This document shows positions 1 through 64,000 of a stretch of DNA of 64,000 bases, one piece after another (the stretch's first letter is position 1; every line of letters begins with the position of its first letter). The notes under the pieces were generated by a model that saw only the letters and a program-made list of their open reading frames with translations, was not told where the DNA came from and did no database searches. This stretch comes from Succiniclasticum ruminis DSM 9236 (GTDB lineage: Bacteria; Bacillota; Negativicutes; Acidaminococcales; Acidaminococcaceae), in the NCBI RefSeq assembly GCF_900112895.1, contig NZ_FONL01000002.1, positions 1 to 64,000 of the forward strand. The letters are read 5' to 3'. The position numbers and the translations under genes are program-made.

Positions 1-729
1 CACAGCTCCACTACGTTGCTGGGCTGGGACAAGGCTGTTGCTCCCAACTGGCGGGCCGGTGCGTATGCCGGTTACAGTAAAACGGGTTTTGCGGACAATA
101 CGGCAGGCAACGAGCTGAAAGACACACGCATTGGCCTGTACGCCGGTTACAACAAAGCCGGACGGGAAGGTCTGGTGTTCCTGAATTATGGCTGGATGCG
201 CAACAAACTGCACAGGGGCGTTATGGGCATGACTGCCGGTGCGGATTATCACAGCCGCATTCTGGAACTGGGCGGCGAGTATCTGTACGACCTGCATGCG
301 CGGAAGGATGTCCCCTGGCATGTCCGGCCTTATGTGAACATACAGCTGTCCAGGCTGTGGCAGAACGGTTACAGCGAAACGGGTGCCGGCGTATTCAACC
401 AGGTCGTGGAGAGCAAGCACAACGATTATTTCGGCGCAGGGGCCGGGGTAGAGTTCAAACGCTACCTGGCCGGAGGAAATTATGCCGTCCGGGCCGGCAT
501 CCGTCACGCCTTTGCCGGCGCGGAACCGGGACTGCGATACAGTTATATGGGCGATCAGGCGAACAGCTACGATATGCGCAACGTGCAGGACAGAACGCAC
601 TTTGTTTTATCCATCGGCGGTGAGACGGAACTTGGCAAAGGCTGGAGCATCGGCGGCGATGCCGGCTTTGTGCGGGGCAGTCACGACAAAGACTGGTCCT
701 GCTCTGTAACGGTAAGGCGCATGTGGTAA
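1..729 (+). CDS. Autotransporter beta-domain protein, C-terminal part (partial at window start)
   Basis: The reading frame is open from base 1, so only the last 242 residues are present and the start lies upstream. What is visible is an outer-membrane beta-barrel: alternating aromatic and polar strands with repeated AGAYAGY, GLYAGY and VFLNYGW segments, Gly/Asn/Asp-rich turns, and a final strand ending in Arg-Met-Trp. A terminal aromatic residue is typical of barrels inserted by BamA. The pattern fits the C-terminal translocator domain of type V autotransporters; the passenger is outside the window. It is followed at once by a strong terminator, so it ends its own transcription unit. The substrate and passenger function cannot be told. 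Confidence 0.8.
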   Translation, partial: HSSTTLLGWDKAVAPNWRAGAYAGYSKTGFADNTAGNELKDTRIGLYAGYNKAGREGLVFLNYGWMRNKLHRGVMGMTAGADYHSRILELGGEYLYDLHARKDVPWHVRPYVNIQLSRLWQNGYSETGAGVFNQVVESKHNDYFGAGAGVEFKRYLAGGNYAVRAGIRHAFAGAEPGLRYSYMGDQANSYDMRNVQDRTHFVLSIGGETELGKGWSIGGDAGFVRGSHDKDWSCSVTVRRMW

Positions 730-748
730 AACGATAAATAATAAACGT

Positions 749-785
749 AAGAGGTATCGGATTTTGTCCGGTGCCTCTTTTTTTT
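749..785 (+). terminator. Rho-independent terminator after autotransporter gene
   Basis: A 12-bp stem (AGAGGTATCGGA against TCCGGTGCCTCT, two G-T pairs) with a 4-5 nt loop is followed by a run of eight T. It begins 20 bases after the stop codon. Confidence 0.85.
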
Positions 786-872
786 AAACAAACTTTATGG
801 TAAAATTATTGGAAAGATATCTTATAGCTGCCGGGTGGTTTGGCAGTTATAAGTTACGGAGGAGGCAGTTTT

Positions 873-2303
873 ATGAAACCCAGATATTCTGCTATGCTGT
901 TGGCGTTGTCTCTCGGCATTACGGCATCCGCGTTTGCGTCGACGCCTTATGACGATGTTCCGCTGGATCACTGGGCCTATGACGCGATTGAGACATTAAC
1001 GGTTCACGGCGTCATCGACGGGTATCCGGACGGTACTTTCAGAGGGAATCAGCCGATTACCCGTTTTGAAATGGCCAAGATGATCCGTAACGCAGTGTTA
1101 AGTCAGGATGAGATCCATGACAAAGACAGAAAGCTGCTGGATAAATTAGCCAACGAATATAAAGAAGAACTGAAAGGATTTAACGTCCGTATCGTTGAAT
1201 TAGAGCGCAGGGTCGGTAATATCCAGTGGAAAGGAAATATCCGCTACCGCTATATTAACGACCATACGTCCGATGGCGGCGGCGGTATGATGGCTCTCTT
1301 CGGCGGTGGAGACGGCGGTTCCCGCAAAAAATCTACGCTTCAGTATCTGACCGCTACATTGGAACCTGATATCAAAATTGCCAAAAACTGGACCGGCCAT
1401 CTGCGTATGAATTACAATCTTGACCTGCAATCCGGCGGCAATTCTACCAATGACACGTTTGGCGGCGGTGGCGGCAACGATATCATGAGCATGTTCATGG
1501 GCGGCGGCGGAGGCCGCAAAGTGAAAGAATTTTACCTTGACCGCGCCTTCTTACACGGTGATTATAAGAATCTGCAAATCAATATTGGCAGACTTCCGTA
1601 TACATCATTTGCTGACAGGGGACTGGTCGTGAATGACAACGTGACCGGCGCCCAGGTTGTGTATGGAACTAAGTATAAAGCCGCTTTAACTGCGGGCCGT
1701 GTCAATGCGGATCCTAATGGAACGAAAAACAGCGGTGGCTTCATGGCCATGTTCGGTGGCGGCGGCACTTCCCAGAAAACGCATTATTACGGTGTAGAAG
1801 TCTTTACAGCGCCGGGTAAGGCAACGTTTGGCGCGGGTTTCCACCGGTTCGGAAACAGGAATTTTGATGACGGCGGCGGTATGATGGCTCTCTTCGGCGG
1901 TGGCGGAACAGAGAAACAGCATGCCAACATCTATTCGGTCGGCGCAAGTTATCAGTTTGACAATATCTTCGGTCTGAATGCCGCGGCAGCATGGAACACC
2001 ATGAAGGACATGGGTTATGACGGCTCCAAACGTTCCTGGCAGGTTGAAGCCACATTTGGTAAGGAAGATCAGAAGAAGGCGGGTAATGTAACCGGTTATG
2101 TTGCCTACAGACATTTGGGCAATTCCGTAAGCTGGCGGCCTGATTATGAAGTGATGAATTCCGGACAGAAGGGCTGGGATGTCGGTGTTAAATATGTAAT
2201 TTACAAAGATATCGTAGCATCCCTCCGGTACTTCAGAGGCAAGTCGATTAAAGATAATACCGATGAAAATACCTTGTTCGGTGAAGTGTATTGTTACTTC
2301 TGA
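873..2303 (+). CDS. OmpM-like porin with S-layer homology (SLH) domain
   Basis: 476 residues. Start chosen at the ATG at 873, which has GGAGGAGG nine bases upstream; an earlier in-frame ATG at 840 would place this RBS inside the gene. Residues 1-22 are a signal peptide ending ASAFA. Residues about 26-76 are one SLH domain (YDDVPLDHWAYDAI, then DGYPDGTFRGN and ITRFEMAKM). A charged helical linker (about 80-115) follows, then a beta-barrel to the terminal Tyr-Phe. In Negativicutes such proteins tether the outer membrane to polyamine-modified peptidoglycan through the SLH domain while the barrel acts as a porin. Odd: four putative loops carry glycine runs around a Met-Met-Ala-Leu-Phe core, two of them nearly identical in DNA (see repeats). 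No transport specificity can be inferred. Confidence 0.88.
   Translation: MKPRYSAMLLALSLGITASAFASTPYDDVPLDHWAYDAIETLTVHGVIDGYPDGTFRGNQPITRFEMAKMIRNAVLSQDEIHDKDRKLLDKLANEYKEELKGFNVRIVELERRVGNIQWKGNIRYRYINDHTSDGGGGMMALFGGGDGGSRKKSTLQYLTATLEPDIKIAKNWTGHLRMNYNLDLQSGGNSTNDTFGGGGGNDIMSMFMGGGGGRKVKEFYLDRAFLHGDYKNLQINIGRLPYTSFADRGLVVNDNVTGAQVVYGTKYKAALTAGRVNADPNGTKNSGGFMAMFGGGGTSQKTHYYGVEVFTAPGKATFGAGFHRFGNRNFDDGGGMMALFGGGGTEKQHANIYSVGASYQFDNIFGLNAAAAWNTMKDMGYDGSKRSWQVEATFGKEDQKKAGNVTGYVAYRHLGNSVSWRPDYEVMNSGQKGWDVGVKYVIYKDIVASLRYFRGKSIKDNTDENTLFGEVYCYF
1277..1309 (+). repeat. 33-bp direct repeat, copy 1, in porin gene
   Basis: Identical over 33 bases to 1871-1903, with four more matching bases upstream after one mismatch. 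It encodes a Gly-Gly-Gly-Met-Met-Ala-Leu-Phe-Gly-Gly segment in a predicted loop. Confidence 0.85.
1871..1903 (+). repeat. 33-bp direct repeat, copy 2, in porin gene
   Basis: Exact copy of 1277-1309. Two diverged relatives lie between them, near 1456-1518 (core IMSMFMGGGGG) and 1732-1770 (core GGFMAMFGGGG). Confidence 0.85.
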
Positions 2304-2400
2304 TTTAATCCTTTGAGGTGAATCAAAGCCTTATGCTTTCGTGTTCAATCATATATTAAATTCAATAACACGCATACACATTAACAGATACATTATGTAA

Positions 2401-2432
2401 AAGATACCGGAACTGTTCCGGTATCTTTTTTT
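2401..2432 (+). terminator. Rho-independent terminator after porin gene
   Basis: A perfect 12-bp stem (AAGATACCGGAA against TTCCGGTATCTT) with a 3-nt loop runs directly into a T tract. It lies about 100 bases after the porin stop; the bases between (2304-2400) hold nothing recognisable. Confidence 0.88.
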
Positions 2433-2480
2433 GCGTCCTGCACAGGCTACGCCTTGTGGAGCATACAATAAAATAGCGGT

Positions 2481-2509
2481 TTGTAACTTTTATGTAGATT
2501 TGCTATCAT
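2481..2509 (+). promoter_or_regulatory. Sigma-70-type promoter for SLC13 transporter
   Basis: TTGTAA (2481-2486), a 17-base spacer and TATCAT (2504-2509). The predicted start near 2516 would give a leader of about 425 bases before the transporter ATG at 2943. Confidence 0.55.
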
Positions 2510-2515
2510 AAGTTA

Positions 2516-2942
2516 AATAATAGCATTGGAATATTTCATTCTTTTGACTTAGCCTGTCGGAAATATTCCTTTGCCTGTTATTTACCGATTTACAACGCGG
2601 TCTTACGCGTTGAGAGAGTTTCCCTGATACAGGTCTGTAGCGGGCACCTGTGTTACGGGTCTATTCTCCGGCAGCAGCTTTAAGCGGTTGTTGCTGCTTG
2701 TAATTGCCAGAGGAATAATTTTGGGAAGATTTCCTGACATTAATGAGGCACTGCGGCAATTACAACTCCTCTTGCAGGCACTCCGCCATTTTACGGCGGA
2801 GTGCTGTTGCGGGGAATTTTTCAGCAAAGATTTGCTGTCAGATATAGTTTTGTTTTGATCTTTGGTATTTAGCACGGAGGTAAAATTCTGCTGCTTGTTT
2901 TATCTCCTGCACTAAATATAATCTAAAAGAGGAGGAGTTATA
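2516..2942 (+). promoter_or_regulatory. Long structured 5' leader of unknown class upstream of SLC13 transporter
   Basis: This 427-base stretch has no credible gene but holds at least seven inverted repeats in series: 2528-2537/2560-2569 (10 bp), 2593-2599/2606-2612 (7 bp), 2627-2634/2646-2653 (8 bp), 2671-2678/2690-2697 (8 bp), 2698-2708/2755-2765 (11 bp enclosing 2711-2715/2731-2735), 2778-2787/2795-2804 (10 bp, GC-rich) and 2822-2827/2832-2837 (6 bp). A classic terminator is not evident, although TTTTT follows the GC-rich hairpin by 12 bases. The T-box, cobalamin, TPP, RNase P, tmRNA and SRP signatures I know were not found. It may be a metabolite-sensing leader or contain a separate small RNA; both are inference. 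The end next to the gene carries the RBS AGAGGAGGAG. Confidence 0.5.
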
Positions 2943-4217
2943 ATGGCTCAGTCCACAAAGTGTCTCATTTTGTTAGCCGTAATTGCCTTATTCTTCGTTA
3001 CCGAAATCATTCCTTTGGCAGTTACCGCTATGGCCGGCTCTATTGCCTGCGGCCTGCTGGGATTTATCCCGGCTAAGCAGGTGTTCAGCGGCCTGTCCAA
3101 CTCCACCGTTGTTCTGTTCGCCGGCATGTTCGTTGTAGGCGCTGCTATGTTCTACACCGGCCTGGCCCAGAAGATTGGTGAAACTGTAGTAAAACTCACC
3201 GGTACCGGTGAAAACAGCCTGATGATCGGCGTTATGCTGGTCGGCGCGGGGTTATCCTCCGTTCTGTCCAACACCGGTACGGCTGCCTGCTTACTGCCTG
3301 TAGTATTAGGCGTGTGCGCGGCAGCAAAGATTCCTGCTTCCACCGAGTTAATGCCTCTGGCTTTCGCCTGCGGCCTCGGCGGTATCATCACCCTGGTAGG
3401 TACGCCTCCTAACATCATCGCGTCCGGCGCTATGACCCAGGCCGGTTACCGCGCTTTCGGATTCTTCGAATTCGCGAAGATCGGTATCCCCCTGACCCTG
3501 GCAGGCCTGATTTACATGATGTTCATCGGCAAACACCTGCTCCCGAAACGGGTCATTTCAGAAGATACGGAAGTTGAACAGGAAATCGAAGCGAACGAAA
3601 CCTCTTCCAGCAAGATGGTTGTTTCCGGCGTTATCCTGTTAGCCGTAGTTCTGACCATGGCTCTGGGTATCAAAGGCGTTACCCTGGAAATGGCAGCTAT
3701 CACCGGCGCTATCGTTGCTGTACTGACCGGCTGCTTAACTGAAAAACAGGCCTATGCCTCCATCGACTGGGTAACCATTTTCCTGTTCGCTGGTATGATG
3801 CCTGTATCGTCCGCTATGGATAAAACCGGCGCCGGCAAGGTTATCGCTGAATGGGCAGTAAGCCTGATGGGCGGTTCCCCGTCCCCGATGATCGTGACCG
3901 CTGTGTTGTTTATCCTGTCCTGCGGCCTGACCCAGTTCATGTCCAACACTGCATCCGCAGCTCTGCTGTGCCCGATCGGTATCGCAATCTCCAAACAGCT
4001 GGGCGCTGATCCGGCAGCCGTTCTGATGGCTATCGCCGTTGCAGCATCCTGCGCATTTGCTACTCCGGTAGGCACGCCTCCGAACACCCTGGTATTAGGC
4101 CCCGGCGGATTCAAATTCATGGACTACGTAAAAGCAGGTACCGGTCTGGTACTCGTCTGCTTCGTTGTTTCTCTGATCCTGATCCCGATGTTCTGGCCTT
4201 TCTTCCCTGGCAAATAA
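2943..4217 (+). CDS. SLC13/DASS-family anion (dicarboxylate-type) transporter
   Basis: 424 residues, inner membrane, about 11 hydrophobic segments. Two inverted-repeat halves are marked by paired Ser-Asn-Thr motifs (SVLSNTGTAACLLP and QFMSNTASAALLCP) and paired Gly-Thr-Pro-Pro-Asn motifs (LVGTPPNIIASG and PVGTPPNTLVLG). In the divalent anion:sodium symporter family these form the sodium and carboxylate sites. Substrates of relatives include succinate, malate, citrate and sulfate, so the exact one is open. An RBS, AGAGGAGGAG, lies just upstream. Transcribed alone behind a long structured leader and convergent with a LysR regulator, which may or may not control it. Succinate or another dicarboxylate would suit a fermentative Negativicute, but that is inference. 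Confidence 0.85.
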   Translation: MAQSTKCLILLAVIALFFVTEIIPLAVTAMAGSIACGLLGFIPAKQVFSGLSNSTVVLFAGMFVVGAAMFYTGLAQKIGETVVKLTGTGENSLMIGVMLVGAGLSSVLSNTGTAACLLPVVLGVCAAAKIPASTELMPLAFACGLGGIITLVGTPPNIIASGAMTQAGYRAFGFFEFAKIGIPLTLAGLIYMMFIGKHLLPKRVISEDTEVEQEIEANETSSSKMVVSGVILLAVVLTMALGIKGVTLEMAAITGAIVAVLTGCLTEKQAYASIDWVTIFLFAGMMPVSSAMDKTGAGKVIAEWAVSLMGGSPSPMIVTAVLFILSCGLTQFMSNTASAALLCPIGIAISKQLGADPAAVLMAIAVAASCAFATPVGTPPNTLVLGPGGFKFMDYVKAGTGLVLVCFVVSLILIPMFWPFFPGK

Positions 4218-4245
4218 TTTGAAAATCAACAAAGCAGCGTAAATT

Positions 4246-4287
4246 AAATCAGGACGTCGCTTCGTAAGAAGCGCGTCCTGACTTTTT
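4246..4287. terminator. Terminator between convergent SLC13 and LysR genes
   Basis: TCAGGACG pairs with CGTCCTGA, continued by GCTTC/GAAGC around a small loop, then ACTTTTTATT. The A-rich left flank could let it serve the minus-strand LysR gene as well. Confidence 0.75.
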
Positions 4288-4306
4288 ATTTGTGCGTTTA
4301 TCTGTC

Positions 4307-5203
4307 TTACAAACCTTTCTTCTGAAGGCAGAGGTCGATAAAATCCTGCAGCGGTCGGCTGATATATATGTTTTTCAGAATGGCAAGCCGGATCATCAGC
4401 CTCATATTGATAGGGATGCACAGCAGATGGGAAATATCTTTTCCGGCGAAAATCTTGTCTGCCATCTGTTTCGTACAAAAGCAGGCTCCCTTTCCGGTCA
4501 GGCACAGATCCAGCAAAATCTCCGTGCTTTTGGAAATCAGGGCGACATGAGGTATGATATTGTGCTTTTCAAAAAACGAGTCTATCAGTATTCTGCTTTT
4601 ACTGCCTGACTCCGATAACAGGAAGGGACAGGCGGCCAGCGGACTGAAATCTCCCCGGCCCATCTGTTGTTGTTTCTCCGGTGAAAGCAGTGCGATAGGA
4701 ATATATAAATAGGGTTCTTCCTCTAAAAAGGGCATGGTCGTGATCAGCGGAATCTCTTCGGGGATGTTTGCGATGAAAAGCTCGATGCGCTTTTCCAGCA
4801 GCTGGTTCAAAAGGTCTTCATTGGTAGATTCCGTTATCCGGATACAGATGTTAGGATGCAGTGTACGGTATTCCTCGAGAAGATGCGGCAGCAGGTATCG
4901 GCCGCGCATGGGAGTGATACCGATACGAAGCTCTCCCCGGTCATCCATGGCAATGTCATGGAACTGTGTCTGCATGGAACGGTAAAGCCTGTCGAACCTG
5001 CCTGCGTAATCGTAAAAGACCTGCCCGGCATAGGTCAGCTGGAAGCAGGGTCTTCGCAGGAACAGTGTGCAGCCCAGTTCTTTTTCCAGCGCGTTCATAT
5101 GTCCGCTGAGGGCCTGCTGGGTGATGTGCAGTTGCTCTGCCGCCCGGCTGATGCTCTTTTCATTTACCACTTTAAGGAAATATTGCATGGGAAGGATGTT
5201 CAT
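4307..5203 (-). CDS. LysR-family transcriptional regulator
   Basis: 298 residues. Residues about 1-60 form the winged helix-turn-helix (MQYFLKVVNEKSISRAAEQL, then ITQQALSGHMNALEKELG and LF-RR), and about 90-298 the substrate-binding-like effector domain with the GELRIGITP opening strand. The ATG at 5203 is preceded by AAAGGGGTG; an ATG seven bases further upstream is out of frame. LysR proteins usually bind as tetramers near a divergent target promoter, but here the neighbour on the 5' side (hemL) runs the same way and the SLC13 gene is convergent, so the target is unclear. The effector is unknown. Confidence 0.9.
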   Translation of the reverse strand: MNILPMQYFLKVVNEKSISRAAEQLHITQQALSGHMNALEKELGCTLFLRRPCFQLTYAGQVFYDYAGRFDRLYRSMQTQFHDIAMDDRGELRIGITPMRGRYLLPHLLEEYRTLHPNICIRITESTNEDLLNQLLEKRIELFIANIPEEIPLITTMPFLEEEPYLYIPIALLSPEKQQQMGRGDFSPLAACPFLLSESGSKSRILIDSFFEKHNIIPHVALISKSTEILLDLCLTGKGACFCTKQMADKIFAGKDISHLLCIPINMRLMIRLAILKNIYISRPLQDFIDLCLQKKGL

Positions 5204-5345
5204 AATACATTTTCACCCCTTTTGTTTCACTCCTGTACAGTTTTCTTCTTGTATAATATTTAATTTTTCAACAATTTGCAAGATGGTTTTATAAAACTTT
5301 TCCAGGAAATATACTTACAGAACGAAAGAGGGCGTTTGTTTTTCA

Positions 5346-5388
5346 GATAAAAAGAGAAACCGGCATCCGTTTTAGCGGGTGCCGGTTT
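5346..5388 (-). terminator. Terminator of the hem operon
   Basis: Read on the minus strand, AAACCGGCA pairs with TGCCGGTTT (extended by CCCG/CGGA) and is followed by CTCTTTTT. It lies about 60 bases beyond the hemL stop codon. Confidence 0.8.
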
Positions 5389-5449
5389 TATATGTAAAGA
5401 TTGTATCCGTAAAGAATTGCTGATTACAGTATTTTGAAGCCTGCCAGAG

Positions 5450-6748
5450 TTATTTACTTTCTGCTGCTTTCTTAAACGCAACGTTCGCTGCCGCTACAGT
5501 CTTTGCGAAATCTTCGTCGCTGTGAGCAAGGGAGATGAAATTGGTCTCAAACTGGGAAGGCGGCAGGTAGATGCCCTGTTCCAGCATGCTGTGGAAGTAG
5601 ATGCGGAAAGCGTCCTGATCGCAGGCGGTGGCGTCCTCGTAGTTGGTGACTTCCTTCTCGGAGAAGAACACGGTGAACATGGAACCCAGGCGGGGAACCT
5701 GCACCGGAACGCCGGCTGCATCGGCAGCTGCTTTCAGCGCGTCTGTCAGTTCCGCATTCCGTTTTGTCAGGGTGGCGCAGACATCATTTTCTTTCATATA
5801 CGTGAGAGCCGCGATACCGGCAGCCATGGCCAGAGGGTTGCCGGAAAGCGTGCCGGCCTGGTACATGGGGCCTACAGGGGAGACCCAGTTCATGATTTCC
5901 CGTTTGCCGCCGTACGCCGCCACCGGCAGACCGCCGCCGATGACTTTGCCCAGGCAGGTGATGTCCGGCTCGATGTGATATAAGGACTGGCTGCCGCCCT
6001 GGGCGGAGCGGAAACCGGACATGACTTCGTCAATGATCAGCAGGCTGCCGTATTTCTTTGTCAGCTCGCGGATGGCTTGTAAGTAACCGTCTTTCGGCAG
6101 TACCAGACCCATGTTGCCGGGGGTGGGCTCCATGATGACGGCGGCAATCTCTTTGCCTTTTTCCGAAAATACTTTCTCCAGCGCAGGCAGATCGTTGAAA
6201 GGAACGGAGAGGGTGGTCTCCGCCGTGCCTTTGGTCACGCCGGGGCTGTCGGGCACGCCGAAGGTGGTGGCGCCGGAACCGGCATGTACTAACAGGGCAT
6301 CGCTGTGGCCGTGGTAGCAGCCAATGAATTTCACGATGCAGTCCCGTCCTGTATAAGCCCGGGCCAGACGGATGGCGGACATGGTAGCTTCTGTGCCGGA
6401 GTTAACCATGCGCACCATATCCATGGAGGGAACCAGTTCACAGACCAGTTTGGCCAGCGCTACTTCCGCGCCGGTAGGAGCGCCGAAGCTGGTGCCTTTG
6501 GCAGCCGCTTCCTGCACGGCTTCCGTAACGACCGGGTGGGCGTGGCCTAACAGCAGCGGGCCGTAGGATAAAACGTAATCAATGTATTCGTTGCCGTCCA
6601 GGTCGTATAGCTTGCTGCCTTCGCCTTTTGCAATGAAAGGAGGATTGCCTCCCACGCTGCGGAAGGAACGCACCGGGCTGTTGACGCCGCCGGGGATATA
6701 CTGTTTGGCTTCCGCAAAGACGGAAGAAGATTTGGATAAGGTATTCAT
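5450..6748 (-). CDS. hemL: Glutamate-1-semialdehyde 2,1-aminomutase
   Basis: 432 residues from the ATG at 6748; the ATG two codons upstream (6754) sits only one base after the AGGTG RBS. A cytosolic PLP enzyme that turns glutamate-1-semialdehyde into 5-aminolevulinate, the second step of the C5 pathway. The family signatures are clear: [12 protein letters not shown] near the N-terminus, [29 protein letters not shown], the PLP aspartate in [12 protein letters not shown] and the PLP lysine in [11 protein letters not shown]. It is the last gene of the minus-strand tetrapyrrole operon, about 86 bases after hemB and just before the operon terminator. Confidence 0.96.
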
Positions 6749-6834
6749 TCGCATTCACCTGCTTTTCCAATTTAACTCATATAACATTGACCGGAGCATT
6801 CGCAACCGGCCAATTTCATTTTTACTGATTCTCT

Positions 6835-7821
6835 TTATTGTTCTTTCAGCCACCGCGCCACATCTAAGGCGTGGTAAGTGATGATCATCTTGGCGCCGGC
6901 CCGTTTGAAGCTGAGCATGGTTTCCATGACGATGCGCTTTTCATCGATCCAGCCCCGTTCCGCTGCCGCTTTCACCATGGCATATTCGCCGCTGACGTTA
7001 TACACGCAGAGAGGACGGTTAAAGGTTTCGTGGGCTCTTCTGGTAACGTCCTGATAAGCCAGGGCAGGTTTTACCATGACAATGTCCGCGCCTTCTTCAA
7101 TATCCAGCGCGATTTCCCGCATGGCTTCGTCGCTGTTGCCCGGGTCCATCTGATATCCTTTGCGGTCGCCTTTGCCGGGAGCGGAATCCGCCGCGGCGCG
7201 GAAGGGTCCGTAATAGGCGGAAGCAAATTTGGCGCTGTAGGCCATAATGGCTGTGTTAGTGTAGCCCGCGTCGTCTAACGCTTTGCGCATGGTGGCTACG
7301 TACCCGTCCATCATGTTGGAGGGGGCGATGATATCCGCGCCGCACCGGGCCTGGCTGACAGCCAGCTTGGCCAGGTTGGGCAGGGTCTTGTCATTGTCCA
7401 CGGAGGCGCAGTCCGGGGTCAGAATGCCGCAGTGACCGTGGGTGGTGTATTCACAGAAGCAGGCGTCGGTGATGACCACCATCTCCGGATATTTCGCTTT
7501 AATGGCTTTGCTGGCCCGCTGCACCGGTTCGTTGTCGTCCCAGGCGCTGCTGCCTTCTTCATCTTTGTAAGAGGGGAGGCCGAACAGCAGCACGGCGGGG
7601 ATGCCAAGTTCCACTGCTTCGTCTACGGCTTCCATTACCCGGTCCACAGACCACTGGTAATTGTTTTTCAGGGTTTCAATTTCGTTCTTTACATTTTCGC
7701 CCGGTACCACAAACAGGGGGAAAATCAAATCTTTTACGCTGAGGCTCGTCTCCCGGATCAGGCTGCGCAGGTTTTCGGTAGCACGCAGGCGGCGGGGACG
7801 GTAAATGGGAAATCCGGTCAT
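6835..7821 (-). CDS. hemB: Porphobilinogen synthase (5-aminolevulinate dehydratase)
   Basis: 328 residues, the usual length. Condenses two 5-aminolevulinates to porphobilinogen. The Cys-rich DACFCEYTTHGHCG segment is the zinc-binding form of the active site (Cys-x-Cys-x8-Cys), and the Schiff-base lysines lie in AYSAKFASAYYGPF and MVKPALAYQD. The ATG at 7821 has AAGGAAG eleven bases upstream. It follows the cobA-hemD fusion after 15 bases and precedes hemL in the same operon. Confidence 0.96.
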   Translation of the reverse strand: MTGFPIYRPRRLRATENLRSLIRETSLSVKDLIFPLFVVPGENVKNEIETLKNNYQWSVDRVMEAVDEAVELGIPAVLLFGLPSYKDEEGSSAWDDNEPVQRASKAIKAKYPEMVVITDACFCEYTTHGHCGILTPDCASVDNDKTLPNLAKLAVSQARCGADIIAPSNMMDGYVATMRKALDDAGYTNTAIMAYSAKFASAYYGPFRAAADSAPGKGDRKGYQMDPGNSDEAMREIALDIEEGADIVMVKPALAYQDVTRRAHETFNRPLCVYNVSGEYAMVKAAAERGWIDEKRIVMETMLSFKRAGAKMIITYHALDVARWLKEQ

Positions 7822-7836
7822 GATGTAAACACTTCC

Positions 7837-9351
7837 TTATCTGTAAAATTTATTCAACGCTTCCACCAGGCCATCGATGGTGTAGGTTTCGGCGCATACG
7901 GTCGGTTTCAGTCCGTTCTTCTCCATGGTTTTGGCTGTGATGGGGCCGATGGCGGCCAGGGTAACGTCTTTCAGCAGCTCTTTCTCGCTGTCCAGCGCTT
8001 TTAACAGGTTGGTCACGGTGGAGGAACTGGTGAAGGTGATGCAGTCTACCGCTTTATTCTTTAACGCGTCTACCAGTTCTTCCTTGTTTTCGCAGTCGCT
8101 GACGGTCTGATACACCGCAACCACATCCACGTCGGCGCCGGCCGCTTTTAAGGAGTCCGGCAGCACGTTGCGGGCTTCTTTGGCCCGGGCCAGCAGTACC
8201 TTGCTGCCTTTGTGAAGCTGGGGCAGCAGGGTGTCAACCAGGTCTTCCGCTTTGTAGGAGGCGGGGATCAGATCGGCTGTCAGTCCGTAGGCGTTCAGCA
8301 TGTCAGCCGTTGCGGAGCCGATGGCCGCGATCTTGCAGTTGGCAAAGGCGCGGGCGTCCTTGCCGTTCTGCAGCAGCCGGTCAAAGAACAGGTCTACACC
8401 GTTGGCGCTGGTGAAGATGACCCAGTCATAGGAAGCCAGGTTTTTCTGTGCCGCATCCAGCGGCGCGAAGTCGTCCGGGTCCGTAATCCTGATGGCAGGC
8501 ACTTCCATCACCCTGGCGCCTTCCATTTCCAGTTTTTCCGTCAGTACGGAAGCCTGGGCCCGTGCGCGCGTTACTACAAAAGTTTTTCCAAAGAGAGGTT
8601 TGGTCTCGAACCAGCTGAGGGAGTCCCGCAGTTTTACTACTTCGCCTACGATAAAGATGGCAGGCGGTTTCATGCCGGTGCGTACCACATCTTCATACGC
8701 GTTGCCCAGTGTGGTAACGAGGGTACGCTGTTCCGGGTGGGTGCCCCAGCGGATCAGGGCGGCAGGGGTATCGGCCGGCCGGCCGTTTTCGATTAATTTG
8801 GCCGCAATGTTCTTCAGGTTTTCCACGCCCATGAGGAAGACCAGCGTATCGACGCCGGTGGCCAGGCCTTTCCAGTTGATGCCGGATTTTTCCCGGGACG
8901 GGTCTTCGTGGCCGGTGATCACGGCGAAGCTGGCGGCTACCTTCCGGTGGGTAACCGGGATGCCGGCGTACTCCGGTACGGAGATGGCGCTGGTGATGCC
9001 CGGAACGAACTCAAAGGGGAGGTTGTTTTCTTTCAGCAGCAGGGCTTCTTCGCCGCCCCGGCCGAAGACGAAAGAGTCTCCGCCTTTCAGACGGGCTACG
9101 GTTTTGCCTTCCGCAGCCAACTTTACTAACAGTTTGGAAATGTCTTCCTGCTTCATCACATGGTTGCTGGAGGCTTTGCCTACGTAGATGCGTTCCGCTT
9201 CCGGGTTCACCCAGCTTAAAATGCGGGGGTCGGCCAGACGGTCATACACCACCACATCGCAGGCGGCCAGGCAGTCCCGGCCTTTTAAGGTCAGCAGGCC
9301 CGGGTCACCGGGGCCCGCGCCGATCAGATACACTTTACCGGTTTTGTTCAT
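7837..9351 (-). CDS. cobA-hemD: Fused uroporphyrinogen-III C-methyltransferase / uroporphyrinogen-III synthase
   Basis: 504 residues. Start at the ATG at 9351 (AGGAA upstream); an earlier in-frame ATG at 9468 would reach deep into hemC and adds an unrelated basic leader. Residues about 1-245 are the SUMT domain: GKVYLIGAGPGDPGLLTLKG, VVYDRL, GDSFVFGRGGEE and YAGIPVTHR. Residues about 250-504 are the HemD domain, opening with FGKTFVVTRARAQ and holding WVIFTSANGV and ITFTSSSTV. The chain closes hydroxymethylbilane to uroporphyrinogen III and methylates part of it to precorrin-2, so flux toward heme or cobamide/siroheme divides here. This fusion is known from Firmicutes. It follows hemC by 13 bases. 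Confidence 0.95.
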   Translation of the reverse strand: MNKTGKVYLIGAGPGDPGLLTLKGRDCLAACDVVVYDRLADPRILSWVNPEAERIYVGKASSNHVMKQEDISKLLVKLAAEGKTVARLKGGDSFVFGRGGEEALLLKENNLPFEFVPGITSAISVPEYAGIPVTHRKVAASFAVITGHEDPSREKSGINWKGLATGVDTLVFLMGVENLKNIAAKLIENGRPADTPAALIRWGTHPEQRTLVTTLGNAYEDVVRTGMKPPAIFIVGEVVKLRDSLSWFETKPLFGKTFVVTRARAQASVLTEKLEMEGARVMEVPAIRITDPDDFAPLDAAQKNLASYDWVIFTSANGVDLFFDRLLQNGKDARAFANCKIAAIGSATADMLNAYGLTADLIPASYKAEDLVDTLLPQLHKGSKVLLARAKEARNVLPDSLKAAGADVDVVAVYQTVSDCENKEELVDALKNKAVDCITFTSSSTVTNLLKALDSEKELLKDVTLAAIGPITAKTMEKNGLKPTVCAETYTIDGLVEALNKFYR

Positions 9352-9364
9352 TGCAGTATTCCTT

Positions 9365-10288
9365 TCATAAAATTTCATCCAAAATCTCTTTGCCGCCGTT
9401 GTCCAGCATGCGCTTGCCCAGCGTCTGCCCCAACGCAACAGCGTTTGTTGCGTCGCCGTCGATTTCATCCCTGAGCAGGGTGGAGCCGTCCAGGGAGGCG
9501 ATGATGGCGGTTACATGCATCTTTCCATTTTCAATAATATCCGCGTGTACGCCGATGGGTACCTGACAGCCGCCTTCCACCAATCCCAAAAAGGCGCGCT
9601 CCGCGTCGGTACAGCTTTTGGTAGCAGGGTGGTTCAGGAACTCCAGCATGGCCCGGACTTCTTTGTTATCGGTACGGCATTCGATGGCTAACGCGCCCTG
9701 GCCTACTGCGGGAATGCAAAAATCGCAGGGCAGGGTCTCTTTGATCCGGTCCCCGTAACCGAGACGGGTGAGGCCTGCCGCAGCTAAGATGATGGCGTCG
9801 TACTGGCCTTCATCCAGCTTGTGCAGGCGGGTGTCCACATTGCCCCGCAGGTCCCGGATATCCAGGTCGGGACGTTTTGCCAGCAGCTGTGCCTTACGCC
9901 GCAGGCTGGAAGTACCCAGCACCGCGCCCGCAGGCATCTCTGCAAAAGAATTGTACTTGTTGCTGACAAAAGCATCGCCCACAACAGCACGCTCCGTAAT
10001 GGCGGTCAGGCAGAGACCGTCCGGCAGCTTTGTGGGCATATCCTTCAGGCTGTGGACGGCCAGGTCAACTTCACCGTCCAGCAGCGCGGTTTCGATTTCT
10101 TTGGTAAACAGTCCCTTGCCGCCGATCTTGGACAGGGGAACGTCCAGGATCTTGTCGCCTTTGGTGACGATCTTCTGCAGGCGGACTTCACAGTTGGGAT
10201 ATTCTTTTTCCAGACAGCTTTTGATGTAATTGCTCTGCCAGAGGGCCAGCAGGCTTTTCCTAGTTCCAATAGTTATAATTTGTTTCAT
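9365..10288 (-). CDS. hemC: Hydroxymethylbilane synthase (porphobilinogen deaminase)
   Basis: 307 residues from the ATG at 10288, which has GAGG about twelve bases upstream; the ATG at 10315 has no RBS. Polymerises four porphobilinogens to hydroxymethylbilane. Seen: IGTRKSLLALWQ at the N-terminus, KGLFTKEIE, the AVHSLKDMPT catalytic region, GTSSLRRKAQL, LRGNVDTRL and the dipyrromethane cofactor Cys in VEGGCQVPIGVHA. The first 29 bases overlap the end of hemA, suggesting coupled translation. Confidence 0.96.
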   Translation of the reverse strand: MKQIITIGTRKSLLALWQSNYIKSCLEKEYPNCEVRLQKIVTKGDKILDVPLSKIGGKGLFTKEIETALLDGEVDLAVHSLKDMPTKLPDGLCLTAITERAVVGDAFVSNKYNSFAEMPAGAVLGTSSLRRKAQLLAKRPDLDIRDLRGNVDTRLHKLDEGQYDAIILAAAGLTRLGYGDRIKETLPCDFCIPAVGQGALAIECRTDNKEVRAMLEFLNHPATKSCTDAERAFLGLVEGGCQVPIGVHADIIENGKMHVTAIIASLDGSTLLRDEIDGDATNAVALGQTLGKRMLDNGGKEILDEIL

Positions 10289-11570
10289 CGTCAGGATTAT
10301 CCTCGTCTTTGTCATCTAACATAAAAAAGCGGCTGATATCTGTTTTCACATGTTCTTCTTCTTCCGTGCCGGCGGCCTTGTTGATGTTGATCATGGGGTC
10401 CCGGAGGAACTTGTACATGAGCCGTTCGCTCATCACTTCAATCTTGTGCTGCTGTTCTTCCGTCAGTTCCGGCATCTTGCGCAGGGTCTTGGCCAGGATG
10501 CGCTCCCGCAGGAAGTCGAATTTGTCGTGGAGGCGTACCATGACGGGCCGCATGGAAAGATAACGCAGCCGTTCCTTCAGGGTTTCGATGTCTTCTTCAA
10601 TCAGGAACCTCGCTGCTTCCGCGTCCTGGTTCCGCAGCTCTTTGTTGGTATCCACCACGTTCTTCAGGTCGTCGATGTTGTACAGGACCACTTTGTCCAG
10701 GTCCGTAACTTCCGGATCCACGTCACGGGGCACGGCGATATCAATGAGCACCAGGGGATTGGGCTTCACCCGTTCCTCCAGGGCCAGGGCCAGCTGGTCG
10801 TGATGGATGATGTAGTGGGTGGCTCCGGTGGAGGTGATGACGATGTCGGCGTTGATTACGTGATCGATAAAGTCATCAAACCGGATGACGGAACCGTTGA
10901 ACTTGTCTGCCAGTTCCTTTGCGTGATCGTAGCTGCGGTTGGTGACGAAAATGGAAGGGGCGCCTTTGTCCATCAGATGCCGGGCGGTGAGTTCGCTCAT
11001 CTTGCCGGCCCCGATGACCAGGATATCGGCGGCGCTCAGGTCGCCAACCACTTCGATGGCCAGGTCTACGGCAGCGGAAGAGACGCTGACGCTCCGGTAG
11101 GCAATCTGGGTCCGGGTGCGGATCTTCTTGCCTGAGGAGATGGCCTGGTTAAAGATCGTATTGAACATGACAGAAGTGGTGCCTGAGGTACGGGCCAGAT
11201 GATAGGCGTCCTTTACCTGGCTCAGGATCTGTCCTTCGCCTACGATGAGGGAGTCCAGGCTGCTGGCCACCAGAAACAGATGACGGACGCAGTGGACACC
11301 GGTGAGGGTGTAAAAGTATTCTTTATTAAAGGCTTTGCCGGCAATGCGTTTCACCGCATTGTGCAGCGCTTCCATGCCGTCTTCCGGTTCCTGGGCCACC
11401 AGATAAAGCTCCGTGCGGTTGCAGGTGGAAAGCAGGACGGCTTCGGAAAAGTCATCGGACTCTTTCAGCAGCCGCAGCACGTGCTTGATCCGGCTGCGTG
11501 AAAAATTGAATTTTTCACGGATTTCCACAGGGGCGCTCTTATGGTTCAGCCCCAATACGATTAACTGCAT
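10260..11570 (-). CDS. hemA: Glutamyl-tRNA reductase
   Basis: 436 residues. Uses NADPH to reduce glutamyl-tRNA(Glu) to glutamate-1-semialdehyde, the first committed step of the C5 pathway and usually its control point. Seen: GLNHKSAPVEIREKF, the catalytic Cys in LLSTCNRTELY, VGEGQILSQVKDAY, the NADPH-binding VIGAGKMSELTARHL and a C-terminal helical dimerisation region (MSERLMYKFLRDPM). The ATG at 11570 lies within the end of the upstream gene (32-base overlap), with AAGGAG eleven bases before it. The C-terminus is acidic and Asn-rich. Confidence 0.96.
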   Translation of the reverse strand: MQLIVLGLNHKSAPVEIREKFNFSRSRIKHVLRLLKESDDFSEAVLLSTCNRTELYLVAQEPEDGMEALHNAVKRIAGKAFNKEYFYTLTGVHCVRHLFLVASSLDSLIVGEGQILSQVKDAYHLARTSGTTSVMFNTIFNQAISSGKKIRTRTQIAYRSVSVSSAAVDLAIEVVGDLSAADILVIGAGKMSELTARHLMDKGAPSIFVTNRSYDHAKELADKFNGSVIRFDDFIDHVINADIVITSTGATHYIIHHDQLALALEERVKPNPLVLIDIAVPRDVDPEVTDLDKVVLYNIDDLKNVVDTNKELRNQDAEAARFLIEEDIETLKERLRYLSMRPVMVRLHDKFDFLRERILAKTLRKMPELTEEQQHKIEVMSERLMYKFLRDPMININKAAGTEEEEHVKTDISRFFMLDDKDEDNPDDETNYNYWN

Positions 11571-12195
11571 CTAAAATGTTCTCCTTTGCCTGCTGCAGAC
11601 GGCCTTGCTTGACCAGTTGCAGCAGCTGATTTGTGAGAGTATTTCTCCAGAATTCCTGTCTGGCCCGGGGACCCGGCAGGCGTTGTTTGACGGTTTCCCG
11701 CTGTTCATCCAGAAACGCGGCGAAGACGGCCATATCGTCGCCGTACTGTTGCCGCAGATCCTCCAGCAGCAGGTGGGTGAGGCGGGGGTTGCCTCCCGTT
11801 GCGGCGGAAAAATGCAGGCTGCCGTTGTCATAGGTTCCCGCTACGGTAAAGTTTCCCGCGTCCGGGTCATCCGCAACGTTCAGCAGGCAGTGGTTTTCCT
11901 TCGCTTCCCTTACGACCGCTGCGTTGACATTGCGGTTGTCTGTGGCCGCTATGACCAGGAACGCGTGTCTGATATCGCCTGTTTCGTAATCACGCCGGCA
12001 CAGGGTCAAAGCAGGAAATGTACTCTGTAATGCTGCGATTTCAGGAAGAATTTCCGGCGCGATGACGGTGACCGCGGCTCCGGCTTCCAGCAGGGATTTT
12101 GTTTTGCGCAGCGCCACGCTGCCTCCGCCTACCACAACGCAGCGGCGGTTTTCCATATTCAGCTGTACTGTGTAACGAAACTGATTGTACGCCAT
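11539..12195 (-). CDS. Precorrin-2 dehydrogenase / sirohydrochlorin ferrochelatase (CysG N-terminal type)
   Basis: 218 residues. Oxidises precorrin-2 to sirohydrochlorin with NAD and, in bifunctional members, inserts iron to give siroheme. The Rossmann motif CVVVGGGSVALRKTKSLLEAG and ATDNRNVNAAV, followed by NVADDPDAGNF, are typical. Start set at the ATG at 12195 with GGAG five bases upstream; the GTG six bases earlier is too close to that RBS. It is the first gene of the minus-strand tetrapyrrole operon and overlaps hemA. Whether it chelates iron, cobalt or neither cannot be told from sequence. In this position it would draw precorrin-2 made by the CobA domain toward siroheme or cobamides. 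Confidence 0.9.
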   Translation of the reverse strand: MAYNQFRYTVQLNMENRRCVVVGGGSVALRKTKSLLEAGAAVTVIAPEILPEIAALQSTFPALTLCRRDYETGDIRHAFLVIAATDNRNVNAAVVREAKENHCLLNVADDPDAGNFTVAGTYDNGSLHFSAATGGNPRLTHLLLEDLRQQYGDDMAVFAAFLDEQRETVKQRLPGPRARQEFWRNTLTNQLLQLVKQGRLQQAKENILDAVNRIGAEP

Positions 12196-12567
12196 ACACA
12201 CTCCGGTCAGATTATACTTCTTCCGCTTTGTCCTAATTTCCGCTTTGTTATAAAAGCAAAACAGAATTGAACTTAAAAAATGTATGTATTCTGTATATAG
12301 AAATAGTCATTATATTTTACCACAAAACTTATATTATTGTTACCTGTTTTTGAGCATTTCTTCATAATTTTATAAGGATTTTTTGTGAAATCATTTAAAA
12401 CAACCGTTCAAACTCATTTCTTAACAAATAACCCGGCGGTGTGTTATAATATAATGAAATGCGGATTATTCATTTCTGTACCTTACTCTCACGCAATATG
12501 ACTCTCACACAAGCGCGTTTAATCCGTGTTTTCAGTAATAATTACATTTCGGAAAGGACCCAAAATC
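12196..12567. promoter_or_regulatory. Divergent intergenic region between hem operon and nitroreductase gene
   Basis: AT-rich, 372 bases, no gene seen. The rightward promoter is listed separately. For the leftward hem operon, TATAAT on the minus strand at about 12309-12314 is the best -10 box but lacks a good -35 box. No riboswitch or clear operator was recognised. Confidence 0.4.
12421..12450 (+). promoter_or_regulatory. Promoter for nitroreductase gene
   Basis: TTAACA (12421-12426), an 18-base spacer and TATAAT (12445-12450), with an extended -10 TGT directly before it. Predicted leader about 110 bases. Confidence 0.6.
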
Positions 12568-13065
12568 ATGAACATTATTTTCAAACGTAAGAGCGTGCGC
12601 ACGTATCTGGATATTGACGTGGATGATGTAACAGTGGAGCAGATCATCCGGGCAGGCATGGCGGCTCCTTCCGCCAAGAATCAGCGGCCCTGGGAGTTTT
12701 ATGTGGTGCGCAATAAGGAAACGCTGGCCAAACTGGCAACCTGTACTCCTTACGCAAGGCCTGTGGCAAATGCTCCTGTAGCCATCGTGGCCTGCTACCG
12801 TACCAAGGGTATTTTTGAACCGATGATGACCCTGCTGGATATGAGCTGCTGCTGCGAGAACATGCTGATCCAGGCTGCGGCTTTGGAGATGGGCTCGGTG
12901 TGGCTTTCTTTCGCGCCCCATCCGGAACGGCAGGAACCGGCCAAAAAGGTCCTGAACCTGCCGGAAGATCTGGAAGTGTTCGCTGTCCTGCCGGTTGGCT
13001 ATCCCCAGGGACAGGGCAAGATCATTGACCGTTTTGATCCGGCCCGCATCCACTGGGAAGAGTAA
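12568..13065 (+). CDS. Nitroreductase-family protein
   Basis: 165 residues from the ATG at 12568, with GGAAAGGA ten bases upstream; the in-frame ATG at 12526 adds an unrelated leader. FMN-dependent NAD(P)H oxidoreductase fold: FKRKSVRTYLDIDV at the N-terminus, the FMN-phosphate region AGMAAPSAKNQRPWEF, and the dimer/FMN segment AAALEMGSVWLSF. It is short for the family, a form common in anaerobes. The physiological substrate is unknown. It stands alone between the hem operon and a secreted repeat protein. A weak hairpin around 13091-13125 before TTTTT may terminate it. Confidence 0.88.
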   Translation: MNIIFKRKSVRTYLDIDVDDVTVEQIIRAGMAAPSAKNQRPWEFYVVRNKETLAKLATCTPYARPVANAPVAIVACYRTKGIFEPMMTLLDMSCCCENMLIQAAALEMGSVWLSFAPHPERQEPAKKVLNLPEDLEVFAVLPVGYPQGQGKIIDRFDPARIHWEE

Positions 13066-13190
13066 GAAGGCTGCGTGTCTGCCGGTTCACTCACAGAGTA
13101 AGCGGCTCTGAGTCTGCCATTTTTAAGACACAAGACGGTGTTATAATTCATATCACAGGAAACAATATGGTATGATGGGAGGTAACCTGT

Positions 13191-13568
13191 ATGAAAAAGA
13201 AGATTGCTCTCGCGGTTCTGGCTGCGTCCGTCCTTTTCTCCGCATCCGCTTTCGCGTCGGAGAACGTTCTTGCTCCTTCACCGGTGGGACAGCAGCAGCT
13301 GGTTCCTTACGGCGCTGTCAGTAAGGACGGCTATTTTAAAGGCATCCGCCTGGCCGGCAAGGTGAAAGTTGTAAAGAACTTCGGCGATATCAAAGTGCAG
13401 GTTGTAAAGAATTTTCCTGACCTGAAAGTGAAAAAGGTATCCAATTTCCCCAACAAGATCGGTGAATGGCAGTTTGTGGAGAATTTCCCTGACTTCACCG
13501 TCCAGTTTGTTGACAACTTCCCGGATATCAAAATCCAGTATGTGGATAATTTCCCCGGTGTGCCGTGA
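13191..13568 (+). CDS. Small secreted tandem-repeat protein (resembles '7(1) septoil knot' domain proteins)
   Basis: 125 residues. Residues 1-22 are a signal peptide (KKKIALAVLAASVLFSASAFA). Residues about 57-125 are imperfect 11-residue repeats of the form K-V-x-x-V-x-N-F-P-D-x: KVKVVKNFGDI, KVQVVKNFPDL, KVKKVSNFPN, then after an insert with Trp, QFVENFPDF, TVQFVDNFPDI and KIQYVDNFPG. No Cys residues. From memory this matches proteins labelled 7(1) septoil knot domain, a small all-beta fold without an assigned role; a profile search would settle it. RBS GGGAGG lies eight bases before the ATG, and TATAAT at 13142-13147 is a possible -10 box. The next gene starts 14 bases later, so the two may be cotranscribed. 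Confidence 0.75.
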   Translation: MKKKIALAVLAASVLFSASAFASENVLAPSPVGQQQLVPYGAVSKDGYFKGIRLAGKVKVVKNFGDIKVQVVKNFPDLKVKKVSNFPNKIGEWQFVENFPDFTVQFVDNFPDIKIQYVDNFPGVP

Positions 13569-13582
13569 TAAAGGCCTGAATA

Positions 13583-14677
13583 ATGAACAGTAAGATTTTT
13601 AATTTTCATTCTTGCAGATATTTGTTTATAGCGGCTGCATTTGTTGCCGTACACAGCGCGCAGGTGTGGGCTGCTCCTAACGTGCAGGCGGATTCCGCGA
13701 TCCTGATCAATGCCCGGAACGGCGCTGTGATTTATGAAAAGAATGCGGACACCCGCCGTTCTCCCGCCAGTCTGACCAAGGTGATGACCTGCATCCTGGG
13801 CCTGGAAGAAAAAGGCACGGACTCCATCTTCAATATCAGCATGGCTGCTGCCGCTACGGAATACTCGGACCTGGGTATGAAGGGCGGGGAAAAGATAATT
13901 TCCGGCGAACTGATGCGGGGCATGATGATGGAGTCTGACAATGGCGCCGCAGTAGTGGTAGCGCAGAATGTCTCAGGCAATATCCTGAAGTTTGCGGACC
14001 TCATGAACGCAAAAGCGAAAGAGCTGGGCTGCCGGAAGACCCATTTCAGCAATCCCCACGGGCTGACGGCGAAGTGGCATTACACCACCGCAAGGGATAT
14101 GGCGAAGATTGCGGCCTATGCCATGAAGAATCCTGATTTCCGGGATATCGTCAGCACTAAGAGTTCGGTCATACACTGGGCATCTCCTTCAAACAAAACA
14201 TATAAGGCGGATAACACCAACCGGCTGCTTGGTTTCTATAGCGGCGCCAACGGGATCAAGACCGGCTGGACCAGCGCTGCAAAAGGCTGTCTGGCTGCCG
14301 CGGCGAAACGTGATGATATCGAACTGATTGCCATTGTACTGAAATCGCCTGACGGGAACTCCCGTTTTGCGGATGCCAGATCGATGCTTGATTACGGTTT
14401 TTCCGTAGGCGGGAAGGGCAGAATCGTTGTTGAGAAAGCAGCGAAACCGGCTTCCCAGCGTGTCCCGTCAGTAAAGAAACCAGGGGCTTCGTCCGCGCCT
14501 TCCGTATCGAATAAGCCAACAGCGACAAATCAGCCGGTAACAGCGGCGCCTTCCACAACAAACCGGCCCGCTTCCGCAACGGTTCCTGTCGCAACAAATA
14601 AGCCGGCGACAGCAAAACCCGCTGTTGTTTCCGGGAAACCGGTACGGATGCCCATAGTACGGAGACCTGGCGCGTAA
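13583..14677 (+). CDS. D-alanyl-D-alanine carboxypeptidase (PBP5/DacF type)
   Basis: 364 residues. Trims the terminal D-Ala from peptidoglycan pentapeptides in the periplasm. A signal segment (1-30, ending QVWA) precedes a penicillin-binding domain with all three motifs: Ser63-Leu-Thr-Lys66, Ser118-Asp-Asn120 and Lys226-Thr-Gly228. After about residue 270 there is no recognisable PBP5 C-terminal beta domain or amphipathic anchor. Instead a tail of about 90 residues is rich in Pro, Ala, Thr and Lys (repeated TNKPAT/TNRPAS units) and could be a flexible wall-spanning linker. It lies 20 bases before a MurP-like permease. Confidence 0.92.
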   Translation: MNSKIFNFHSCRYLFIAAAFVAVHSAQVWAAPNVQADSAILINARNGAVIYEKNADTRRSPASLTKVMTCILGLEEKGTDSIFNISMAAAATEYSDLGMKGGEKIISGELMRGMMMESDNGAAVVVAQNVSGNILKFADLMNAKAKELGCRKTHFSNPHGLTAKWHYTTARDMAKIAAYAMKNPDFRDIVSTKSSVIHWASPSNKTYKADNTNRLLGFYSGANGIKTGWTSAAKGCLAAAAKRDDIELIAIVLKSPDGNSRFADARSMLDYGFSVGGKGRIVVEKAAKPASQRVPSVKKPGASSAPSVSNKPTATNQPVTAAPSTTNRPASATVPVATNKPATAKPAVVSGKPVRMPIVRRPGA

Positions 14678-14697
14678 TCCCATTAGAGGTTTAAAGC

Positions 14698-16149
14698 ATG
14701 GATAACCAGCAGATTGCCCGTTCCATTCTCGCTGCAGTCGGGCCTGAAAACATAACAGAGGCCTATAACTGTATGACGCGGCTCCGGTTGCGTGTCAGCG
14801 CTGTGACCGTGACGAAAGAACAACTGAAAAAGATTGCCGGCGTGAAAGGCGTGATTCTGAACGACGGGGAGATTCATGTAGTTCTGGGCCCCGGCAAAGC
14901 GGAAAACGTGGCAAAGGAATGCAAACGGCTGTTGGCAGAGCAGGAGAAGACAAAAGCTGCGGCCCAAACAGTTGGCGCAGAGCCTGCCGCTCTTTCTGCC
15001 AGTCATTCTGTCTCTGAAAATCCAAAACCGGCTCCTGCAGAAATACAGAAACCGGAGAACAAAATCGGCGACGGCAAAGCGCTGCATGCCGAAATCAAAA
15101 AGAGAAACAGCCGGTCTGTTTTGAAACGCATGCTGCAGCGGGTGGGGCATATCTTTATTCCGCTGATCCCTGCTTTCATCGGCTGTGGTCTGCTTACCGG
15201 ACTTGTCAGCCTGTTGCTGAAGATCAGTCCTGAGCTGGCAGGCAATTCCTATATACAGTATCTGAAACTGGCGGGCGGTTCCATTTTTACGGTGCTGAAT
15301 GCTTTTATCGGGTTGTACGCCTGCAAGGAATTTGGCGGCACCCCGGCTTTAGGCGGCGCCATGGCGGCGCTGCTGACTGCTCCCGGTCTGGCGGATATTA
15401 CCTTTATGGGAAGTCCGCTGATTCCCGGACGGGGAGGCATCTTTGCTTCTCTGCTGGTTGGCGCGGCCACGGCCCTGATTGAAACAAGGCTGCGCAAACG
15501 CATTCCCGAATCTCTCAGTCTGTTCCTGACGCCGCTGGTTACGATTACAGTGGTTGCCCTGGCCGGCCTTTTCGTTTTTCAGCCTCTGGGAGGCGTCCTG
15601 TCAGATGTGCTTAGTTATTATACAGTACATTCGATCCAGACAGGTGGGGCGGTCACCGGTTTTGTCATCGGCGGTCTCTTCCTTCCCATCGTCATGGTGG
15701 GGGTGCATCACGGACTGACCCCGATCCATGCGGATATGCTGGCCTCCATGGGCATGACGATTCTGTTGCCCATCGCGGCTATGGCTGGCTGCGGGCAGGT
15801 AGGGGCATCCTTTGCCGTATATCTGAAGAGTAAAAATAAAATGCTGCGGCGCACCATTTTAAGTTCGCTTCCCGTTGGCATGCTGGGTATCGGTGAACCT
15901 TTGATCTACGGGGTTACCCTGCCGCTGGGCAAGCCTTTTGTCTGTGCCTGTATCGGCGGCGCTTTCGGTGGCGCCTGGCAGGCGTATCACGGCATCGGTT
16001 CCTATGCCCTTGGGATTTCCGGCATCCCCCTGGCAGCCGCTACCAATCATGTACTGTTGTATTTGATTGGCGTTTTGATTGCTTATCTTGCGGGTTTTGC
16101 CGCAACCTGGGTGGCAGGCTTTGAGGATCCGCCGGAAGAAGAAAAGTAA
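14698..16149 (+). CDS. murP: PTS permease EIIBC, MurP-like (N-acetylmuramic acid type)
   Basis: 483 residues. Residues about 1-80 are the EIIB domain with the phosphorylated Cys25 in NCMTRLRLRV and the GVKGVIL and VVLGPGKA segments. A Pro/Ala/Lys-rich linker (about 85-135) leads to the ten-helix EIIC glucose-family domain, with LIPAFIGCGLLTG, VGVHHGLTPIHADM and GIGEPLIYGVTLPLGKPFV. The last stretch and the EIIB motif resemble E. coli MurP closely as I recall it. No EIIA domain is fused, so a glucose-type EIIA must act in trans. MurQ (the etherase) is not nearby. Sitting behind a carboxypeptidase gene, it fits peptidoglycan recycling, but sucrose- or GlcNAc-type relatives are not excluded. Confidence 0.75.
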   Translation: MDNQQIARSILAAVGPENITEAYNCMTRLRLRVSAVTVTKEQLKKIAGVKGVILNDGEIHVVLGPGKAENVAKECKRLLAEQEKTKAAAQTVGAEPAALSASHSVSENPKPAPAEIQKPENKIGDGKALHAEIKKRNSRSVLKRMLQRVGHIFIPLIPAFIGCGLLTGLVSLLLKISPELAGNSYIQYLKLAGGSIFTVLNAFIGLYACKEFGGTPALGGAMAALLTAPGLADITFMGSPLIPGRGGIFASLLVGAATALIETRLRKRIPESLSLFLTPLVTITVVALAGLFVFQPLGGVLSDVLSYYTVHSIQTGGAVTGFVIGGLFLPIVMVGVHHGLTPIHADMLASMGMTILLPIAAMAGCGQVGASFAVYLKSKNKMLRRTILSSLPVGMLGIGEPLIYGVTLPLGKPFVCACIGGAFGGAWQAYHGIGSYALGISGIPLAAATNHVLLYLIGVLIAYLAGFAATWVAGFEDPPEEEK

Positions 16150-16156
16150 AACGAAC

Positions 16157-16195
16157 AAAGCCCTTACGCAATTTGCGTAAGGGCTTTACTTTTAT
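16157..16195 (+). terminator. Terminator after PTS gene
   Basis: A 13-bp perfect stem (AAAGCCCTTACGC against GCGTAAGGGCTTT) with a 5-base loop, followed by ACTTTTATTT. The flanking A run lets it serve the convergent minus-strand gene too. Confidence 0.88.
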
Positions 16196-16241
16196 TTAAG
16201 CGTTAATTAAAACAGAAAGATTAGCAGGGCCGGGTAAGGCT

Positions 16242-16610
16242 TTACTGTGCTTCTTCCTCATTAACAATGAACCCGATCCGGCGGTTTGCCGCTTCCTGCT
16301 TCTCGTCATCCTCCGGCAGCTCACCGTCCTGGGGCGGTTTCTTTAAAGTGATCAGGCACAGGGTGAACTGGGAGATGTGCTGGATCATCTTCAGGGCTTC
16401 CCCGGTGTTGGGGTCGAAGCCGTAAAGCACAATAAGATCCGGGTTCCAGTATCCCAGCCGTTTGATGATGATGGGGCGGTTGGAGAAAGAGGCCAGGCTC
16501 ATGGCAGCCACTTCGTCCGGGGCCAGGCTTTTTTCAAAGTTGCGGATCAGCTTATTGATCCGTTCGCACATATTGGCAGCCGCGTTTTTACTGATAACGG
16601 GATTGTTCAT
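16242..16610 (-). CDS. Small conserved hypothetical protein (DUF6173-like)
   Basis: 122 residues, no signal peptide or membrane segment, so probably cytosolic. Start at the ATG at 16610 with AGGAGG nine bases upstream; the longer open frame to 17237 is antisense to the next gene and not credible. The core RLGYWNPDLIVLYG followed by MIQHISQFTLCLITL is, as I remember it, the conserved patch of DUF6173 proteins. The N-terminus is helical and the C-terminus acidic. Function unknown. It shares a divergent promoter region with the DAACS symporter gene, whose product it is not known to affect. Confidence 0.7.
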   Translation of the reverse strand: MNNPVISKNAAANMCERINKLIRNFEKSLAPDEVAAMSLASFSNRPIIIKRLGYWNPDLIVLYGFDPNTGEALKMIQHISQFTLCLITLKKPPQDGELPEDDEKQEAANRRIGFIVNEEEAQ

Positions 16611-16676
16611 GGCAGGTCCTCCTGTATTTGTATGATTGTCAATATAATTATAGCATGAAAGAACGTAATTAAAAAT

Positions 16677-16690
16677 GTATACATGTATAC
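16677..16690. promoter_or_regulatory. 14-bp perfect palindrome in divergent promoter region (candidate operator)
   Basis: GTATACATGTATAC is self-complementary. It lies about 25 bases upstream of a minus-strand TATAAT (16647-16652) and about 40 bases upstream of a plus-strand TAAAAT (16729-16734). A repressor or activator of either gene could bind here. Such TGTATAC-type palindromes are reported for GntR-like regulators; that link is inference. Confidence 0.45.
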
Positions 16691-16767
16691 TTTGCCCTGA
16701 AATATAGATTAGTTTTCGTAAAAGTGGTAAAATACCTTTAAATTTAAAAGAAATGAGGGGTAAACGT

Positions 16768-17973
16768 ATGAATCTTTCTGTCCAAATTTTAATCGCGTTA
16801 GTGTTGTCTGTATGCGCAGGCCTGGCTCTCGGGCCGGACGGGCTGCCGTTTGTTAACAAATGGATTGCGCCTGTTGGTACTATCTTCATCAACTTCATCA
16901 AGATGATGATCGTGCCTGTCGTAACCTGCTCGCTGATCGTAGGCGTCACCAGCCTGGGCGGCGACAGCAAAAAGCTGGGCCGTATCAGCGCCAAGACCAT
17001 CTGCCTGTATCTGATTACCACCGCCGTGGCCATTGTTCTCGGTTTTGCCGTGGCCGGCATCATCCAACCCGGCGTAGGCCTGGATATTGCCGGAAAGGTT
17101 GCGCCTAAGGTGAAAGAAGCGCCGACCTTTATGCAGGTTCTGGTGAACATGGTGCCTACCAACCCGATTGACGCCATGGCTAAAGGCCAGATTCTGCCTG
17201 TCATCGTTTTTGCGTTGCTTGTAGGTATCGGCATCACTCAGTTGGATGAAAAGCGTTCCCGTTTCCTGATGGATTTATATGATGCGGGCGCGGAAGTATG
17301 CTACAAGATCATCGCCATGGTTATGAAGTTCGCTCCCATCGGCGTGTTTGCGCTGTTGCTGCCGGTTGTCTGCAAAAACGGCCCCAAGGTGCTGCTCCCG
17401 CTGTTAAGCGTAATTCTGGCTGTTGCCATCGGCTGTGCCCTGCAGTGCATCCTTGTTTATTCCACGCTGGCTTCTACAATGGGCGGCGTGAACCCGGTGA
17501 AGTTCTTCCGCGGCATGTCCGAAGCCATGATGCTGGCTTTCACCACCTGTTCCTCCGCGGCGGCTCTGCCCGTTAACATGAAGAACTGCCAGGAAAAACT
17601 GGGGCTGTCCCGTGAAGTGACTTCTTTCGTACTGCCGCTGGGCTGCACCATCAACATGGACGGCACGGCGCTGTACATGGGCGTTTGCTCTCTGTTCGTG
17701 GCTAACGCTTTCGGCGTGAACCTGACTTCTTCCGATATGATCATGATCGTCTTCACCGGTACCCTGGCTTCCATCGGTACCGCCGGCGTTCCCGGCGCAG
17801 GCCTCATCATGCTGGCTATGGTGCTGCAGGCAGTTCAGCTGCCTATGGAAGGCCTGGCCCTGGTTGCCGGTATCGACCGTGTGCTGGATATGTTCCGTAC
17901 CTGCGTTAATATCACCGGTGACGGCGCTGTCTGCTGCGTAGTAGATAAGAGCGAACGGAAAAACGCGGCGTAA
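16768..17973 (+). CDS. Dicarboxylate/amino acid:cation symporter (GltP/DctA family)
   Basis: 401 residues. Start at the ATG at 16768 with GAGGGG seven bases upstream; the ATG at 16753 overlaps that RBS. The DAACS signatures are present: FINFIKMMIVPVV (TM3), the serine-rich hairpin in TTCSSAAALPVNM, the NMDGTALYMG sodium-site motif, and the second hairpin IGTAGVPGAGLIM, then VDKSE near the C-terminus. Relatives move glutamate, aspartate or C4-dicarboxylates with sodium or protons into the cell. Either suits a glutamate- or dicarboxylate-fermenting anaerobe. Single-gene unit with its own terminator. Confidence 0.92.
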   Translation: MNLSVQILIALVLSVCAGLALGPDGLPFVNKWIAPVGTIFINFIKMMIVPVVTCSLIVGVTSLGGDSKKLGRISAKTICLYLITTAVAIVLGFAVAGIIQPGVGLDIAGKVAPKVKEAPTFMQVLVNMVPTNPIDAMAKGQILPVIVFALLVGIGITQLDEKRSRFLMDLYDAGAEVCYKIIAMVMKFAPIGVFALLLPVVCKNGPKVLLPLLSVILAVAIGCALQCILVYSTLASTMGGVNPVKFFRGMSEAMMLAFTTCSSAAALPVNMKNCQEKLGLSREVTSFVLPLGCTINMDGTALYMGVCSLFVANAFGVNLTSSDMIMIVFTGTLASIGTAGVPGAGLIMLAMVLQAVQLPMEGLALVAGIDRVLDMFRTCVNITGDGAVCCVVDKSERKNAA

Positions 17974-18023
17974 TTGCGGTCAATCATTCTGAATCATAGA
18001 ATCATAATTTATAATAAATGAAT

Positions 18024-18059
18024 GGGGCGGCGCCTAAAAAACGCCGCCCTAAAATTTTA
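18024..18059 (+). terminator. Hairpin after DAACS symporter gene
   Basis: GGGCGGCG (18025-18032) pairs with CGCCGCCC (18042-18049) around a 9-base loop. The following TAAAATTTTACTGTTTT is a weak T tract, so termination is likely but not textbook. Confidence 0.6.
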
Positions 18060-18072
18060 CTGTTTTATATAT

Positions 18073-18100
18073 TTGCATTTTACGTTGGATGTGGTACAAT
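18073..18100 (+). promoter_or_regulatory. Promoter for YcxB-like gene
   Basis: TTGCAT (18073-18078), a 16-base spacer and TACAAT (18095-18100), about 50 bases before the ATG. Confidence 0.45.
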
Positions 18101-18148
18101 ACAAAAATGAGCAACCAACTTTAAAGGAATAAGGAGAGAGAAGTATCC

Positions 18149-18640
18149 ATGCGTATTATTTATAAAACAAATACAACATACAGTGCGGCGGAATTCGGCA
18201 AGATGAATCTCGAGATTCAGAAGCACGACAGCAAGTTCAGAAAAGCGCAGTATATTATTGCGGCTATTATTGCGGTGATCATTGCCATCTGCCTGTACAA
18301 TGCCTGGTATATTGCGGCAGCAGCCATGGTAGCGGTGGGCTTTGCGGTCTTCTTATATATAATTCCCCATAATGTACGCAAACAGGCGGAAAAAGAATTT
18401 GGCAAGAGCCGTCTGGAAGGTACGCCCAGCAATATGACGTTCTATCTGGATCATTATGAAGAGGTGAACAAGATGGGCCGTTCTGCCTATAAGTACGTAC
18501 AGTTGCGCCACATTTATGAAACGCCTACCAATTTTTACCTGATGCTGAACGACAAACAGGGCGCCATTGTGGAAAAAGCCAACTGCAAACCGGAACTGAT
18601 AAAGTTCATCGGTAAGATTAAGGCACAATATAAGCTGTAA
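18149..18640 (+). CDS. YcxB-like family membrane protein
   Basis: 163 residues. Two adjacent membrane helices (about residues 35-52 and 54-72) are followed by a cytosolic beta-rich domain with the pattern TFYLDHYEEVNKMGRSAYKY, then the LRHIYETPTNFYLML strand pair. That layout matches the YcxB-like domain of Firmicutes. Function unknown. RBS AAGGAGAG upstream; single-gene unit closed by a strong terminator. Confidence 0.75.
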   Translation: MRIIYKTNTTYSAAEFGKMNLEIQKHDSKFRKAQYIIAAIIAVIIAICLYNAWYIAAAAMVAVGFAVFLYIIPHNVRKQAEKEFGKSRLEGTPSNMTFYLDHYEEVNKMGRSAYKYVQLRHIYETPTNFYLMLNDKQGAIVEKANCKPELIKFIGKIKAQYKL

Positions 18641-18651
18641 GAGTTAAGAGC

Positions 18652-18689
18652 AACACCCTCTGTCGGCAAATATGACAGAGGGTGTTTTT
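18652..18689 (+). terminator. Terminator after YcxB-like gene
   Basis: ACACCCTCTGTC (18653-18664) pairs perfectly with GACAGAGGGTGT (18674-18685), then TTTT. Confidence 0.9.
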
Positions 18690-18712
18690 ATCAGAAAAAG
18701 AGGGGATGGAAG

Positions 18713-19756
18713 ATGAAAAAACGGTTGACAGCCCTGGTAATATCATTCCTGTTGGGGCTGCTGTTATTCCATTTCCGGATTCCTATCCCGTTCATGCTGA
18801 GCGGAATCATTTCCGCCTCGGTATTGAAATTCTTCATCTGGACGGATATGCGCTGGCCTCTGTTGTGGCGCAATCTGGGACTGCTGGCTGCCGGTTATGG
18901 CATCGGCCGGAGCTTTACCCATGAAACACTGGTTCAGATGTCCCAGCATGTTTTGGGTGTCTTTGGGGCTTCCTTTGTGGCCATTGGCATATCGCTGCTG
19001 GTGGCCTGGTTCACATATAAACATACCTTTGCCAATCTGCTGAGCTGCATTATGGGCATGCTGCCCGGCGGGCTGAACCAGATGATGCTGCTGGCGGACG
19101 AAGATCCCCGGGTGGATGCCAATGTAGTCGTTATGCAGCAAACCATCCGTCTGTTCGGGGTAGTTATCTCCGTTCCTTTTCTGGTGATCCACCTTCTGGG
19201 TGCTACAGTAGTTCCTCAGGGGCTGCTGGCGCCTGTGGGGGATAATACGGGACTAACCTGGCTGATTCTGATTCCTGTGGCCGGGTTCGGCTTTGTGGCT
19301 GCCAAAAAGCTGAAAGTTCCTACGGCGGCTTTGATTGGTCCGATTATAGCCACGGCGGCTTTTTCCATTATTTGTAACGTACATCTGCAAAAGCCGCCGC
19401 CCATCCTCATGAACCTGGCTCAGATGAACATTGGCCTGTACATGGGGTGCATGCTGGACAAGGAACGGCTTTACAGGACAAGGGTGCTGCTGCCTTATGC
19501 CATCATTGGGACCCTTCTGATTATCGGCGGAAGCATTGCAGTGGCGGAAATACTGATACGCTATTACGGAATCCCCATTGTGACAGCGTTTCTGGCCATG
19601 GCTCCCGGCGGTATGACGGAGATGTGCCTTGCCGGCATGAGCATGGGGGCCGATGTGTCCATTATACTGACGTACCAGATTGTGCGCCTCCTGATGATGA
19701 ACCTGACGGTTCCGTTTTGTTTAAACAGGTATTTTGATGAGAATTATAAAGGGTAG
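18713..19756 (+). CDS. AbrB-family (AmoA-like) membrane protein
   Basis: 347 residues, about ten membrane helices in two repeated halves. Each half carries the family's Pro-Gly-Gly turn: IMGMLPGGLNQMMLLADE in the first and FLAMAPGGMTEMCLAG in the second. Proteins of this Pfam family (sometimes misnamed ammonia monooxygenase or AbrB regulators) are probable transporters with no settled substrate. GAGGGGATGGAAG precedes the ATG. Single-gene unit. Confidence 0.85.
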   Translation: MKKRLTALVISFLLGLLLFHFRIPIPFMLSGIISASVLKFFIWTDMRWPLLWRNLGLLAAGYGIGRSFTHETLVQMSQHVLGVFGASFVAIGISLLVAWFTYKHTFANLLSCIMGMLPGGLNQMMLLADEDPRVDANVVVMQQTIRLFGVVISVPFLVIHLLGATVVPQGLLAPVGDNTGLTWLILIPVAGFGFVAAKKLKVPTAALIGPIIATAAFSIICNVHLQKPPPILMNLAQMNIGLYMGCMLDKERLYRTRVLLPYAIIGTLLIIGGSIAVAEILIRYYGIPIVTAFLAMAPGGMTEMCLAGMSMGADVSIILTYQIVRLLMMNLTVPFCLNRYFDENYKG

Positions 19757-19767
19757 GGAACCCATTA

Positions 19768-19824
19768 AAAAAACGCAACGTTCTGTAGATGTAAGAATCA
19801 GCAGTGAACGTTGCGTTTTTTGTT
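19768..19824. terminator. Bidirectional terminator between AbrB-like and ThiD/PdxK genes
   Basis: AAAACGCAACGTTC on the left pairs with GAACGTTGCGTTTT on the right across a 24-base loop, flanked by A and T runs on both sides, suiting convergent transcription. Confidence 0.8.
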
Positions 19825-19888
19825 TATTAAGCTTTTAGGAAACCTGAACTACTCTTGAAAGCGTAAGAACTGAAAACAAACAATAAAA

Positions 19889-20686
19889 CTATTCTCTCCA
19901 GGCGCAGTGTTTCAGGGCGCCTGACCACTGGTTCATCCGGAAAGAACCCCGGAGGGCGGCGTAGATAAAGTTTTCAGCCGTTTCCAGGGCCTCTGTGATA
20001 GCCATGCCTTTTGCCAGGCAGGCGGTGACGGCAGCAGAGAAGGTGCAGCCTGCTCCATGGTTATAGGAGTTGGGAACCTTCGGATGACGTTTTTCCGTAA
20101 AGGTTTTGCCGTCATAGACCAGTTCTACCGCATCGTTTCCGGGCAGGCGGTCGCCGGCTTTCATAATTACATTTTTGCAGCCTTTCTCATGGATTACAGC
20201 GGCTGCCTGTTTCATTTCATCAACGTTAGTTATGGCAGGCATATCTGCCAGGTAGGCGGCTTCCAGCAGGTTAGGCGTCATGACCAGCGCCCGCTTTACC
20301 AGCAGTTCTTTAATCGCTGCCGCAGCTTCCGGCACCATGATGGTATCGATGCCTTTGCAGACCATGACCGGGTCGATGACTATATTTTTCAATTCATATT
20401 TGTCGATGGTGGCGGCAATCAGCTCTACCAGATCGGCGCTGCCCAGCATACCGGTCTTCATGGCGTCGCAGCCGATGCCCTGCAGGATTGTGACCAGCTG
20501 TTTTTCGATGACAGCGGTTTCAATAGGATAAATCTCGTGGGCCCAGTCCGCGTTGGGATTTTGGGCTACGATGCAGGTGAGGGCGGTCATCCCGTACACG
20601 CCCAGCTCCTGAAAGGTTTTCAGATCAGCCTCCATACCGGCGCCGCCGCTGGTATCCGACCCGGCGATGGTCATTGCTTTAAACAT
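19889..20686 (-). CDS. Pyridoxine / hydroxymethylpyrimidine kinase (ThiD/PdxK family)
   Basis: 265 residues from the ATG at 20686 with GGGGAGA upstream; the start at 20704 overlaps this RBS. Phosphorylates pyridoxine-type vitamers and/or the thiamine pyrimidine. Seen: MTIAGSDTSGGAGMEADLKT, GCDAMKTGMLG, the IDPVMVCKG motif, MTPNLLEAAYLA and the catalytic NHGAGCTFSAAVTA loop near the C-terminus. The form resembles the PdxK/ThiD2 group of Firmicutes, and substrate choice cannot be settled here. Second gene of a two-gene unit behind the CoA-disulfide-reductase-like gene (25-base gap). Confidence 0.9.
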   Translation of the reverse strand: MFKAMTIAGSDTSGGAGMEADLKTFQELGVYGMTALTCIVAQNPNADWAHEIYPIETAVIEKQLVTILQGIGCDAMKTGMLGSADLVELIAATIDKYELKNIVIDPVMVCKGIDTIMVPEAAAAIKELLVKRALVMTPNLLEAAYLADMPAITNVDEMKQAAAVIHEKGCKNVIMKAGDRLPGNDAVELVYDGKTFTEKRHPKVPNSYNHGAGCTFSAAVTACLAKGMAITEALETAENFIYAALRGSFRMNQWSGALKHCAWRE

Positions 20687-20711
20687 GGTAAAATCTCCCC
20701 TCATTAAAATA

Positions 20712-22409
20712 TTATTTAAAATTGTATTCTGTTACAATCTTTTTCCGGTTAAACAGTACATCCTGCGGATATTCATACAGGCAGATGGCCAGATAAGAAC
20801 CCGCGATGTTGTACAGGTTATCAAAGCCGCAGTGCTGCAGGGCCATGATGGCATTGTAACTCCGCTGGCTGGACCGGCAGTGGAGGTAGACAGGCCTGTC
20901 TTTGGGAATCTCGTCCATACGCTGCCGCAGCTGGCTTAAGGGAATATTGATTGCGTTCAGCAGGTGACCGGCGTTGTATTCACCCGGTTCCCGCACGTCG
21001 ACGATGCAGGCGTTGCTTTCCACCAGTTCCCGTACCTTGGTCAGGGGAACCTGACGGTACACGCCATGAAGCAGGTTCAGTCCCACCAGCGCGGCCATGT
21101 TCACCGCGTCTTTGGCTGTGCTGACCACCGGGGCGTAGCAGAGTTCCATATTCTTCAGGTCTTCCAGCGTGCCGTCCATGGAAATCAGGGCGGCAATCAC
21201 ATCGATGCGGCGGTCCGCTTCACCCTTGCCGATGGCCTGGGCTCCCAGGAGACGTCCTGTTGGCGTTTCAAAGACCAGCTTCACATGGATGGGGTGGGCA
21301 TCCGGCATAAGACTCACTTTATCGGAAGGGATCACATAAGCAATTTCACAGGGAATGCCCGCTGCTTTCGCCGCTTTTTCGTTCAGGCCGGTGCTGGCAG
21401 CCAGCAAAGAGAAGATACGGATGACAGAAGAACCGATAAACCCTTTCTGCTGATTGCGGATCCCGTAAATATGATCCGCCGCGGCCCGTGCTTCCATCTG
21501 GGCGGGCCAGGCCAGGGCCAGGCGCATGGGTTTGCGGGTGAGGCGGCTGAATACTTCGATGGCGTCGCCTACAGCATAAATGGAAGGGTCGCTGGTCTGG
21601 AAGTTGGCGTTGACTTTGATGCCGCCGGTTTCACCGATGGCCAGTCCGGCGTTTTTCGCCAGGGTGGTTTCCGGACGGATACCCACGGCCATCACTACAG
21701 CGTCGGCCTTTACCTGTCTGCCGCTGGAGAGTTCGATAGCATTACTGCCGATCTTTTTCACCCCATCTTTTAAAATCAGGGTCATACCATTGTCCAGCAT
21801 CTCTTTGTGCAGAATCTGGGCCATGTCATAATCAAACGGTGTCATGACCTGGTCCATGGCCTCGATCAGGGTGACTTTGTAGCCGGCATGCACCAGGTTT
21901 TCCGCAATCTCGCAGCCGATAAAACCGCCGCCTACGACAGCAATATCCTCCGCTTTGCGGTCGCGGATGTAAGCGTCCAGCTTTGCGATGTCCACCACAT
22001 TGCGGATGCCGAAGACATTCTCATTCCGTATGCCTTCGATGGCGCCGGGAAGGATGGGTTCGCCGCCGGGGGAGAGGATCAGGGCATCGTATGTTTCCGT
22101 ATACTCTTTACCGTCCGGGAGGTTCTTTACCGTTACGGTCTTTTCTTCCCGATTAATGGCAATGACTTCGTTTTCCGTACGCACTTCGATGTTATATTTC
22201 TTTTTGAACTGGGCAGGATCCATCATTACAAGATCTGCGCTGTCCGCTACGGTACGGCTTAAGAAATAGGGCAGGGCGCAGTTGGAAAAGGAAACATGGG
22301 GCCCCCGTTCCAACACAATGATTTCCGCGTGTTCATCCAGACGGCGGGCGCGGGCTGCCGCCGAAGCGCCTCCGGCTACGCCGCCGACCACTAAGATTCG
22401 TTTGCTCAA
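20712..22409 (-). CDS. CoA-disulfide reductase-like FAD oxidoreductase with C-terminal rhodanese domain
   Basis: 565 residues. Start set at a TTG (22409) with AAGGAGG seven bases upstream, right before the FAD motif KRILVVGGVAGGASAAARAR; the longer frame to 22502 has an unrelated leader. Residues about 1-445: FAD/NAD(P)H domains with the redox Cys in SFSNCALPYFLS, a second nucleotide motif VVGGGFIGCEIAENL, GDAIEVFSRL and a dimerisation domain. Residues about 465-550: rhodanese domain with the active loop CRSSQRSYNA. The family reduces CoA disulfide, polysulfide or persulfides with NAD(P)H. It probably handles oxidative or sulfane-sulfur stress, an inference. First gene of the unit with the ThiD/PdxK kinase. 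Confidence 0.88.
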   Translation of the reverse strand: MSKRILVVGGVAGGASAAARARRLDEHAEIIVLERGPHVSFSNCALPYFLSRTVADSADLVMMDPAQFKKKYNIEVRTENEVIAINREEKTVTVKNLPDGKEYTETYDALILSPGGEPILPGAIEGIRNENVFGIRNVVDIAKLDAYIRDRKAEDIAVVGGGFIGCEIAENLVHAGYKVTLIEAMDQVMTPFDYDMAQILHKEMLDNGMTLILKDGVKKIGSNAIELSSGRQVKADAVVMAVGIRPETTLAKNAGLAIGETGGIKVNANFQTSDPSIYAVGDAIEVFSRLTRKPMRLALAWPAQMEARAAADHIYGIRNQQKGFIGSSVIRIFSLLAASTGLNEKAAKAAGIPCEIAYVIPSDKVSLMPDAHPIHVKLVFETPTGRLLGAQAIGKGEADRRIDVIAALISMDGTLEDLKNMELCYAPVVSTAKDAVNMAALVGLNLLHGVYRQVPLTKVRELVESNACIVDVREPGEYNAGHLLNAINIPLSQLRQRMDEIPKDRPVYLHCRSSQRSYNAIMALQHCGFDNLYNIAGSYLAICLYEYPQDVLFNRKKIVTEYNFK

Positions 22410-22509
22410 AACACTTCCTCCTTCTGTCCGTTCATTACGGTGTTCATGAAATTCACGAGGTATGAAACCTGTTCTTTCGTAAATGTTGCAAGATACAACC
22501 ACTCATTTG

Positions 22510-22545
22510 TTTAAAAACCGGTATCAGTGCAAGGCTGATACCGGT
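22510..22545 (-). terminator. Terminator of C_GCAxxG_C_C gene
   Basis: On the minus strand ACCGGTATCAG pairs perfectly with CTGATACCGGT (7-base loop), then TTTTTAAAC. Confidence 0.88.
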
Positions 22546-22579
22546 GACTGCAGCAAAATAATATTACATCAATACAATC

Positions 22580-23092
22580 TTATTTCTTCAATGCAGCTTT
22601 TGTTGCTTCTTTCGCGCAGAAGCCGATGATCTTCTTGCAGTTGCGGGCCCGTTCTTTCATGCCTTCTTTAGTGGATTCATCAAAGGGGAAGCACAGGTCC
22701 CGGCATTCGATGGTGCCGTATTCCGTGATTACATTTTTCACATAAACGGCATGGCGGGGATAGATGCCGGTTTCGTCATGATGCAGTTCGTCAACCCGTT
22801 CCGCAAAAGTTTCTTTTGCATAAGGATTTTTGCGGCCCTGTTTGCTGCCGATAACAACCATGCCGGCGTTCACCGCGCCGCAGGTGTGTTTGGTAAAGCC
22901 CATGCCGCCGCCCATGCCGGACACCAGGGCAATGATTTCAGGGGGATATTCGCTGATCCCCAGGTCCAGGAAACCCTGCAGTACGCATTCGCCGCAGTTC
23001 AGACCGTGTTTGAAATGTTCCATGGCATTCTGGGAAGCTTTTTCAGCCAGCTGTTCAATCTCTTCTTCGGTGTAGATCTTCTTTTCTTCCAT
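22580..23092 (-). CDS. C_GCAxxG_C_C family redox-type protein
   Basis: 170 residues from the ATG at 23092 (AGGAGG upstream). The spaced cysteines give the family its name: LNCGECVLQGFLDLG (in place of GCA), a glycine-rich GMGGGMGFTKHTCGAVNAG, then CRDLCFPF and CKKIIGFCAKEA. Such proteins in anaerobes are thought to hold a metal or FeS centre and act in redox reactions; no reaction is proven. The helical N-terminus is acidic. Single-gene unit with its own terminator. Confidence 0.85.
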   Translation of the reverse strand: MEEKKIYTEEEIEQLAEKASQNAMEHFKHGLNCGECVLQGFLDLGISEYPPEIIALVSGMGGGMGFTKHTCGAVNAGMVVIGSKQGRKNPYAKETFAERVDELHHDETGIYPRHAVYVKNVITEYGTIECRDLCFPFDESTKEGMKERARNCKKIIGFCAKEATKAALKK

Positions 23093-23235
23093 GATGATTA
23101 TCCTCCTCTGAGATAATATTTTTATATCCTGACAGTTTTTTCTGCTTTGTTCTGCATTCTCTAATCTGTCTTTCATGAGTATTATATCATATAATCGGTT
23201 ACATGTAGAAAGATTATAAATAAGTTAAAAAAATT

Positions 23236-23270
23236 CTTAAAAAGAAAGGAACCACCGGGGTGGTTCCTTA
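23236..23270 (-). terminator. Terminator of secreted unknown gene
   Basis: On the minus strand AAGGAACCACC pairs with GGTGGTTCCTT around a 2-base gap, followed by TCTTTTTAAG. Confidence 0.85.
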
Positions 23271-23300
23271 ACTGTAAGATTCGGTTTAATTCATTTGTCT

Positions 23301-24209
23301 TTATTTCCTTGGTCCATGATGGCCGCCGCCCGGTCTGGGTCCGCCGCCGGGACGTGGTCCCCGTGGCGGGGGCCCCGGGTGATGGTGCGGGCGGTCCCAG
23401 CCCCATCCCCAGCCCCAGTCCCAGCCGACATATACAGGGACATATACGCGCTGGGCTTCATAAGCGGCGATATCCTGGCTGTCCATAACGGCAAACCGGA
23501 GTTTTTCCGTTTTCACGTAGCCGCCGATTTCCACTTCAGCCAGAACATCCGCGTATCCGCGGGCATTGCCGTTAATGATCAGCTGGCCGTTTTCCTCGGT
23601 GATTGTGGCTATGTTTTCCGTAAGGCTGGTCAGGGTAAGATCGTAGGGCAGGTTGCCGGGCACACGTACCAGAACCTTTCCGTTTCCTTTTAACGGGATG
23701 ATTCCGCTGGCGCGGTAAATTTCTACTTTTTTCAGCAGTTTTTCCGTAGAACCTTCCAGCATTTCGAAGTTCCCGTTTTCCGGGAAACGGCGGAATACAC
23801 AGCTGTTATCCTTCGCGATAAAGTATTCGCCTGCCAGCGTTTCCATATCCGGGGTAAACGCTTTTACATGCTGGAAATAATTGCCTGACAGGCTTTTGTC
23901 CATACGGTAAAAATAGGGTTTGCTTGCATCCAGGCCGGTCTTTTGCGGCGACAGGCCTTCCAGCATAGCGACAGCTTTTTCCAGCTTTCTGCCGCTGGTG
24001 ATGTAATACTGTGACAAGGCTTTTTCTCTGGCAGCCAGACGCACGGCTTCCGTCTGGGAAGCAGGAACCACGGCTCCCTCTTTATATTCCGTATTCACTG
24101 TCAGTTTTTGATTTACGGCTGCCGCGCCGGCAGGGATGGGGCAGGCAAGACCTGCTGCCAGGATGGAAACAGCCAGAAGTCCGGTTGCGGTTATTTTCCA
24201 GTTTTTCAT
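23301..24209 (-). CDS. Secreted hypothetical protein with Trp/Gly and His/Pro/Gly-rich tail
   Basis: 302 residues. Residues 1-30 are a signal peptide (ITATGLLAVSILAAGLACP, then IPAGAAA). The Cys at 23 is not in a good lipobox, so it is probably soluble. Residues about 45-250 look like small beta domains: LVRVPGNLPYDLTLTSLTEN and ATITEENGQLIINGNARGYADV recall bacterial Ig-like strands. The tail from about 257 changes sharply to GWDWGWGWGWDRP, then runs of His, Pro, Gly and Arg. A tail of this make-up could bind metal or wall polymers; that is a guess. I do not recognise the family. ATG preceded by GGAGG. Confidence 0.75.
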   Translation of the reverse strand: MKNWKITATGLLAVSILAAGLACPIPAGAAAVNQKLTVNTEYKEGAVVPASQTEAVRLAAREKALSQYYITSGRKLEKAVAMLEGLSPQKTGLDASKPYFYRMDKSLSGNYFQHVKAFTPDMETLAGEYFIAKDNSCVFRRFPENGNFEMLEGSTEKLLKKVEIYRASGIIPLKGNGKVLVRVPGNLPYDLTLTSLTENIATITEENGQLIINGNARGYADVLAEVEIGGYVKTEKLRFAVMDSQDIAAYEAQRVYVPVYVGWDWGWGWGWDRPHHHPGPPPRGPRPGGGPRPGGGHHGPRK

Positions 24210-24477
24210 GGGCGTTACCTCCGTCTGATCTTCGTGATTGCATTTAAAGATACGAACATAAAAAACAACAGACTTTTTTATTCTGGAGATAGTATAATCA
24301 TTATTTTTGACAAAACTATGACAATTTACTAAAAAAAGAAAATCGGGTAAAATATGTGTTAAAATATGTTTAATAATATTGTATCAGAAACACAACAGAA
24401 AAACACCGGCGGAATGTGTCGCGCGCTTGTAATAAAGCAGCCGGATTTCCGCAAAAGTCAATACAAAAGAGGTTACT

Positions 24478-25188
24478 ATGATTGGAAGCCGCGTCATGGC
24501 CGTGGGAGATGTGCACGGGCAGTATGAAAAATTAAAAAAACTGATGCGCCGCATCAAATTCGATCCGGCCCAGGACATCCTGGTTTTTCTGGGAGACCTG
24601 ATTGACAGGGGGCCGGAATCACTGCAGTGCTTCGATTATGTGATGCATCTGCAGAAACAGCATCCTGAGTCCGTTATCTACCTGATGGGCAATCACGAGC
24701 GGGAGATGCTGGATTATTTCGATGCGCTGGCAAAAGCAAAGGATGAACTTGACATCCGTCTGCTGAACCGGACCAGTCAGTGGCTCACCTACGGCGGGGA
24801 CAAGACGCTTCCCCAGCTGCAGAAACTGGGAGGCAAAGCCCTGCAGAACCGGCTGGACTATGCCCGGAACCTGCCCTTATACTACCGCGCCGGCGATTAT
24901 TATTTCTGTCATGCCGGTGTGGATCCGGATGTACCTCTGGAACAGCAGGAGGAAAAGAACCTGATCTGGATCCGGGAAAAGTTCTATACAGGTTATCATG
25001 GCAAAGAAACCATCGTGGTGGGGCATTCACCGATCCAGAATCTGCAATATATGTTTAAAGGCATCACCTGGGATATGTACCCTGTGATCCGGGATAATCA
25101 TATTATCCTCTGCGATACGGGGTCCTATCTGGAAGGCGGACGCCTTTCCTGTATCGATGTGATTACAAAATATGTCTGGCAGGCATAG
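24478..25188 (+). CDS. Calcineurin-like metallophosphatase (PrpE/ApaH-like)
   Basis: 236 residues, cytosolic. The two-metal phosphoesterase motifs are complete: GDVHGQ (Asp11, His13), FLGDLIDRGPES, MGNHEREML, a CHAGVDPDVP loop and GHSPIQN. This subgroup includes serine/threonine protein phosphatases and bis(5'-nucleosyl)-tetraphosphatases, and sequence alone does not choose between them. It starts 21 bases before the 5'-nucleotidase-like gene and both probably form one unit. The 268 bases upstream, shared with the divergent secreted-protein gene, are AT-rich; no confident promoter was assigned. Confidence 0.88.
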   Translation: MIGSRVMAVGDVHGQYEKLKKLMRRIKFDPAQDILVFLGDLIDRGPESLQCFDYVMHLQKQHPESVIYLMGNHEREMLDYFDALAKAKDELDIRLLNRTSQWLTYGGDKTLPQLQKLGGKALQNRLDYARNLPLYYRAGDYYFCHAGVDPDVPLEQQEEKNLIWIREKFYTGYHGKETIVVGHSPIQNLQYMFKGITWDMYPVIRDNHIILCDTGSYLEGGRLSCIDVITKYVWQA

Positions 25189-25209
25189 AGAAAGACAGAA
25201 AGGGATACG

Positions 25210-26679
25210 ATGAAGCATTTGAAGAAACTCACTTTACTGCATTCAAATGATCTGCACGGCGATTTTCTGGTAGAAAACGTGGACGATAAACTGGTAGGCG
25301 GCGTGTCCATGCTCTCCGGGTACGTCAATAAGGTTCGCCGGGAAGAAGAAAACGTGATCTATGCCGTAGCCGGGGATATGTTCCAGGGCTCCCTGATCGA
25401 TTCGGAGTTTAAGGGAGTATCCACCATTGAGATCATGAACCTGCTGGCTCCGGATGTGGTGACCATCGGCAACCACGAAGTGGATTACGGGCTGGCCCAT
25501 CTTCTGTTTCTGGAAAAATGCGCCAATTTTCCTATCATCAACGCCAATATGTACCTGAAGTCAAATGGCAGGCGCCTGTTCCGTTCCCACCGGATCCTGG
25601 AGACCGGAGGTATGAAGGTGTTGTTTATAGGCATTCTGACAGAAGAAGTGTTGCAGAAGACCAAACTGGAAGAACTGATCGGCACTCTGGTGGACATCCA
25701 TGAAGCCGCGACGGAAGTGGGGCGCATCTGCGACGCCTATCGGACGGAAGATATTGATTTTACGGTGCTGCTGACCCATATCGGCATTGAAGCGGACCAG
25801 CAGCTGGCTGCTTTACTGGATCCCCGCTGGGGCGTGGACCTGATTATCGGGGGACACAGTCATACACTGCTGGCAAAGCCTGTTGAAGTAAACGGTATCC
25901 CCATTGTACAGGCAGCGTCCGGCACGGACCAGATTGGACGTTTCGATATTATGGTAGATACCGACCGTAACACGATTGACAGTTACACCTGGCAGCTGAT
26001 TCCCATCACGCCGGAGTATTGCCCGGAGGATGAAGAACTTAAAAATATTATCGGTAAATACAAGCAGATTACGGAAACCAAATACAACCGGATCCTGACC
26101 CGCTTCCCGGAACGGTATGCCCATCCTGCCCGCAACCGGGAGACCCCGGTGGGTAAAATCTTTGCTGATGCCTTTAAGGAATCCCTGGGACTGGATATCA
26201 TGCTGCATGCTTCCGGCAGCCTCCGCGGCCAATACCTTGGACCGGTCATGACCCTGCAGGATTTACAGGAAATGGAACCCTTTGATGAAGAAGTGTACCG
26301 GTACGTTGTGACAGGACGTCAGTTCCGCCATATGATGGAATACATGCTGCGGGACGAAGCCTTTGACCCGAATGCCCACACGGAGTTTTATCAATTTTCT
26401 GAAGGACTGCGGGTCGTCTATAATAAAACGTTGAAAAAAGTCACCAGTTTAACCATGCATGACCGGGAGATTGGCGAAGAGGAACCGCTGCGGGTAGGCA
26501 TGCACCAGTTCCATTTTAAAAATCTTCAGACCGGGCTCGATATTTCCGAATCGGAGATTACCCGGAACGGCATGCCGAAGGTTGTCGCCACGCGGAGCCT
26601 GGGTCTTTTGGAAGAGTATTTTTCATCCCATCCGCACCTGACGGCGCCGGAAGAACAACGGCTGGTGATTGAAGAGTAA
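25210..26679 (+). CDS. Bifunctional UDP-sugar hydrolase/5'-nucleotidase-type metallophosphatase (cytosolic)
   Basis: 489 residues. Residues about 5-270: metallophosphatase domain with LLHSNDLHGDF, VAGDMFQGSLID, TIGNHEVDYG, LLTHIGIEAD and IIGGHSHT. Residues about 310-470: the 5'-nucleotidase C-terminal domain with ETPVGKIFADAFKE and a YQFSEGLRVVYN substrate-stacking region. Unlike UshA there is no signal peptide, so it acts inside the cell, as in the YunD-like group of Firmicutes. The substrate may be a nucleotide or nucleotide sugar. AAAGGGA precedes the ATG. The gene follows another metallophosphatase. Confidence 0.88.
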   Translation: MKHLKKLTLLHSNDLHGDFLVENVDDKLVGGVSMLSGYVNKVRREEENVIYAVAGDMFQGSLIDSEFKGVSTIEIMNLLAPDVVTIGNHEVDYGLAHLLFLEKCANFPIINANMYLKSNGRRLFRSHRILETGGMKVLFIGILTEEVLQKTKLEELIGTLVDIHEAATEVGRICDAYRTEDIDFTVLLTHIGIEADQQLAALLDPRWGVDLIIGGHSHTLLAKPVEVNGIPIVQAASGTDQIGRFDIMVDTDRNTIDSYTWQLIPITPEYCPEDEELKNIIGKYKQITETKYNRILTRFPERYAHPARNRETPVGKIFADAFKESLGLDIMLHASGSLRGQYLGPVMTLQDLQEMEPFDEEVYRYVVTGRQFRHMMEYMLRDEAFDPNAHTEFYQFSEGLRVVYNKTLKKVTSLTMHDREIGEEEPLRVGMHQFHFKNLQTGLDISESEITRNGMPKVVATRSLGLLEEYFSSHPHLTAPEEQRLVIEE

Positions 26680-26711
26680 GCGGGATATTTTCTTTTTAAA
26701 CCCATTTGTTC

Positions 26712-26928
26712 ACTACTTTCTTAAAAGTAAATACAGCGGCGGTAAAGTATTCGCAAAACCGTCTGTGTTTGCTGTTTCATGGACTCATTCGCCTGTGGCT
26801 CCGAAACTCGGGCTTCGCCCTCAGACAGTCTCGCCACGGCCGGCTCATTTCGTCTCATGAAACTACGCAAACGCTTCCGATGTTTTGCAGATACTTTACC
26901 ACCGCTGTTATTTTATTAAGAAATACTA
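26712..26928. repeat. Long imperfect palindrome (MITE-like element or giant hairpin)
   Basis: The left arm 26720-26759 pairs with the right arm 26882-26920; both contain CAGCGGYGGTAAAGTAT and GCAAAAC. Pairing continues inward through GTGTTTGC (26765-26772) with GCAAACGC (26867-26874) and TTTCATG (26775-26781) with CATGAAA (26856-26862), ending in GGGC-TTC-GCCC at 26810-26820. Weaker matches reach out to 26712 and 26928. There is no coding region. It fills nearly the whole gap between a plus-strand gene and uppP and could end transcription from both sides. It has the shape of a non-autonomous palindromic element, but no second copy is in this window. Confidence 0.75.
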
Positions 26929-26936
26929 TAAAAGGG

Positions 26937-27767
26937 TTATTTTAAAAACCAGAAATATCCCAGCACCAGAATACCTAAAATGATGCGATAGTAACCGAAC
27001 ACGATAAAATTGTGTTTTTTGATGTAGCTCATCAGGAACCGGATCACGATGATGCTGACGATAAAAGCTACGACGCATCCCACAGCAAGGATCAGGAGCT
27101 CGCTGCCATTAAATACAAAGCCCATCCGCAGGATGTATTTGATCAGTTTCAGCAGGGAAGCGCCGATCATGACGGGGATAGCCAGATAAAAGGTAAATTC
27201 CGCCGCTACGCTGCGCTCCAGCCCGATCAGCAGGCCGCCGATGATGGTGGAACCGGAACGGGAGGTTCCGGGAACCAGGGACAGCAGCTGGAAGATGCCT
27301 ACCTGGATGGCTTTCTTATATGAAATATCCTCGACACGTTTCACTTTTCCGGAACCGATGTTGCGGGATTCAATAAGGATAAACAGTATGCCATAGAGAA
27401 TCAGGGTAATGGCCACCACTTCCGGGGTAAAGAAATGTTCTTCCATCCAGTCATCGAACAGGATGCCGATGACAGCGGCCGGCAGGCAGGCGGCGATAAT
27501 CTTCCCCCAGAGATTCAGGGTAGGCAGGTCCAGGGTAAGGGAACCGTCCTTCCGTTTCAGCGGCCAGATCTTTTCAAAGTACAACAGGATAACGGCCAGG
27601 ATCGCGCCCAGCTGGATGACCACTTCAAAGAGTTTATAAAACTCGGCGCTGACGCCCAGATGGATGAATTCGTCCAATAAGATCATGTGACCGGTAGAGG
27701 ATATGGGCAGCCACTCGGTGACGCCTTCGATGATGCCGAACAATACGGCTTTCAGTATTTCAAGCAA
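26937..27767 (-). CDS. uppP: Undecaprenyl-diphosphatase
   Basis: 276 residues, integral inner-membrane protein with about eight helices. Dephosphorylates undecaprenyl pyrophosphate so the lipid carrier can be reused for peptidoglycan and other wall polymers. Both BacA/UppP signature regions are present: IIEGVTEWLPISSTGHMIL near the N-terminus and SLVPGTSRSGSTIIGGLL in the middle. The ATG at 27767 has AAGGAG upstream. It stands alone between the palindromic element and a divergent 340-base region. Confidence 0.95.
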   Translation of the reverse strand: MLEILKAVLFGIIEGVTEWLPISSTGHMILLDEFIHLGVSAEFYKLFEVVIQLGAILAVILLYFEKIWPLKRKDGSLTLDLPTLNLWGKIIAACLPAAVIGILFDDWMEEHFFTPEVVAITLILYGILFILIESRNIGSGKVKRVEDISYKKAIQVGIFQLLSLVPGTSRSGSTIIGGLLIGLERSVAAEFTFYLAIPVMIGASLLKLIKYILRMGFVFNGSELLILAVGCVVAFIVSIIVIRFLMSYIKKHNFIVFGYYRIILGILVLGYFWFLK

Positions 27768-28107
27768 GATAAAATCTCCTTACGCAATTTAATACTTTCC
27801 TATTTTACCACATATTGCAAAAATAGCTATACCGTTTTTATTTTTTTTGGAAAAGGCATAAACCGTGTAAAGCAAAGGTTTGTTATTTTGATTGTTAGGA
27901 AACGGGAAATCAATCTGATTTCTTTAAAATGTTTCACAAAAAGTTTTAAATAGCAGGGGAAAAGGATATTGCAATTCCTAGTAATTTGGTATATATTATT
28001 ATATTGAGTTTAAATGGACGGATTTGCTAACCGTATCTTTCGGTTCATGATATAATATAAGAAATACCAGAGATAATAAATGGTAAAGTGAAAAGAGGAG
28101 TCAGGTA
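27768..28107. promoter_or_regulatory. Divergent AT-rich intergenic region
   Basis: No gene seen in 340 bases. TATAAT at 28051-28056 is a likely -10 box for the TSCPD gene, with no good -35 box. The uppP promoter was not resolved. GAAATC/GATTTC near 27906-27922 is a short hairpin. Nothing else stands out. Confidence 0.35.
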
Positions 28108-28368
28108 ATGAAAAACTATTCGTATACACCCCAGGGAGTCTGCTCCCGTAAAATTACCTTCGCATTAGACGAAGCGGGTAAACTTCACGATGTAAAATTT
28201 ACAGGCGGCTGCCCGGGAAATCTGCTGGCCATCGGAAAACTGGTGGAAGGCGCTGACGCGAAGAGCATAGCCGCGCTGCTGCGGGGCAACGACTGTGCCG
28301 GACGGGGCACTTCCTGTGCCGACCAGCTGGCAATCGCTGTAGAAGCAGCGCTGCAGGCTGACGCATAA
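28108..28368 (+). CDS. TSCPD domain protein (TIGR03905 type)
   Basis: 86 residues. Matches the small TSCPD proteins of anaerobes: YTPQGVCSRKITFALD, KFTGGCPGNLLAIGKLVEG, LLRGNDCAGRGTSCADQLA. The name motif reads TSCADQ here. The domain also occurs at the C-terminus of class II ribonucleotide reductases, where it may bind metal or the coenzyme; the role of free-standing members is unknown. Four conserved Cys could form a metal site. RBS AGAGGAG upstream. It lies 74 bases before sufC. Confidence 0.85.
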   Translation: MKNYSYTPQGVCSRKITFALDEAGKLHDVKFTGGCPGNLLAIGKLVEGADAKSIAALLRGNDCAGRGTSCADQLAIAVEAALQADA

Positions 28369-28442
28369 ATTGAGTTCTGCATCAACAGAAAGAACAAATC
28401 GTGTATTCAGTGAACAACAGATAGTAAATTTGGAGAGGAACC

Positions 28443-29189
28443 ATGCTTGAGTTAAAAGACATCAGTTTTAATGTGCAGGATGACAGTAAAGAGAAAGAGA
28501 TCATCCGGCATCTGGATCTGAACATTGACGACGGGAAGTTTGTTGTCGTGACAGGTCCCAATGGCGGCGGCAAGTCCACCATGGCAAAGCTCATCGCCGG
28601 CATTGAAACGCCGACAGAAGGCAGGATCATATTTAACGGTGAGGACATTACAGGTAAAAGTATTACGGAGCGTGCCAACCTGGGCATCAGCTTTGCCTTC
28701 CAGCAGCCCGCCCGGTTCAAAGGAATCACGGTACTGGATCTGCTGCGTATTGCGGCAGGCAAGCAGCTGACCGTCAGCGCCTGCTGTGAGTTTTTATCGG
28801 AAGTGGGACTGTGCGCCCGGGATTACATCAACCGGGAAGTGAACGCCTCCCTTTCCGGCGGAGAGTTAAAGCGGATTGAAATCGCTACCGTCCTGGCCCG
28901 GGGAACCCAGCTGGCTATTTTCGACGAGCCGGAAGCGGGCATCGACCTGTGGAGCTTCCAGAATCTGATCAGTGTGTTTGAACGGATGCGCACGGCCAAT
29001 ACCCGTTCCATCCTGATTATCTCCCATCAGGAACGGATCCTGCAGATAGCCGATGAGATCGTAGTGCTGGCCAACGGACAGGTAACCAAGCACGGTCCCC
29101 GGGAAGAAATTCTTCCGGAACTGTTGGGGACAAGTGACGCGGTCGGCGTATGCGGCTGCCTGAAACGGGGAGGTGCGAACTGTGATTGA
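28443..29189 (+). CDS. sufC: SufC-type ABC ATPase of a minimal Fe-S assembly system
   Basis: 248 residues. Walker A in VTGPNGGGKSTMAKLIAG, Q-loop region FQQPARF, signature SLSGGELKRIEIATVLARG, Walker B LAIFDEPEAGIDLWSF and the switch His in ISHQERIL. The KRIE signature and EAGID segment are SufC hallmarks. With the next gene it makes the two-component SufBC-like scaffold (also called SMS) found in anaerobes, thought to be the ancestral Fe-S assembly unit. It has no sufS or sufU neighbour here. It overlaps the sufB-like gene by 8 bases. The C-terminal CGCLKRGGANC with several Cys is a small oddity. Confidence 0.92.
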   Translation: MLELKDISFNVQDDSKEKEIIRHLDLNIDDGKFVVVTGPNGGGKSTMAKLIAGIETPTEGRIIFNGEDITGKSITERANLGISFAFQQPARFKGITVLDLLRIAAGKQLTVSACCEFLSEVGLCARDYINREVNASLSGGELKRIEIATVLARGTQLAIFDEPEAGIDLWSFQNLISVFERMRTANTRSILIISHQERILQIADEIVVLANGQVTKHGPREEILPELLGTSDAVGVCGCLKRGGANCD

Positions 29190-30102
29190 TGCAATTCAGA
29201 AACGACTCCTGGCGGAGATTGCGGATCTCCATACAGTACCTACCGGCGCCTATAATATCCGGGCCAACAGCAAGCTGGCGGCGCGGAACACGACGGCTAA
29301 TATTGACATTGTTTCCAAGGCGGATGTGAGCGGCATCGATATCCGCATCAAACCGGGTACGAAAAAGGAAAGCGTGCATATTCCTGTCGTGCTCAGTGAC
29401 AGCGGACTGAAAGAAACGGTTTATAACGATTTTTATATCGGCGAGGACTGCGATGTAGTCATCGTGGCAGGCTGCGGCATCCATAACTGCGGCGTGCAGG
29501 ATTCCGAGCATGACGGTGTGCACCGCTTCTTTGTAGGTAAAAACAGCAAAGTAAAATATGTGGAAAAGCATTACGGCGAGGGGGACGGCCGGGGCAAACG
29601 CATCCTGAACCCGGTGACGGAAGCCTATCTGGAAGAAGGCAGTTCCATGGAAATGGAAATGGTGCAGATCAAGGGCGTGGATTCCACGGTCCGCACCACG
29701 AAGGCTGCCCTGGCAGCTAATGCGTCCCTGGTGGTCAGGGAACGGCTCATGACCCATGGGAACCAGAAAGCCAAAAGCATTTATGAAACCTATCTGAACG
29801 GAGACGGCGCGGCGGCGGATGTGGTGTCCCGTTCCGTAGCAAGGGAAGAATCTTTCCAGGAGTTTTCTTCCCGCATTACCGGCAACGCGGCCTGCAAAGG
29901 GCACACAGAGTGCGACGCCATCATCATGGACAAGGCCCGGGTGCTGGCGATTCCCCAGCTGGATGCCAACAATGTGGACGCGGCGCTGGTACATGAAGCG
30001 GCTATCGGCAAGATAGCCGGGGAACAGATCATCAAGCTGATGACCCTGGGACTTACCCAGGAACAGGCGGAAGAACAGATTATCAACGGATTTTTGAAAT
30101 GA
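29182..30102 (+). CDS. SufB/SufD-like protein of a minimal Fe-S assembly system
   Basis: 306 residues from a GTG at 29182, with GGGGAGG nine bases upstream; the GTG at 29173 coincides with that RBS. It is shorter than classic SufB (about 470) and lacks its N-terminal part. The beta-helix core and C-terminal helices are visible: CGCGIHNCGVQDSEHDG, ALVHEAAIGKIAGEQI and LGLTQEQAEEQIINGFL. Partnered with SufC it is expected to build or hold Fe-S clusters. The next gene, miaB, encodes an Fe-S enzyme and overlaps by 4 bases. Confidence 0.9.
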   Translation: MIDAIQKRLLAEIADLHTVPTGAYNIRANSKLAARNTTANIDIVSKADVSGIDIRIKPGTKKESVHIPVVLSDSGLKETVYNDFYIGEDCDVVIVAGCGIHNCGVQDSEHDGVHRFFVGKNSKVKYVEKHYGEGDGRGKRILNPVTEAYLEEGSSMEMEMVQIKGVDSTVRTTKAALAANASLVVRERLMTHGNQKAKSIYETYLNGDGAAADVVSRSVAREESFQEFSSRITGNAACKGHTECDAIIMDKARVLAIPQLDANNVDAALVHEAAIGKIAGEQIIKLMTLGLTQEQAEEQIINGFLK

Positions 30103-31553
30103 GAAAAGAAAAATATTATTCCATTTTAAATTACGGATGCCAGATGAACGAAAGCGACGCGGAACATTACGCCGGGCAGCTGGAGGAACTGGGTTACGCG
30201 CGCACGGAAGAGTTAGTCCGGGCCGACGTGATCCTGGTGAATACCTGCTGCATCCGGGAAAGCGCGGAACTTAAGATTCTGGGAAAAATCGGTGAACTGA
30301 AACGTGTGAAGGCCCAACATCCGGGACAGATTATCTGTGTGGCAGGGTGCATGGCCCAAAAGGATGGCGCGGCGCTGGTGAAAAAATATCCCCAGATTGA
30401 TCTGCTGTTAGGTACTTCGTATGTAAATTCTTTCAAACAGATTTTGCAGGATTATCTGGAAGAACGCAAAAAAGGCGTGTTCACCAGTCTGGAAGTACAG
30501 AGCAGTGAGTTTGAAGGACAGCGCGTGCGGGAGAGCGGCTTCAGCGCCTGGATCCCCATCATGTACGGCTGTAATAATTTCTGTACGTACTGTATCGTGC
30601 CGTACGTACGGGGCAGGGAACGGAGCCGCAGCATTGAAAATATTCTGGAAGAAGTGCGTTCCGCTGTGGCGTCCGGTTATAAGGAGATCACCCTGCTGGG
30701 GCAGAATGTGGATTCCTACGGCAAGGATTTTTTGCGGAACCATGAAGAAGAAAAACTGCTGTCCGTCAGCAGCGCAGTGGGAGAAGGTTTTACCGAAGCC
30801 CTAAAGGCGGAACCGTTTGCCGCGTTGCTGAAAGCGGTAGATCAGGTTCCCGGCGTGGAGCGGGTCCATTTTATGACCAGCCATCCCCGGGATATGTCGG
30901 AAGAAGTGATCCGGACAGTAGCGCATGGGACGCATCTGTGCGAGCATTTCCACGTGGCGCTCCAGAGCGGCAGCAGCCGGATCTTAAAAACCATGAACCG
31001 GGGTTACACACGGGAACGGTTTCTTGAACTGGTAAAGACGATACGTAAATACATACCTCAGGCTGCCATTACCACAGATATCATTGTAGGGTTTCCCGGC
31101 GAAACGGATGAAGATTTTGCCGAGACCTGCAGTCTGGTGGAAGAGGTGGGTTTTGATTCCGCTTTTACCTTTATTTATTCCAAACGAAGCGGCACTTCGG
31201 CGGCACGGATGCAGGATCAGATTCCGGATGACGTGAAGCATGCCCGGCTGCAGAAACTGATGGATGTGCAGAACAGGCAGTCCCTGTGCATCAACCGGAA
31301 TTTGGTGGGGCAGACGGTAGAAGTGATGGCGGAAGGTCCTACGGAAAAACATCCGGAGACCTGGAGCGGCCGTACCCGGGGCAACAAACTGGTGCTGTGG
31401 CAGCAGAACTATGCAGTTAAAAATGCTGATGGCAGCGAAGAAGCTATACATACAGAAGAGGGAAGCAGCCTTCCCATTCGTCCCGGACAGCTGGTGCAGA
31501 TTAAAATTGAAAACGCCCAGACTTGGCTGGTGAAAGGATCCAGAATTAATTGA
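30099..31553 (+). CDS. miaB: tRNA-2-methylthio-N6-dimethylallyladenosine synthase
   Basis: 484 residues. A radical-SAM enzyme with two 4Fe-4S clusters that adds methylthio groups to i6A37 of tRNAs. N-terminal MTTase domain: NYGCQMNESD, VNTCCIRESAE and VAGCMAQKDG supply three cluster Cys. Radical-SAM motif CNNFCTYC in the GCNNFCTYCIVPYVRG region. A C-terminal TRAM domain ends with RPGQLVQIKIENAQTWLVKG. A stretch after DSYGKDF is longer than usual by some 20 residues. It acts on the product of MiaA, encoded 5.5 kb downstream. Its start overlaps the sufB-like stop (ATGA). Confidence 0.95.
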   Translation: MRKEKYYSILNYGCQMNESDAEHYAGQLEELGYARTEELVRADVILVNTCCIRESAELKILGKIGELKRVKAQHPGQIICVAGCMAQKDGAALVKKYPQIDLLLGTSYVNSFKQILQDYLEERKKGVFTSLEVQSSEFEGQRVRESGFSAWIPIMYGCNNFCTYCIVPYVRGRERSRSIENILEEVRSAVASGYKEITLLGQNVDSYGKDFLRNHEEEKLLSVSSAVGEGFTEALKAEPFAALLKAVDQVPGVERVHFMTSHPRDMSEEVIRTVAHGTHLCEHFHVALQSGSSRILKTMNRGYTRERFLELVKTIRKYIPQAAITTDIIVGFPGETDEDFAETCSLVEEVGFDSAFTFIYSKRSGTSAARMQDQIPDDVKHARLQKLMDVQNRQSLCINRNLVGQTVEVMAEGPTEKHPETWSGRTRGNKLVLWQQNYAVKNADGSEEAIHTEEGSSLPIRPGQLVQIKIENAQTWLVKGSRIN

Positions 31554-31618
31554 TTTCAGGAAATACCATGGCTTAATACATGATTGCAGGAAACACGGAA
31601 GCATTTCCGGGAGGAACT

Positions 31619-34237
31619 ATGGCCAATGAATTAACGCCGATGATGCAGCAGTATCTCGATTTCAAAAATCAATACCGGGATGAATTGCTGTTTTATCGCA
31701 GCGGCGATTTTTATGAACTGTTTTTTGAGGACGCCAAAACTGCCTCAAGGGAACTGGGACTGACGCTGACAGGCCGCAACGGCGGTCTGGAAGAACGCAT
31801 CCCCATGTGCGGCGTGCCTTATCACTCGGTGGAACCTTATATTGCGAAGTTGATCAAAAAAGGCTTTCGCGTTGCCATCTGCGAACAGATGGAAGACCCC
31901 AAGCTGGCCAAGGGCCTGGTCAAACGGGAAGTCATCCGGGTGATCACTCCCGGTACCGCTTTAAATGAGGCGTTGCTGGAAGAGTCCGGCAACCGGTATC
32001 TGGTGTATCTGCAGGAAGACGACGGCGTACTGTGTATGGCCCTGGCGGATGTTTCCACCGGGGAATGCCGCTGGTACACGGCCAATGGCAGCGAGCGGCT
32101 GATCTCTGTGGAAGAACAGCTCTTCCGGCTGCAGCCCTCGGAGATTGTGCTGAAAAGCGGTATAGACCAGTGGGACGCGCTGGAAAACTGGCTGAAATCA
32201 AAACTGACCGACTGTCTCTATTCGTTTTATGAAGCGGCTAAAGAGCCGGAAGATTATGTCAAACTGCACTTCGGTCCGCTTGAGTTAGATCCTCTGGTCC
32301 GGTCCACGGTGCAGAACCTGCTGGCCTATCTCCATGAGACTATGATGACGGATCTGTCCCAGATCAACCGGCTGGAACGGATTACCACGGAACAGTTCAT
32401 GAATCTGGACGCCACGGCCATCCGGAATCTGGAACTGATTAAGAACATGCGTGACGGCGGCAAGCGGGGCACGCTGCTGGATATTTTGGATTTTACGGGA
32501 ACTTCCATGGGCTCCCGCTGTCTGAAAAACTGGATCGAGTGTCCGCTTCTGGATATTGTAAAGATTCGGGAACGGCAGGACGCGGTGGAAGAACTGGTAC
32601 TGAATCCCTCCCTCCGGGCCAGCCTGCAGGAAAGTTTAAAAGAAGTTTTTGATTTGGAACGCATACTTTCCCGTCTGGAAGTAGGCAGCGCCAATGCCCG
32701 GGACCTGGTGAGCCTGCGGGCTTCTCTGGCTGCACTGCCGGCGTTGAAAGAAAAACTGCAGGGTGCGAAATCCGGGTTGCTGCAAAAATTATCAGCCAGT
32801 ATCCACATGCACCGGGAAATCCATGATACCCTGGAAGCGGCCATTGTGGATGAACCGCCTTTTACCGTACGGGAAGGCGGTATGATCAAAGACGGTTACG
32901 ATCTGGAACTGGACGAACTCCACGACATTGCCCGGAATAATTCCCAGTGGATGGCGAATTTTGAACAGAAGATCAAAGAGTCAACCGGCATAAAAACCTT
33001 AAAAGTCGGCTTCAATAAAGTGTTCGGGTATTACATCGAGGTCAGCAAGGGGCAAACGTCCGCCGTGCCGCCGGAATTTGTACGGAAGCAGACTCTGGTC
33101 AATGCGGAGCGCTATATCGTTCCGGAACTGAAAGATTTTGAAAACAAGATTTTAAGCGCCAAGGAAAAGATCGAATCCCTGGAATATTATCTGTTTAATA
33201 AGATCCGGGATGAAATCCGGAAAGATATTCCGGAGATCCAGGACACGGCCCATGCGCTGGCCCGTCTGGACGTGCTGGCCGCGTTAGCCATGGCGGCGTT
33301 TAAATATGATTATCACCGGCCGGAACTGAACAACCGGGGGGAGATCCGGATCCTGGACGGTCGTCATCCCGTAGTGGAACGGCTGCTGGACAAGGAAATC
33401 TTTGTACCGAACAATGTAACTTTGAATTCCGCCGACGAACGGATGGTAATCATCACAGGACCCAACATGGCGGGTAAATCTACCTACATGCGGCAGGTTG
33501 CCCTCCTGGTACTGATGACCCAGATGGGCAGTTTTATTCCGGCCCGGAGCGCGGATATCTGCGCAGTGGACCGCATCTTTACCCGGGTAGGGGCCAGCGA
33601 TGACCTGGCTACCGGGCAGAGCACATTTATGGTGGAAATGAACGAAGTGGCCCAGATTTTAAAATACGCCACGAAGAATTCCCTGATCATCCTGGACGAA
33701 GTGGGCCGGGGCACCAGCACGTACGACGGCATGTCCATCGCCCGGGCGGTAATGGAATACATTCAGACAAAGATTAAAGCGAAGACGTTGTTTGCCACGC
33801 ATTACCACGAACTGATCACCATGGAAGACGTGCTGGAAGGGATTAAAAACTATTCTGTTGCCATTAAGGAACGGGGCAACGATATCGTCTTCCTGCGGCG
33901 CATCATCCGGGGTGGCACAGACCGGAGCTATGGTGTGCACGTGGCCCGGCTGGCCGGACTGCCCAAAAAAGTCATTGAGCGGGCAGACGAAATTTTGGAA
34001 GAGTACGATCGGAACAAAGGTTTTATCTGCGACGGAACTGCAGCCTGCAACAGTGACGGCGTCGCGCAAGGTTCTGTAAAAGAAGAACCTGCCGATCTGG
34101 GCATGGGTTCCCTGTTTACAAGCGCCCTGCAGTCGGAACTGCTTCAGCTGGACGTAATGAGCATGACACCCATTGAAGCATTGAACGAGTTATATAAACT
34201 GCAGCAGGAAGCGAAAAAGGAAAGCGGTGTAGTATGA
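31619..34237 (+). CDS. mutS: DNA mismatch repair protein MutS
   Basis: 872 residues from the ATG at 31619 with GGGAGGA upstream; the ATG at 31580 adds an unconserved leader. Mismatch-recognition domain with Phe-Tyr-Glu in YRSGDFYELFFEDA, the connector and lever domains, then the ATPase: Walker A TGPNMAGKSTYMRQVALL, SFIPARSA, TRVGASDDLATGQSTFMVEM, LDEVGRGTSTYDG and FATHYHEL. The C-terminal tail carries the short helical segment for tetramer formation. It overlaps mutL by four bases (ATGA), so the two are made together. Confidence 0.97.
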   Translation: MANELTPMMQQYLDFKNQYRDELLFYRSGDFYELFFEDAKTASRELGLTLTGRNGGLEERIPMCGVPYHSVEPYIAKLIKKGFRVAICEQMEDPKLAKGLVKREVIRVITPGTALNEALLEESGNRYLVYLQEDDGVLCMALADVSTGECRWYTANGSERLISVEEQLFRLQPSEIVLKSGIDQWDALENWLKSKLTDCLYSFYEAAKEPEDYVKLHFGPLELDPLVRSTVQNLLAYLHETMMTDLSQINRLERITTEQFMNLDATAIRNLELIKNMRDGGKRGTLLDILDFTGTSMGSRCLKNWIECPLLDIVKIRERQDAVEELVLNPSLRASLQESLKEVFDLERILSRLEVGSANARDLVSLRASLAALPALKEKLQGAKSGLLQKLSASIHMHREIHDTLEAAIVDEPPFTVREGGMIKDGYDLELDELHDIARNNSQWMANFEQKIKESTGIKTLKVGFNKVFGYYIEVSKGQTSAVPPEFVRKQTLVNAERYIVPELKDFENKILSAKEKIESLEYYLFNKIRDEIRKDIPEIQDTAHALARLDVLAALAMAAFKYDYHRPELNNRGEIRILDGRHPVVERLLDKEIFVPNNVTLNSADERMVIITGPNMAGKSTYMRQVALLVLMTQMGSFIPARSADICAVDRIFTRVGASDDLATGQSTFMVEMNEVAQILKYATKNSLIILDEVGRGTSTYDGMSIARAVMEYIQTKIKAKTLFATHYHELITMEDVLEGIKNYSVAIKERGNDIVFLRRIIRGGTDRSYGVHVARLAGLPKKVIERADEILEEYDRNKGFICDGTAACNSDGVAQGSVKEEPADLGMGSLFTSALQSELLQLDVMSMTPIEALNELYKLQQEAKKESGVV

Positions 34238-36291
34238 TTCAGGAAAGGGAAGTCCGGTTACTGGATACCAATACTTCGAACCAGATTGCGGCCGGCGAGG
34301 TGGTGGAAAAACCTGCATCGGTGGTAAAGGAACTGGTGGAGAACGCGTTGGACGCCGGGGCGGACAGCATAGAAGTGACGATTTTTGAAGGCGGTACGGA
34401 ATATATCCGGGTAGCCGATAACGGCTGCGGCATGACGGAGCAGAACGCCCGCATGGCCTTACAGCGTCACGCAACCAGCAAGATCCGGGAAGTGGACGAC
34501 CTGCGCAGCCTCCACACTTTGGGGTTCCGGGGAGAAGCGCTGCCCAGCATCGCGTCGGTGTCCCGGTTTGAACTGCTGACCAGACCGCAGCAGGAAGAAC
34601 TGGCCACTTCTATCAAAGTAAATGGCGGTGAAGAGGCAGAATGCATTCAGACCGGCGGACCCGCGGGAACAACGGTCATCGTTAAAGATTTATTCTATAA
34701 CGTACCGGCCCGCCGCAAGTTTTTGAAAACGGTATCCACCGAAGGCCGGTATATTACGGAAATGCTGACACGCATCGCCCTGGCCCGGCCGGACGTGCGG
34801 TTCAAACTGACCAGCAACGATAAAGAAGTGCTGGTGACTCCCGGACTGGGTAATCTGAAAGACACGATTACCGCGCTGTACGGGAAAAAAGTTTCGGACG
34901 ATCTGCTGCCGGTAAAGCTGGACGGTGTGTTTGCCGGCATTCTGGTGCAGGGATTTATCGGCAAGCCCACGCTGCTGAAAGGTACCCGGGGCTGGCAGAC
35001 CATTCTGGTAAACGGACGCAGCATCAGCAATCTGATGATCAGCAAGGCTATCGAACATGCCTATCAGTCCCAGATTCCCAAGCGGGGGTTTGCCTTTGCC
35101 GTACTGGATATCCAGGTTGACCCGGCTGCCATCGACGTGAATGTGCATCCCCAGAAAAGTGAAATCAAGTTCAGCGACGAAAGCGCCATTTATAAAGCAG
35201 TCTTCCGCGCCCTGACCGATGCGCTGACAAAACCGATGCATGCGGAACAGGAAAAAAGTTTGCAGGAACAGAACCGGCAGGCTTTGGCAGCGGTGCTGGA
35301 GCGGGCGGAAAAAGGAAATGATTCCATACCGGTACAGGGAAACGTTGCCGGCGCCAATGAAACGGCCAGTCAGCAGACCATGTTCGGCGACATGACGGAT
35401 GCGGGACGGCAGGGCCATCTGAACCGGGATTTCGGAGAAGACATAAATCGTTACGGTAATTACGAAAACAGGGAAACGCCTTCCGGGAATCATCGGCAAG
35501 GCGGAGCCTCTTTTTCCCGTCCCCGTCATGAAATATGGAAGCGACCTGACAAAGCATACGGTGAAGAGTCGCCGAAAGAAGCGGTGTACAGTTTAGGCGA
35601 GACACGTCAGCTCATGCACGATCAGGCGCCGTTGCAGGCTGAGAATTCTGTGTCGATGCAGCTTGCAGGACAGGATACGCTGGAAACCATCTGGCCCATC
35701 GGGCAGGTGGATAAAACATTTATCATCGCCCAGTCAGAAGATACGCTGTATTTAATTGATCAGCACGCGGCCCATGAGCGTATCTTATATGACCGTCTGG
35801 TGCTGACCCATAACGATATTCCGGCCCAGCAGCTGCTGATTCCGTTGTATGTCACGCTGCAGCCGGAAGATGTTGAGCTGTTGGAGCAGCATCATGATGC
35901 GTTCTACAAATTAGGAGTGGACATTACCACGGCCGGGGAGAATTCTGTGCGGATTGCCAGTCTGCCCAGCGATATCAGAAATGAAGACGCGGAAGATTTT
36001 ATCCGCGAAATCGCGCAGTATCTGAGGGAGCACCGCACGCCGGAAGCCAGTGAACTGCGGCAGGACGTACTGCACATGACAGCCTGCCGGGCTGCCATCA
36101 AAGCGGGGGAAGTGTTGAATATGCGTCAGATGCGTCAGCTGATCGTCGACCTGTGTAATACGACCCATCCCTTTACCTGTCCCCATGGGCGTCCCTGTAT
36201 GATCGCCGTAAGCAGCGACGAATTATACAAACTGTTTAAACGTACCGGTTTTGATCTGCCGGGAAAAAATGATGTTCCTTATGATAAATAA
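34234..36291 (+). CDS. mutL: DNA mismatch repair protein MutL
   Basis: 685 residues. GHKL ATPase head: IAAGEVVEKPASVVKELVEN, DNGCGM, HATSKI and LGFRGEALPSIASVS. A disordered linker (about 340-470) joins the C-terminal endonuclease domain with LIDQHAAHERILYDRL, ACRAAIKAGE and CPHGRPC, the metal-binding set of MutL proteins that nick DNA. In the DQHA(x2)E(x4)E motif the last acidic residue is Asp (codon 35791-35793) rather than Glu, a mild change. Diderm bacteria without MutH use such nicking MutL. Confidence 0.97.
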   Translation: MIQEREVRLLDTNTSNQIAAGEVVEKPASVVKELVENALDAGADSIEVTIFEGGTEYIRVADNGCGMTEQNARMALQRHATSKIREVDDLRSLHTLGFRGEALPSIASVSRFELLTRPQQEELATSIKVNGGEEAECIQTGGPAGTTVIVKDLFYNVPARRKFLKTVSTEGRYITEMLTRIALARPDVRFKLTSNDKEVLVTPGLGNLKDTITALYGKKVSDDLLPVKLDGVFAGILVQGFIGKPTLLKGTRGWQTILVNGRSISNLMISKAIEHAYQSQIPKRGFAFAVLDIQVDPAAIDVNVHPQKSEIKFSDESAIYKAVFRALTDALTKPMHAEQEKSLQEQNRQALAAVLERAEKGNDSIPVQGNVAGANETASQQTMFGDMTDAGRQGHLNRDFGEDINRYGNYENRETPSGNHRQGGASFSRPRHEIWKRPDKAYGEESPKEAVYSLGETRQLMHDQAPLQAENSVSMQLAGQDTLETIWPIGQVDKTFIIAQSEDTLYLIDQHAAHERILYDRLVLTHNDIPAQQLLIPLYVTLQPEDVELLEQHHDAFYKLGVDITTAGENSVRIASLPSDIRNEDAEDFIREIAQYLREHRTPEASELRQDVLHMTACRAAIKAGEVLNMRQMRQLIVDLCNTTHPFTCPHGRPCMIAVSSDELYKLFKRTGFDLPGKNDVPYDK

Positions 36292-36305
36292 ATGCGGGGA
36301 TTATT

Positions 36306-37097
36306 TTGCAAGAAATCAGATTTGCGGTAACCAGCAACAAAAATGATAATCGGGAACTGATAGAACAGGCGAAAACCTGGGCGCGGCAGTTACAGGTCCC
36401 TTATGTAGAACGCTATGATAACGGCTCCCTGGATGCGATGCTTTCGGACCATCGTCTCGATGCGTTGCTGATCGCCGGCAAAAACGGCCCCCAGCTTTAT
36501 TCACGGGAAGGCATGATGCTATATCATCCGGGGCTGGGCAAGGTGCGCTGGCAGCGTGTCGTGCAGCGTAAGGAAAATGACAATTTTCTAACCGCTATGG
36601 ATCTTTCTCCGGGCCAGCGTGTGCTGGACTGTACCGTGGGACTGGCGGCGGATGCGTTGCTGGCTTCCCACGCGGTAGGAGAAACCGGAAAGGTTGTCGG
36701 GCTGGAAGCTTCGCTGCCTTTGTGGTTTCTTTCCAGCCGGGGCATTATGTTATATAAAAGCAAATTAGCGGAACTTGTGCAGGACCTGCAACGCATTGAA
36801 ATCATCCATGCAGAGGCTTCCGCATTTTTGAAAACGCTGCCGGAAAACAGTTTTGACGCAGTGTATTTTGATCCCATGTTCCGTCAGCCTGTAAGGAAAT
36901 CATCGGAGATGGTGCCCCTGCGTCCGCTGGCATTTTCGGAACCGTTAACCTTGGAAATGGTGGAGCTGGCGCTTCATGTTGCGCCCCGTGTCGTGATCAA
37001 AGAGCGCAGCGTGGATATATTACAGGAGTACGGCTGTACAGAGTTTGTGGGAACGAAGTACAGCGCTGTCCGGTTTGGAATACGGAAGAGACAGTGA
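36306..37097 (+). CDS. Class I SAM-dependent methyltransferase (RsmJ/SAM_MT-like)
   Basis: 263 residues, TTG start with GGGGA ten bases upstream. The SAM-binding loop is VLDCTVGLAADALLAS, followed by VVGLEASLPLWFL, and the FDPMFRQ motif takes the place of the RsmJ DPMFP catalytic patch. It therefore resembles the 16S rRNA m2G methyltransferase RsmJ, with an added N-terminal domain (about 1-85). The nucleic-acid target is inferred, not shown. It sits between mutL (14-base gap) and miaA, with which it overlaps little or not at all. Confidence 0.82.
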   Translation: MQEIRFAVTSNKNDNRELIEQAKTWARQLQVPYVERYDNGSLDAMLSDHRLDALLIAGKNGPQLYSREGMMLYHPGLGKVRWQRVVQRKENDNFLTAMDLSPGQRVLDCTVGLAADALLASHAVGETGKVVGLEASLPLWFLSSRGIMLYKSKLAELVQDLQRIEIIHAEASAFLKTLPENSFDAVYFDPMFRQPVRKSSEMVPLRPLAFSEPLTLEMVELALHVAPRVVIKERSVDILQEYGCTEFVGTKYSAVRFGIRKRQ

Positions 37098-37113
37098 AGA
37101 GAGGGTACCAACC

Positions 37114-38046
37114 TTGCCAAAAGAAACTTTAGTGGTGATCCTGGGGCCGACGGCTACCGGCAAAAGCTATTGCGGTATTGAGCTGGCCCGGCGGTTCTGC
37201 GGGGAAATCATTTCCGGCGACAGTATGCTGGTTTACCGGCAGATGAATATCGGAACGGCAAAACCTTCTGAAGAAGAACTGAATACGGTGCCGCATCATC
37301 TGGTGAATATCCTGACTCCTGACGCTTCCTACAGCGTGGCGGACTTCCAGCAGCAGGCAACAGAACTGATCCATCAGATTACACGGCGGGGAAACCTTCC
37401 CATCCTGGTGGGTGGCACAGGCCTTTACATCAAGGCGCTGCTGGAGGATTACCGGTTCAGCAGCGTGGAAGAAAACCCTGAGCTGCGTCACCGTCTGGAA
37501 ACCTATGCGCAGGAGCAGGGAAGTACTAAGTTGTTTGACTGGCTGCACAGGGAAGATCCTGCCGCAGCGGCCCGGCTGCACCCCAATGATATCCGCCGGG
37601 TGGTCCGCGCGCTGGAGACTGCTTTGTCCGGGGACAGTGTCTCTCAGGAAAAGCAGCATGAACTGAAATACGATGCCACGGTTTTCGGACTTTCCATGGA
37701 ACGGGATTTTCTGTATGAAAGAATCAACCAACGTGTTGACCGGATGCTGGAAGCAGGTCTGGAAGAAGAGGTCCGGACTCTGCTGAAAGCTGGCGTTTCC
37801 ACGGGCTGCCTTTCCATGAAAAGCCTTGGATACCGGCAGATGGCGGAGTATCTGACAGGTCAGTGCGATTTTGCCACAGCGGTTGATAATATAAAAAAAG
37901 GGACCCGCCATTTTGCGAAACGGCAGATCACCTGGTACAAAAAGATGCCGTACATTCATTGGTTTACGGTTGACAGAAGCCTGAACTATGAAAAAATTGT
38001 AGCAGATATGGCAGATATACTTGAGAAAAAAATCAAAAGGATGTAA
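37114..38046 (+). CDS. miaA: tRNA dimethylallyltransferase
   Basis: 310 residues from a TTG at 37114, with GAGAGGG eight bases upstream; a start at the ATG at 37045 would overlap the methyltransferase gene. Prenylates A37 of tRNAs reading UNN codons, giving the substrate of MiaB. P-loop GPTATGKS, then the GDSMLVYRQMNIGTAKPS substrate region, VGGTGLYIKALL, HPNDIRRVVRALE and FAKRQITWYKKMP. The order mutL, miaA, hfq recalls the gammaproteobacterial cluster. Confidence 0.95.
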   Translation: MPKETLVVILGPTATGKSYCGIELARRFCGEIISGDSMLVYRQMNIGTAKPSEEELNTVPHHLVNILTPDASYSVADFQQQATELIHQITRRGNLPILVGGTGLYIKALLEDYRFSSVEENPELRHRLETYAQEQGSTKLFDWLHREDPAAAARLHPNDIRRVVRALETALSGDSVSQEKQHELKYDATVFGLSMERDFLYERINQRVDRMLEAGLEEEVRTLLKAGVSTGCLSMKSLGYRQMAEYLTGQCDFATAVDNIKKGTRHFAKRQITWYKKMPYIHWFTVDRSLNYEKIVADMADILEKKIKRM

Positions 38047-38099
38047 AATCTATTTATTAACTGACGTATAATAATGATGGATATAAGGAGATTAATACC

Positions 38100-38363
38100 A
38101 TGACAAATACAGCTAACAGCAAAAATCTGATGAACCTGCAGGACAGCTTTCTGAATCATGTGCGCAAGGAAAACCTGCCCGTTGTGATTTATCTGGTTAA
38201 CGGTTTCCAAATCCGGGGACAGGTTCGCGGGTTTGATAATTTTACCGTTATCATTGAAAATGACGGGAAACAGCAGCTGGTGTACAAGCATGCGGTTTCC
38301 ACGATTTCCCCGGCAGCCAACATTACCATCATGCAGCCAGAAAAAGCTGAGAAGAAAGAGTAA
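38100..38363 (+). CDS. hfq: RNA chaperone Hfq
   Basis: 87 residues. A hexameric Sm-like protein that binds U-rich ends of small RNAs and A-rich mRNA sites. Sm1 region [20 protein letters not shown] with [17 protein letters not shown], and Sm2 with the [10 protein letters not shown] signature. A short Lys/Glu-rich tail follows. TATAAT at 38067-38072 in the 53-base gap could be its own -10 box, though it lacks a good -35. RBS ATAAGGAG upstream. Confidence 0.96.
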
Positions 38364-38381
38364 TGTTGCTGTGAGAAAGAA

Positions 38382-38412
38382 GAACAGCGCGCAGGCGTTG
38401 TTTTTCTTTTTT
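38382..38412 (+). terminator. Terminator after hfq
   Basis: AACAGCGC pairs with GCGTTGTT (one G-T pair) around GCAG, followed by TTTTTCTTTTTT. Confidence 0.85.
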
Positions 38413-38537
38413 GAGGAAGTATCATGAAGAAACAGGGCCCATTCCTGCCGGGCTGAATAAAAAACCGGACAGGAAATTATTTATTGCGTCTGCTGTCCAG
38501 CGTTAATAACGAAATACCGGGAGGGAGCTAAGTCATC

Positions 38538-39425
38538 GTGGATTATCTTGCGTTATTTATGGAATATCTGCAGGTGGAACTTGGCCTTTCGGATAATACC
38601 CGGCTTTCTTATGAGCGGGACCTGAGGATTTTCTGCAAGGCGCTTTCGATTTCCGAAGACAAACTGGCGGATGTGCAACGTTCCCAGATTATCGGTTACA
38701 TCACCAAACTCAAACTGCAGGGCAGGGCGGCTTCGACCATTGCACGTAAGCTTGCAGCCATAAAGGCATTCTACAGGTTTATGATTACGGAGAATTATCT
38801 GCAGACTGACCCGGCAGAGGCAGTAGAAGCCGGTACCAAAGGCGTGCACCTTCCGAAAGTGTTAACGGAGGCGGAAGTAAAAGCACTGCTGGAAGCTCCC
38901 GATCTTTCTTCAGCGGAAGGTCTACGGGACCGGACGATGCTGGAAATGCTATATGCCACAGGGATGCGGGTCTCGGAACTTGTCACCGTGAAAACTGCCA
39001 GCGTCAATCTGTCCATGCGTTACGTGATTGCTTTCGGCAAAGGTTCCAAGGAACGCATTGTGCCTTTGGGCAGTGTGGCAGCCGAATACCTGCAACGGTA
39101 TATAAGTGAAGCAAGAAGCACGTTTCTGATGGAGAATGAAACAGACCCGGAAACTTTATTTTTGGGTTTGGGAGGACAGGGTCTGACCCGGCAGCGCGTC
39201 TGGGAGATCATAAAGCAATACGGGAGGCAGGCAGGGATAACCAAAGCGATTTCCCCCCATGTGCTCCGTCATTCTTTTGCCACACATCTGCTGGATAATG
39301 GAGCTGACCTGCGAAGCGTCCAGGAAATGCTGGGACACGCCGACATATCAACGACACAGATATATACACACCTTACGAACAAGCGGCTGCGCGCGGTTTA
39401 TGAAAAAGCGCACCCGAGAAAATAG
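38538..39425 (+). CDS. xerD: Tyrosine recombinase XerD/XerC
   Basis: 295 residues, GTG start with GGAGGGAG upstream. N-terminal core-binding SAM-like domain (about 1-90) and C-terminal catalytic domain with the set Arg144 (TGMRVSE), Lys168 (GKGSKER), His241-x-x-Arg244 (HVLRHSFATHLL), His267 (LGHADISTTQIYTH) and Tyr276. Length and lack of neighbouring phage genes point to chromosome-dimer resolution at dif rather than an integrase. Which of XerC or XerD it is cannot be fixed without the partner; the sequence feels closer to XerD. Confidence 0.93.
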   Translation: MDYLALFMEYLQVELGLSDNTRLSYERDLRIFCKALSISEDKLADVQRSQIIGYITKLKLQGRAASTIARKLAAIKAFYRFMITENYLQTDPAEAVEAGTKGVHLPKVLTEAEVKALLEAPDLSSAEGLRDRTMLEMLYATGMRVSELVTVKTASVNLSMRYVIAFGKGSKERIVPLGSVAAEYLQRYISEARSTFLMENETDPETLFLGLGGQGLTRQRVWEIIKQYGRQAGITKAISPHVLRHSFATHLLDNGADLRSVQEMLGHADISTTQIYTHLTNKRLRAVYEKAHPRK

Positions 39426-39449
39426 TTAAACAGGAAATGAGGAGCATTT

Positions 39450-40070
39450 ATGCGGGATAACGATAATTCCCAGGAAAGCAAAAGCGGCGGCGTGGGAATC
39501 TTTATTCTGTTTATTTTAATATTGTTTTTAATAGCGGGAGCTGCCGGAGCCCTCTACGGGTCCCGCATCCAGGAAAAACCGAAAGACCTGTCGGATACAT
39601 CCGTTAAGTCTTTTGATTTAATGGAAGAATCTAAAATGGCCCACAAGACTGTAGACGATGTGCTTCTCCTGAAACGCGAGAACTGGCAGCTGCGGGATAC
39701 CGAACGCAGACAGCATCACGACCAGCTGGAATCTACCGGGGCCGATGTTCTCTGGACGGAAAGGGAAGTTGCCGTTGGCGTTCCCGTTACTACAGAACTG
39801 GAGGGCGCCTCCCGCTGGGTGCAGGAACGTCTGCAGACTACGGATGTGATTTTTATCAGCGGGGAAGAATCCGAGTGGCACGGCATGGATGCCTGGCGTC
39901 TGAACCTTGGCATTGCGGTAAAATCCGGTAAAAACACGGAACGGAAATTTAAAACGGATACGGTTTTCTTTTTTCATCACGGCAACCTGACCAACCGCGA
40001 CAGGGATATTCCAAAGATTCCCAAAGAAAACAAACACTCTGATGGTGAAAAGGAGAAAACAAAAAGCTAA
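39450..40070 (+). CDS. Hypothetical single-pass membrane protein
   Basis: 206 residues, family not recognised. A short polar N-terminus leads to one membrane helix at about residues 15-38 (GIFILFILILFLIAGAAGAL). A helical charged region (about 55-90) and a mixed alpha/beta domain follow (REVAVGVPVTTELEGASRW, WRLNLGIAVKSG), then a Lys/Glu-rich tail. The absence of a clear cleavage site suggests a membrane-anchored protein with most of its mass on one side. It lies 24 bases after xerD and may be cotranscribed with it. Confidence 0.65.
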   Translation: MRDNDNSQESKSGGVGIFILFILILFLIAGAAGALYGSRIQEKPKDLSDTSVKSFDLMEESKMAHKTVDDVLLLKRENWQLRDTERRQHHDQLESTGADVLWTEREVAVGVPVTTELEGASRWVQERLQTTDVIFISGEESEWHGMDAWRLNLGIAVKSGKNTERKFKTDTVFFFHHGNLTNRDRDIPKIPKENKHSDGEKEKTKS

Positions 40071-40184
40071 AGACAGATAATAGCACAAAATTACTGTGTA
40101 TACGCCATAACAGTTGTTGATAGAACTTAACAATTTGTGTTAGTTTGTAACATCAGATTTATATTTCCCTTTTTGGAGGAAACG

Positions 40185-41426
40185 ATGAACTCGGAAGAAG
40201 TAATGCAGAAATACGAGAAATTTATAAATCCGTCCTCGACGCGGCTGTTCCGTTTTATGGGACTGTCCAGCATTGAAGCCCATGCGGAAGGCTGGACCAT
40301 TACCGATACGGAAGGCAAGTCGTTTATTGACTGTCTGGGCGGTTATGGCATGTTTGCGGTAGGCCACAGGCATCCGAAAGTGTTGGAGGCGGTAGAGCGG
40401 GAACTTCATAACATGCCCATGTGCGGTAAAGTCCTGTTCAATGAGCCGGCAGCGATGCTGGCGGAAAAGCTGGCGGAAATCACACCCGGCGCTTTGCAGT
40501 ACAACTTTTTCTGTAACAGCGGCACGGAAGCGGTAGAAGGCTGTCTGAAAGTGGCGCGTCTGGCTACCGGCCGTAAGAAGTTCGTGGCGGCCCACAACGC
40601 GTTCCACGGCAAAACCTTCGGTTCTCTGACAGCCACAGGCCGGGATCTGTACCGTGATCCTTTCAAACCGCTGCTGGATGGCTTTACCCATGTTCCATTT
40701 AATGATATTCCCGCGCTGGAACAGGCCGTTGACGAAAATACGGCTGCCGTGATCCTGGAACCGGTACAGGGGGAGGGCGGTATCAATGTCCCGGCTGACG
40801 GTTACATGAAACAGGCGGAAGAAATTGCTCATAAAAATGGCGCACTGCTGATTGCAGATGAAGTGCAGACCGGGATCGGACGTACCGGGACCTGGTTCGG
40901 CGTGGAACATGACGGGGCGAAGCCTGACCTGATGGCCGTAGCTAAAGCCCTGGGCGGCGGCATTATGCCTATCGGTTCCGTAATCGGGACGGAAGCAGCC
41001 TGGCAGGGCCTCATCGAAGCGCCTTTCCTGCACACGTCAACCTTTGGCGGCGGGCAGATGGCCTGCGCGGCCGGTGTGGCGACCTTACAGGTCATCGAAG
41101 AAGAAGACCTGCTGCAGCGCAGCGCGGAGACCGGCGCATACTTTAAGAAAGGCATTGAAGCTATTGCGAAAGAATTCCCTCAGGTAATTAAAGAAGTCCG
41201 CGGCCGCGGCATGATGATCGGCATGGATCTGGCAAAAGAAGGCGCCGGCGGTATGCTGATGGCGCTGATGATCGATCAGCACATTATTGTAGCATACACG
41301 CTGAACAACCCGAAGGTCATCCGGATCGAACCGCCGCTGATCATGCCGAAATCCGTGGTGGACCATGTGCTGGAAGTTTTACGTAATTCCATAAAACAGG
41401 TTGCTGAAGTGATCGATGAATTATAA
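40185..41426 (+). CDS. Class III aminotransferase (putrescine aminotransferase-like)
   Basis: 413 residues from the ATG at 40185 with GGAGGA upstream; the ATG at 40137 has none. PLP enzyme: FFCNSGTEAVEGCLKVAR, AHNAFHGKTFGSL, VILEPVQGEGGI, the PLP-binding Asp in LIADEVQTGIGRTG and the Schiff-base Lys in MAVAKALGGGIMPIG. The family includes putrescine, ornithine and 4-aminobutyrate aminotransferases with 2-oxoglutarate. The FRFMGLSSIEAHAEG opening resembles the putrescine group as I recall it, but the substrate is not proven. It is followed after 50 bases by a SRPBCC protein. Confidence 0.88.
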   Translation: MNSEEVMQKYEKFINPSSTRLFRFMGLSSIEAHAEGWTITDTEGKSFIDCLGGYGMFAVGHRHPKVLEAVERELHNMPMCGKVLFNEPAAMLAEKLAEITPGALQYNFFCNSGTEAVEGCLKVARLATGRKKFVAAHNAFHGKTFGSLTATGRDLYRDPFKPLLDGFTHVPFNDIPALEQAVDENTAAVILEPVQGEGGINVPADGYMKQAEEIAHKNGALLIADEVQTGIGRTGTWFGVEHDGAKPDLMAVAKALGGGIMPIGSVIGTEAAWQGLIEAPFLHTSTFGGGQMACAAGVATLQVIEEEDLLQRSAETGAYFKKGIEAIAKEFPQVIKEVRGRGMMIGMDLAKEGAGGMLMALMIDQHIIVAYTLNNPKVIRIEPPLIMPKSVVDHVLEVLRNSIKQVAEVIDEL

Positions 41427-41476
41427 ATACGTGTAAATACGCACAGCCCTCCAGGCGTGTAAGAAAAGGAGTTTAT

Positions 41477-41911
41477 ATGCCGTTTGTAAAATCGGAGATT
41501 GTTATTAAAGGCGAAAAGCAGAGAATTTTTGATGTAATTCAGGATATGGCCTCCTATCCGAAATTTATGAAAAATCTTGTCAGCGTAGAAGTGCTGGAGA
41601 AGGGCGAGAACTACGATATTTCCCATTGGGTCTCCAATGTGGACGGCAGAAAGATCGTCTGGACCGAGCGGGATGACTTTTATCCGGAGTCCTTTAAGAT
41701 TACCTATAAGCAGACTGCCGGTGATTTGAAAAAGATGGAAGGCGCCTGGGAGATGCATGATACGGAAGAGGGTGTCAATGTTTCCCTTGCCGTGGATTTC
41801 GAGTTCGGCATCCCCATGATCGCCGGATTGTTAAACCCCATCCTGATCCGCAAGGTACGTGAAAACAGTGAGGACATGCTGCAGGCTATAAAAGGTGAAA
41901 TTGAAAAATAA
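41477..41911 (+). CDS. SRPBCC (polyketide cyclase/COQ10-like) family protein
   Basis: 144 residues. START-like helix-grip fold: an opening strand VKSEIVIKGEKQRIFDVIQDM, then YPKFMKNLVSVEVL, a run of antiparallel strands (GRKIVWTERDDFYPES, KITYKQTAGDLKKMEGAWEM, VNVSLAVDFEFGIP), and the long C-terminal helix. Relatives bind hydrophobic ligands such as polyketides, quinones or lipids. Nothing around it shows which ligand. The htpX promoter overlaps its last codons. Confidence 0.82.
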   Translation: MPFVKSEIVIKGEKQRIFDVIQDMASYPKFMKNLVSVEVLEKGENYDISHWVSNVDGRKIVWTERDDFYPESFKITYKQTAGDLKKMEGAWEMHDTEEGVNVSLAVDFEFGIPMIAGLLNPILIRKVRENSEDMLQAIKGEIEK

Positions 41912-41929
41912 AACAAAGTCTGTTATAAT
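41901..41929 (+). promoter_or_regulatory. Promoter for htpX
   Basis: TTGAAA (41901-41906), a 17-base spacer and TATAAT (41924-41929). The -35 box lies within the end of the SRPBCC gene. Predicted leader about 120 bases. Confidence 0.7.
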
Positions 41930-42058
41930 GAATTGATATAACTGGTTTTGACTGGAATAATCCTTTTGTTTGCCGGCAGGATGGAAGATGACTGTTTATA
42001 TGGGATTCCTTTTACAGTCCGGCGATATGAGTTTTGTATAAGGAGCGTGCGAAGAACG

Positions 42059-42910
42059 ATGAGAACAGCGTTTTTAATGACATTACTTACACTGTTGCTG
42101 GTTATGGTAGGCGATTTTGCAGGCGGTCAGCAAGGCATGATGATCATGCTTATCTTTTCACTGGCCATGAATTTCTACACGTATTGGAACAGCGATAAAG
42201 TTGTGCTGGCCCAGTACAGGGCCCATCAGGTGGATGAGAATTCTGCGCCGGCTTTATACGGCATTGTGAAACGGCTGGCCCAGCGGGCTAACCTTCCCAT
42301 GCCCAAAGTGTATATTATCGATGATCAGGTGCCCAACGCCTTTGCCACCGGACGTAATCCGCAGCATGCGGCCGTAGCGGTGACCACGGCGCTGATGAAT
42401 TATCTTACCCCGAAAGAAATCGAAGGCGTACTGGGGCATGAGCTGACCCACGTAAAGAACGGGGATATCCTGATCAGTACCGTGGCAGCCAGTCTGGCCG
42501 GTGTGATTACGACAATTTCCCGGTTTGCTTTATGGTTTGGCGGCGGCCGTGACAGGGAAAACAGCAATCCCATTGCCGGCTTGTTTTTCCTGATTCTGGC
42601 TCCTATTGCGGCGGCGCTGATCCAGATGGCTGTTTCCCGCAGCCGCGAGTATAAAGCTGATGAAGGCGGCGGCGAATTGTGCGGCAACCCGAACCATCTG
42701 GCTGATGCCCTGGAAAAGATTGCCCAGTATTCCACCCGCCGTACCATGCATAACGCTACGGAGGCAACAGCCCATATGTTTATCATGTGTCCTTTCAGCG
42801 CGAAAGATATGCAGAAGCTGTTCAGCACCCATCCGTCCACGGAAGAACGCGTAGCGCTGCTGCGCAGACAGGCCGAAGAGATGAGGCGGCAGGGCAAACT
42901 GGAAGACTGA
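42059..42910 (+). CDS. htpX: Zinc metalloprotease HtpX
   Basis: 283 residues from the ATG at 42059 (AAGGAG 13 bases upstream); longer in-frame starts give an unconserved leader. Membrane-bound M48 protease for quality control of membrane proteins. Two N-terminal helices (about 4-45), then LPMPKVYIIDDQVPNAFATGR, the zinc motif His127-Glu-Leu-Thr-His131 in LGHELTHVKNGD, two further hydrophobic segments and the third ligand Glu in SREYKADEGG. The C-terminus holds STHPSTEERVALLR, typical of M48. Usually heat or envelope-stress regulated; no such operator was seen. Confidence 0.94.
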   Translation: MRTAFLMTLLTLLLVMVGDFAGGQQGMMIMLIFSLAMNFYTYWNSDKVVLAQYRAHQVDENSAPALYGIVKRLAQRANLPMPKVYIIDDQVPNAFATGRNPQHAAVAVTTALMNYLTPKEIEGVLGHELTHVKNGDILISTVAASLAGVITTISRFALWFGGGRDRENSNPIAGLFFLILAPIAAALIQMAVSRSREYKADEGGGELCGNPNHLADALEKIAQYSTRRTMHNATEATAHMFIMCPFSAKDMQKLFSTHPSTEERVALLRRQAEEMRRQGKLED

Positions 42911-42997
42911 TTTTCATGATTGATACCGGGCATCCCGTCCGGATCGATAGATTTTGCATTGCATTATATTATTTTATTTTTAAAGGAGAGTAAAACA

Positions 42998-43414
42998 ATG
43001 GATCAGAAATCTTTGGTATTAGTAAAGCCTGACGGAGTACGCAAACATTTAATCGGCGAGATCATTGCCCGCTTTGAACGCCGCGGCTTAAAGATCTGCG
43101 CGTTGAAAATGCTGGTTATGACCAAGGACCAGGCAAAATACCATTATGCGGAACATGTTGACAAACCGTTCTTCCCGGAACTGGAAGCTTTTATCACCGG
43201 CGGCCCGCTGGTTGCCATGATTGTAGAAGGCCCCAACGCCATTAAAGCCATCCGCACCATGATGGGCGTGACCGATCCCATCGAATCCACCCCCGGTTCT
43301 ATCCGCGGCGATTTTGCTCTGGATAAAGGTGAAAACGTTATTCACGGCAGCGACAGCCCGGAAGCTGCAGAACGGGAAATCAAAAACTTTTTCAAACCGG
43401 AAGAAATTTATTAA
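42998..43414 (+). CDS. ndk: Nucleoside diphosphate kinase
   Basis: 138 residues from the ATG at 42998 (AAAGGAGAG upstream). Transfers the gamma-phosphate of ATP to nucleoside diphosphates through phospho-His116 in [15 protein letters not shown]. Opening [18 protein letters not shown] and [10 protein letters not shown] are standard. It has its own terminator. Confidence 0.96.
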
Positions 43415-43419
43415 GATTG

Positions 43420-43451
43420 AAAAGCTCAGACATGTTTGTCTGGGCTTTTTT
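43420..43451 (+). terminator. Terminator after ndk
   Basis: AAAGCTCAGACA pairs with TGTCTGGGCTTT (one G-T pair) around a short loop, then a T run. Confidence 0.88.
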
Positions 43452-43571
43452 CCCCGTACTCTCATTAAACCTGCGGGGATGTGATATTTTGGTTCCATTT
43501 GGGAAATGGCAGAAATCATGTCCGCGTACCGTATAAACCGGTACAAGCAAATTGTAAGGAGGTTATGAAGT

Positions 43572-44102
43572 ATGTCGAAAAAAGCTGCAGTCTATACCCG
43601 TACAGGTGATAAAGGAACCACCGGTCTGTATACCGGCGAACGTGTATCCAAGTGCTCTACGCGCGTGGAATCCTATGGCAATCTTGATGAAATCACTTCT
43701 GCGCTGGGACTTGCCCGATCACTGGTAAAACGGGATGATGTACGAGAAGCTATATTTAATGTTCAGAAGCTGCTGATGTCCATGATGGCAGACGTGGCAA
43801 GCTTAAATCTGCCCCAGCCGTATATTACGGAAGAGCATGTGAAACTGTTTGAAAGCACCATCGACAAATTTGACTCGATGCTGCAGCCCCTGAGTCATTT
43901 TATTATTCCCGGGGATACTCCCGGGGCAGGCGCTCTGGATATCGCCCGTACTACCACCCGCCGCGCGGAACGCCAGCTGCTGCGTCTGAATGAAACGGAA
44001 CCGGTAAATCCGCAGCTGCTGATCTGCGTGAACCGGCTGTCAGACCTGTGCTTTATCCTGGCCCGCGTTGAAACGGAAGTAGGCGTAGAAGAGAGTAAAT
44101 AG
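43572..44102 (+). CDS. ATP:cob(I)alamin adenosyltransferase (PduO type)
   Basis: 176 residues. Transfers the adenosyl group of ATP to cob(I)alamin or a cobamide precursor. The PduO signature is clear: VYTRTGDKGTTGLYTGERVSK, RVESYGNLDEITSALG, then the helical bundle with RTTTRRAERQLLRLN and NRLSDLCFILAR. AAGGAGG lies nine bases before the ATG. It precedes the cobU-cobC group but is separated from it by a terminator. No cobalamin riboswitch was recognised upstream. Confidence 0.93.
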   Translation: MSKKAAVYTRTGDKGTTGLYTGERVSKCSTRVESYGNLDEITSALGLARSLVKRDDVREAIFNVQKLLMSMMADVASLNLPQPYITEEHVKLFESTIDKFDSMLQPLSHFIIPGDTPGAGALDIARTTTRRAERQLLRLNETEPVNPQLLICVNRLSDLCFILARVETEVGVEESK

Positions 44103-44188
44103 TTTTTTGTTACAATCCCCCCCTGGCCAATCCCATAGCAACGTTGCAGTAAAACACTAAATACGTTTACACTAATTTTATGAATCAC

Positions 44189-44218
44189 GCCTCCTGACAC
44201 ATAGTCAGGGGGCTTTTT
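44189..44218 (+). terminator. Terminator after cobalamin adenosyltransferase gene
   Basis: GCCTCCTGAC (44189-44198) pairs with GTCAGGGGGC (44204-44213; one G-T pair), then TTTTT. Confidence 0.85.
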
Positions 44219-44224
44219 CTATGG

Positions 44225-44427
44225 TATAATAAAATAGTTAAAGTTATTTTACCGGGTTGTTTTATGATATCTGTTCTCAGAAGCGAATTCACAGATAAAA
44301 CTGTTAAACACCGCGTTGACTGAGGGTAGAAATGACACCGGATAAAACGCAGTAACGGGCAGTTCGTCTGGTTCATAGATTATTATCTGCACATACCGTT
44401 GCGTCAGTGACAGGAGGATATGCTACA
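44225..44427 (+). promoter_or_regulatory. Promoter and leader of the cob cluster
   Basis: TATAAT at 44225-44230 is a likely -10 box, the -35 region (TAGTCA) being weak and lying in the terminator. The leader of about 190 bases before cobU shows partly complementary patches near the RBS (GTTGACTGA around 44314-44322 and GCGTCAGTGAC at 44401-44411), but I could not match the cobalamin riboswitch consensus. The rest of the 44103-44427 gap holds no gene. Confidence 0.35.
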
Positions 44428-45000
44428 GTGGGCAGGGAGAATAAACTTGTATTGGTGCTGGGCGGTGCCCGCAGCGGGAAAAGTGAGTTTGCAGAAAAAT
44501 ATGTGCTTCACGCCGGGAATCTCTGCGGTTATATTGCTACGGCAGAAATACTGGATGAGGAGATGGCGGAACGGGTTAAACTGCATCGCAGCCGCAGGGA
44601 GAAGAGATGGATCACCTTCGAGGCCCCCTATTTTGCAGAACAGGTTTTTCCCGAAGCCGGTGAACGTACAGACGCTATTTTATTTGACGATATCACCATC
44701 TATCTGAGCAACATGTTATATGGGAATAACGCGCCGCAAGGTACCACGGCTGAAAAAGCTGACGTAGTCAGAAATCGGATCCGGCGTTTACTGGATGCGG
44801 CAAGAGCCTGCGGCAGGACCGTTGTATTCGTTTCGAACGAAGTCGGCAGCGGGATTGTTCCTGATAATGCCATGGCCCGGGAATACAGGGATATTTCCGG
44901 CTGGGTGAACCAGCAGATCGGGGAAGCTGCCGACCAGGTTTTTTATGTGGTTGCAGGGCAGGCCGTGGATATCAAACGGCTTGCGTTTCGGTTTGAGTAA
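44428..45000 (+). CDS. cobU: Adenosylcobinamide kinase / adenosylcobinamide-phosphate guanylyltransferase
   Basis: 190 residues from a GTG at 44428, with AGGAGG ten bases upstream; the ATG in between is out of frame. Phosphorylates adenosylcobinamide and activates it with GTP for the nucleotide loop. P-loop GGARSGKSEFAEKYV, TAEILDEEMAERVKLHRSRR, DDITIYLSNML and FVSNEVGSGIVPDN are CobU hallmarks. First gene of the late cobamide cluster. Confidence 0.94.
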   Translation: MGRENKLVLVLGGARSGKSEFAEKYVLHAGNLCGYIATAEILDEEMAERVKLHRSRREKRWITFEAPYFAEQVFPEAGERTDAILFDDITIYLSNMLYGNNAPQGTTAEKADVVRNRIRRLLDAARACGRTVVFVSNEVGSGIVPDNAMAREYRDISGWVNQQIGEAADQVFYVVAGQAVDIKRLAFRFE

Positions 45001-45092
45001 CAGATTCTGTAAAAAATAAACAGGCAAAAGGAACGGTTATGTCGTTCACCCTGTGTCAGTGTTAAGCTACAGTTATGGAACGGAGCGCTTCT

Positions 45093-46109
45093 ATGTTAGA
45101 AGATTTATATATTGAATGCCCAAATGAAAATATCCGGAAGGAAGTACTGAAAAACTGGGAATCCGTGCTGTTGTCGGGTGAAGATTTCGGTATATTGCCA
45201 GGCTTGACGGCCGATTACCTGATGATGACGGACGGCCGTGGCATCCGGGGACTGAAACCGGTGATGCTCCTCATGTGCGGCGATCACGGTATCTGTAAAT
45301 ACGGCGTCAGCGCCTTTCCTCAGGAAGTGACCGTGCAGATGATCAACGGTTACGGAAGAGGAACCGCAGGCGCCAATGTCATGGCCCGTCATGCCGGGGC
45401 AGGCATGATCGTTGTGGATGTGGGCACAAATTTTGATCTGCATGGCTTCTCCCATGTAAGGCAGTGTAAAATAGCCTGGGGGACGGAAGACTTCACCCAG
45501 GGCCCGGCCATGAGTTACGATCAGGCTGTCGCCGCCCTGGAAACCGGTATGCGCATTGCCGATGAAGTGATTGACAATGGATGCAATCTCCTGGAGACCG
45601 GGGAGATGGGCATCGCCAATACCACGTCTACCGCCGCCATCGCGGCAGGCTTTCTGGATCTTCCGGCAGAACTGACCGTGGGCCGGGGAAGCGGTATCAA
45701 CGACGAAAGGATGAAAATCAAGACGGAAGTTGTCCGCAGGGGACTGGAAATCAATAAACCGAAACCCGGAGACGGGCTGGATGTGTTATGCAAGATGGGC
45801 GGTTATGATCATGCCGGGCTGGCCGGCATGATGCTGGCAGGAGCGGCCCGTCACGTACCGACCATGATTGACGGCGTGAACGCGACAGCTGCCGCATTGA
45901 TTGCGTACGGGATCAATCCCCGTTGCGCGGACTATATGTTATGTTCCCACCTTTCTTCCGATTTAAGCGCAAAGAAGATGCTGGAAGTGCTGAAGCTGAA
46001 ACCCATCGTCCATGCAGGCATGCGTCTGGGTGAAGGCACCGGCGCGTCTCTGGCGATCAGTATTTTGCGCTCCGCATTGGATACATACCGGGAACTGACA
46101 GGAGATTGA
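45093..46109 (+). CDS. cobT: CobT-family phosphoribosyltransferase, possibly ArsA-like
   Basis: 338 residues from the ATG at 45093 (GGAG eight bases upstream). Transfers phosphoribose from nicotinate mononucleotide to the lower-ligand base of cobamides. Seen: MCGDHGICKYGVSAFPQEVT, VVDVGTNFDLHG, GEMGIANTTSTAA, GRGSGINDERM and the catalytic Glu in MRLGEGTGASLAI. Missing: the N-terminal Lys-Pro-x-Gly-Ser-Leu motif of ordinary CobT, replaced by unrelated sequence (residues about 1-55). That motif is found instead in the second homologue at 46972-47835. The pair therefore looks like ArsA and ArsB of Sporomusa ovata, which act together and can activate phenolic bases. Plain CobT function is still possible. 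Confidence 0.85.
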   Translation: MLEDLYIECPNENIRKEVLKNWESVLLSGEDFGILPGLTADYLMMTDGRGIRGLKPVMLLMCGDHGICKYGVSAFPQEVTVQMINGYGRGTAGANVMARHAGAGMIVVDVGTNFDLHGFSHVRQCKIAWGTEDFTQGPAMSYDQAVAALETGMRIADEVIDNGCNLLETGEMGIANTTSTAAIAAGFLDLPAELTVGRGSGINDERMKIKTEVVRRGLEINKPKPGDGLDVLCKMGGYDHAGLAGMMLAGAARHVPTMIDGVNATAAALIAYGINPRCADYMLCSHLSSDLSAKKMLEVLKLKPIVHAGMRLGEGTGASLAISILRSALDTYRELTGD

Positions 46110-46110
46110 A

Positions 46111-46959
46111 ATGCCAGAAGAAAATCTGAAGACCAAAGGAACAGAAGTGGAAGAGGAGACCGGGCTCTGGAACCGGTTAAATATTCCTTTGCCGGAACGT
46201 TCCACAGGACCCTTCCGTTACCTGCGGGATTTCTTTACCTGCCTGGAATTTTTAACGAGGATCCGGATGACGAAACGGGAGGTCTGGTTCCCGGACGACT
46301 TTGCCCGTTCCGTTCCGTATTTCCCACTCGTAGGAGGAATTATGGGCGCCCTGATGTGGGGGGCGGCCCGGCTTGGGATCCAGGCTGGCTTTTCCGGTAA
46401 TTTACTGGGTGTGTTTCTGGTGCTGGCGGAGCTTTTCTTTATCGGCACGCTGATGTATGACGGCTTTATGGACACAGCGGACGGGATATTCAGCGGAAGG
46501 ACAAGGGAACGAAAGCTGGAAATCATGCAGGACAGCCACGCGGGTGCCAATGCGGTGATCGGCGCGGTCATCCTGATACTGGCCAAGGTTACCCTGTTCG
46601 GTTCTTTTCAACCTGCTGTTCTGGGTCCGTTGCTGGCTGCCATGTATATTATTACCCGGACGCTGATGGTGGTATATATCCTGAGATTTCCCAATGCGCG
46701 GCCCGGCGGTCTGGGGGAAATGTTTAAAACCGGCGGCAGTCCCTTCTATATGATACTTGCGTTACTGTTTTCAGCTATCCTGCTATTCCTGTTGGGACCT
46801 GTCTGGTGTAAGCTGGCTGTTCTAAGCTGTATTCCCTGTATCGCCCTGGCATTTTACCTCAAATGGAATCTGGGAGGTCTTACCGGCGATACGTTTGGTT
46901 TTCTGACGGAATGCGGTAATGTGATCGTACTGTTTTTGGCGTATTATTTTTTAAAATAA
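46111..46959 (+). CDS. cobS: Adenosylcobinamide-GDP ribazoletransferase (cobamide synthase)
   Basis: 282 residues, integral membrane. Joins adenosylcobinamide-GDP to the base riboside phosphate. The acidic metal motifs TLMYDGFMDTADGIFSG and LGGLTGDTFGFLTECGN are typical, as is FLTRIRM near the start of the membrane part. An N-terminal extension of about 40 charged residues precedes it. The start lies one base after the preceding stop, with AGGAGA upstream. Confidence 0.93.
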   Translation: MPEENLKTKGTEVEEETGLWNRLNIPLPERSTGPFRYLRDFFTCLEFLTRIRMTKREVWFPDDFARSVPYFPLVGGIMGALMWGAARLGIQAGFSGNLLGVFLVLAELFFIGTLMYDGFMDTADGIFSGRTRERKLEIMQDSHAGANAVIGAVILILAKVTLFGSFQPAVLGPLLAAMYIITRTLMVVYILRFPNARPGGLGEMFKTGGSPFYMILALLFSAILLFLLGPVWCKLAVLSCIPCIALAFYLKWNLGGLTGDTFGFLTECGNVIVLFLAYYFLK

Positions 46960-46971
46960 AAGGACACGGTT

Positions 46972-47835
46972 ATGCATATTGAAGAACTGATAACGAAGAT
47001 ACAGCCCCTGAGCGGCGATATCATAAAAGCAGCGCAAAAACGGTTTGATAACCTGATCAAACCGGTGGGGTCCCTTGCCCTGTTGGAGAGTATGACAGCC
47101 CGTTATGCGGGGATCCTGGGTTCATCGGATAAACAGTTGGTTGTGATCCCGGAGAACCGTCTGCTTTTGCTGTGGGGGGAAATGAAACATGCTGCTGAAA
47201 TTGAAACGGCGATGTTGAAGAAGAAAGCGGTTTCTGTTTACGCTTCCCATGTCAGTGCAAAAGTCATCCCGCTTCTGGTCATCGGGGAATCCGCTTACGA
47301 TCTTCTCGAAGAAGGCGCCATGCTCACTGCTGAATATATAGCGGAAGAACAATCAGGTCTGATTTGTCTCGGTACTTTTGAAAAGGAACTGCGGCCGGAC
47401 TGGCAGGATCTGCCGGAAGAAGAAGACGGCCTGGCATTTCTGGACAGACTGCAATGCCCTGCGGTAGCTGCCATGACCGGCGCCATACTGCAGGCAGCAG
47501 GAATGCGTGTTCCGGTAATGCTGGACGGTGTGGCGACCTGTCTGGCCGCTCTTGCGGCCTCCAAATTTAATCCGTATGTACTGCAATACTGTTTTGCGGG
47601 GGATGAATCTGCGGAAACGGGAAGCGCTGCTTTACTGCAAAAGCTTCAGCTCCAGGCTCCGCTACGTCTTTCCCTGCATAATGCGGAAGGCGTGGGGGCG
47701 CTGACCTGTCTGCGTCTGTTCGACGCCGGTATCAAGGCCTACAGGGAAATGGAGACTTTTGAAGAAGCCGGGGTGCATAATGAAAAAGAAGACTATTCAT
47801 TAAAAGTTCAGGAAGATAAAAAATTAAAGGGGTAA
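46972..47835 (+). CDS. Second, shortened CobT homologue (ArsB-like)
   Basis: 287 residues against about 340-350 for CobT. The N-terminus keeps the base-site motif AQKRFDNLIKPVGSLALLESM and the C-terminal half keeps MTGAILQAAGMRVPVMLDGVATCLAALAA and a form of the catalytic loop, NAEGVGALTCLRLFDAG. The GDHG and GEMGI-NTT motifs of the phosphoribosyl site are absent. These missing parts are present in the homologue at 45093-46109, and the reverse also holds. Inference: the two proteins form a heteromeric base-activating enzyme like ArsAB. The C-terminus is a charged Lys/Glu tail. It lies between cobS and cobC. Confidence 0.75.
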   Translation: MHIEELITKIQPLSGDIIKAAQKRFDNLIKPVGSLALLESMTARYAGILGSSDKQLVVIPENRLLLLWGEMKHAAEIETAMLKKKAVSVYASHVSAKVIPLLVIGESAYDLLEEGAMLTAEYIAEEQSGLICLGTFEKELRPDWQDLPEEEDGLAFLDRLQCPAVAAMTGAILQAAGMRVPVMLDGVATCLAALAASKFNPYVLQYCFAGDESAETGSAALLQKLQLQAPLRLSLHNAEGVGALTCLRLFDAGIKAYREMETFEEAGVHNEKEDYSLKVQEDKKLKG

Positions 47836-47903
47836 GGAAAACCGTACAGAAGTTTATTGGAGAAGGGAGCGTCGCGGTCCAGCGCGGCGGAAGGGGGAAC
47901 ATC

Positions 47904-48503
47904 ATGGCAAAACTTTATCTGATCCGTCACGGGGAAACCGATTACAACAATGCTCTGCGTTTTCAGGGGCAGACGGATATCCCGCTGAATCAGAAAGGGA
48001 TCGAACAGGCAGAAAAAGCGGCAGACTTTTTCAGAGACATTCCGTTGCAGGCAATTTACACCAGTACGCTGATACGCGCCAGAACCACGGCGGAAATCAT
48101 TGCCGGGGTGAAGGGCATGGAAGTGCAGGAAACGGATGCGTTGCGGGAGATGAGCTTCGGCATCTGGGAAAACATGAACAGCAAAGATATCCAGAAGAAA
48201 TATGCGAAAGAATGGAAAGATTTTTTTGCCAGTCCTGCCAGGACAACGATCCCGCAGGGCGAAAGCATGTTGGATGTGCAGAAACGAGCCTATCCGACAG
48301 TACAGGAAATTTTAGACAGGTACCCGGAAGGTGATGTGGCTTTTGTGGCCCATGGCGGGATCATCCGCGTGCTGATGTGTACCATGCTCGGTCTGGACCT
48401 GAACCGCGCCTGGCATTTACATGTGGGCAACGCTTCCATTACGTGTTTCTACTATTGGGGACGCTCTTACACCCTGGATTATGCAAACCTGACCCGGTAT
48501 TGA
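47904..48503 (+). CDS. cobC: Histidine phosphatase, probable alpha-ribazole phosphatase
   Basis: 199 residues. Phosphoglycerate-mutase-like fold with LIRHGETDYNN, IYTSTLIRARTTAEII, the acid in REMSFGIWE and the second His in VAHGGIIRVLM. The fold is shared by many phosphatases; the call to CobC, which removes the last phosphate in nucleotide-loop assembly, rests on the cob neighbours. RBS GGGGGAA upstream. Confidence 0.85.
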   Translation: MAKLYLIRHGETDYNNALRFQGQTDIPLNQKGIEQAEKAADFFRDIPLQAIYTSTLIRARTTAEIIAGVKGMEVQETDALREMSFGIWENMNSKDIQKKYAKEWKDFFASPARTTIPQGESMLDVQKRAYPTVQEILDRYPEGDVAFVAHGGIIRVLMCTMLGLDLNRAWHLHVGNASITCFYYWGRSYTLDYANLTRY

Positions 48504-48660
48504 CCGGCAGGCAAAGTTTGTCCCGGAGACTTGGCGCGAAATTATAAAAATAATGTAGCAGATTTCACATTTGCTCTGCATAAATAACAACATATAGTGC
48601 TGAAATTATTAAAATAGTAAATTTTACTAAAATTGTAACCAATAATATTGCAAATATGCA

Positions 48661-48688
48661 TTGACAAGTTTTTTATTTTTGGTATACT
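48661..48688 (+). promoter_or_regulatory. Strong promoter for zinc-ribbon gene
   Basis: Consensus TTGACA (48661-48666), a 16-base spacer and TATACT (48683-48688). The leader of about 135 bases is T-rich, then A/G-rich. The rest of the gap from 48504 is AT-rich with nothing recognised; no terminator for cobC was found. Confidence 0.75.
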
Positions 48689-48828
48689 TCAGCTTAGGAT
48701 ATCTCAAGGCCGGCTTAGTTTATTGTTTCGTTTTCTCGCTTTTTTTCTAAGTACATCAAAAGGAAGAAGCGGTACAGTAAGAAGTTAGTTGTTCCTATGG
48801 GGTACAAAGAAAAAGGAGTGACAAAACC

Positions 48829-49113
48829 ATGTTTGAAGACAAGACCCTGAAATGCGTTGAATGTGGAAATGATTTTGTGTTTTCCGCGTCAGAGCAGGAA
48901 TTCTATGCTGAAAAAGGTTTCACCAATGAACCGAAGCGCTGCTCTGCCTGCCGTGCTGCCCGTAAAGCCCGTATGAACGGGACCCAGCCGCGGGAAATGT
49001 TTAAAGCTGTTTGCGCCGACTGCGGTAAGGAAACGGAAGTTCCGTTCCGTCCTTCGGAAGACCGCCCAGTTTATTGCTTTGACTGCTTTAACAAACGCAA
49101 AGCTGGTCATTAA
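48829..49113 (+). CDS. Small zinc-ribbon protein (CxxC-x17-CxxC type)
   Basis: 94 residues. Two Cys-x-x-Cys pairs spaced as in the named family: CVECGNDFVFSASEQEF then CSACRAARKAR, followed by a second ribbon CADCGKETEVPF then CFDCFNKRK. The Arg/Lys-rich spacer suggests nucleic-acid or ribosome contact, but no function is established. Strong promoter, RBS AAAGGAGTG and its own terminator suggest high expression. Confidence 0.88.
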   Translation: MFEDKTLKCVECGNDFVFSASEQEFYAEKGFTNEPKRCSACRAARKARMNGTQPREMFKAVCADCGKETEVPFRPSEDRPVYCFDCFNKRKAGH

Positions 49114-49171
49114 GCGCGATAAAAATTTTTACAAAACCAGTAAAATCGCCCCTTAGAGACCCATAGTATCC

Positions 49172-49212
49172 GAAACCGACTGTTGAACAGACAGTCGGTT
49201 TATTTTTGTTTC
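49172..49212 (+). terminator. Terminator after zinc-ribbon gene
   Basis: AACCGACTGT pairs perfectly with ACAGTCGGTT (7-base loop), then TATTTTTGTTT. Confidence 0.88.
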
Positions 49213-49386
49213 TATTGAAATGCTTTTATGATATAATTAATAAGATATAAGGCTATGTTATCAAGATTCTGTAAAACTACCCGGCTGCATACAGGGTTGA
49301 ATAGTTGCTGTGTTTTGTTCATGCAGTTTTGTGTTCAATTCAATAAGCAGCCACAGATGTGTCATTTCTCAGAAAGGGGTATTCCT

Positions 49387-50268
49387 ATTTTAGAATTTAA
49401 AGAAGTTGCGGTAAAAGACCGTGACCTGTTCGAAACCTATTTGAACAAACCGGAGCATTTCGGTTCGGAATGCGCATTTACCAATCTGTACATCTGGAGA
49501 GATTATTACCGCACATGGTGGGCGGAAAAATACGGTTTCCTGCTGATCAAAGTGGAGCTGGAAGGGGAAACCTATTTCCTGCAGCCTTTCGGAGGCAGGG
49601 ATGAGGACCTGCCGCTGCTGGCGAAAGAGATCCGGGAAGAACAGGGAGGTCCCTTTGAATTCCGCGGAATTTATGAGTGTTCCCTGGAACGGTTAAGCTG
49701 CCTGAAAGGCGACCGGGATTTCGTGGAGAACCGGGACAGCTGGGATTATGTGTATCTGCAGGAAGACCTGGCGACACTACGGGGGCGGCGGTATCACGGA
49801 CAGAAGAACCATTACAATTCCTTCAAACGGGAGAATCCGGACTATGTATTTGAAATGATCAATCCAGAAAACTTTGCCGAGTGCCTGAATTTTGGCGAAG
49901 AATGGTGCAAAGCCCGGATGGACACGGATCCCAGTATTATCTGGGAGATTCGCGCGCTTCAGGAAGCCTTTGTGAATTTTGAAGCCCTGGGATTGCGGGG
50001 CGGGGCGATCCGCGTAAACGGAAAGATCGAAGCCTTCGGCTTTGGCAAGGCTATCAACGGGGAAGTCTGCGATGAAAACGTGGAAAAGGCCAATCCGGAT
50101 ATCCGGGGCCTGTACGCGGCGATTCAGACCGAATGCGCTAAATACGTATGGCCGGACATGAAATATATCAACAGGGAAGAAGATATAGGGCTGGAAGGCC
50201 TCCGCAAGGCAAAAGAAGCGCTGCATCCGGCGTTTATGGTGAAAAAATACAGTTTGCTTGTCAAATAA
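49387..50268 (+). CDS. DUF2156 family protein (phosphatidylglycerol lysyltransferase C-terminal-like)
   Basis: 293 residues if begun at the ATT codon at 49387. The frame is open to ATGs at 49255 and 49357, but neither has a good RBS, and the sequence before LEFKEVAVKDRDLF looks non-coding. AAAGGGG lies eight bases before the ATT, so an AUU start is likely though not proven. GNAT-like double domain: FTNLYIWRDYYRTWW, the HGQKNHYNSFKRENPDY segment and NREEDIGLEGLRKAKEALHP near the end. Relatives move aminoacyl groups to lipids or peptides; the substrate is unknown. The Eis-like gene follows after 15 bases. Confidence 0.75.
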   Translation: MLEFKEVAVKDRDLFETYLNKPEHFGSECAFTNLYIWRDYYRTWWAEKYGFLLIKVELEGETYFLQPFGGRDEDLPLLAKEIREEQGGPFEFRGIYECSLERLSCLKGDRDFVENRDSWDYVYLQEDLATLRGRRYHGQKNHYNSFKRENPDYVFEMINPENFAECLNFGEEWCKARMDTDPSIIWEIRALQEAFVNFEALGLRGGAIRVNGKIEAFGFGKAINGEVCDENVEKANPDIRGLYAAIQTECAKYVWPDMKYINREEDIGLEGLRKAKEALHPAFMVKKYSLLVK

Positions 50269-50283
50269 TGATTTGAGGAATCT

Positions 50284-51474
50284 ATGAACTGCAAAATTGT
50301 TACAGCGGCAGAACTGCCCAAGGTCATGGCGCTTTGGGACTACTGCTTTGAAAAAGAAGAAGACCCGTTCTTCCAATGGTATTTCCGGGAATACTGCCTC
50401 CGTCACAACCTGATTCTGGGCGGTTTTTCCGAAGAGGACGGGCATTTGCAGAACATGCTTCACCTGAATCCCTACAGTATTTTAATGCGGGGACAGGAAG
50501 AGCGCGTTCCGTATATTGTAGGCGTGGCGACAGACCCGGCAGACAGGGGGCATAACCTGACTAAAGCACTGTTGCAGTCCGCTTTCCGTCTGATGCGGAA
50601 AAAAGACTGCGCTTTTGCCCTTTTGATGCCTGTCCATGCCGGGATTTATCAGAAATATGACTTTGCGTTTTGTTACCGCAAGCATGTGTATGAGATGCCG
50701 TTAGGCAAACTGGCTGTGCCGGTTCCCTCCGGGAAACTGTGGGTGAAGCATTACCGTTCTTACGACAGCGCGCTGTTTGAAGATTTATACGCAGCGTTAG
50801 CTGAGGGCTATAACGGGCTGCCAATCCGGACGGACTTCCAGTGGGAAAAACTGCTGACGGTGCATCAGCTGGAGAAGGTGCAGGCAGCAGTAGTCTGTCA
50901 CGGAAGCGAGCCCAGAGGCTACATGTTTTATCAGATTACAGATGACAGGACATTCCATATTCAGGAACTTGTGGCTCTGACTCCGGACGCCAAATGGGCG
51001 CTCCTGCGCTACGCCGGCGGTCATCTTTCGACAGCGGATAAACTGTATTGGGAAGCCATGGAAGACGACCTGACCTGGCTTGATTTTCCTGATGCGGACA
51101 ACTCCGGACGGGTAAAGCCTTTTATGATGGCCCGTTGTTTTGATGCTGTGCAGGCACTGGAACGGTACGAAGTGCCGGAAGGCTGTCCGGAGGGTCGGAT
51201 TACACTGCTGCTGCAGGACGACTTACTGGAAGAGAACAACCATCTTGTGACCTTAACCGCAGATACAGGCTGTCTGTATCTGGAGAAGGCTGCAGGCGAC
51301 GCGGACGCAGTGGTTCCCATGGGCGCGTTTACCCAGCTTTATTTCGGCGCGTTTACTTTCAGCCAGCTGGTTGAGGCCGGCAAAATAAGGATGCGGACTT
51401 ATACGCCTGAACTGCTTTCGTTCCTTGACGCGTTGTTCCCCAGGTGTGTTAATTTTATTAATGAGTATTATTAA
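50284..51474 (+). CDS. Eis-like GNAT acetyltransferase with SCP2-like C-terminal domain
   Basis: 396 residues. Residues about 1-140: GNAT domain with VPYIVGVATDPADRGHNLTKALLQ, the acetyl-CoA loop (the Arg/Gly pattern is DRGHNL). Residues about 150-285: second GNAT-like domain. Residues about 290-396: SCP2-like sterol-carrier fold, ending in a Tyr-Tyr carboxyl terminus. The layout is that of Eis, which acetylates lysines or aminoglycoside amines; the natural substrate here is unknown. GAGGAA precedes the ATG. Confidence 0.85.
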   Translation: MNCKIVTAAELPKVMALWDYCFEKEEDPFFQWYFREYCLRHNLILGGFSEEDGHLQNMLHLNPYSILMRGQEERVPYIVGVATDPADRGHNLTKALLQSAFRLMRKKDCAFALLMPVHAGIYQKYDFAFCYRKHVYEMPLGKLAVPVPSGKLWVKHYRSYDSALFEDLYAALAEGYNGLPIRTDFQWEKLLTVHQLEKVQAAVVCHGSEPRGYMFYQITDDRTFHIQELVALTPDAKWALLRYAGGHLSTADKLYWEAMEDDLTWLDFPDADNSGRVKPFMMARCFDAVQALERYEVPEGCPEGRITLLLQDDLLEENNHLVTLTADTGCLYLEKAAGDADAVVPMGAFTQLYFGAFTFSQLVEAGKIRMRTYTPELLSFLDALFPRCVNFINEYY

Positions 51475-51522
51475 GTCTTATAAACACTGTTTTAACATTT
51501 TTCTTTTCACGGAGGCCGGAAA

Positions 51523-54500
51523 ATGAGTGAGATCAGACGTATTTATGTAGAGAAGAAGGACGCCTTTGCCGTAGAAGCAAAAGGTTTGCTGGCAGACCTG
51601 AAGAATAATCTGCTGATGGACGGACTGGAAAAAGTCCGCATACTGGCCCGCTATGACGTGATGGGCCTTACGGATGAAGAATTTGAACAGGCGTTACAGT
51701 TAGTTTTGTCCGAACCGCCTGTTGATACGGTGATGGAAGCACTGGCGACCGCTGCCGATGAAAAAGTATTTGCGGTAGAACTGCTGCCCGGCCAGTATGA
51801 CCAGCGGGAAGACTTCGCAGCCCAGTGTATCCAGCTGATTACCCAGAAAGAAAAACCGCTGGTGGCTGCTGCCAAGGTGTATGTGTTAAAAGGCAGCCTG
51901 ACCGATGCTGAATTTGAAAAAGTAAAAAAATATCTGGTGAATCCCATTGAAGCCAGGGAAGCGGCGCTGGAAAAGCCGGAGACGCTGGAAGATACCTGGG
52001 AAGAACCGGCGGACGTGGAACGGCTGGAAGGCTTTCTGGATCTTTCGGAAGCGGACATTGCCGCCATGCAGAAAAATCTGGGGCTGGCCATGAGTGTGGA
52101 AGATCTGCTGTGGATCCAGAAATATTTTAAGGAAGACGAAAAGCGTGTACCTACCATTACGGAAGTACGCGTGTTAGATACGTACTGGTCCGATCACTGC
52201 CGTCACACCACCTTTATGACCAATCTGGACAAGGTGGAGATTGAGCCGGGATATTACACGAAACCCATTGAAGACGCCTTTAAACAGTATCTGTCCATCC
52301 GGGACAAAGTGTACGGAAAGAAAACCGACCGTCCCATCACCCTGATGGACATGGCCTGCATCGCTACGAAAAAATTAAAGAAAGAAAACAAATTTCCGGA
52401 CAATGATGACTCTGAGGAAATCAACGCCTGTTCTATCGTTGTTCCGGTGGATATTGACGGAAAGAAAGAAGACTGGCTGGTTATGTTTAAGAATGAGACG
52501 CATAACCATCCCACGGAAATCGAGCCCTTTGGCGGCGCGGCTACCTGTCTGGGCGGCGCCATCCGCGATCCGCTGTCAGGCCGTGCCTATGTGTATCAGG
52601 CGATGCGTATTACCGGCGCCGGCGATCCCCGTACGCCCATTGAAAAAACGCTGGCGGGTAAGCTGCCCCAGCGCAAGCTGACCATCGGGGCGGCGGCCGG
52701 TTATTCTTCCTACGGCAATCAGATTGGTCTGGCCACCGGACAGGTGCAGGAATATTATCACGACCGTTTTGTGGCCAAACGTATGGAGATCGGTGCGGTC
52801 ATGGGTGCTGCTCCCAAGAGCGCGGTGATCCGGGAGCGTCCGGCGGCAGGTGATATCATCGTACTGCTGGGCGGACGTACGGGCCGTGACGGAATCGGCG
52901 GGGCAACCGGTTCCTCCAAGGAGCATACGGTTGACTCCCTGGCAACCTGCGGCGCAGAAGTGCAGAAGGGTAATCCGCCAACAGAGCGAAAGATCCAGCG
53001 CCTGTTCCGTAATCCCGAAGTCACGGTGCTGATAAAACGCTGCAACGATTTCGGTGCCGGCGGTGTTTCCGTAGCGATCGGCGAACTGGCGGAAGGGCTG
53101 AAGATCAATCTGGACAAAGTAACCAAAAAATATGCCGGTCTGGATGGAACGGAACTGGCTATTTCCGAATCCCAGGAACGTATGGCGGTTGTGATCCGGA
53201 AAGAAGACTGGGAAAAATTCACCAAGTTTGCAGATGAAGAAAACCTGGAAGCCACCATTGTGGCAGAAGTTACGGAGGAACCCCGTCTCGTCATGTACTG
53301 GCGGGGGGATAAGATTGTAGATATCTCCCGCAAGTTCCTGGATACCAACGGCGTGGCCCAGCATGCGGAAGTATTAGTGAAAGATATTACCGGCGCCTCT
53401 GTGTTTGATAAGACGCCGGAGGTTGTAGAAAAGGCATCGGATCTGAAAGACGCCTGGCTGAAAAATATAAGCCGGCTGAATGTCTGCAGCGAAAAAGGCC
53501 TGAGCGAACGGTTTGACTCCACCATTGGCAGAGCTACGGTGGAAATGCCGTTTGGCGGAAAATACCAGCTGACGCCGGCGGAAGGCATGGTGGCCCAGAT
53601 TCCCGTATTGCACGGGCACACCGACGCGGCTTCCCTCATGACCCACGGTTACAATCCGGAAGTGGCCTGCTGGAGCCCATTCCATGGCGCTATGTATGCG
53701 GTTACGCAGTCGCTGGTGAAAGCAGTTGCCTTAGGGGCGAACCCCGACACCATTCGTTTCACGTTGCAGGAATACTTCCAGGGCATGAGAGCCAAAGCGG
53801 ACTGGGGTCTGCCCTTTGCCGCGCTGTTAGGCGCCAACACGGTACTGAACAGTATGGAGGTTCCGGCGGTAGGCGGCAAGGACAGCATGTCCGGCAGCTT
53901 TATGGATTTGCATGTACCTCCTACGCTGGTATCTTTTGCGGTGAATGTCATTGACGGAAGAAAAGCGGTTTCCAGCGAATTTAAGGAAGCCGGGGACAAA
54001 GTCGTGTTCCTGAGCACGCCGTTGCTGGAAGGGGATGTACTGGACTTTGCAGCATTGCGGAAAAACCTGCGCAGGGTACATCAGCTGATTCTTGACGGGA
54101 AAATCAAAGCGGCGGCCGCTGTAGAAGAAGGCGGCATTGCCGCGGGCATTACCAAAATGACATTGGGCAACGCGCTGGGTTTCCGTTTTGTGAAACCGTT
54201 CCCCCATACAGAAAGCCTGTTTACGCTACAGCCCGGCGGCATGCTGCTGGAAGTAGCGAAAGATGCCGATCTGGATACGCTGTTCGGCGAACTGGACTGC
54301 CTGCCGCTGGGTACCGTTACGGACAACGCGGATATTACGGTAAACGATATTACCCTGACGAATGCGGAACTGGTAAAAGCTTACACCGAAACACTGGAGC
54401 CCATTTTCCCGGCCAAAGCGCCGGTATCCGAAACACCGGAAGATTTACTTGAGCAGCCGTTGTATAAACGGGAACTGCCATTAACGGCACCGGTGAACAT

Positions 54501-55302
54501 CGCCAGACCGAAAGTGTTTATTCCCGTCTTCCCGGGACAGAACTGCGAATACGATACGGCCCGGGCCTTTGATCTGGCAGGGGCGGAAAGCAAAATATTC
54601 ATCATCCGAAACCTGACAGCCCAGGCTATCGAAGAAACGATCCAGGCGATGGTGAAGGGGATCAAAGAATCCCAGATCATCATGCTGCCGGGCGGCTTCA
54701 GCGCCGGTGATGAACCGGACGGAAGCGGCAAGTTCATTGCCACCATGTTCCGGAATCCGCGCATTGCCGAAGCGGTGAACGATCTGCTGCAGAATCGCGA
54801 TGGTCTGATGCTGGGTATCTGCAACGGCTTCCAGGCGTTGATCAAATTAGGACTGGTGCCTTACGGTGAAATCCGTCCGCTGGAAGAGAATTCGCCCACG
54901 CTGACCTTCAACACCATCGGGCGCCATGTGTCCCAGATGGTTTATACCCGTATCACTTCCAACAAATCCCCCTGGCTGAACATGACGGAGCCGGGAGATG
55001 TGCATGCCATTGCCGTGTCCCATGGTGAGGGCCGTTTCTATGCGCCGGCCGAAACGATTCGCGAATTGTTCCGGAACGGGCAGGTAGCTACACAATACGT
55101 GGATCTGAACGGCAATCCCACCATGAACAGTCCGGAGAACCCCAACGGCTCCCTGTATGCCATCGAAGGCATCACCAGTCCGGACGGACGCATTTTGGGT
55201 AAAATGGGTCACAGCGAACGATATATTCCCGGCCTGATGCAAAATATTTACGGTGAAAAAGAGCAGTATATTTTTGAAAGCGGCGTAAAGTACTTTAAAT
55301 AA
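51523..55302 (+). CDS. purL: Phosphoribosylformylglycinamidine synthase, single chain
   Basis: 1259 residues. Makes FGAM from FGAR, glutamine and ATP in purine synthesis. N-terminal PurS-like domain (about 1-160) and linker, then the synthase core with TYWSDHCRHTTF, MFKNETHNHPTEIEPFGGAA, CLGGAIRD and a second lobe (CNDFGAGGVSVAIGELAEG, AVGGKDSMSG). From about 1000 comes the glutaminase with PGGFSAGDEPDGSGKF, nucleophile Cys1100 in GICNGFQALIKLG and a His/Glu pair in VSHGEGRFYA. The three-in-one form is typical of Proteobacteria and some Clostridia and Negativicutes, while Bacilli use PurS, PurL and PurQ. Single-gene unit here. Confidence 0.96.
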   Translation: MSEIRRIYVEKKDAFAVEAKGLLADLKNNLLMDGLEKVRILARYDVMGLTDEEFEQALQLVLSEPPVDTVMEALATAADEKVFAVELLPGQYDQREDFAAQCIQLITQKEKPLVAAAKVYVLKGSLTDAEFEKVKKYLVNPIEAREAALEKPETLEDTWEEPADVERLEGFLDLSEADIAAMQKNLGLAMSVEDLLWIQKYFKEDEKRVPTITEVRVLDTYWSDHCRHTTFMTNLDKVEIEPGYYTKPIEDAFKQYLSIRDKVYGKKTDRPITLMDMACIATKKLKKENKFPDNDDSEEINACSIVVPVDIDGKKEDWLVMFKNETHNHPTEIEPFGGAATCLGGAIRDPLSGRAYVYQAMRITGAGDPRTPIEKTLAGKLPQRKLTIGAAAGYSSYGNQIGLATGQVQEYYHDRFVAKRMEIGAVMGAAPKSAVIRERPAAGDIIVLLGGRTGRDGIGGATGSSKEHTVDSLATCGAEVQKGNPPTERKIQRLFRNPEVTVLIKRCNDFGAGGVSVAIGELAEGLKINLDKVTKKYAGLDGTELAISESQERMAVVIRKEDWEKFTKFADEENLEATIVAEVTEEPRLVMYWRGDKIVDISRKFLDTNGVAQHAEVLVKDITGASVFDKTPEVVEKASDLKDAWLKNISRLNVCSEKGLSERFDSTIGRATVEMPFGGKYQLTPAEGMVAQIPVLHGHTDAASLMTHGYNPEVACWSPFHGAMYAVTQSLVKAVALGANPDTIRFTLQEYFQGMRAKADWGLPFAALLGANTVLNSMEVPAVGGKDSMSGSFMDLHVPPTLVSFAVNVIDGRKAVSSEFKEAGDKVVFLSTPLLEGDVLDFAALRKNLRRVHQLILDGKIKAAAAVEEGGIAAGITKMTLGNALGFRFVKPFPHTESLFTLQPGGMLLEVAKDADLDTLFGELDCLPLGTVTDNADITVNDITLTNAELVKAYTETLEPIFPAKAPVSETPEDLLEQPLYKRELPLTAPVNIARPKVFIPVFPGQNCEYDTARAFDLAGAESKIFIIRNLTAQAIEETIQAMVKGIKESQIIMLPGGFSAGDEPDGSGKFIATMFRNPRIAEAVNDLLQNRDGLMLGICNGFQALIKLGLVPYGEIRPLEENSPTLTFNTIGRHVSQMVYTRITSNKSPWLNMTEPGDVHAIAVSHGEGRFYAPAETIRELFRNGQVATQYVDLNGNPTMNSPENPNGSLYAIEGITSPDGRILGKMGHSERYIPGLMQNIYGEKEQYIFESGVKYFK

Positions 55303-55453
55303 TGATTATCAGTAAAGTTCACAATTTGAATTGCGCGGAGTTTTTTATAAAAAGCAAAAATTCTCAATAGAAACGTCTCAAACATGCATGGTTGTCGGTT
55401 GCGCAAACTGACGTCACATAGACATCTTTCTGTCAAAACGTGCCTTTCGAATT

Positions 55454-55492
55454 ACAAAAGTTCACAAACTTTTGTCAAAAATGTGTTATAAT
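55454..55492 (+). promoter_or_regulatory. Promoter with 22-bp inverted repeat upstream of NlpC/P60 gene
   Basis: Extended -10 TGTTATAAT (TATAAT at 55487-55492). In place of a -35 box lies ACAAAAGTT-CACA-AACTTTTGT (55454-55475), a perfect 9-bp inverted repeat with 4-base spacer, a candidate operator. The leader would be about 115 bases. The rest of 55303-55614 is AT-rich with no gene seen. Confidence 0.55.
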
Positions 55493-55614
55493 GTGAACTA
55501 TAGGAATATACATTTTGGAGATTTATATAAAATTGCAGTAATTGTTTAGTTGCTTTTACCTGTTTTTTTATGTATCTCAGAAATTGGAAAACAAATTATC
55601 TGAGAGGTGTCTAA

Positions 55615-56286
55615 ATGAGTTTTAAGAAGCTTGCTACGATTGTTGCAGCTGCTGTGTTGTCCTGCTTTTCGTTTTCAACAGCGTTTGCTGATTTTGCGGT
55701 TGGTGACCGCGGTCCGGAAGTGATTGATATCCAGAAACAGTTGGCAGCTCTCCAGTTTAACGTAGGGACTGTTGACGGTGTGTTCGGTCCTGCTACGGAA
55801 AAAGCGGTAAAGGATTTTCAGGCGGCCAAAGGTTTGAATGCTGACGGCATAGTTAATGATGCTACGTACCGTAACCTGATGAATAAAGAAATGCCTCCCG
55901 ACCGTTACGGTAATCACATGATGACCCGCACCATCCTTAAAACAGCTTACAGCATGCTGGGTGTTCCTTATATGTTCGGCGGTATGTCTCCCGGCGGCTT
56001 TGACTGTTCCGGTTTTGTGTGTTATGTGTTTGGCAGGGCCGGTATATCCCTGCCGCGTATGGCAGATACCCAGTATGAGGCTGTTACCCATATTTCCAGG
56101 GGAAACCTGCGGACAGGCGATTTGGTATTTTTCGAAACCTATTGCCCCGGACCTTCCCATGTAGGTATTTATGTCGGGGACGGTAAATTTATTCATGCCT
56201 CAAGCAGTAAGGGCATTTCCGTTGCGGATGTTTTCACCGGTTACTGGGGCGCCAGATATCTTGGAGCCGGCAGAGTGTACAATTGA
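55615..56286 (+). CDS. Secreted NlpC/P60 endopeptidase with peptidoglycan-binding domain
   Basis: 223 residues. Signal peptide 1-25 (ATIVAAAVLSCFSFSTAFA). Residues about 28-90: PG_binding_1 domain (GDRGPEVIDIQKQLAAL, DGVFGPATEKAVKDFQ). Residues about 105-223: NlpC/P60 with Cys131 (GGFDCSGFVCYVF), His182 (PSHVGIYVGDG) and His194 (FIHASSS). It cuts peptide stems of peptidoglycan, usually D-Glu to diamino acid bonds. GAGAGG before the ATG. A two-component system follows 250 bases later, but a terminator separates them. Confidence 0.93.
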   Translation: MSFKKLATIVAAAVLSCFSFSTAFADFAVGDRGPEVIDIQKQLAALQFNVGTVDGVFGPATEKAVKDFQAAKGLNADGIVNDATYRNLMNKEMPPDRYGNHMMTRTILKTAYSMLGVPYMFGGMSPGGFDCSGFVCYVFGRAGISLPRMADTQYEAVTHISRGNLRTGDLVFFETYCPGPSHVGIYVGDGKFIHASSSKGISVADVFTGYWGARYLGAGRVYN

Positions 56287-56311
56287 TCAGGCATATGTGT
56301 AATTACGGTTT

Positions 56312-56348
56312 TGAACAGGCAGACCTTTCCGGGTTTGCCTGTTTTTCT
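56312..56348 (+). terminator. Terminator after NlpC/P60 gene
   Basis: AACAGGCA-ACC pairs with GG-TTTGCCTGTT with a small bulge, then TTTCTGTTT. Confidence 0.75.
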
Positions 56349-56532
56349 GTTTATCTGTGACGCTTTTTCGACATTTTTGTAAATCTTTTGTGAGATGAAA
56401 CCGTTGGCTCTGTTTTCCGCGTCTTTTATATTGTATAATATGTACTGAAAGAAGGGGTGAAAACATTGCTTTATTTCAACAGACGCGGTCATGTTTGTTT
56501 TTTGATTTATAAACAGAGTAAAGGAGAAAGCT

Positions 56533-57246
56533 ATGTCTAAAATTTTGATTGCGGATGATGAACCCCAGATCCGGGAGATTCTGCGCGTGTATTTTGACAA
56601 GGAAGGATTTGCGGTCGTAGAAGCAGAAGATGGGCAGCAGGCCCTGTCGATGATTGAAAAGGAAAAACCGGACCTGGTCTTGCTGGATATCATGATGCCT
56701 GTATTGGACGGCATAACGGCCTGCGAAGAGATTCGCCGTCGCTACGATATTCCGATTATTATGCTGACAGCCAAGGATGAGGATGACGACCGCATCCTCG
56801 GATTGGAAAAGGGTGCTGACGATTACATTACCAAACCCTTTAACCCGCGTGAGGTCGTAGCGCGCGTTAAAGCCGTGCTGCGCCGTTCCGGCGGTTTCCA
56901 GAAACTGAGCGACAAACGGAAGGTGGAGTACGAAGGTCTTACTATTGACAGGGAACGGATGCAGGTCACTGCATGGGGCAAACCGGTCACATTTACCACG
57001 AAAGAGTTTGAACTGCTGTATTACCTGGCATGCTCGCCGGGCAAGGTGTTTTCCCGCAACCAGTTGCTGGAATCCATCTGGGGTTATACTTATTTCGGGG
57101 ATACCCGTACCGTGGATACCCACATTAAACGCATCCGGCAGAAACTGGCAATTCCGAAAGATTCCTCCTGGGATATTGAAACGGTCTGGGGCGTAGGCTA
57201 CAAGTTTGAGTTGAAAAAGAAACCGGCTGAACCTGCCAAGGCATAA
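56533..57246 (+). CDS. OmpR/PhoB-family response regulator
   Basis: 237 residues. Receiver domain (1-118) with acidic pocket Asp8/Asp9, phospho-acceptor Asp52 in LLDIMMP, Thr in IIMLTAKDE and Lys in ITKPFNPRE. DNA-binding winged helix (about 130-232) with FTTKEFELLYYLACSPGKVFSR and TVDTHIKRIRQKL. The partner kinase gene starts 17 bases later. The target genes are unknown; PhoP/WalR-like wall control would fit the neighbours but is inference. Confidence 0.95.
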   Translation: MSKILIADDEPQIREILRVYFDKEGFAVVEAEDGQQALSMIEKEKPDLVLLDIMMPVLDGITACEEIRRRYDIPIIMLTAKDEDDDRILGLEKGADDYITKPFNPREVVARVKAVLRRSGGFQKLSDKRKVEYEGLTIDRERMQVTAWGKPVTFTTKEFELLYYLACSPGKVFSRNQLLESIWGYTYFGDTRTVDTHIKRIRQKLAIPKDSSWDIETVWGVGYKFELKKKPAEPAKA

Positions 57247-57263
57247 TTTTTTTGAGGTGCAGT

Positions 57264-58859
57264 GTGAATAAATCCCTGAGTACCCGGCTGATGTACAGCT
57301 TTATGGCCATCATCGTTATTGTGGTGGTCGGTATCACAGCCGGTACTTCCTATTTAATCGCGGATTACTTTTTTAAAATTAAAGAAGAAGAACTGGCCCA
57401 GAAAGGTCATGAGATGGCAGATACCGTGGAATACTTTGTAACAAAAGATAACAACCGGTATATGCTGATGCGCTATCTCATCGCGGTAGACAGGCTGGTC
57501 GGCGCCCGCGTCTGGCTGTTCGATAATGATTATAATCTGCTGGCTGCTTCCAATATCGCCGCTGATGTGGATGCCGCAGGCAAAACAGAGTCCGGCAGCA
57601 ACAAAGTCGGAACCGGAAAGCCGGACGTTTCCATGCCTGCCCCTGCGGACCGCATACCTGTATATGAATACACGACCCGTCTTTCGGAAGAAATCAAACG
57701 CGGCCAGGTTTCCCGTAATGTTAATAAGATATTGAAAGACATTTACCGTGGGGAAAGTGTGCGTTCCCAGATTTACCACCCATATTTTAAACAGCAGGTA
57801 ATCCTTGTAGGCGTACCCTATGGGGATAAACTCCATCCCCGGGGCGCAATCCTGATGGCGGAGCCTTTAAGCGGTTTCGGCGGTTTTTTGCGCAACGTGT
57901 ACATTTTCACGATTATTGTCGGCCTTTTGGGACTGCTGCTCAGTTTGTTTATGGTACGGAGCCTGTCCCGGCAGATCGTTAAACCGCTGCTTTCCATGAA
58001 AGACGCCACTATTGCCATCGCCAAAGGCAATTATTCCCGCAGGGTAGAGGTTGAAAGCGAAGACGAAGTTGCCGAGCTCGGCAAAGCAATCAATCATTTA
58101 AGTACAGAATTGAGTAATTACCTGGGCAAGCTGGCGCGTATGGAAAAAATCCGCCGCGACTTTGTGGCCAATGTGTCCCATGAGCTGCGGACGCCCATTA
58201 CAATCATCCGGGGCTATAATGATATTGTCAGTGACAGCCTGGAAACCGGTGACCCGAATAAACGTTACTGCGATCTGATTGGAAGCGAAACAACCAGACT
58301 GGAAAGGCTGGTGCGCGGGTTGCTGGACATCAGCCGTCTGCAATCGGCCGAAAAACTGAAAGTCTCCGATACGGAACCGCTGCCCCTGGCCGAGATTATC
58401 CGTAATGTTGCGGAAAAACTGAAGGTGAAAGCGGAACCGAAACATATTACGTTAAAGTTGCAGTTGGAAGAAGACTTACAGATTCTGGGCAACGGTGACC
58501 AGATTGTCCAGCTGATTCTGTTACTGGGCGACAACGCAATCAAGTACTCGCCGGAAGGAAGTTATGTACGCTATGAAACAAAGCTGCAGACAAACGGCTC
58601 CGTTGAAATGAGCGTAGTGGATAACGGTCCGGGGATTCCGGAAGAAGACCTGCCGTTTATCTTTGAACGTTTCTATAAAGTGGACAAATCCCATGCCCAG
58701 AGTTCTTTAAAAGGCACGGGGCTGGGACTGGCTATCGCCAAAGAAATCGTGCGTATGCACGGCGCGCAGATCGAAGTTTTCTCGCAGATGGGTATGGGGA
58801 CCCGTTTTGTAATAACGTTCCCTGCAGAGACGGTCGTCTGTGAGGAAAGGCGGTCATGA
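57264..58859 (+). CDS. Membrane sensor histidine kinase
   Basis: 531 residues from a GTG at 57264 with GAGG six bases upstream; a TTG at 57252 overlaps the RBS. Two membrane helices (about 11-35 and 210-232) enclose a periplasmic sensor domain of about 170 residues. HAMP follows (LLSMKDATIAIAKGNYSRRV), then the dimerisation domain with phospho-His306 in VSHELRTPITIIRGY and the ATPase with LLLGDNAIKYSPEG, DNGPGIPEEDLPFIFERFY and GTGLGLAIAKEIV. Ligand unknown. The stop overlaps the yqeG start (ATGA), so this operon couples signalling to a HAD phosphatase. Confidence 0.95.
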   Translation: MNKSLSTRLMYSFMAIIVIVVVGITAGTSYLIADYFFKIKEEELAQKGHEMADTVEYFVTKDNNRYMLMRYLIAVDRLVGARVWLFDNDYNLLAASNIAADVDAAGKTESGSNKVGTGKPDVSMPAPADRIPVYEYTTRLSEEIKRGQVSRNVNKILKDIYRGESVRSQIYHPYFKQQVILVGVPYGDKLHPRGAILMAEPLSGFGGFLRNVYIFTIIVGLLGLLLSLFMVRSLSRQIVKPLLSMKDATIAIAKGNYSRRVEVESEDEVAELGKAINHLSTELSNYLGKLARMEKIRRDFVANVSHELRTPITIIRGYNDIVSDSLETGDPNKRYCDLIGSETTRLERLVRGLLDISRLQSAEKLKVSDTEPLPLAEIIRNVAEKLKVKAEPKHITLKLQLEEDLQILGNGDQIVQLILLLGDNAIKYSPEGSYVRYETKLQTNGSVEMSVVDNGPGIPEEDLPFIFERFYKVDKSHAQSSLKGTGLGLAIAKEIVRMHGAQIEVFSQMGMGTRFVITFPAETVVCEERRS

Positions 58860-59431
58860 TGCTGGAAACGTTAAATCCTGAATACCGGTTTTCTTCGCTG
58901 GTAAAAATCACCCCGGAGTGGATGAAAAGGCATCAGTACCAGGTCCTGCTTGCGGATATTGATAACACTTTACTGCCCCGTAACAGCAGCGTTGTACCGG
59001 AAGCGTACATAAACTGGCTGGTCAGGATGCAGCAACAGGATATTGTGGTTGTACTGGCTACCAATAACGGGGGAAAAAGGACGAACGCAATTGAAAAGCA
59101 GCTGACCGATAACGGACTGCAGATCCCTGTCCTGACTTGGGCGGGAAAACCTTTTCCCCGGGCCTATGCCGGAGCAATCCGCCTGCTGGGCAAATCTCAT
59201 AAATCACTTAATGTTGATGCCGTGACGCAGTCCGCAGCTGTCCTGGCTGCCGGTGACCAGTTGTTCACCGATGTACTGGGTGCTCACTGGTATAACTTTC
59301 CTGCAGCCTGGCTGCGCCCGATTACCAGGAATGATTTCATCGGCACAAAGGTGCTCCGGCTATTGGAAAAGTGGGTTGCCTGGTATTTGACGAAAAAGGA
59401 AATTCTTCCCGAAGAAGATAAAGATATTTAA
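58856..59431 (+). CDS. yqeG: YqeG family HAD phosphatase
   Basis: 191 residues. HAD IIIA type with the nucleophile motif LLADIDNTLLP (DxDxT form), ATNNGGKR as motif II, Lys in AGKPFPRA and the metal Asp in AAGDQLFTDVLGA. The opening YRFSSLVKITPEW is typical of YqeG, a conserved Firmicute protein of unclear substrate (phosphatidylglycerophosphate has been proposed for relatives). Translationally coupled to the kinase gene. Confidence 0.9.
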   Translation: MMLETLNPEYRFSSLVKITPEWMKRHQYQVLLADIDNTLLPRNSSVVPEAYINWLVRMQQQDIVVVLATNNGGKRTNAIEKQLTDNGLQIPVLTWAGKPFPRAYAGAIRLLGKSHKSLNVDAVTQSAAVLAAGDQLFTDVLGAHWYNFPAAWLRPITRNDFIGTKVLRLLEKWVAWYLTKKEILPEEDKDI

Positions 59432-59449
59432 AGAAAGCAGGTTTGAAAA

Positions 59450-60241
59450 ATGAAATTAGCGCTGGTCCAGATGGAAATCAAAGAACGGAACTGTGCGGGG
59501 AATACAAAGCATGGTCTTACGCTTCTGGAAGAAGCGGCAAGGCAGAGCGATCTGGTTATTTTACCGGAAATCTGGACGACCGGATATTCGCTGGGGCATC
59601 TTAAAGAAGAAGCTGTGTCACTGGACAGCCCGCTGGTGGAAACACTGCGCGGGATTGCCGTGAAGTATCAGTGTTCATTATTGCCCGGTTCGCTGCCGGT
59701 TCTGAAAAACGGACTGGTATATAATATGATTCCGGCGATCAACAAAGAAGGAAAGATTGTTCACCAATACGGTAAAGCGCACCTGTTCGGCATGTTTGAA
59801 GAAGAAAAGTTCTTTGCTCCCGGGGATGCCTTTGATGTGTTTGACCTGGACGGTGTCTGTTGCGGATCTACGATTTGTTACGATTTGCGTTTTCCCGAGT
59901 TTTACCGTTATCTGGCACTGCAGGGCGCGCAGCTGATCGTCTGTCCCGCTGAATGGCCTTCCCGCAGGGGTGACGGGTTCGATCTGCTGTCCCGCGCCCG
60001 GGCTTTTGAGAACCATGTGTATGTGGCGGCAGTGAATTGTGTCGGCACTTTTAAGGGAGATCCTTTTTACGGGCATTCCCGCGTCGTCGACCCGATGAAC
60101 AATATCCTTGCGGAAGGCGGCAGCAGCGAAGAGATAATTTATGCGGAAATCGATCTGGAAAGGGTAGCAAAGGTGCGCAGGACGTTGAATGCCCTGACTG
60201 ATGTGCGCTTTACGATTCAAAAACCGGGTGAGAATAAATGA
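59450..60241 (+). CDS. Carbon-nitrogen hydrolase (nitrilase family, omega-amidase-like)
   Basis: 263 residues, cytosolic. Complete Glu40-Lys109-Cys143 triad (VILPEIWTTGY, YGKAHLFGMFEEE, STICYDLRFPEFYR). The closest match by eye is the omega-amidase/YafV group, which hydrolyses 2-oxoglutaramate or related omega-amides as metabolite repair; the substrate is not certain. It begins 18 bases after yqeG and its stop overlaps the next gene by 4 bases. Confidence 0.88.
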   Translation: MKLALVQMEIKERNCAGNTKHGLTLLEEAARQSDLVILPEIWTTGYSLGHLKEEAVSLDSPLVETLRGIAVKYQCSLLPGSLPVLKNGLVYNMIPAINKEGKIVHQYGKAHLFGMFEEEKFFAPGDAFDVFDLDGVCCGSTICYDLRFPEFYRYLALQGAQLIVCPAEWPSRRGDGFDLLSRARAFENHVYVAAVNCVGTFKGDPFYGHSRVVDPMNNILAEGGSSEEIIYAEIDLERVAKVRRTLNALTDVRFTIQKPGENK

Positions 60242-61272
60242 AAATTATTTCTCTGTCCATAATCCTGGCTCTCTCACTTTTTTCCATGCTGCCTGTTTCC
60301 CGGGCGGCAAAAGCAGTGCCGAAAGACGTGAATTCCCTTTTAGGCCTGTATTACGGAAACGCTTCAGTTTTTCTGCTGCGGGAAGAAAAGGGCATTTTGC
60401 AGATTGTTTACAACACGGATCCGGAAGACAGGGATTTCAGCTATGCTAATATTTTTCCGCTGAAAAAAGTTCACTTTGACTCTTATTCGATGAATGAGGA
60501 AGGCCCGTTGCTTTCCGCAGAAGCTGCTGTCCATTTTGAACGGGATTCAGACGGCAACGGGATTGTCTGCAAGATTGGCGGCAAGCGTTTTACCAGGGAT
60601 TTTTTCCCCGGAGAAGGCAGCAAAGTAACACGGATTGAAGGGAACGCTGATTATCAGTCTCTGAAAGACACTGCGCCCAATGCTGTTATGCCGGCAAAGC
60701 TGCAGCAGGGGCAGCAGGGCCGGCTCGTTCGTATCCGGTCCGCCGTTCCCAACGTTAAATTTGATTTGCGTTATGCGGATTCAAACAATATATTTGGGGT
60801 TCCTCTTTTTGAAGCAACGGAAGCCTTTGCGGAAGCGGAAACGGCCTCTGCGCTGAAAAAGGCAGCCGAAAAGCTGGCCGCGAGGGGATATGGCCTGTTG
60901 GTCTGGGAAGGTTACCGGCCCTGGTATGTGTCCAAACTTGCTTCCGACCTGCTGCCGAAAGATAGGAAAGGCATGCTGCCTGCACCCGATAAAGGGGAAG
61001 ACCGTAACACAGGACGCGCAGTGGATGTAAGCCTGTATGACCTGAAAACCGGGGTAGCTGTGAACATGATCAGTGATTTTGATGAAGTATCTGTCCGCCA
61101 GTATCCGGGCTTCACCGGTGGCACGGAAAGGCAGCGCAACTTACGGGATATGCTGGCTGCAGTGATGAAGGAATGCGGTTTTATCCAGGGTAAAGAAGAA
61201 TGGTGGCATTTTACGCTTGGTGATACGGTCAGATGGCAACATCTGAATATTCCCTATGGGCAGATAAAATAA
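60238..61272 (+). CDS. Secreted VanX-like (M15D) D-Ala-D-Ala dipeptidase homologue, zinc ligand altered
   Basis: 344 residues. Signal peptide 1-23 (LSIILALSLFSMLPVSRAA), an unassigned beta-rich domain to about 150, then the M15D domain: VKFDLRYADSNNIFGVPLF, VWEGYRPWYVS and catalytic EWWHF (Glu321, His324). In the Ser-x-His-x-x-Gly-x-x-x-Asp zinc motif the sequence reads EDRNTGRAVD, so Asp263 is kept but the first His ligand is Arg256 (codon CGT at 61003). The change from CAT needs one base. Either the enzyme is inactive or repurposed, or this strain (or assembly) carries a mutation. Active relatives split D-Ala-D-Ala or trim wall peptides. Confidence 0.85.
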   Translation: MKIISLSIILALSLFSMLPVSRAAKAVPKDVNSLLGLYYGNASVFLLREEKGILQIVYNTDPEDRDFSYANIFPLKKVHFDSYSMNEEGPLLSAEAAVHFERDSDGNGIVCKIGGKRFTRDFFPGEGSKVTRIEGNADYQSLKDTAPNAVMPAKLQQGQQGRLVRIRSAVPNVKFDLRYADSNNIFGVPLFEATEAFAEAETASALKKAAEKLAARGYGLLVWEGYRPWYVSKLASDLLPKDRKGMLPAPDKGEDRNTGRAVDVSLYDLKTGVAVNMISDFDEVSVRQYPGFTGGTERQRNLRDMLAAVMKECGFIQGKEEWWHFTLGDTVRWQHLNIPYGQIK

Positions 61273-61329
61273 AATGTGCTAAAATATTTGACGTATGTAA
61301 ATTGATATTTCTGTACGGAGGAAAAAACG

Positions 61330-61665
61330 ATGACAGTATATGATTGTGCGAACGAACTGGCAAGGGAAATGCGGGCAACCCGTGAGTTTGCCGTGTTAAA
61401 AGAAGCAAAGGAAAAATTATCCGCGGAACCGGATACCAAAGCGCTTATCGCCCGGTTCATGCAGCTGGGGCAGGAAGTAGAGATTGCGCGTTACCAGAAA
61501 AAAGAAATTCCGGCGGAAAAGGAAGCGCAGTTCAATGACATGATGCGGACTCTTAGCCTGAATCCGCTGGCAGTGAATTATCTGAACGCCTTCCAGCGTT
61601 TCCAGCTGATGTTCCAGGATGTGTCAAAGACCATTACGGATGTGGTAAAGGAAGTTGCGGAATAA
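61330..61665 (+). CDS. YlbF/YmcA family protein
   Basis: 111 residues, mostly helical: VYDCANELAREMRATREFAVL, then a hairpin with LIARFMQLGQEVE and a conserved C-terminal LNPLAVNYLNAFQRFQLMFQDV. In Bacillus the YlbF-YmcA-YaaT complex partners RNase Y and affects competence and biofilm genes; no YmcA or YaaT is in this window. RBS TACGGAGG. One base separates its stop from the murB ATG. Confidence 0.85.
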   Translation: MTVYDCANELAREMRATREFAVLKEAKEKLSAEPDTKALIARFMQLGQEVEIARYQKKEIPAEKEAQFNDMMRTLSLNPLAVNYLNAFQRFQLMFQDVSKTITDVVKEVAE

Positions 61666-61666
61666 A

Positions 61667-62578
61667 ATGCTGAATCAGAACACTCTTTCTCGTTTAAAAT
61701 CAGAAATTGCCGGTCAGGTACGTCTGGATGAGCCCATGTCGGCACACACATCGTTCCATATCGGCGGTCCGGCCGACGCGCTGGTGATTCCCGCGGACCT
61801 GGATGATGTTCGAAAAATTTTGCGCATTGCCCGGGAGGAACAGACCCCGCTGACGGTGATAGGGAACGGTTCCAATCTTTTAGTCCGGGACAAGGGTATC
61901 CGCGGTATTGTACTGAAACTCGGCAATGCATTGAAGCGCTGGGAACAGGACGGAGCAACTTTTGTCTTTGACAGCGGCGTATCCCTGGCACAGTGCTGCC
62001 GTATCATCGGAGAAGCCGGATATACAGGCATGGAATTCGCAGTTGGTATCCCCGGCAGTCTCGGTGGCGCCGTCTTTATGAACGCCGGCGCTTACGACGG
62101 GGAAATGAAAGATACGGTGGTATCCGTCCAGGTAATGACACGGACCGGGGAAATAAAAACGCTGGACAGGAATGATCTGGATTTTTCATACCGTCATTCT
62201 GCGCTGCAAAATTCAGATTCTATTGTACTTACAGTAACATTGCGGGTAAACAAGGGCGACAAGGCAGCGATACTGGCCAAAATGGATGATTTCAGCCAGC
62301 GCCGTATCAGCAAGCAGCCATTGGATATTCCCAGCGCCGGCAGTACTTTCAAACGTCCTGAAGGGCGGTTTGTCGGGCAGATGGTGGAACAGTCCGGACT
62401 GAAAGGCTTCCGTATCGGCGGGGCAGAAGTTTCCGTCAAACACGCGGGGTTCATTGTCAATGCGGATCATGCTACCGCTGCAGATGTATTGCAGCTGATT
62501 GAATATATCCGGAATAAAATTCTGGAAGATTATAATGTTGCTTTAGTACCTGAAGTTTTGGTTTTAGGAGAAGAATGA
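61667..62578 (+). CDS. murB: UDP-N-acetylenolpyruvoylglucosamine reductase
   Basis: 303 residues from the ATG at 61667 (AAGGAAG twelve bases upstream; a TTG at 61655 is too close). FAD enzyme that makes UDP-MurNAc with NADPH. Seen: TSFHIGGPADALVIP, VIGNGSNLLVRD, VGIPGSLGGAVFMNAGAYDGE, the proton-donor Ser in SAGSTFKRPEG and the terminal LVPEVLVLGEE. It is the type IIB form lacking the extra C-terminal lobe of E. coli MurB. It overlaps the next gene by 4 bases. Confidence 0.95.
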   Translation: MLNQNTLSRLKSEIAGQVRLDEPMSAHTSFHIGGPADALVIPADLDDVRKILRIAREEQTPLTVIGNGSNLLVRDKGIRGIVLKLGNALKRWEQDGATFVFDSGVSLAQCCRIIGEAGYTGMEFAVGIPGSLGGAVFMNAGAYDGEMKDTVVSVQVMTRTGEIKTLDRNDLDFSYRHSALQNSDSIVLTVTLRVNKGDKAAILAKMDDFSQRRISKQPLDIPSAGSTFKRPEGRFVGQMVEQSGLKGFRIGGAEVSVKHAGFIVNADHATAADVLQLIEYIRNKILEDYNVALVPEVLVLGEE

Positions 62579-64000
62579 CAAATATTTACGACGTGATTAA
62601 CGAATTATACAATGACGATGAAGGCTGGAATACAGTCCTGGAACGAAGATATGCGGAGCAGTTTTTAAGGACAGAGGCCTTTCATGGCGCTTCAGATGAT
62701 GAACTGCTGGAAATTTGGCAGCAGGTCATGTACCTGCTGATTTACTGCGGGAACACATCTTACCGGATCGGTGACATGACCGCCGAGGATTTTATTTATT
62801 GCATCAGCTGGTGCCAGCGGAATATCGGCGATTTTGAGCTGGATTACGACAATGTAGATTATTTCCTGTCTGTTATCCAGCGCCTGCTGACTTTTTTAAA
62901 GCAGAAAAAGGCCATAAGCAGTGATACGGCACCGGCTAAATGCCGTTTGAAGCTGTTGGGGACGGATGGCAGACTGCTGCTGTTCCGGAATGACGGATCC
63001 CTACCGGAAGAATATGAGAATTTCCGTACCAACCGGGAGCCCGATCTGGAAACGAAAGTCTTCATGCAGTTGGGGCAAAAGCTTGCCGTACTGTCTGATA
63101 TGATGCAAAAGTATTTTGGCGATGCCCGCTTCAGCCTGGACCGGCGCCGCGCCAGTTATGCCTTTTTCGGTACGGACAGGGAACCGGAAACGGATATGGA
63201 AAGACCGGAACTGTTTGCATCCTTCTGGGAATATTTTATTTTTGATTACCATTTAAGGGATACGGACGAAAGACCGATCGAACATTTTTATATGTATTAC
63301 AAGAATCACCCGGATCCTCAATATGGCAAAACCAATAAGGCTCTGACCGAGCTTCTGGCATCGATGCGGAAGATCCAGCTGATGGTTTTTACCATCGAAA
63401 GAGAAGAAGCTGACGGGTGGTTCAGCTGCAGGGACTTTTTTTCAGGAAGTATTTCAGAACTGAGCCTGCCAGTTGACGAGACCGTGGACATTCGGAATCT
63501 TTTGTGTATTGCCCATGTGTTTGAGGACGGCAACCTGATCACCGAATATCTTCGCAGCGTTATTGTAGCGCCGCCCGTACAAAAAGCCCTTTACAACCGT
63601 CTTTCGGAATTTCTTGCATATTACAGGGTTGCCCATCCTGATGCGGACTGGGAGCAGTTTGTTAATGCCAATCCGGCCCTTGTTATGCATATGGTTGCCT
63701 ATGCAGGGATTCCGGATACGGTCATGCAGCTGGTCCATCCTTCCGAAAAGGCGAAAAAGTATAAACCCGCAGCAATCAGAATAGATGACCCGGTACATCA
63801 GTTCCTTTCGCAGTTTGGCAAACTGCTGCATCTGTCATGGCAGGACCGGAAGAACCTTACACAGATGTGGGGGGATTTTTATGACCTTCGCCCCATAGCC
63901 TGTTTCAGGGATGAAGATTATATGATATGGGCGCTGTCAGTACTGGAAAATTATATGAAGATAACGAAGACATTCCTGCTGGATGTGGTTCCCTATGCGG
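62575..64000 (+). CDS. Hypothetical protein, partial at window end
   Basis: The frame is open from the ATG at 62575 to the last base (475 codons seen), so the C-terminus is outside the window. The product is acidic and helical, rich in Tyr, Phe, Trp and Leu, with no signal peptide, membrane helix or Cys pairs. Segments such as LLEIWQQVMYLLIYCG, YCISWCQRNIGDFELDYDN and FWEYFIFDYHLRDTDERPIEHFY look like stacked helical repeats. The FWEYFIFDYHL patch recalls SEC-C-associated or TPR-like proteins, but I do not recognise a family. It is translationally coupled to murB. Confidence 0.7.
   Translation, partial: MTNIYDVINELYNDDEGWNTVLERRYAEQFLRTEAFHGASDDELLEIWQQVMYLLIYCGNTSYRIGDMTAEDFIYCISWCQRNIGDFELDYDNVDYFLSVIQRLLTFLKQKKAISSDTAPAKCRLKLLGTDGRLLLFRNDGSLPEEYENFRTNREPDLETKVFMQLGQKLAVLSDMMQKYFGDARFSLDRRRASYAFFGTDREPETDMERPELFASFWEYFIFDYHLRDTDERPIEHFYMYYKNHPDPQYGKTNKALTELLASMRKIQLMVFTIEREEADGWFSCRDFFSGSISELSLPVDETVDIRNLLCIAHVFEDGNLITEYLRSVIVAPPVQKALYNRLSEFLAYYRVAHPDADWEQFVNANPALVMHMVAYAGIPDTVMQLVHPSEKAKKYKPAAIRIDDPVHQFLSQFGKLLHLSWQDRKNLTQMWGDFYDLRPIACFRDEDYMIWALSVLENYMKITKTFLLDVVPYA

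Follow-up and report, generated by a model that had tools for sequence, protein, structure and literature searches.

A split pair of CobT homologues in Succiniclasticum ruminis: a probable ArsAB-like enzyme for cobamide lower-ligand activation

CobT of the S. enterica type (SeCobT), a NaMN:DMB phosphoribosyltransferase, is a dimer in which the base pocket is built by both chains and E317 acts as the general base (PMC9561151). The known system closest to the pair studied here is ArsAB of Sporomusa ovata, the NaMN:phenol/p-cresol phosphoribosyltransferase, for which the structures 4hdk, 4hdm, 4hdn, 4hdr and 4hds are deposited in the PDB. Phenolyl cobamides are given as 16% of human faecal corrinoids and 20-34% of those in bovine rumen in a review that names only two organisms as known makers (PMC8123684). 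A genome census gives arsAB in 27 species (PMC6461909).

Here we analyse a window of 64,000 nucleotides from Succiniclasticum ruminis DSM 9236, the whole stretch of DNA studied, in which a first-pass annotation had noticed two CobT homologues with complementary missing parts. Both open reading frames exist, and the pattern is seen in a 140-row alignment. We think, with a probability of about 0.7, that the two chains, named A and B in the following, form one enzyme, a heterodimer of the CobT type whose only active site is composed from both chains and serves to activate the base that becomes the lower ligand of a cobamide. The complementary motifs, the selection on B, the kinship of A with ArsA and the existence of single-chain fusions make an ArsAB-like heterodimer the most likely identity of the pair. 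In that case the Acidaminococcaceae, whose members live in gut and rumen and convert succinate to propionate, would be candidate phenolyl cobamide makers; split pairs and single-chain fusions would go uncounted by the census rule as stated in PMC6461909. Besides, the reciprocal loss is a natural dissection of the parts of CobT that serve its own active site and those that serve the partner's.

Two incomplete CobT homologues in one cobamide cluster

The cluster reads cobU-A-cobS-B-cobC, all on the + strand, with successive gaps of 74, 1, 12 and 68 bases. The genes for CobU (adenosylcobinamide kinase / guanylyltransferase, 44407..45000; NF004469, 178 bits, cut-off 161) and CobC (alpha-ribazole phosphatase, 47904..48503; TIGR03162, 174 bits, cut-off 163) exceed their cut-offs; CobS (adenosylcobinamide-GDP ribazoletransferase, 46111..46959), encoded between A and B, has its best match in NF001278 (E 2.4e-31), under the cut-off, and reaches 93 bits with TIGR00317 (cut-off 110). 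These matches bear out the annotated cobU-cobT-cobS-cobT-like-cobC cluster. The upstream neighbour, also on the + strand, is a PduO-type cob(I)yrinic acid a,c-diamide adenosyltransferase (43572..44102; TIGR00636, 166 bits, cut-off 108). For riboswitches, the window gave no Rfam match, and raising the limit to E 1 over positions 43000-44600 added none. The annotated departure from the adjacent arsAB order, with cobS between the halves, holds in 22/22 family relatives with the locus fetched, so that the arrangement is not due to chance; two further relatives of the same family gave no PF02277 match. Among 39 family genomes surveyed, both halves occur in all 30 that bear PF02277.

A (45075..46109, + strand) has 344 aa from the start at 45075, with an in-frame alternative start at 45093, the one used in the annotation. 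Its best solved relative is ArsA (4hdk_A, E 6.8e-72), the best CobT following with E 1.3e-54, and we regard it as the catalytic half, of ArsA lineage. As first described, it retains GDHGI, GEMGIANTT and GEGTGA, and in the 140-row alignment it reads VLL-SGEDF at the site of LTK-PxGSL in canonical CobT; the place of the lost KPxGSL motif (LSGEDF) lies at 45171..45188. The GDHG motif corresponds to residues 69-72 (45279..45290), GEMGIANTT to residues 176-184 (45600..45626) and GEGTGA to residues 319-324 (46029..46046), all on the + strand. E177 aligns with SeCobT E174, whose role is taken from PMC9561151, and E320 with SeCobT E317.

B (46972..47835, + strand) is a truncated homologue whose best solved relative is ArsB (4hdk_B, E 2.3e-21). 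ArsB chains are also the first matches of its predicted fold, taken from the top model of five (mean pLDDT 71, against 50-62 in the other four). The retained LIK-PVGSL contains the KPVGSL motif at residues 30-35 (47059..47076, + strand), with K30, P31 and S34 invariant across 25 aligned B sequences. The annotation was right about this motif and about the missing residues at DHG and GEMGxxNTT; the third site reads AEGVGA and is thus altered, not absent.

The same pattern extends over the whole 140-row alignment: 53/54 A-type chains versus 4/54 B-type chains have the full set of catalytic motifs, and KP is retained in 11/54 A, 54/54 B and 28/31 canonical CobT rows. Outside this alignment are the fusions L092, L099 and L119 as well as L165, where two long frames overlap; 23 of the canonical rows come from named loci, hand-chosen from at least 80 (L180-L182 were fetched, L180 staying outside the analysis). 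In an 81-row tree the A rows require a minimum of 7 changes of KP state, and KP is still present in 6/26 family A chains of the alignment, so that some A chains of the family may not need B. Moreover, B is under purifying selection: of seven congener pairs, six are usable and give dN/dS of 0.060-0.103, rough ratios since dS exceeds 1 in three of these six.

Proposed reaction and lower-ligand base

In the proposed enzyme, A would bind nicotinate mononucleotide and contribute the catalytic glutamates, and B, with no active site of its own, would reach across the interface with the small domain bearing KPxGSL and close the base pocket of A. In a CobT-type dimer KPxGSL sits over the partner's active site; for the pair we infer a physical dimer, the same placement of the motif and catalysis. 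The two-chain base pocket of SeCobT speaks for this model. The alpha-riboside phosphate product would then be joined by CobS to the GDP-cobinamide coming from CobU, and CobC would dephosphorylate the product of CobS.

Nature has also joined both halves in one chain. Single-chain A-B fusions were found five times in relatives and then twice more; in addition, L099 and L092 (at a contig end that truncates its frame) come from MAGs, and a further two fusions are from Pectinatus. They occur in several Negativicutes families (e.g., L061, L099 and L108). A model of the natural Pectinatus fusion was of too low quality for use (mean pLDDT 44, from an alignment of 4). The fusions, together with complementary loss and selection, uphold the part of the earlier ArsAB-type proposal that concerns joint action, as one functional unit. 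One genome, G060, has both forms, the split one at L168 and a tandem of the Sporomusa type at L169; the contigs have GC contents of 0.38 and 0.41-0.43, tetranucleotide distances do not decide, and this double occurrence is not used as evidence because a binning error is possible.

Regarding the base, the complementary pair hints that the family may make an unusual form of vitamin B12. We consider a phenolic compound, such as p-cresol, the most likely base, a plausible assignment with roughly even odds; the other candidates are a purine and a benzimidazole taken up by scavenging. The alternative of a real heterodimer whose base is adenine or scavenged benzimidazole has a sizeable, although smaller than even, chance. 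It draws on the canonical character of split-type A, where the GEGTG loop is conserved in 30/30 rows (tandem ArsA rows read mostly GEA[I/T]G) and residues such as R105 (19/19 thinned rows) are canonical rather than ArsA-like. Counting against the proposed enzyme itself, 17/29 ArsA-typical residues, the GEA[I/T]G loop among them, are missing from split-type A in a comparison covering 29/31 canonical rows (L060 and L071 out) and 19/30 split-type A rows. The non-phenolic alternative is also consistent with the crystallisation of S. ovata ArsAB with 5,6-dimethylbenzimidazole (PDB titles), a base that ArsAB can activate according to the review (PMC8123684). Against it stand the sister relationship of A to the S. 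ovata ArsA lineage and the result that neither BluB nor BzaB passes the cut-off in the 39 family genomes; BluB passes in 3/14 controls and TIGR04386 in 0/14, which makes the BzaB test weak.

The source of a phenolic base also bears on this question. p-Cresol is a by-product of HydG, and the window genome encodes HydG, which argues against a non-phenolic base. ThiH is over its cut-off in 11/39 family genomes, the window genome not being among them, and by score 11/39 lack both ThiH and HydG-like matches (the identity of HydG was checked for the window gene only). These absences speak for a non-phenolic base, and ThiH/HydG were rejected as a general internal source of p-cresol. Pocket residues are of no help either: PDB titles include a p-cresol complex of SeCobT S80Y/Q88M/L175M, and the residues of A at the positions of S80, Q88 and L175 are F81, M89 and M178, but canonical CobT rows often carry the same letters (M178 in 29/29, M89 in 21/29, Y or F81 in 21/29), so these residues say nothing on the base.

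Origin of the two halves

A is sister to the Sporomusa ArsA clade, with a joint branch of 99/99 (88 SH-aLRT in the 81-row tree), and thus not inside the clade holding S. ovata ArsA. Grouping of A with canonical CobT had been named beforehand as a refuting outcome; the AU test rejects it both for CobT of the class (p 0.0009) and for CobT of other phyla (p 0.004), in placements set up after the first tree was seen and with neither side including split-type B. An ArsA affinity of A is supported. One canonical row, L120, joins the A group at its base (93) in the 81-row tree, which is built without 11 congeners and L070 and has only seven long B rows; the rows of the 58-row and 37-row trees were hand-chosen.

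The placement of B is less clear. It falls outside the 100/100 ArsB clade, and on the careful tree the AU test gives p 0.129 for a single clade of B and ArsB, p 0.128 for B joined to housekeeping CobT and p 0.508 for B joined to A. None of the three is rejected, so that phylogeny was set aside for placing it. On the quick tree, joining B and ArsB gave a better tree than the free one, the quick search having missed better trees. Furthermore, the DG[PL]G C-terminal tail of ArsB, a feature found in the present analysis and not a published criterion, is present in 24/24 ArsB-type chains and in 0/30 split-type B. Of the ArsAB-type pair proposed in the annotation, the ArsA side is supported, and B may or may not share its origin with ArsB.

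That the locus is a true arsAB operon, with both halves orthologous and cobS inserted later, seems to us less likely than not. The AU result for B and ArsB, the quick tree and the position of A next to ArsA agree with it; the missing tail does not. The location of B also counts against it, as housekeeping CobT lies between cobS and cobC in two of five loci seen (L159 and L161), and in genome G030, where both copies are intact, the gene found at this place (L059) belongs with housekeeping CobT (98/94). The position argument holds for these loci; no cobS was present in the 6.5-12.5 kb fetched at the other three (L153, L154 and L157), hence the slot is not a fixed place of housekeeping cobT, a point in favour of the operon. 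Tentatively, ArsB-like partners might have arisen twice: a housekeeping CobT in the cobS-cobC slot would have lost its active site and come to supply, obligately, the small domain for an ArsA-type subunit, with the split pair as the family's only lower-ligand activating enzyme and the family an uncounted group of phenolyl cobamide makers. Gene position and the missing tail are the whole evidence for this second origin.

It is very improbable that A works by itself as an ordinary CobT, with B as a decaying duplicate. A passes the CobT equivalog TIGR03160 (332.3 bits, cut-off 319.3), B does not (123.4 bits) and some family A chains keep KP, but two tandem-type ArsA (L069 and L169) pass too, so that this model does not separate CobT from ArsA. 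The placement of A with canonical CobT is rejected, and the purifying selection on B, its presence in every PF02277-bearing family genome and its invariant KP, mostly lost in A, speak against the pseudogene-like remnant that had been named as a refuting outcome.

Comparison with known systems

The pair resembles S. ovata ArsAB in having two CobT homologues, of which A carries the catalytic motifs without KP (LQSAGSLG in S. ovata) and B retains KP and has lost NTT, as well as in the sister position of A to ArsA and the predicted fold of B. It is nevertheless not a full ArsAB member, given the split by cobS, the lack of the ArsB tail and the ambiguous placement of B. The census criteria, as given in PMC6461909, are cobT homologues in tandem and both chains of 300-800 aa; here cobS (46111-46959) separates the genes, inside cobU-cobC, and B, with a far deeper loss than ArsB, has 287 aa. 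Moreover, A has the canonical GEGTG loop, and A and B are the only PF02277 matches of the genome. With CobT of the S. enterica type the locus shares PF02277, the catalytic motifs of A and a similar cluster setting alongside cobU, cobS and cobC; the difference is that each SeCobT chain is complete, whereas neither A nor B combines KPxGSL with all catalytic motifs, as a homodimeric CobT does. Finally, in the single-chain fusions of Negativicutes the work is divided between an A half and a B half just as in the split pair, but within one polypeptide that has the ArsB tail and, in Pectinatus, a B part reduced to some 120 aa with KP retained.

Organization and conservation of the locus

In the window, a PduO-type adenosyltransferase gene lies before cobU (44407-45000, + strand), which is followed on the same strand by a CobT homologue of 344 aa (A, 45075-46109), cobS (46111-46959), a second CobT homologue of 287 aa (B, 46972-47835) and cobC (47904-48503). 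The genome of Succiniclasticum ruminis DSM 9236 has no PF02277 matches other than A and B; such matches were present in 38 of the 41 genomes searched (this one and 40 relatives). Each of the 13 congeners, and each of the 9 other Acidaminococcaceae for which the locus was fetched, has the order cobU-A-cobS-B-cobC, here called split-type. Moreover, in a survey of 39 family genomes with completeness of at least 90%, S. ruminis included, both halves occur in 30/30 PF02277-bearing genomes, and the 9/39 free of PF02277 are eight from one genus and one other. All eight surveyed genomes of that genus (g28, G041-G048) are without matches to PF02277, methylmalonyl-CoA mutase and CbiD, three cobamide markers jointly missing.

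Two side observations concern individual genomes. The PF02277 match of A spans one in-frame TGA in G023, G061, G052 and G053, likely a match running beyond the gene's own stop. One family MAG (G060) contains a split locus (L168) and a Sporomusa-type tandem arsAB (L169) on contigs differing in GC, which is either coexistence or a binning error.

Kinship of the two homologues

The first-pass annotation proposed a probable ArsAB-type enzyme and named two findings that would speak against it, A grouping with canonical CobT and working alone, or B grouping with pseudogene-like remnants; as far as the trees, motifs and substitution rates go, neither holds. The split-type A rows group together (97 SH-aLRT in an 81-row tree; 97/94 for three such rows in a careful 37-row tree) as a clade sister to that of Sporomusa ovata ArsA (88 and 99/99, respectively), and forced placement of split-type A with housekeeping CobT of the Negativicutes or with CobT of other phyla was rejected (p 0.0009 and 0.004). 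The best solved-structure relative of A is S. ovata ArsA (4hdk_A, E 6.8e-72; best CobT, E 1.3e-54). As for B, dN/dS was 0.060-0.103 in six of seven congener pairs, with dS >1 in three of the six and dS saturated, hence unusable, in the seventh; the values for A and cobS were 0.044-0.150 and 0.063-0.162 (seven pairs each). B is not a decaying copy.

The best solved-structure relative of B is ArsB (4hdk_B, E 2.3e-21; Yersinia CobT, E 1.4e-17). Its fold, predicted from an alignment of 5 sequences (top model of five; mean pLDDT 71, pTM 0.79), would be closest to the ArsB chains of 4hdr, 4hdk and 4hdm (TM ~0.67, rmsd ~7 Å), and all 27 matches found with this predicted model at E ≤0.001 were CobT or ArsAB. 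The 37-row tree unites the ArsB-type chains with 100/100 support and leaves split-type B, which is long-branched, outside; joining split-type B to A (p 0.508), ArsB (p 0.129) or housekeeping CobT (p 0.128) was not rejected. Two observations speak for housekeeping CobT as the source of B, the cobS-cobC slot and the missing ArsB tail. That slot holds housekeeping CobT at two loci (L159, L161), and the intact copy that occupies it in G030 groups with housekeeping CobT (98/94, 37-row tree); the C-terminal DG[PL]G tail is found in 24/24 ArsB-type chains, 0/30 split-type B and 0/31 canonical CobT. Counting against the slot argument, no cobS was found near housekeeping CobT in the stretches fetched for L153, L154 and L157.

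Lower-ligand base and cobamide use

CbiD, which is one marker for the anaerobic corrin pathway, occurs in 29/39 family genomes, that of S. ruminis included; two genomes have the split pair without CbiD (G058, G059) and one has CbiD without PF02277 (G054). BluB was over the cut-off in none of the 39 (3/14 controls pass), and the weaker matches to its model in 36 of them are presumably other nitroreductase-like proteins. BzaB was likewise over the cut-off in 0/39, a weak test in which no control passed, and the S. ruminis match to its model is ThiC. Therefore, the base is probably acquired by scavenging or arises as a by-product. HydG, a tyrosine lyase, releases p-cresol, and the HydG found in S. 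ruminis (L174:3806-5311, G000:C18; 916 bits, cut-off 312) could be an internal supply of it. By score, HydG-like and ThiH matches are both missing from 11/39 family genomes.

Family members such as Phascolarctobacterium convert succinate into propionate. Methylmalonyl-CoA mutase is present in 30/39 family genomes (29 with both the mutase and PF02277, 8 with neither, 1 with each alone), a co-occurrence that may be a single event because the eight genomes with neither are one genus. In Veillonella parvula, which makes phenolyl cobamides, this mutase binds diverse cobamides (PMC6759758). We think that the odds of the base being phenolic are about even.

Division of motifs and comparison with ArsAB

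The complementary missing parts first noticed in the two homologues were borne out, more strongly than first seen, in an alignment of 140 chains: 30 split-type A and 30 B, 16 A and 16 B from tandem (adjacent arsA-arsB) pairs, 8 A and 8 B from fused chains, 31 canonical CobT and 1 other. Complete catalytic motifs occur in 30/30 split-type, 16/16 tandem and 7/8 fused A rows, and in 1/30, 3/16 and 0/8 of the respective B rows. The KP of the KPxGSL motif is found in 7/30, 4/16 and 0/8 A rows and in 30/30, 16/16 and 8/8 B rows, and in the 81-row tree its state changes at least seven times among A rows. Canonical CobT rows carry KP in 28/31 and all catalytic motifs in 30/31. Both CobT copies flanking cobS are intact in G030 (L059). 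A class relative of family f7 (G031) has a CobT homologue with a 349-aa frame (L070:1101-2147) without KP and without catalytic motifs, resembling Veillonella-type ArsB by eye, and no second homologue was found within the 7 kb fetched; each of 11/11 f7 genomes in the class survey has two PF02277 matches, this being the sole f7 locus inspected.

The CobT small domain, which covers the active site of the neighbouring chain, includes the N-terminal part with KPxGSL, and in ArsAB only ArsA is known to be catalytic. Because, in this geometry, each chain's motif covers its partner's site, the motif of A would serve nothing but B's dead site and could be lost, and the motif of B would serve A's live site and be retained. 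In Salmonella enterica CobT, the base pocket is built by both chains, E317 is the general base and E174 holds the ribose hydroxyl (PMC9561151); both glutamates are kept in A (E320, E177).

Reduced and fused partners occur as well. The A chain of a Phascolarctobacterium MAG can be aligned only from about residue 60 of S. ruminis A onward, and the B frame of this MAG has 217 aa. Among the loci inspected, nine Negativicutes carry A and B as a single stop-free open frame of 645-690 aa (L058, L061, L063, L066, L068, L160, L172, L092, L099; the last two are MAGs, and the frame of L092 is cut by the contig end). Across the class, PF02277 is present in 243/252 genomes, with many A matches in open frames >600 aa among the matches listed. 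In two Pectinatus species, the B part of the single chain (L108:5866-7380, L119:5869-7326) is ~120 aa, little more than the KP helix and the C-terminal helix, and may be a natural minimal partner showing the smallest ArsB portion needed.

The published arsAB census defined arsAB as cobT homologues lying in tandem, with lengths of 300-800 aa, and gave 27 species, nearly all Negativicutes (PMC6461909); its main text makes no mention of fusions, Acidaminococcaceae or Phascolarctobacterium. A later list follows that census (PMC8123684, Table 1), and the accompanying text does not mention Phascolarctobacterium, Succiniclasticum, Pectinatus or Acidaminococcaceae. No split or fused ArsAB was seen in titles or abstract starts from a literature search whose coverage excluded most subscription journals.

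S. ovata ArsAB presents a milder version of the same pattern, with LQSAGSLG in ArsA, LTKPLNSL in ArsB, and GEMGLGG replacing GEMGIGN in ArsB. Tandem and fused ArsA have 29 typical residues that are rare in CobT; 12 of these are present in split-type A and 17 are not, the GEA[I/T]G loop of ArsA among the latter. By the features tested, the pair is not a full ArsAB member, and there is a good likelihood that it works like ArsAB.
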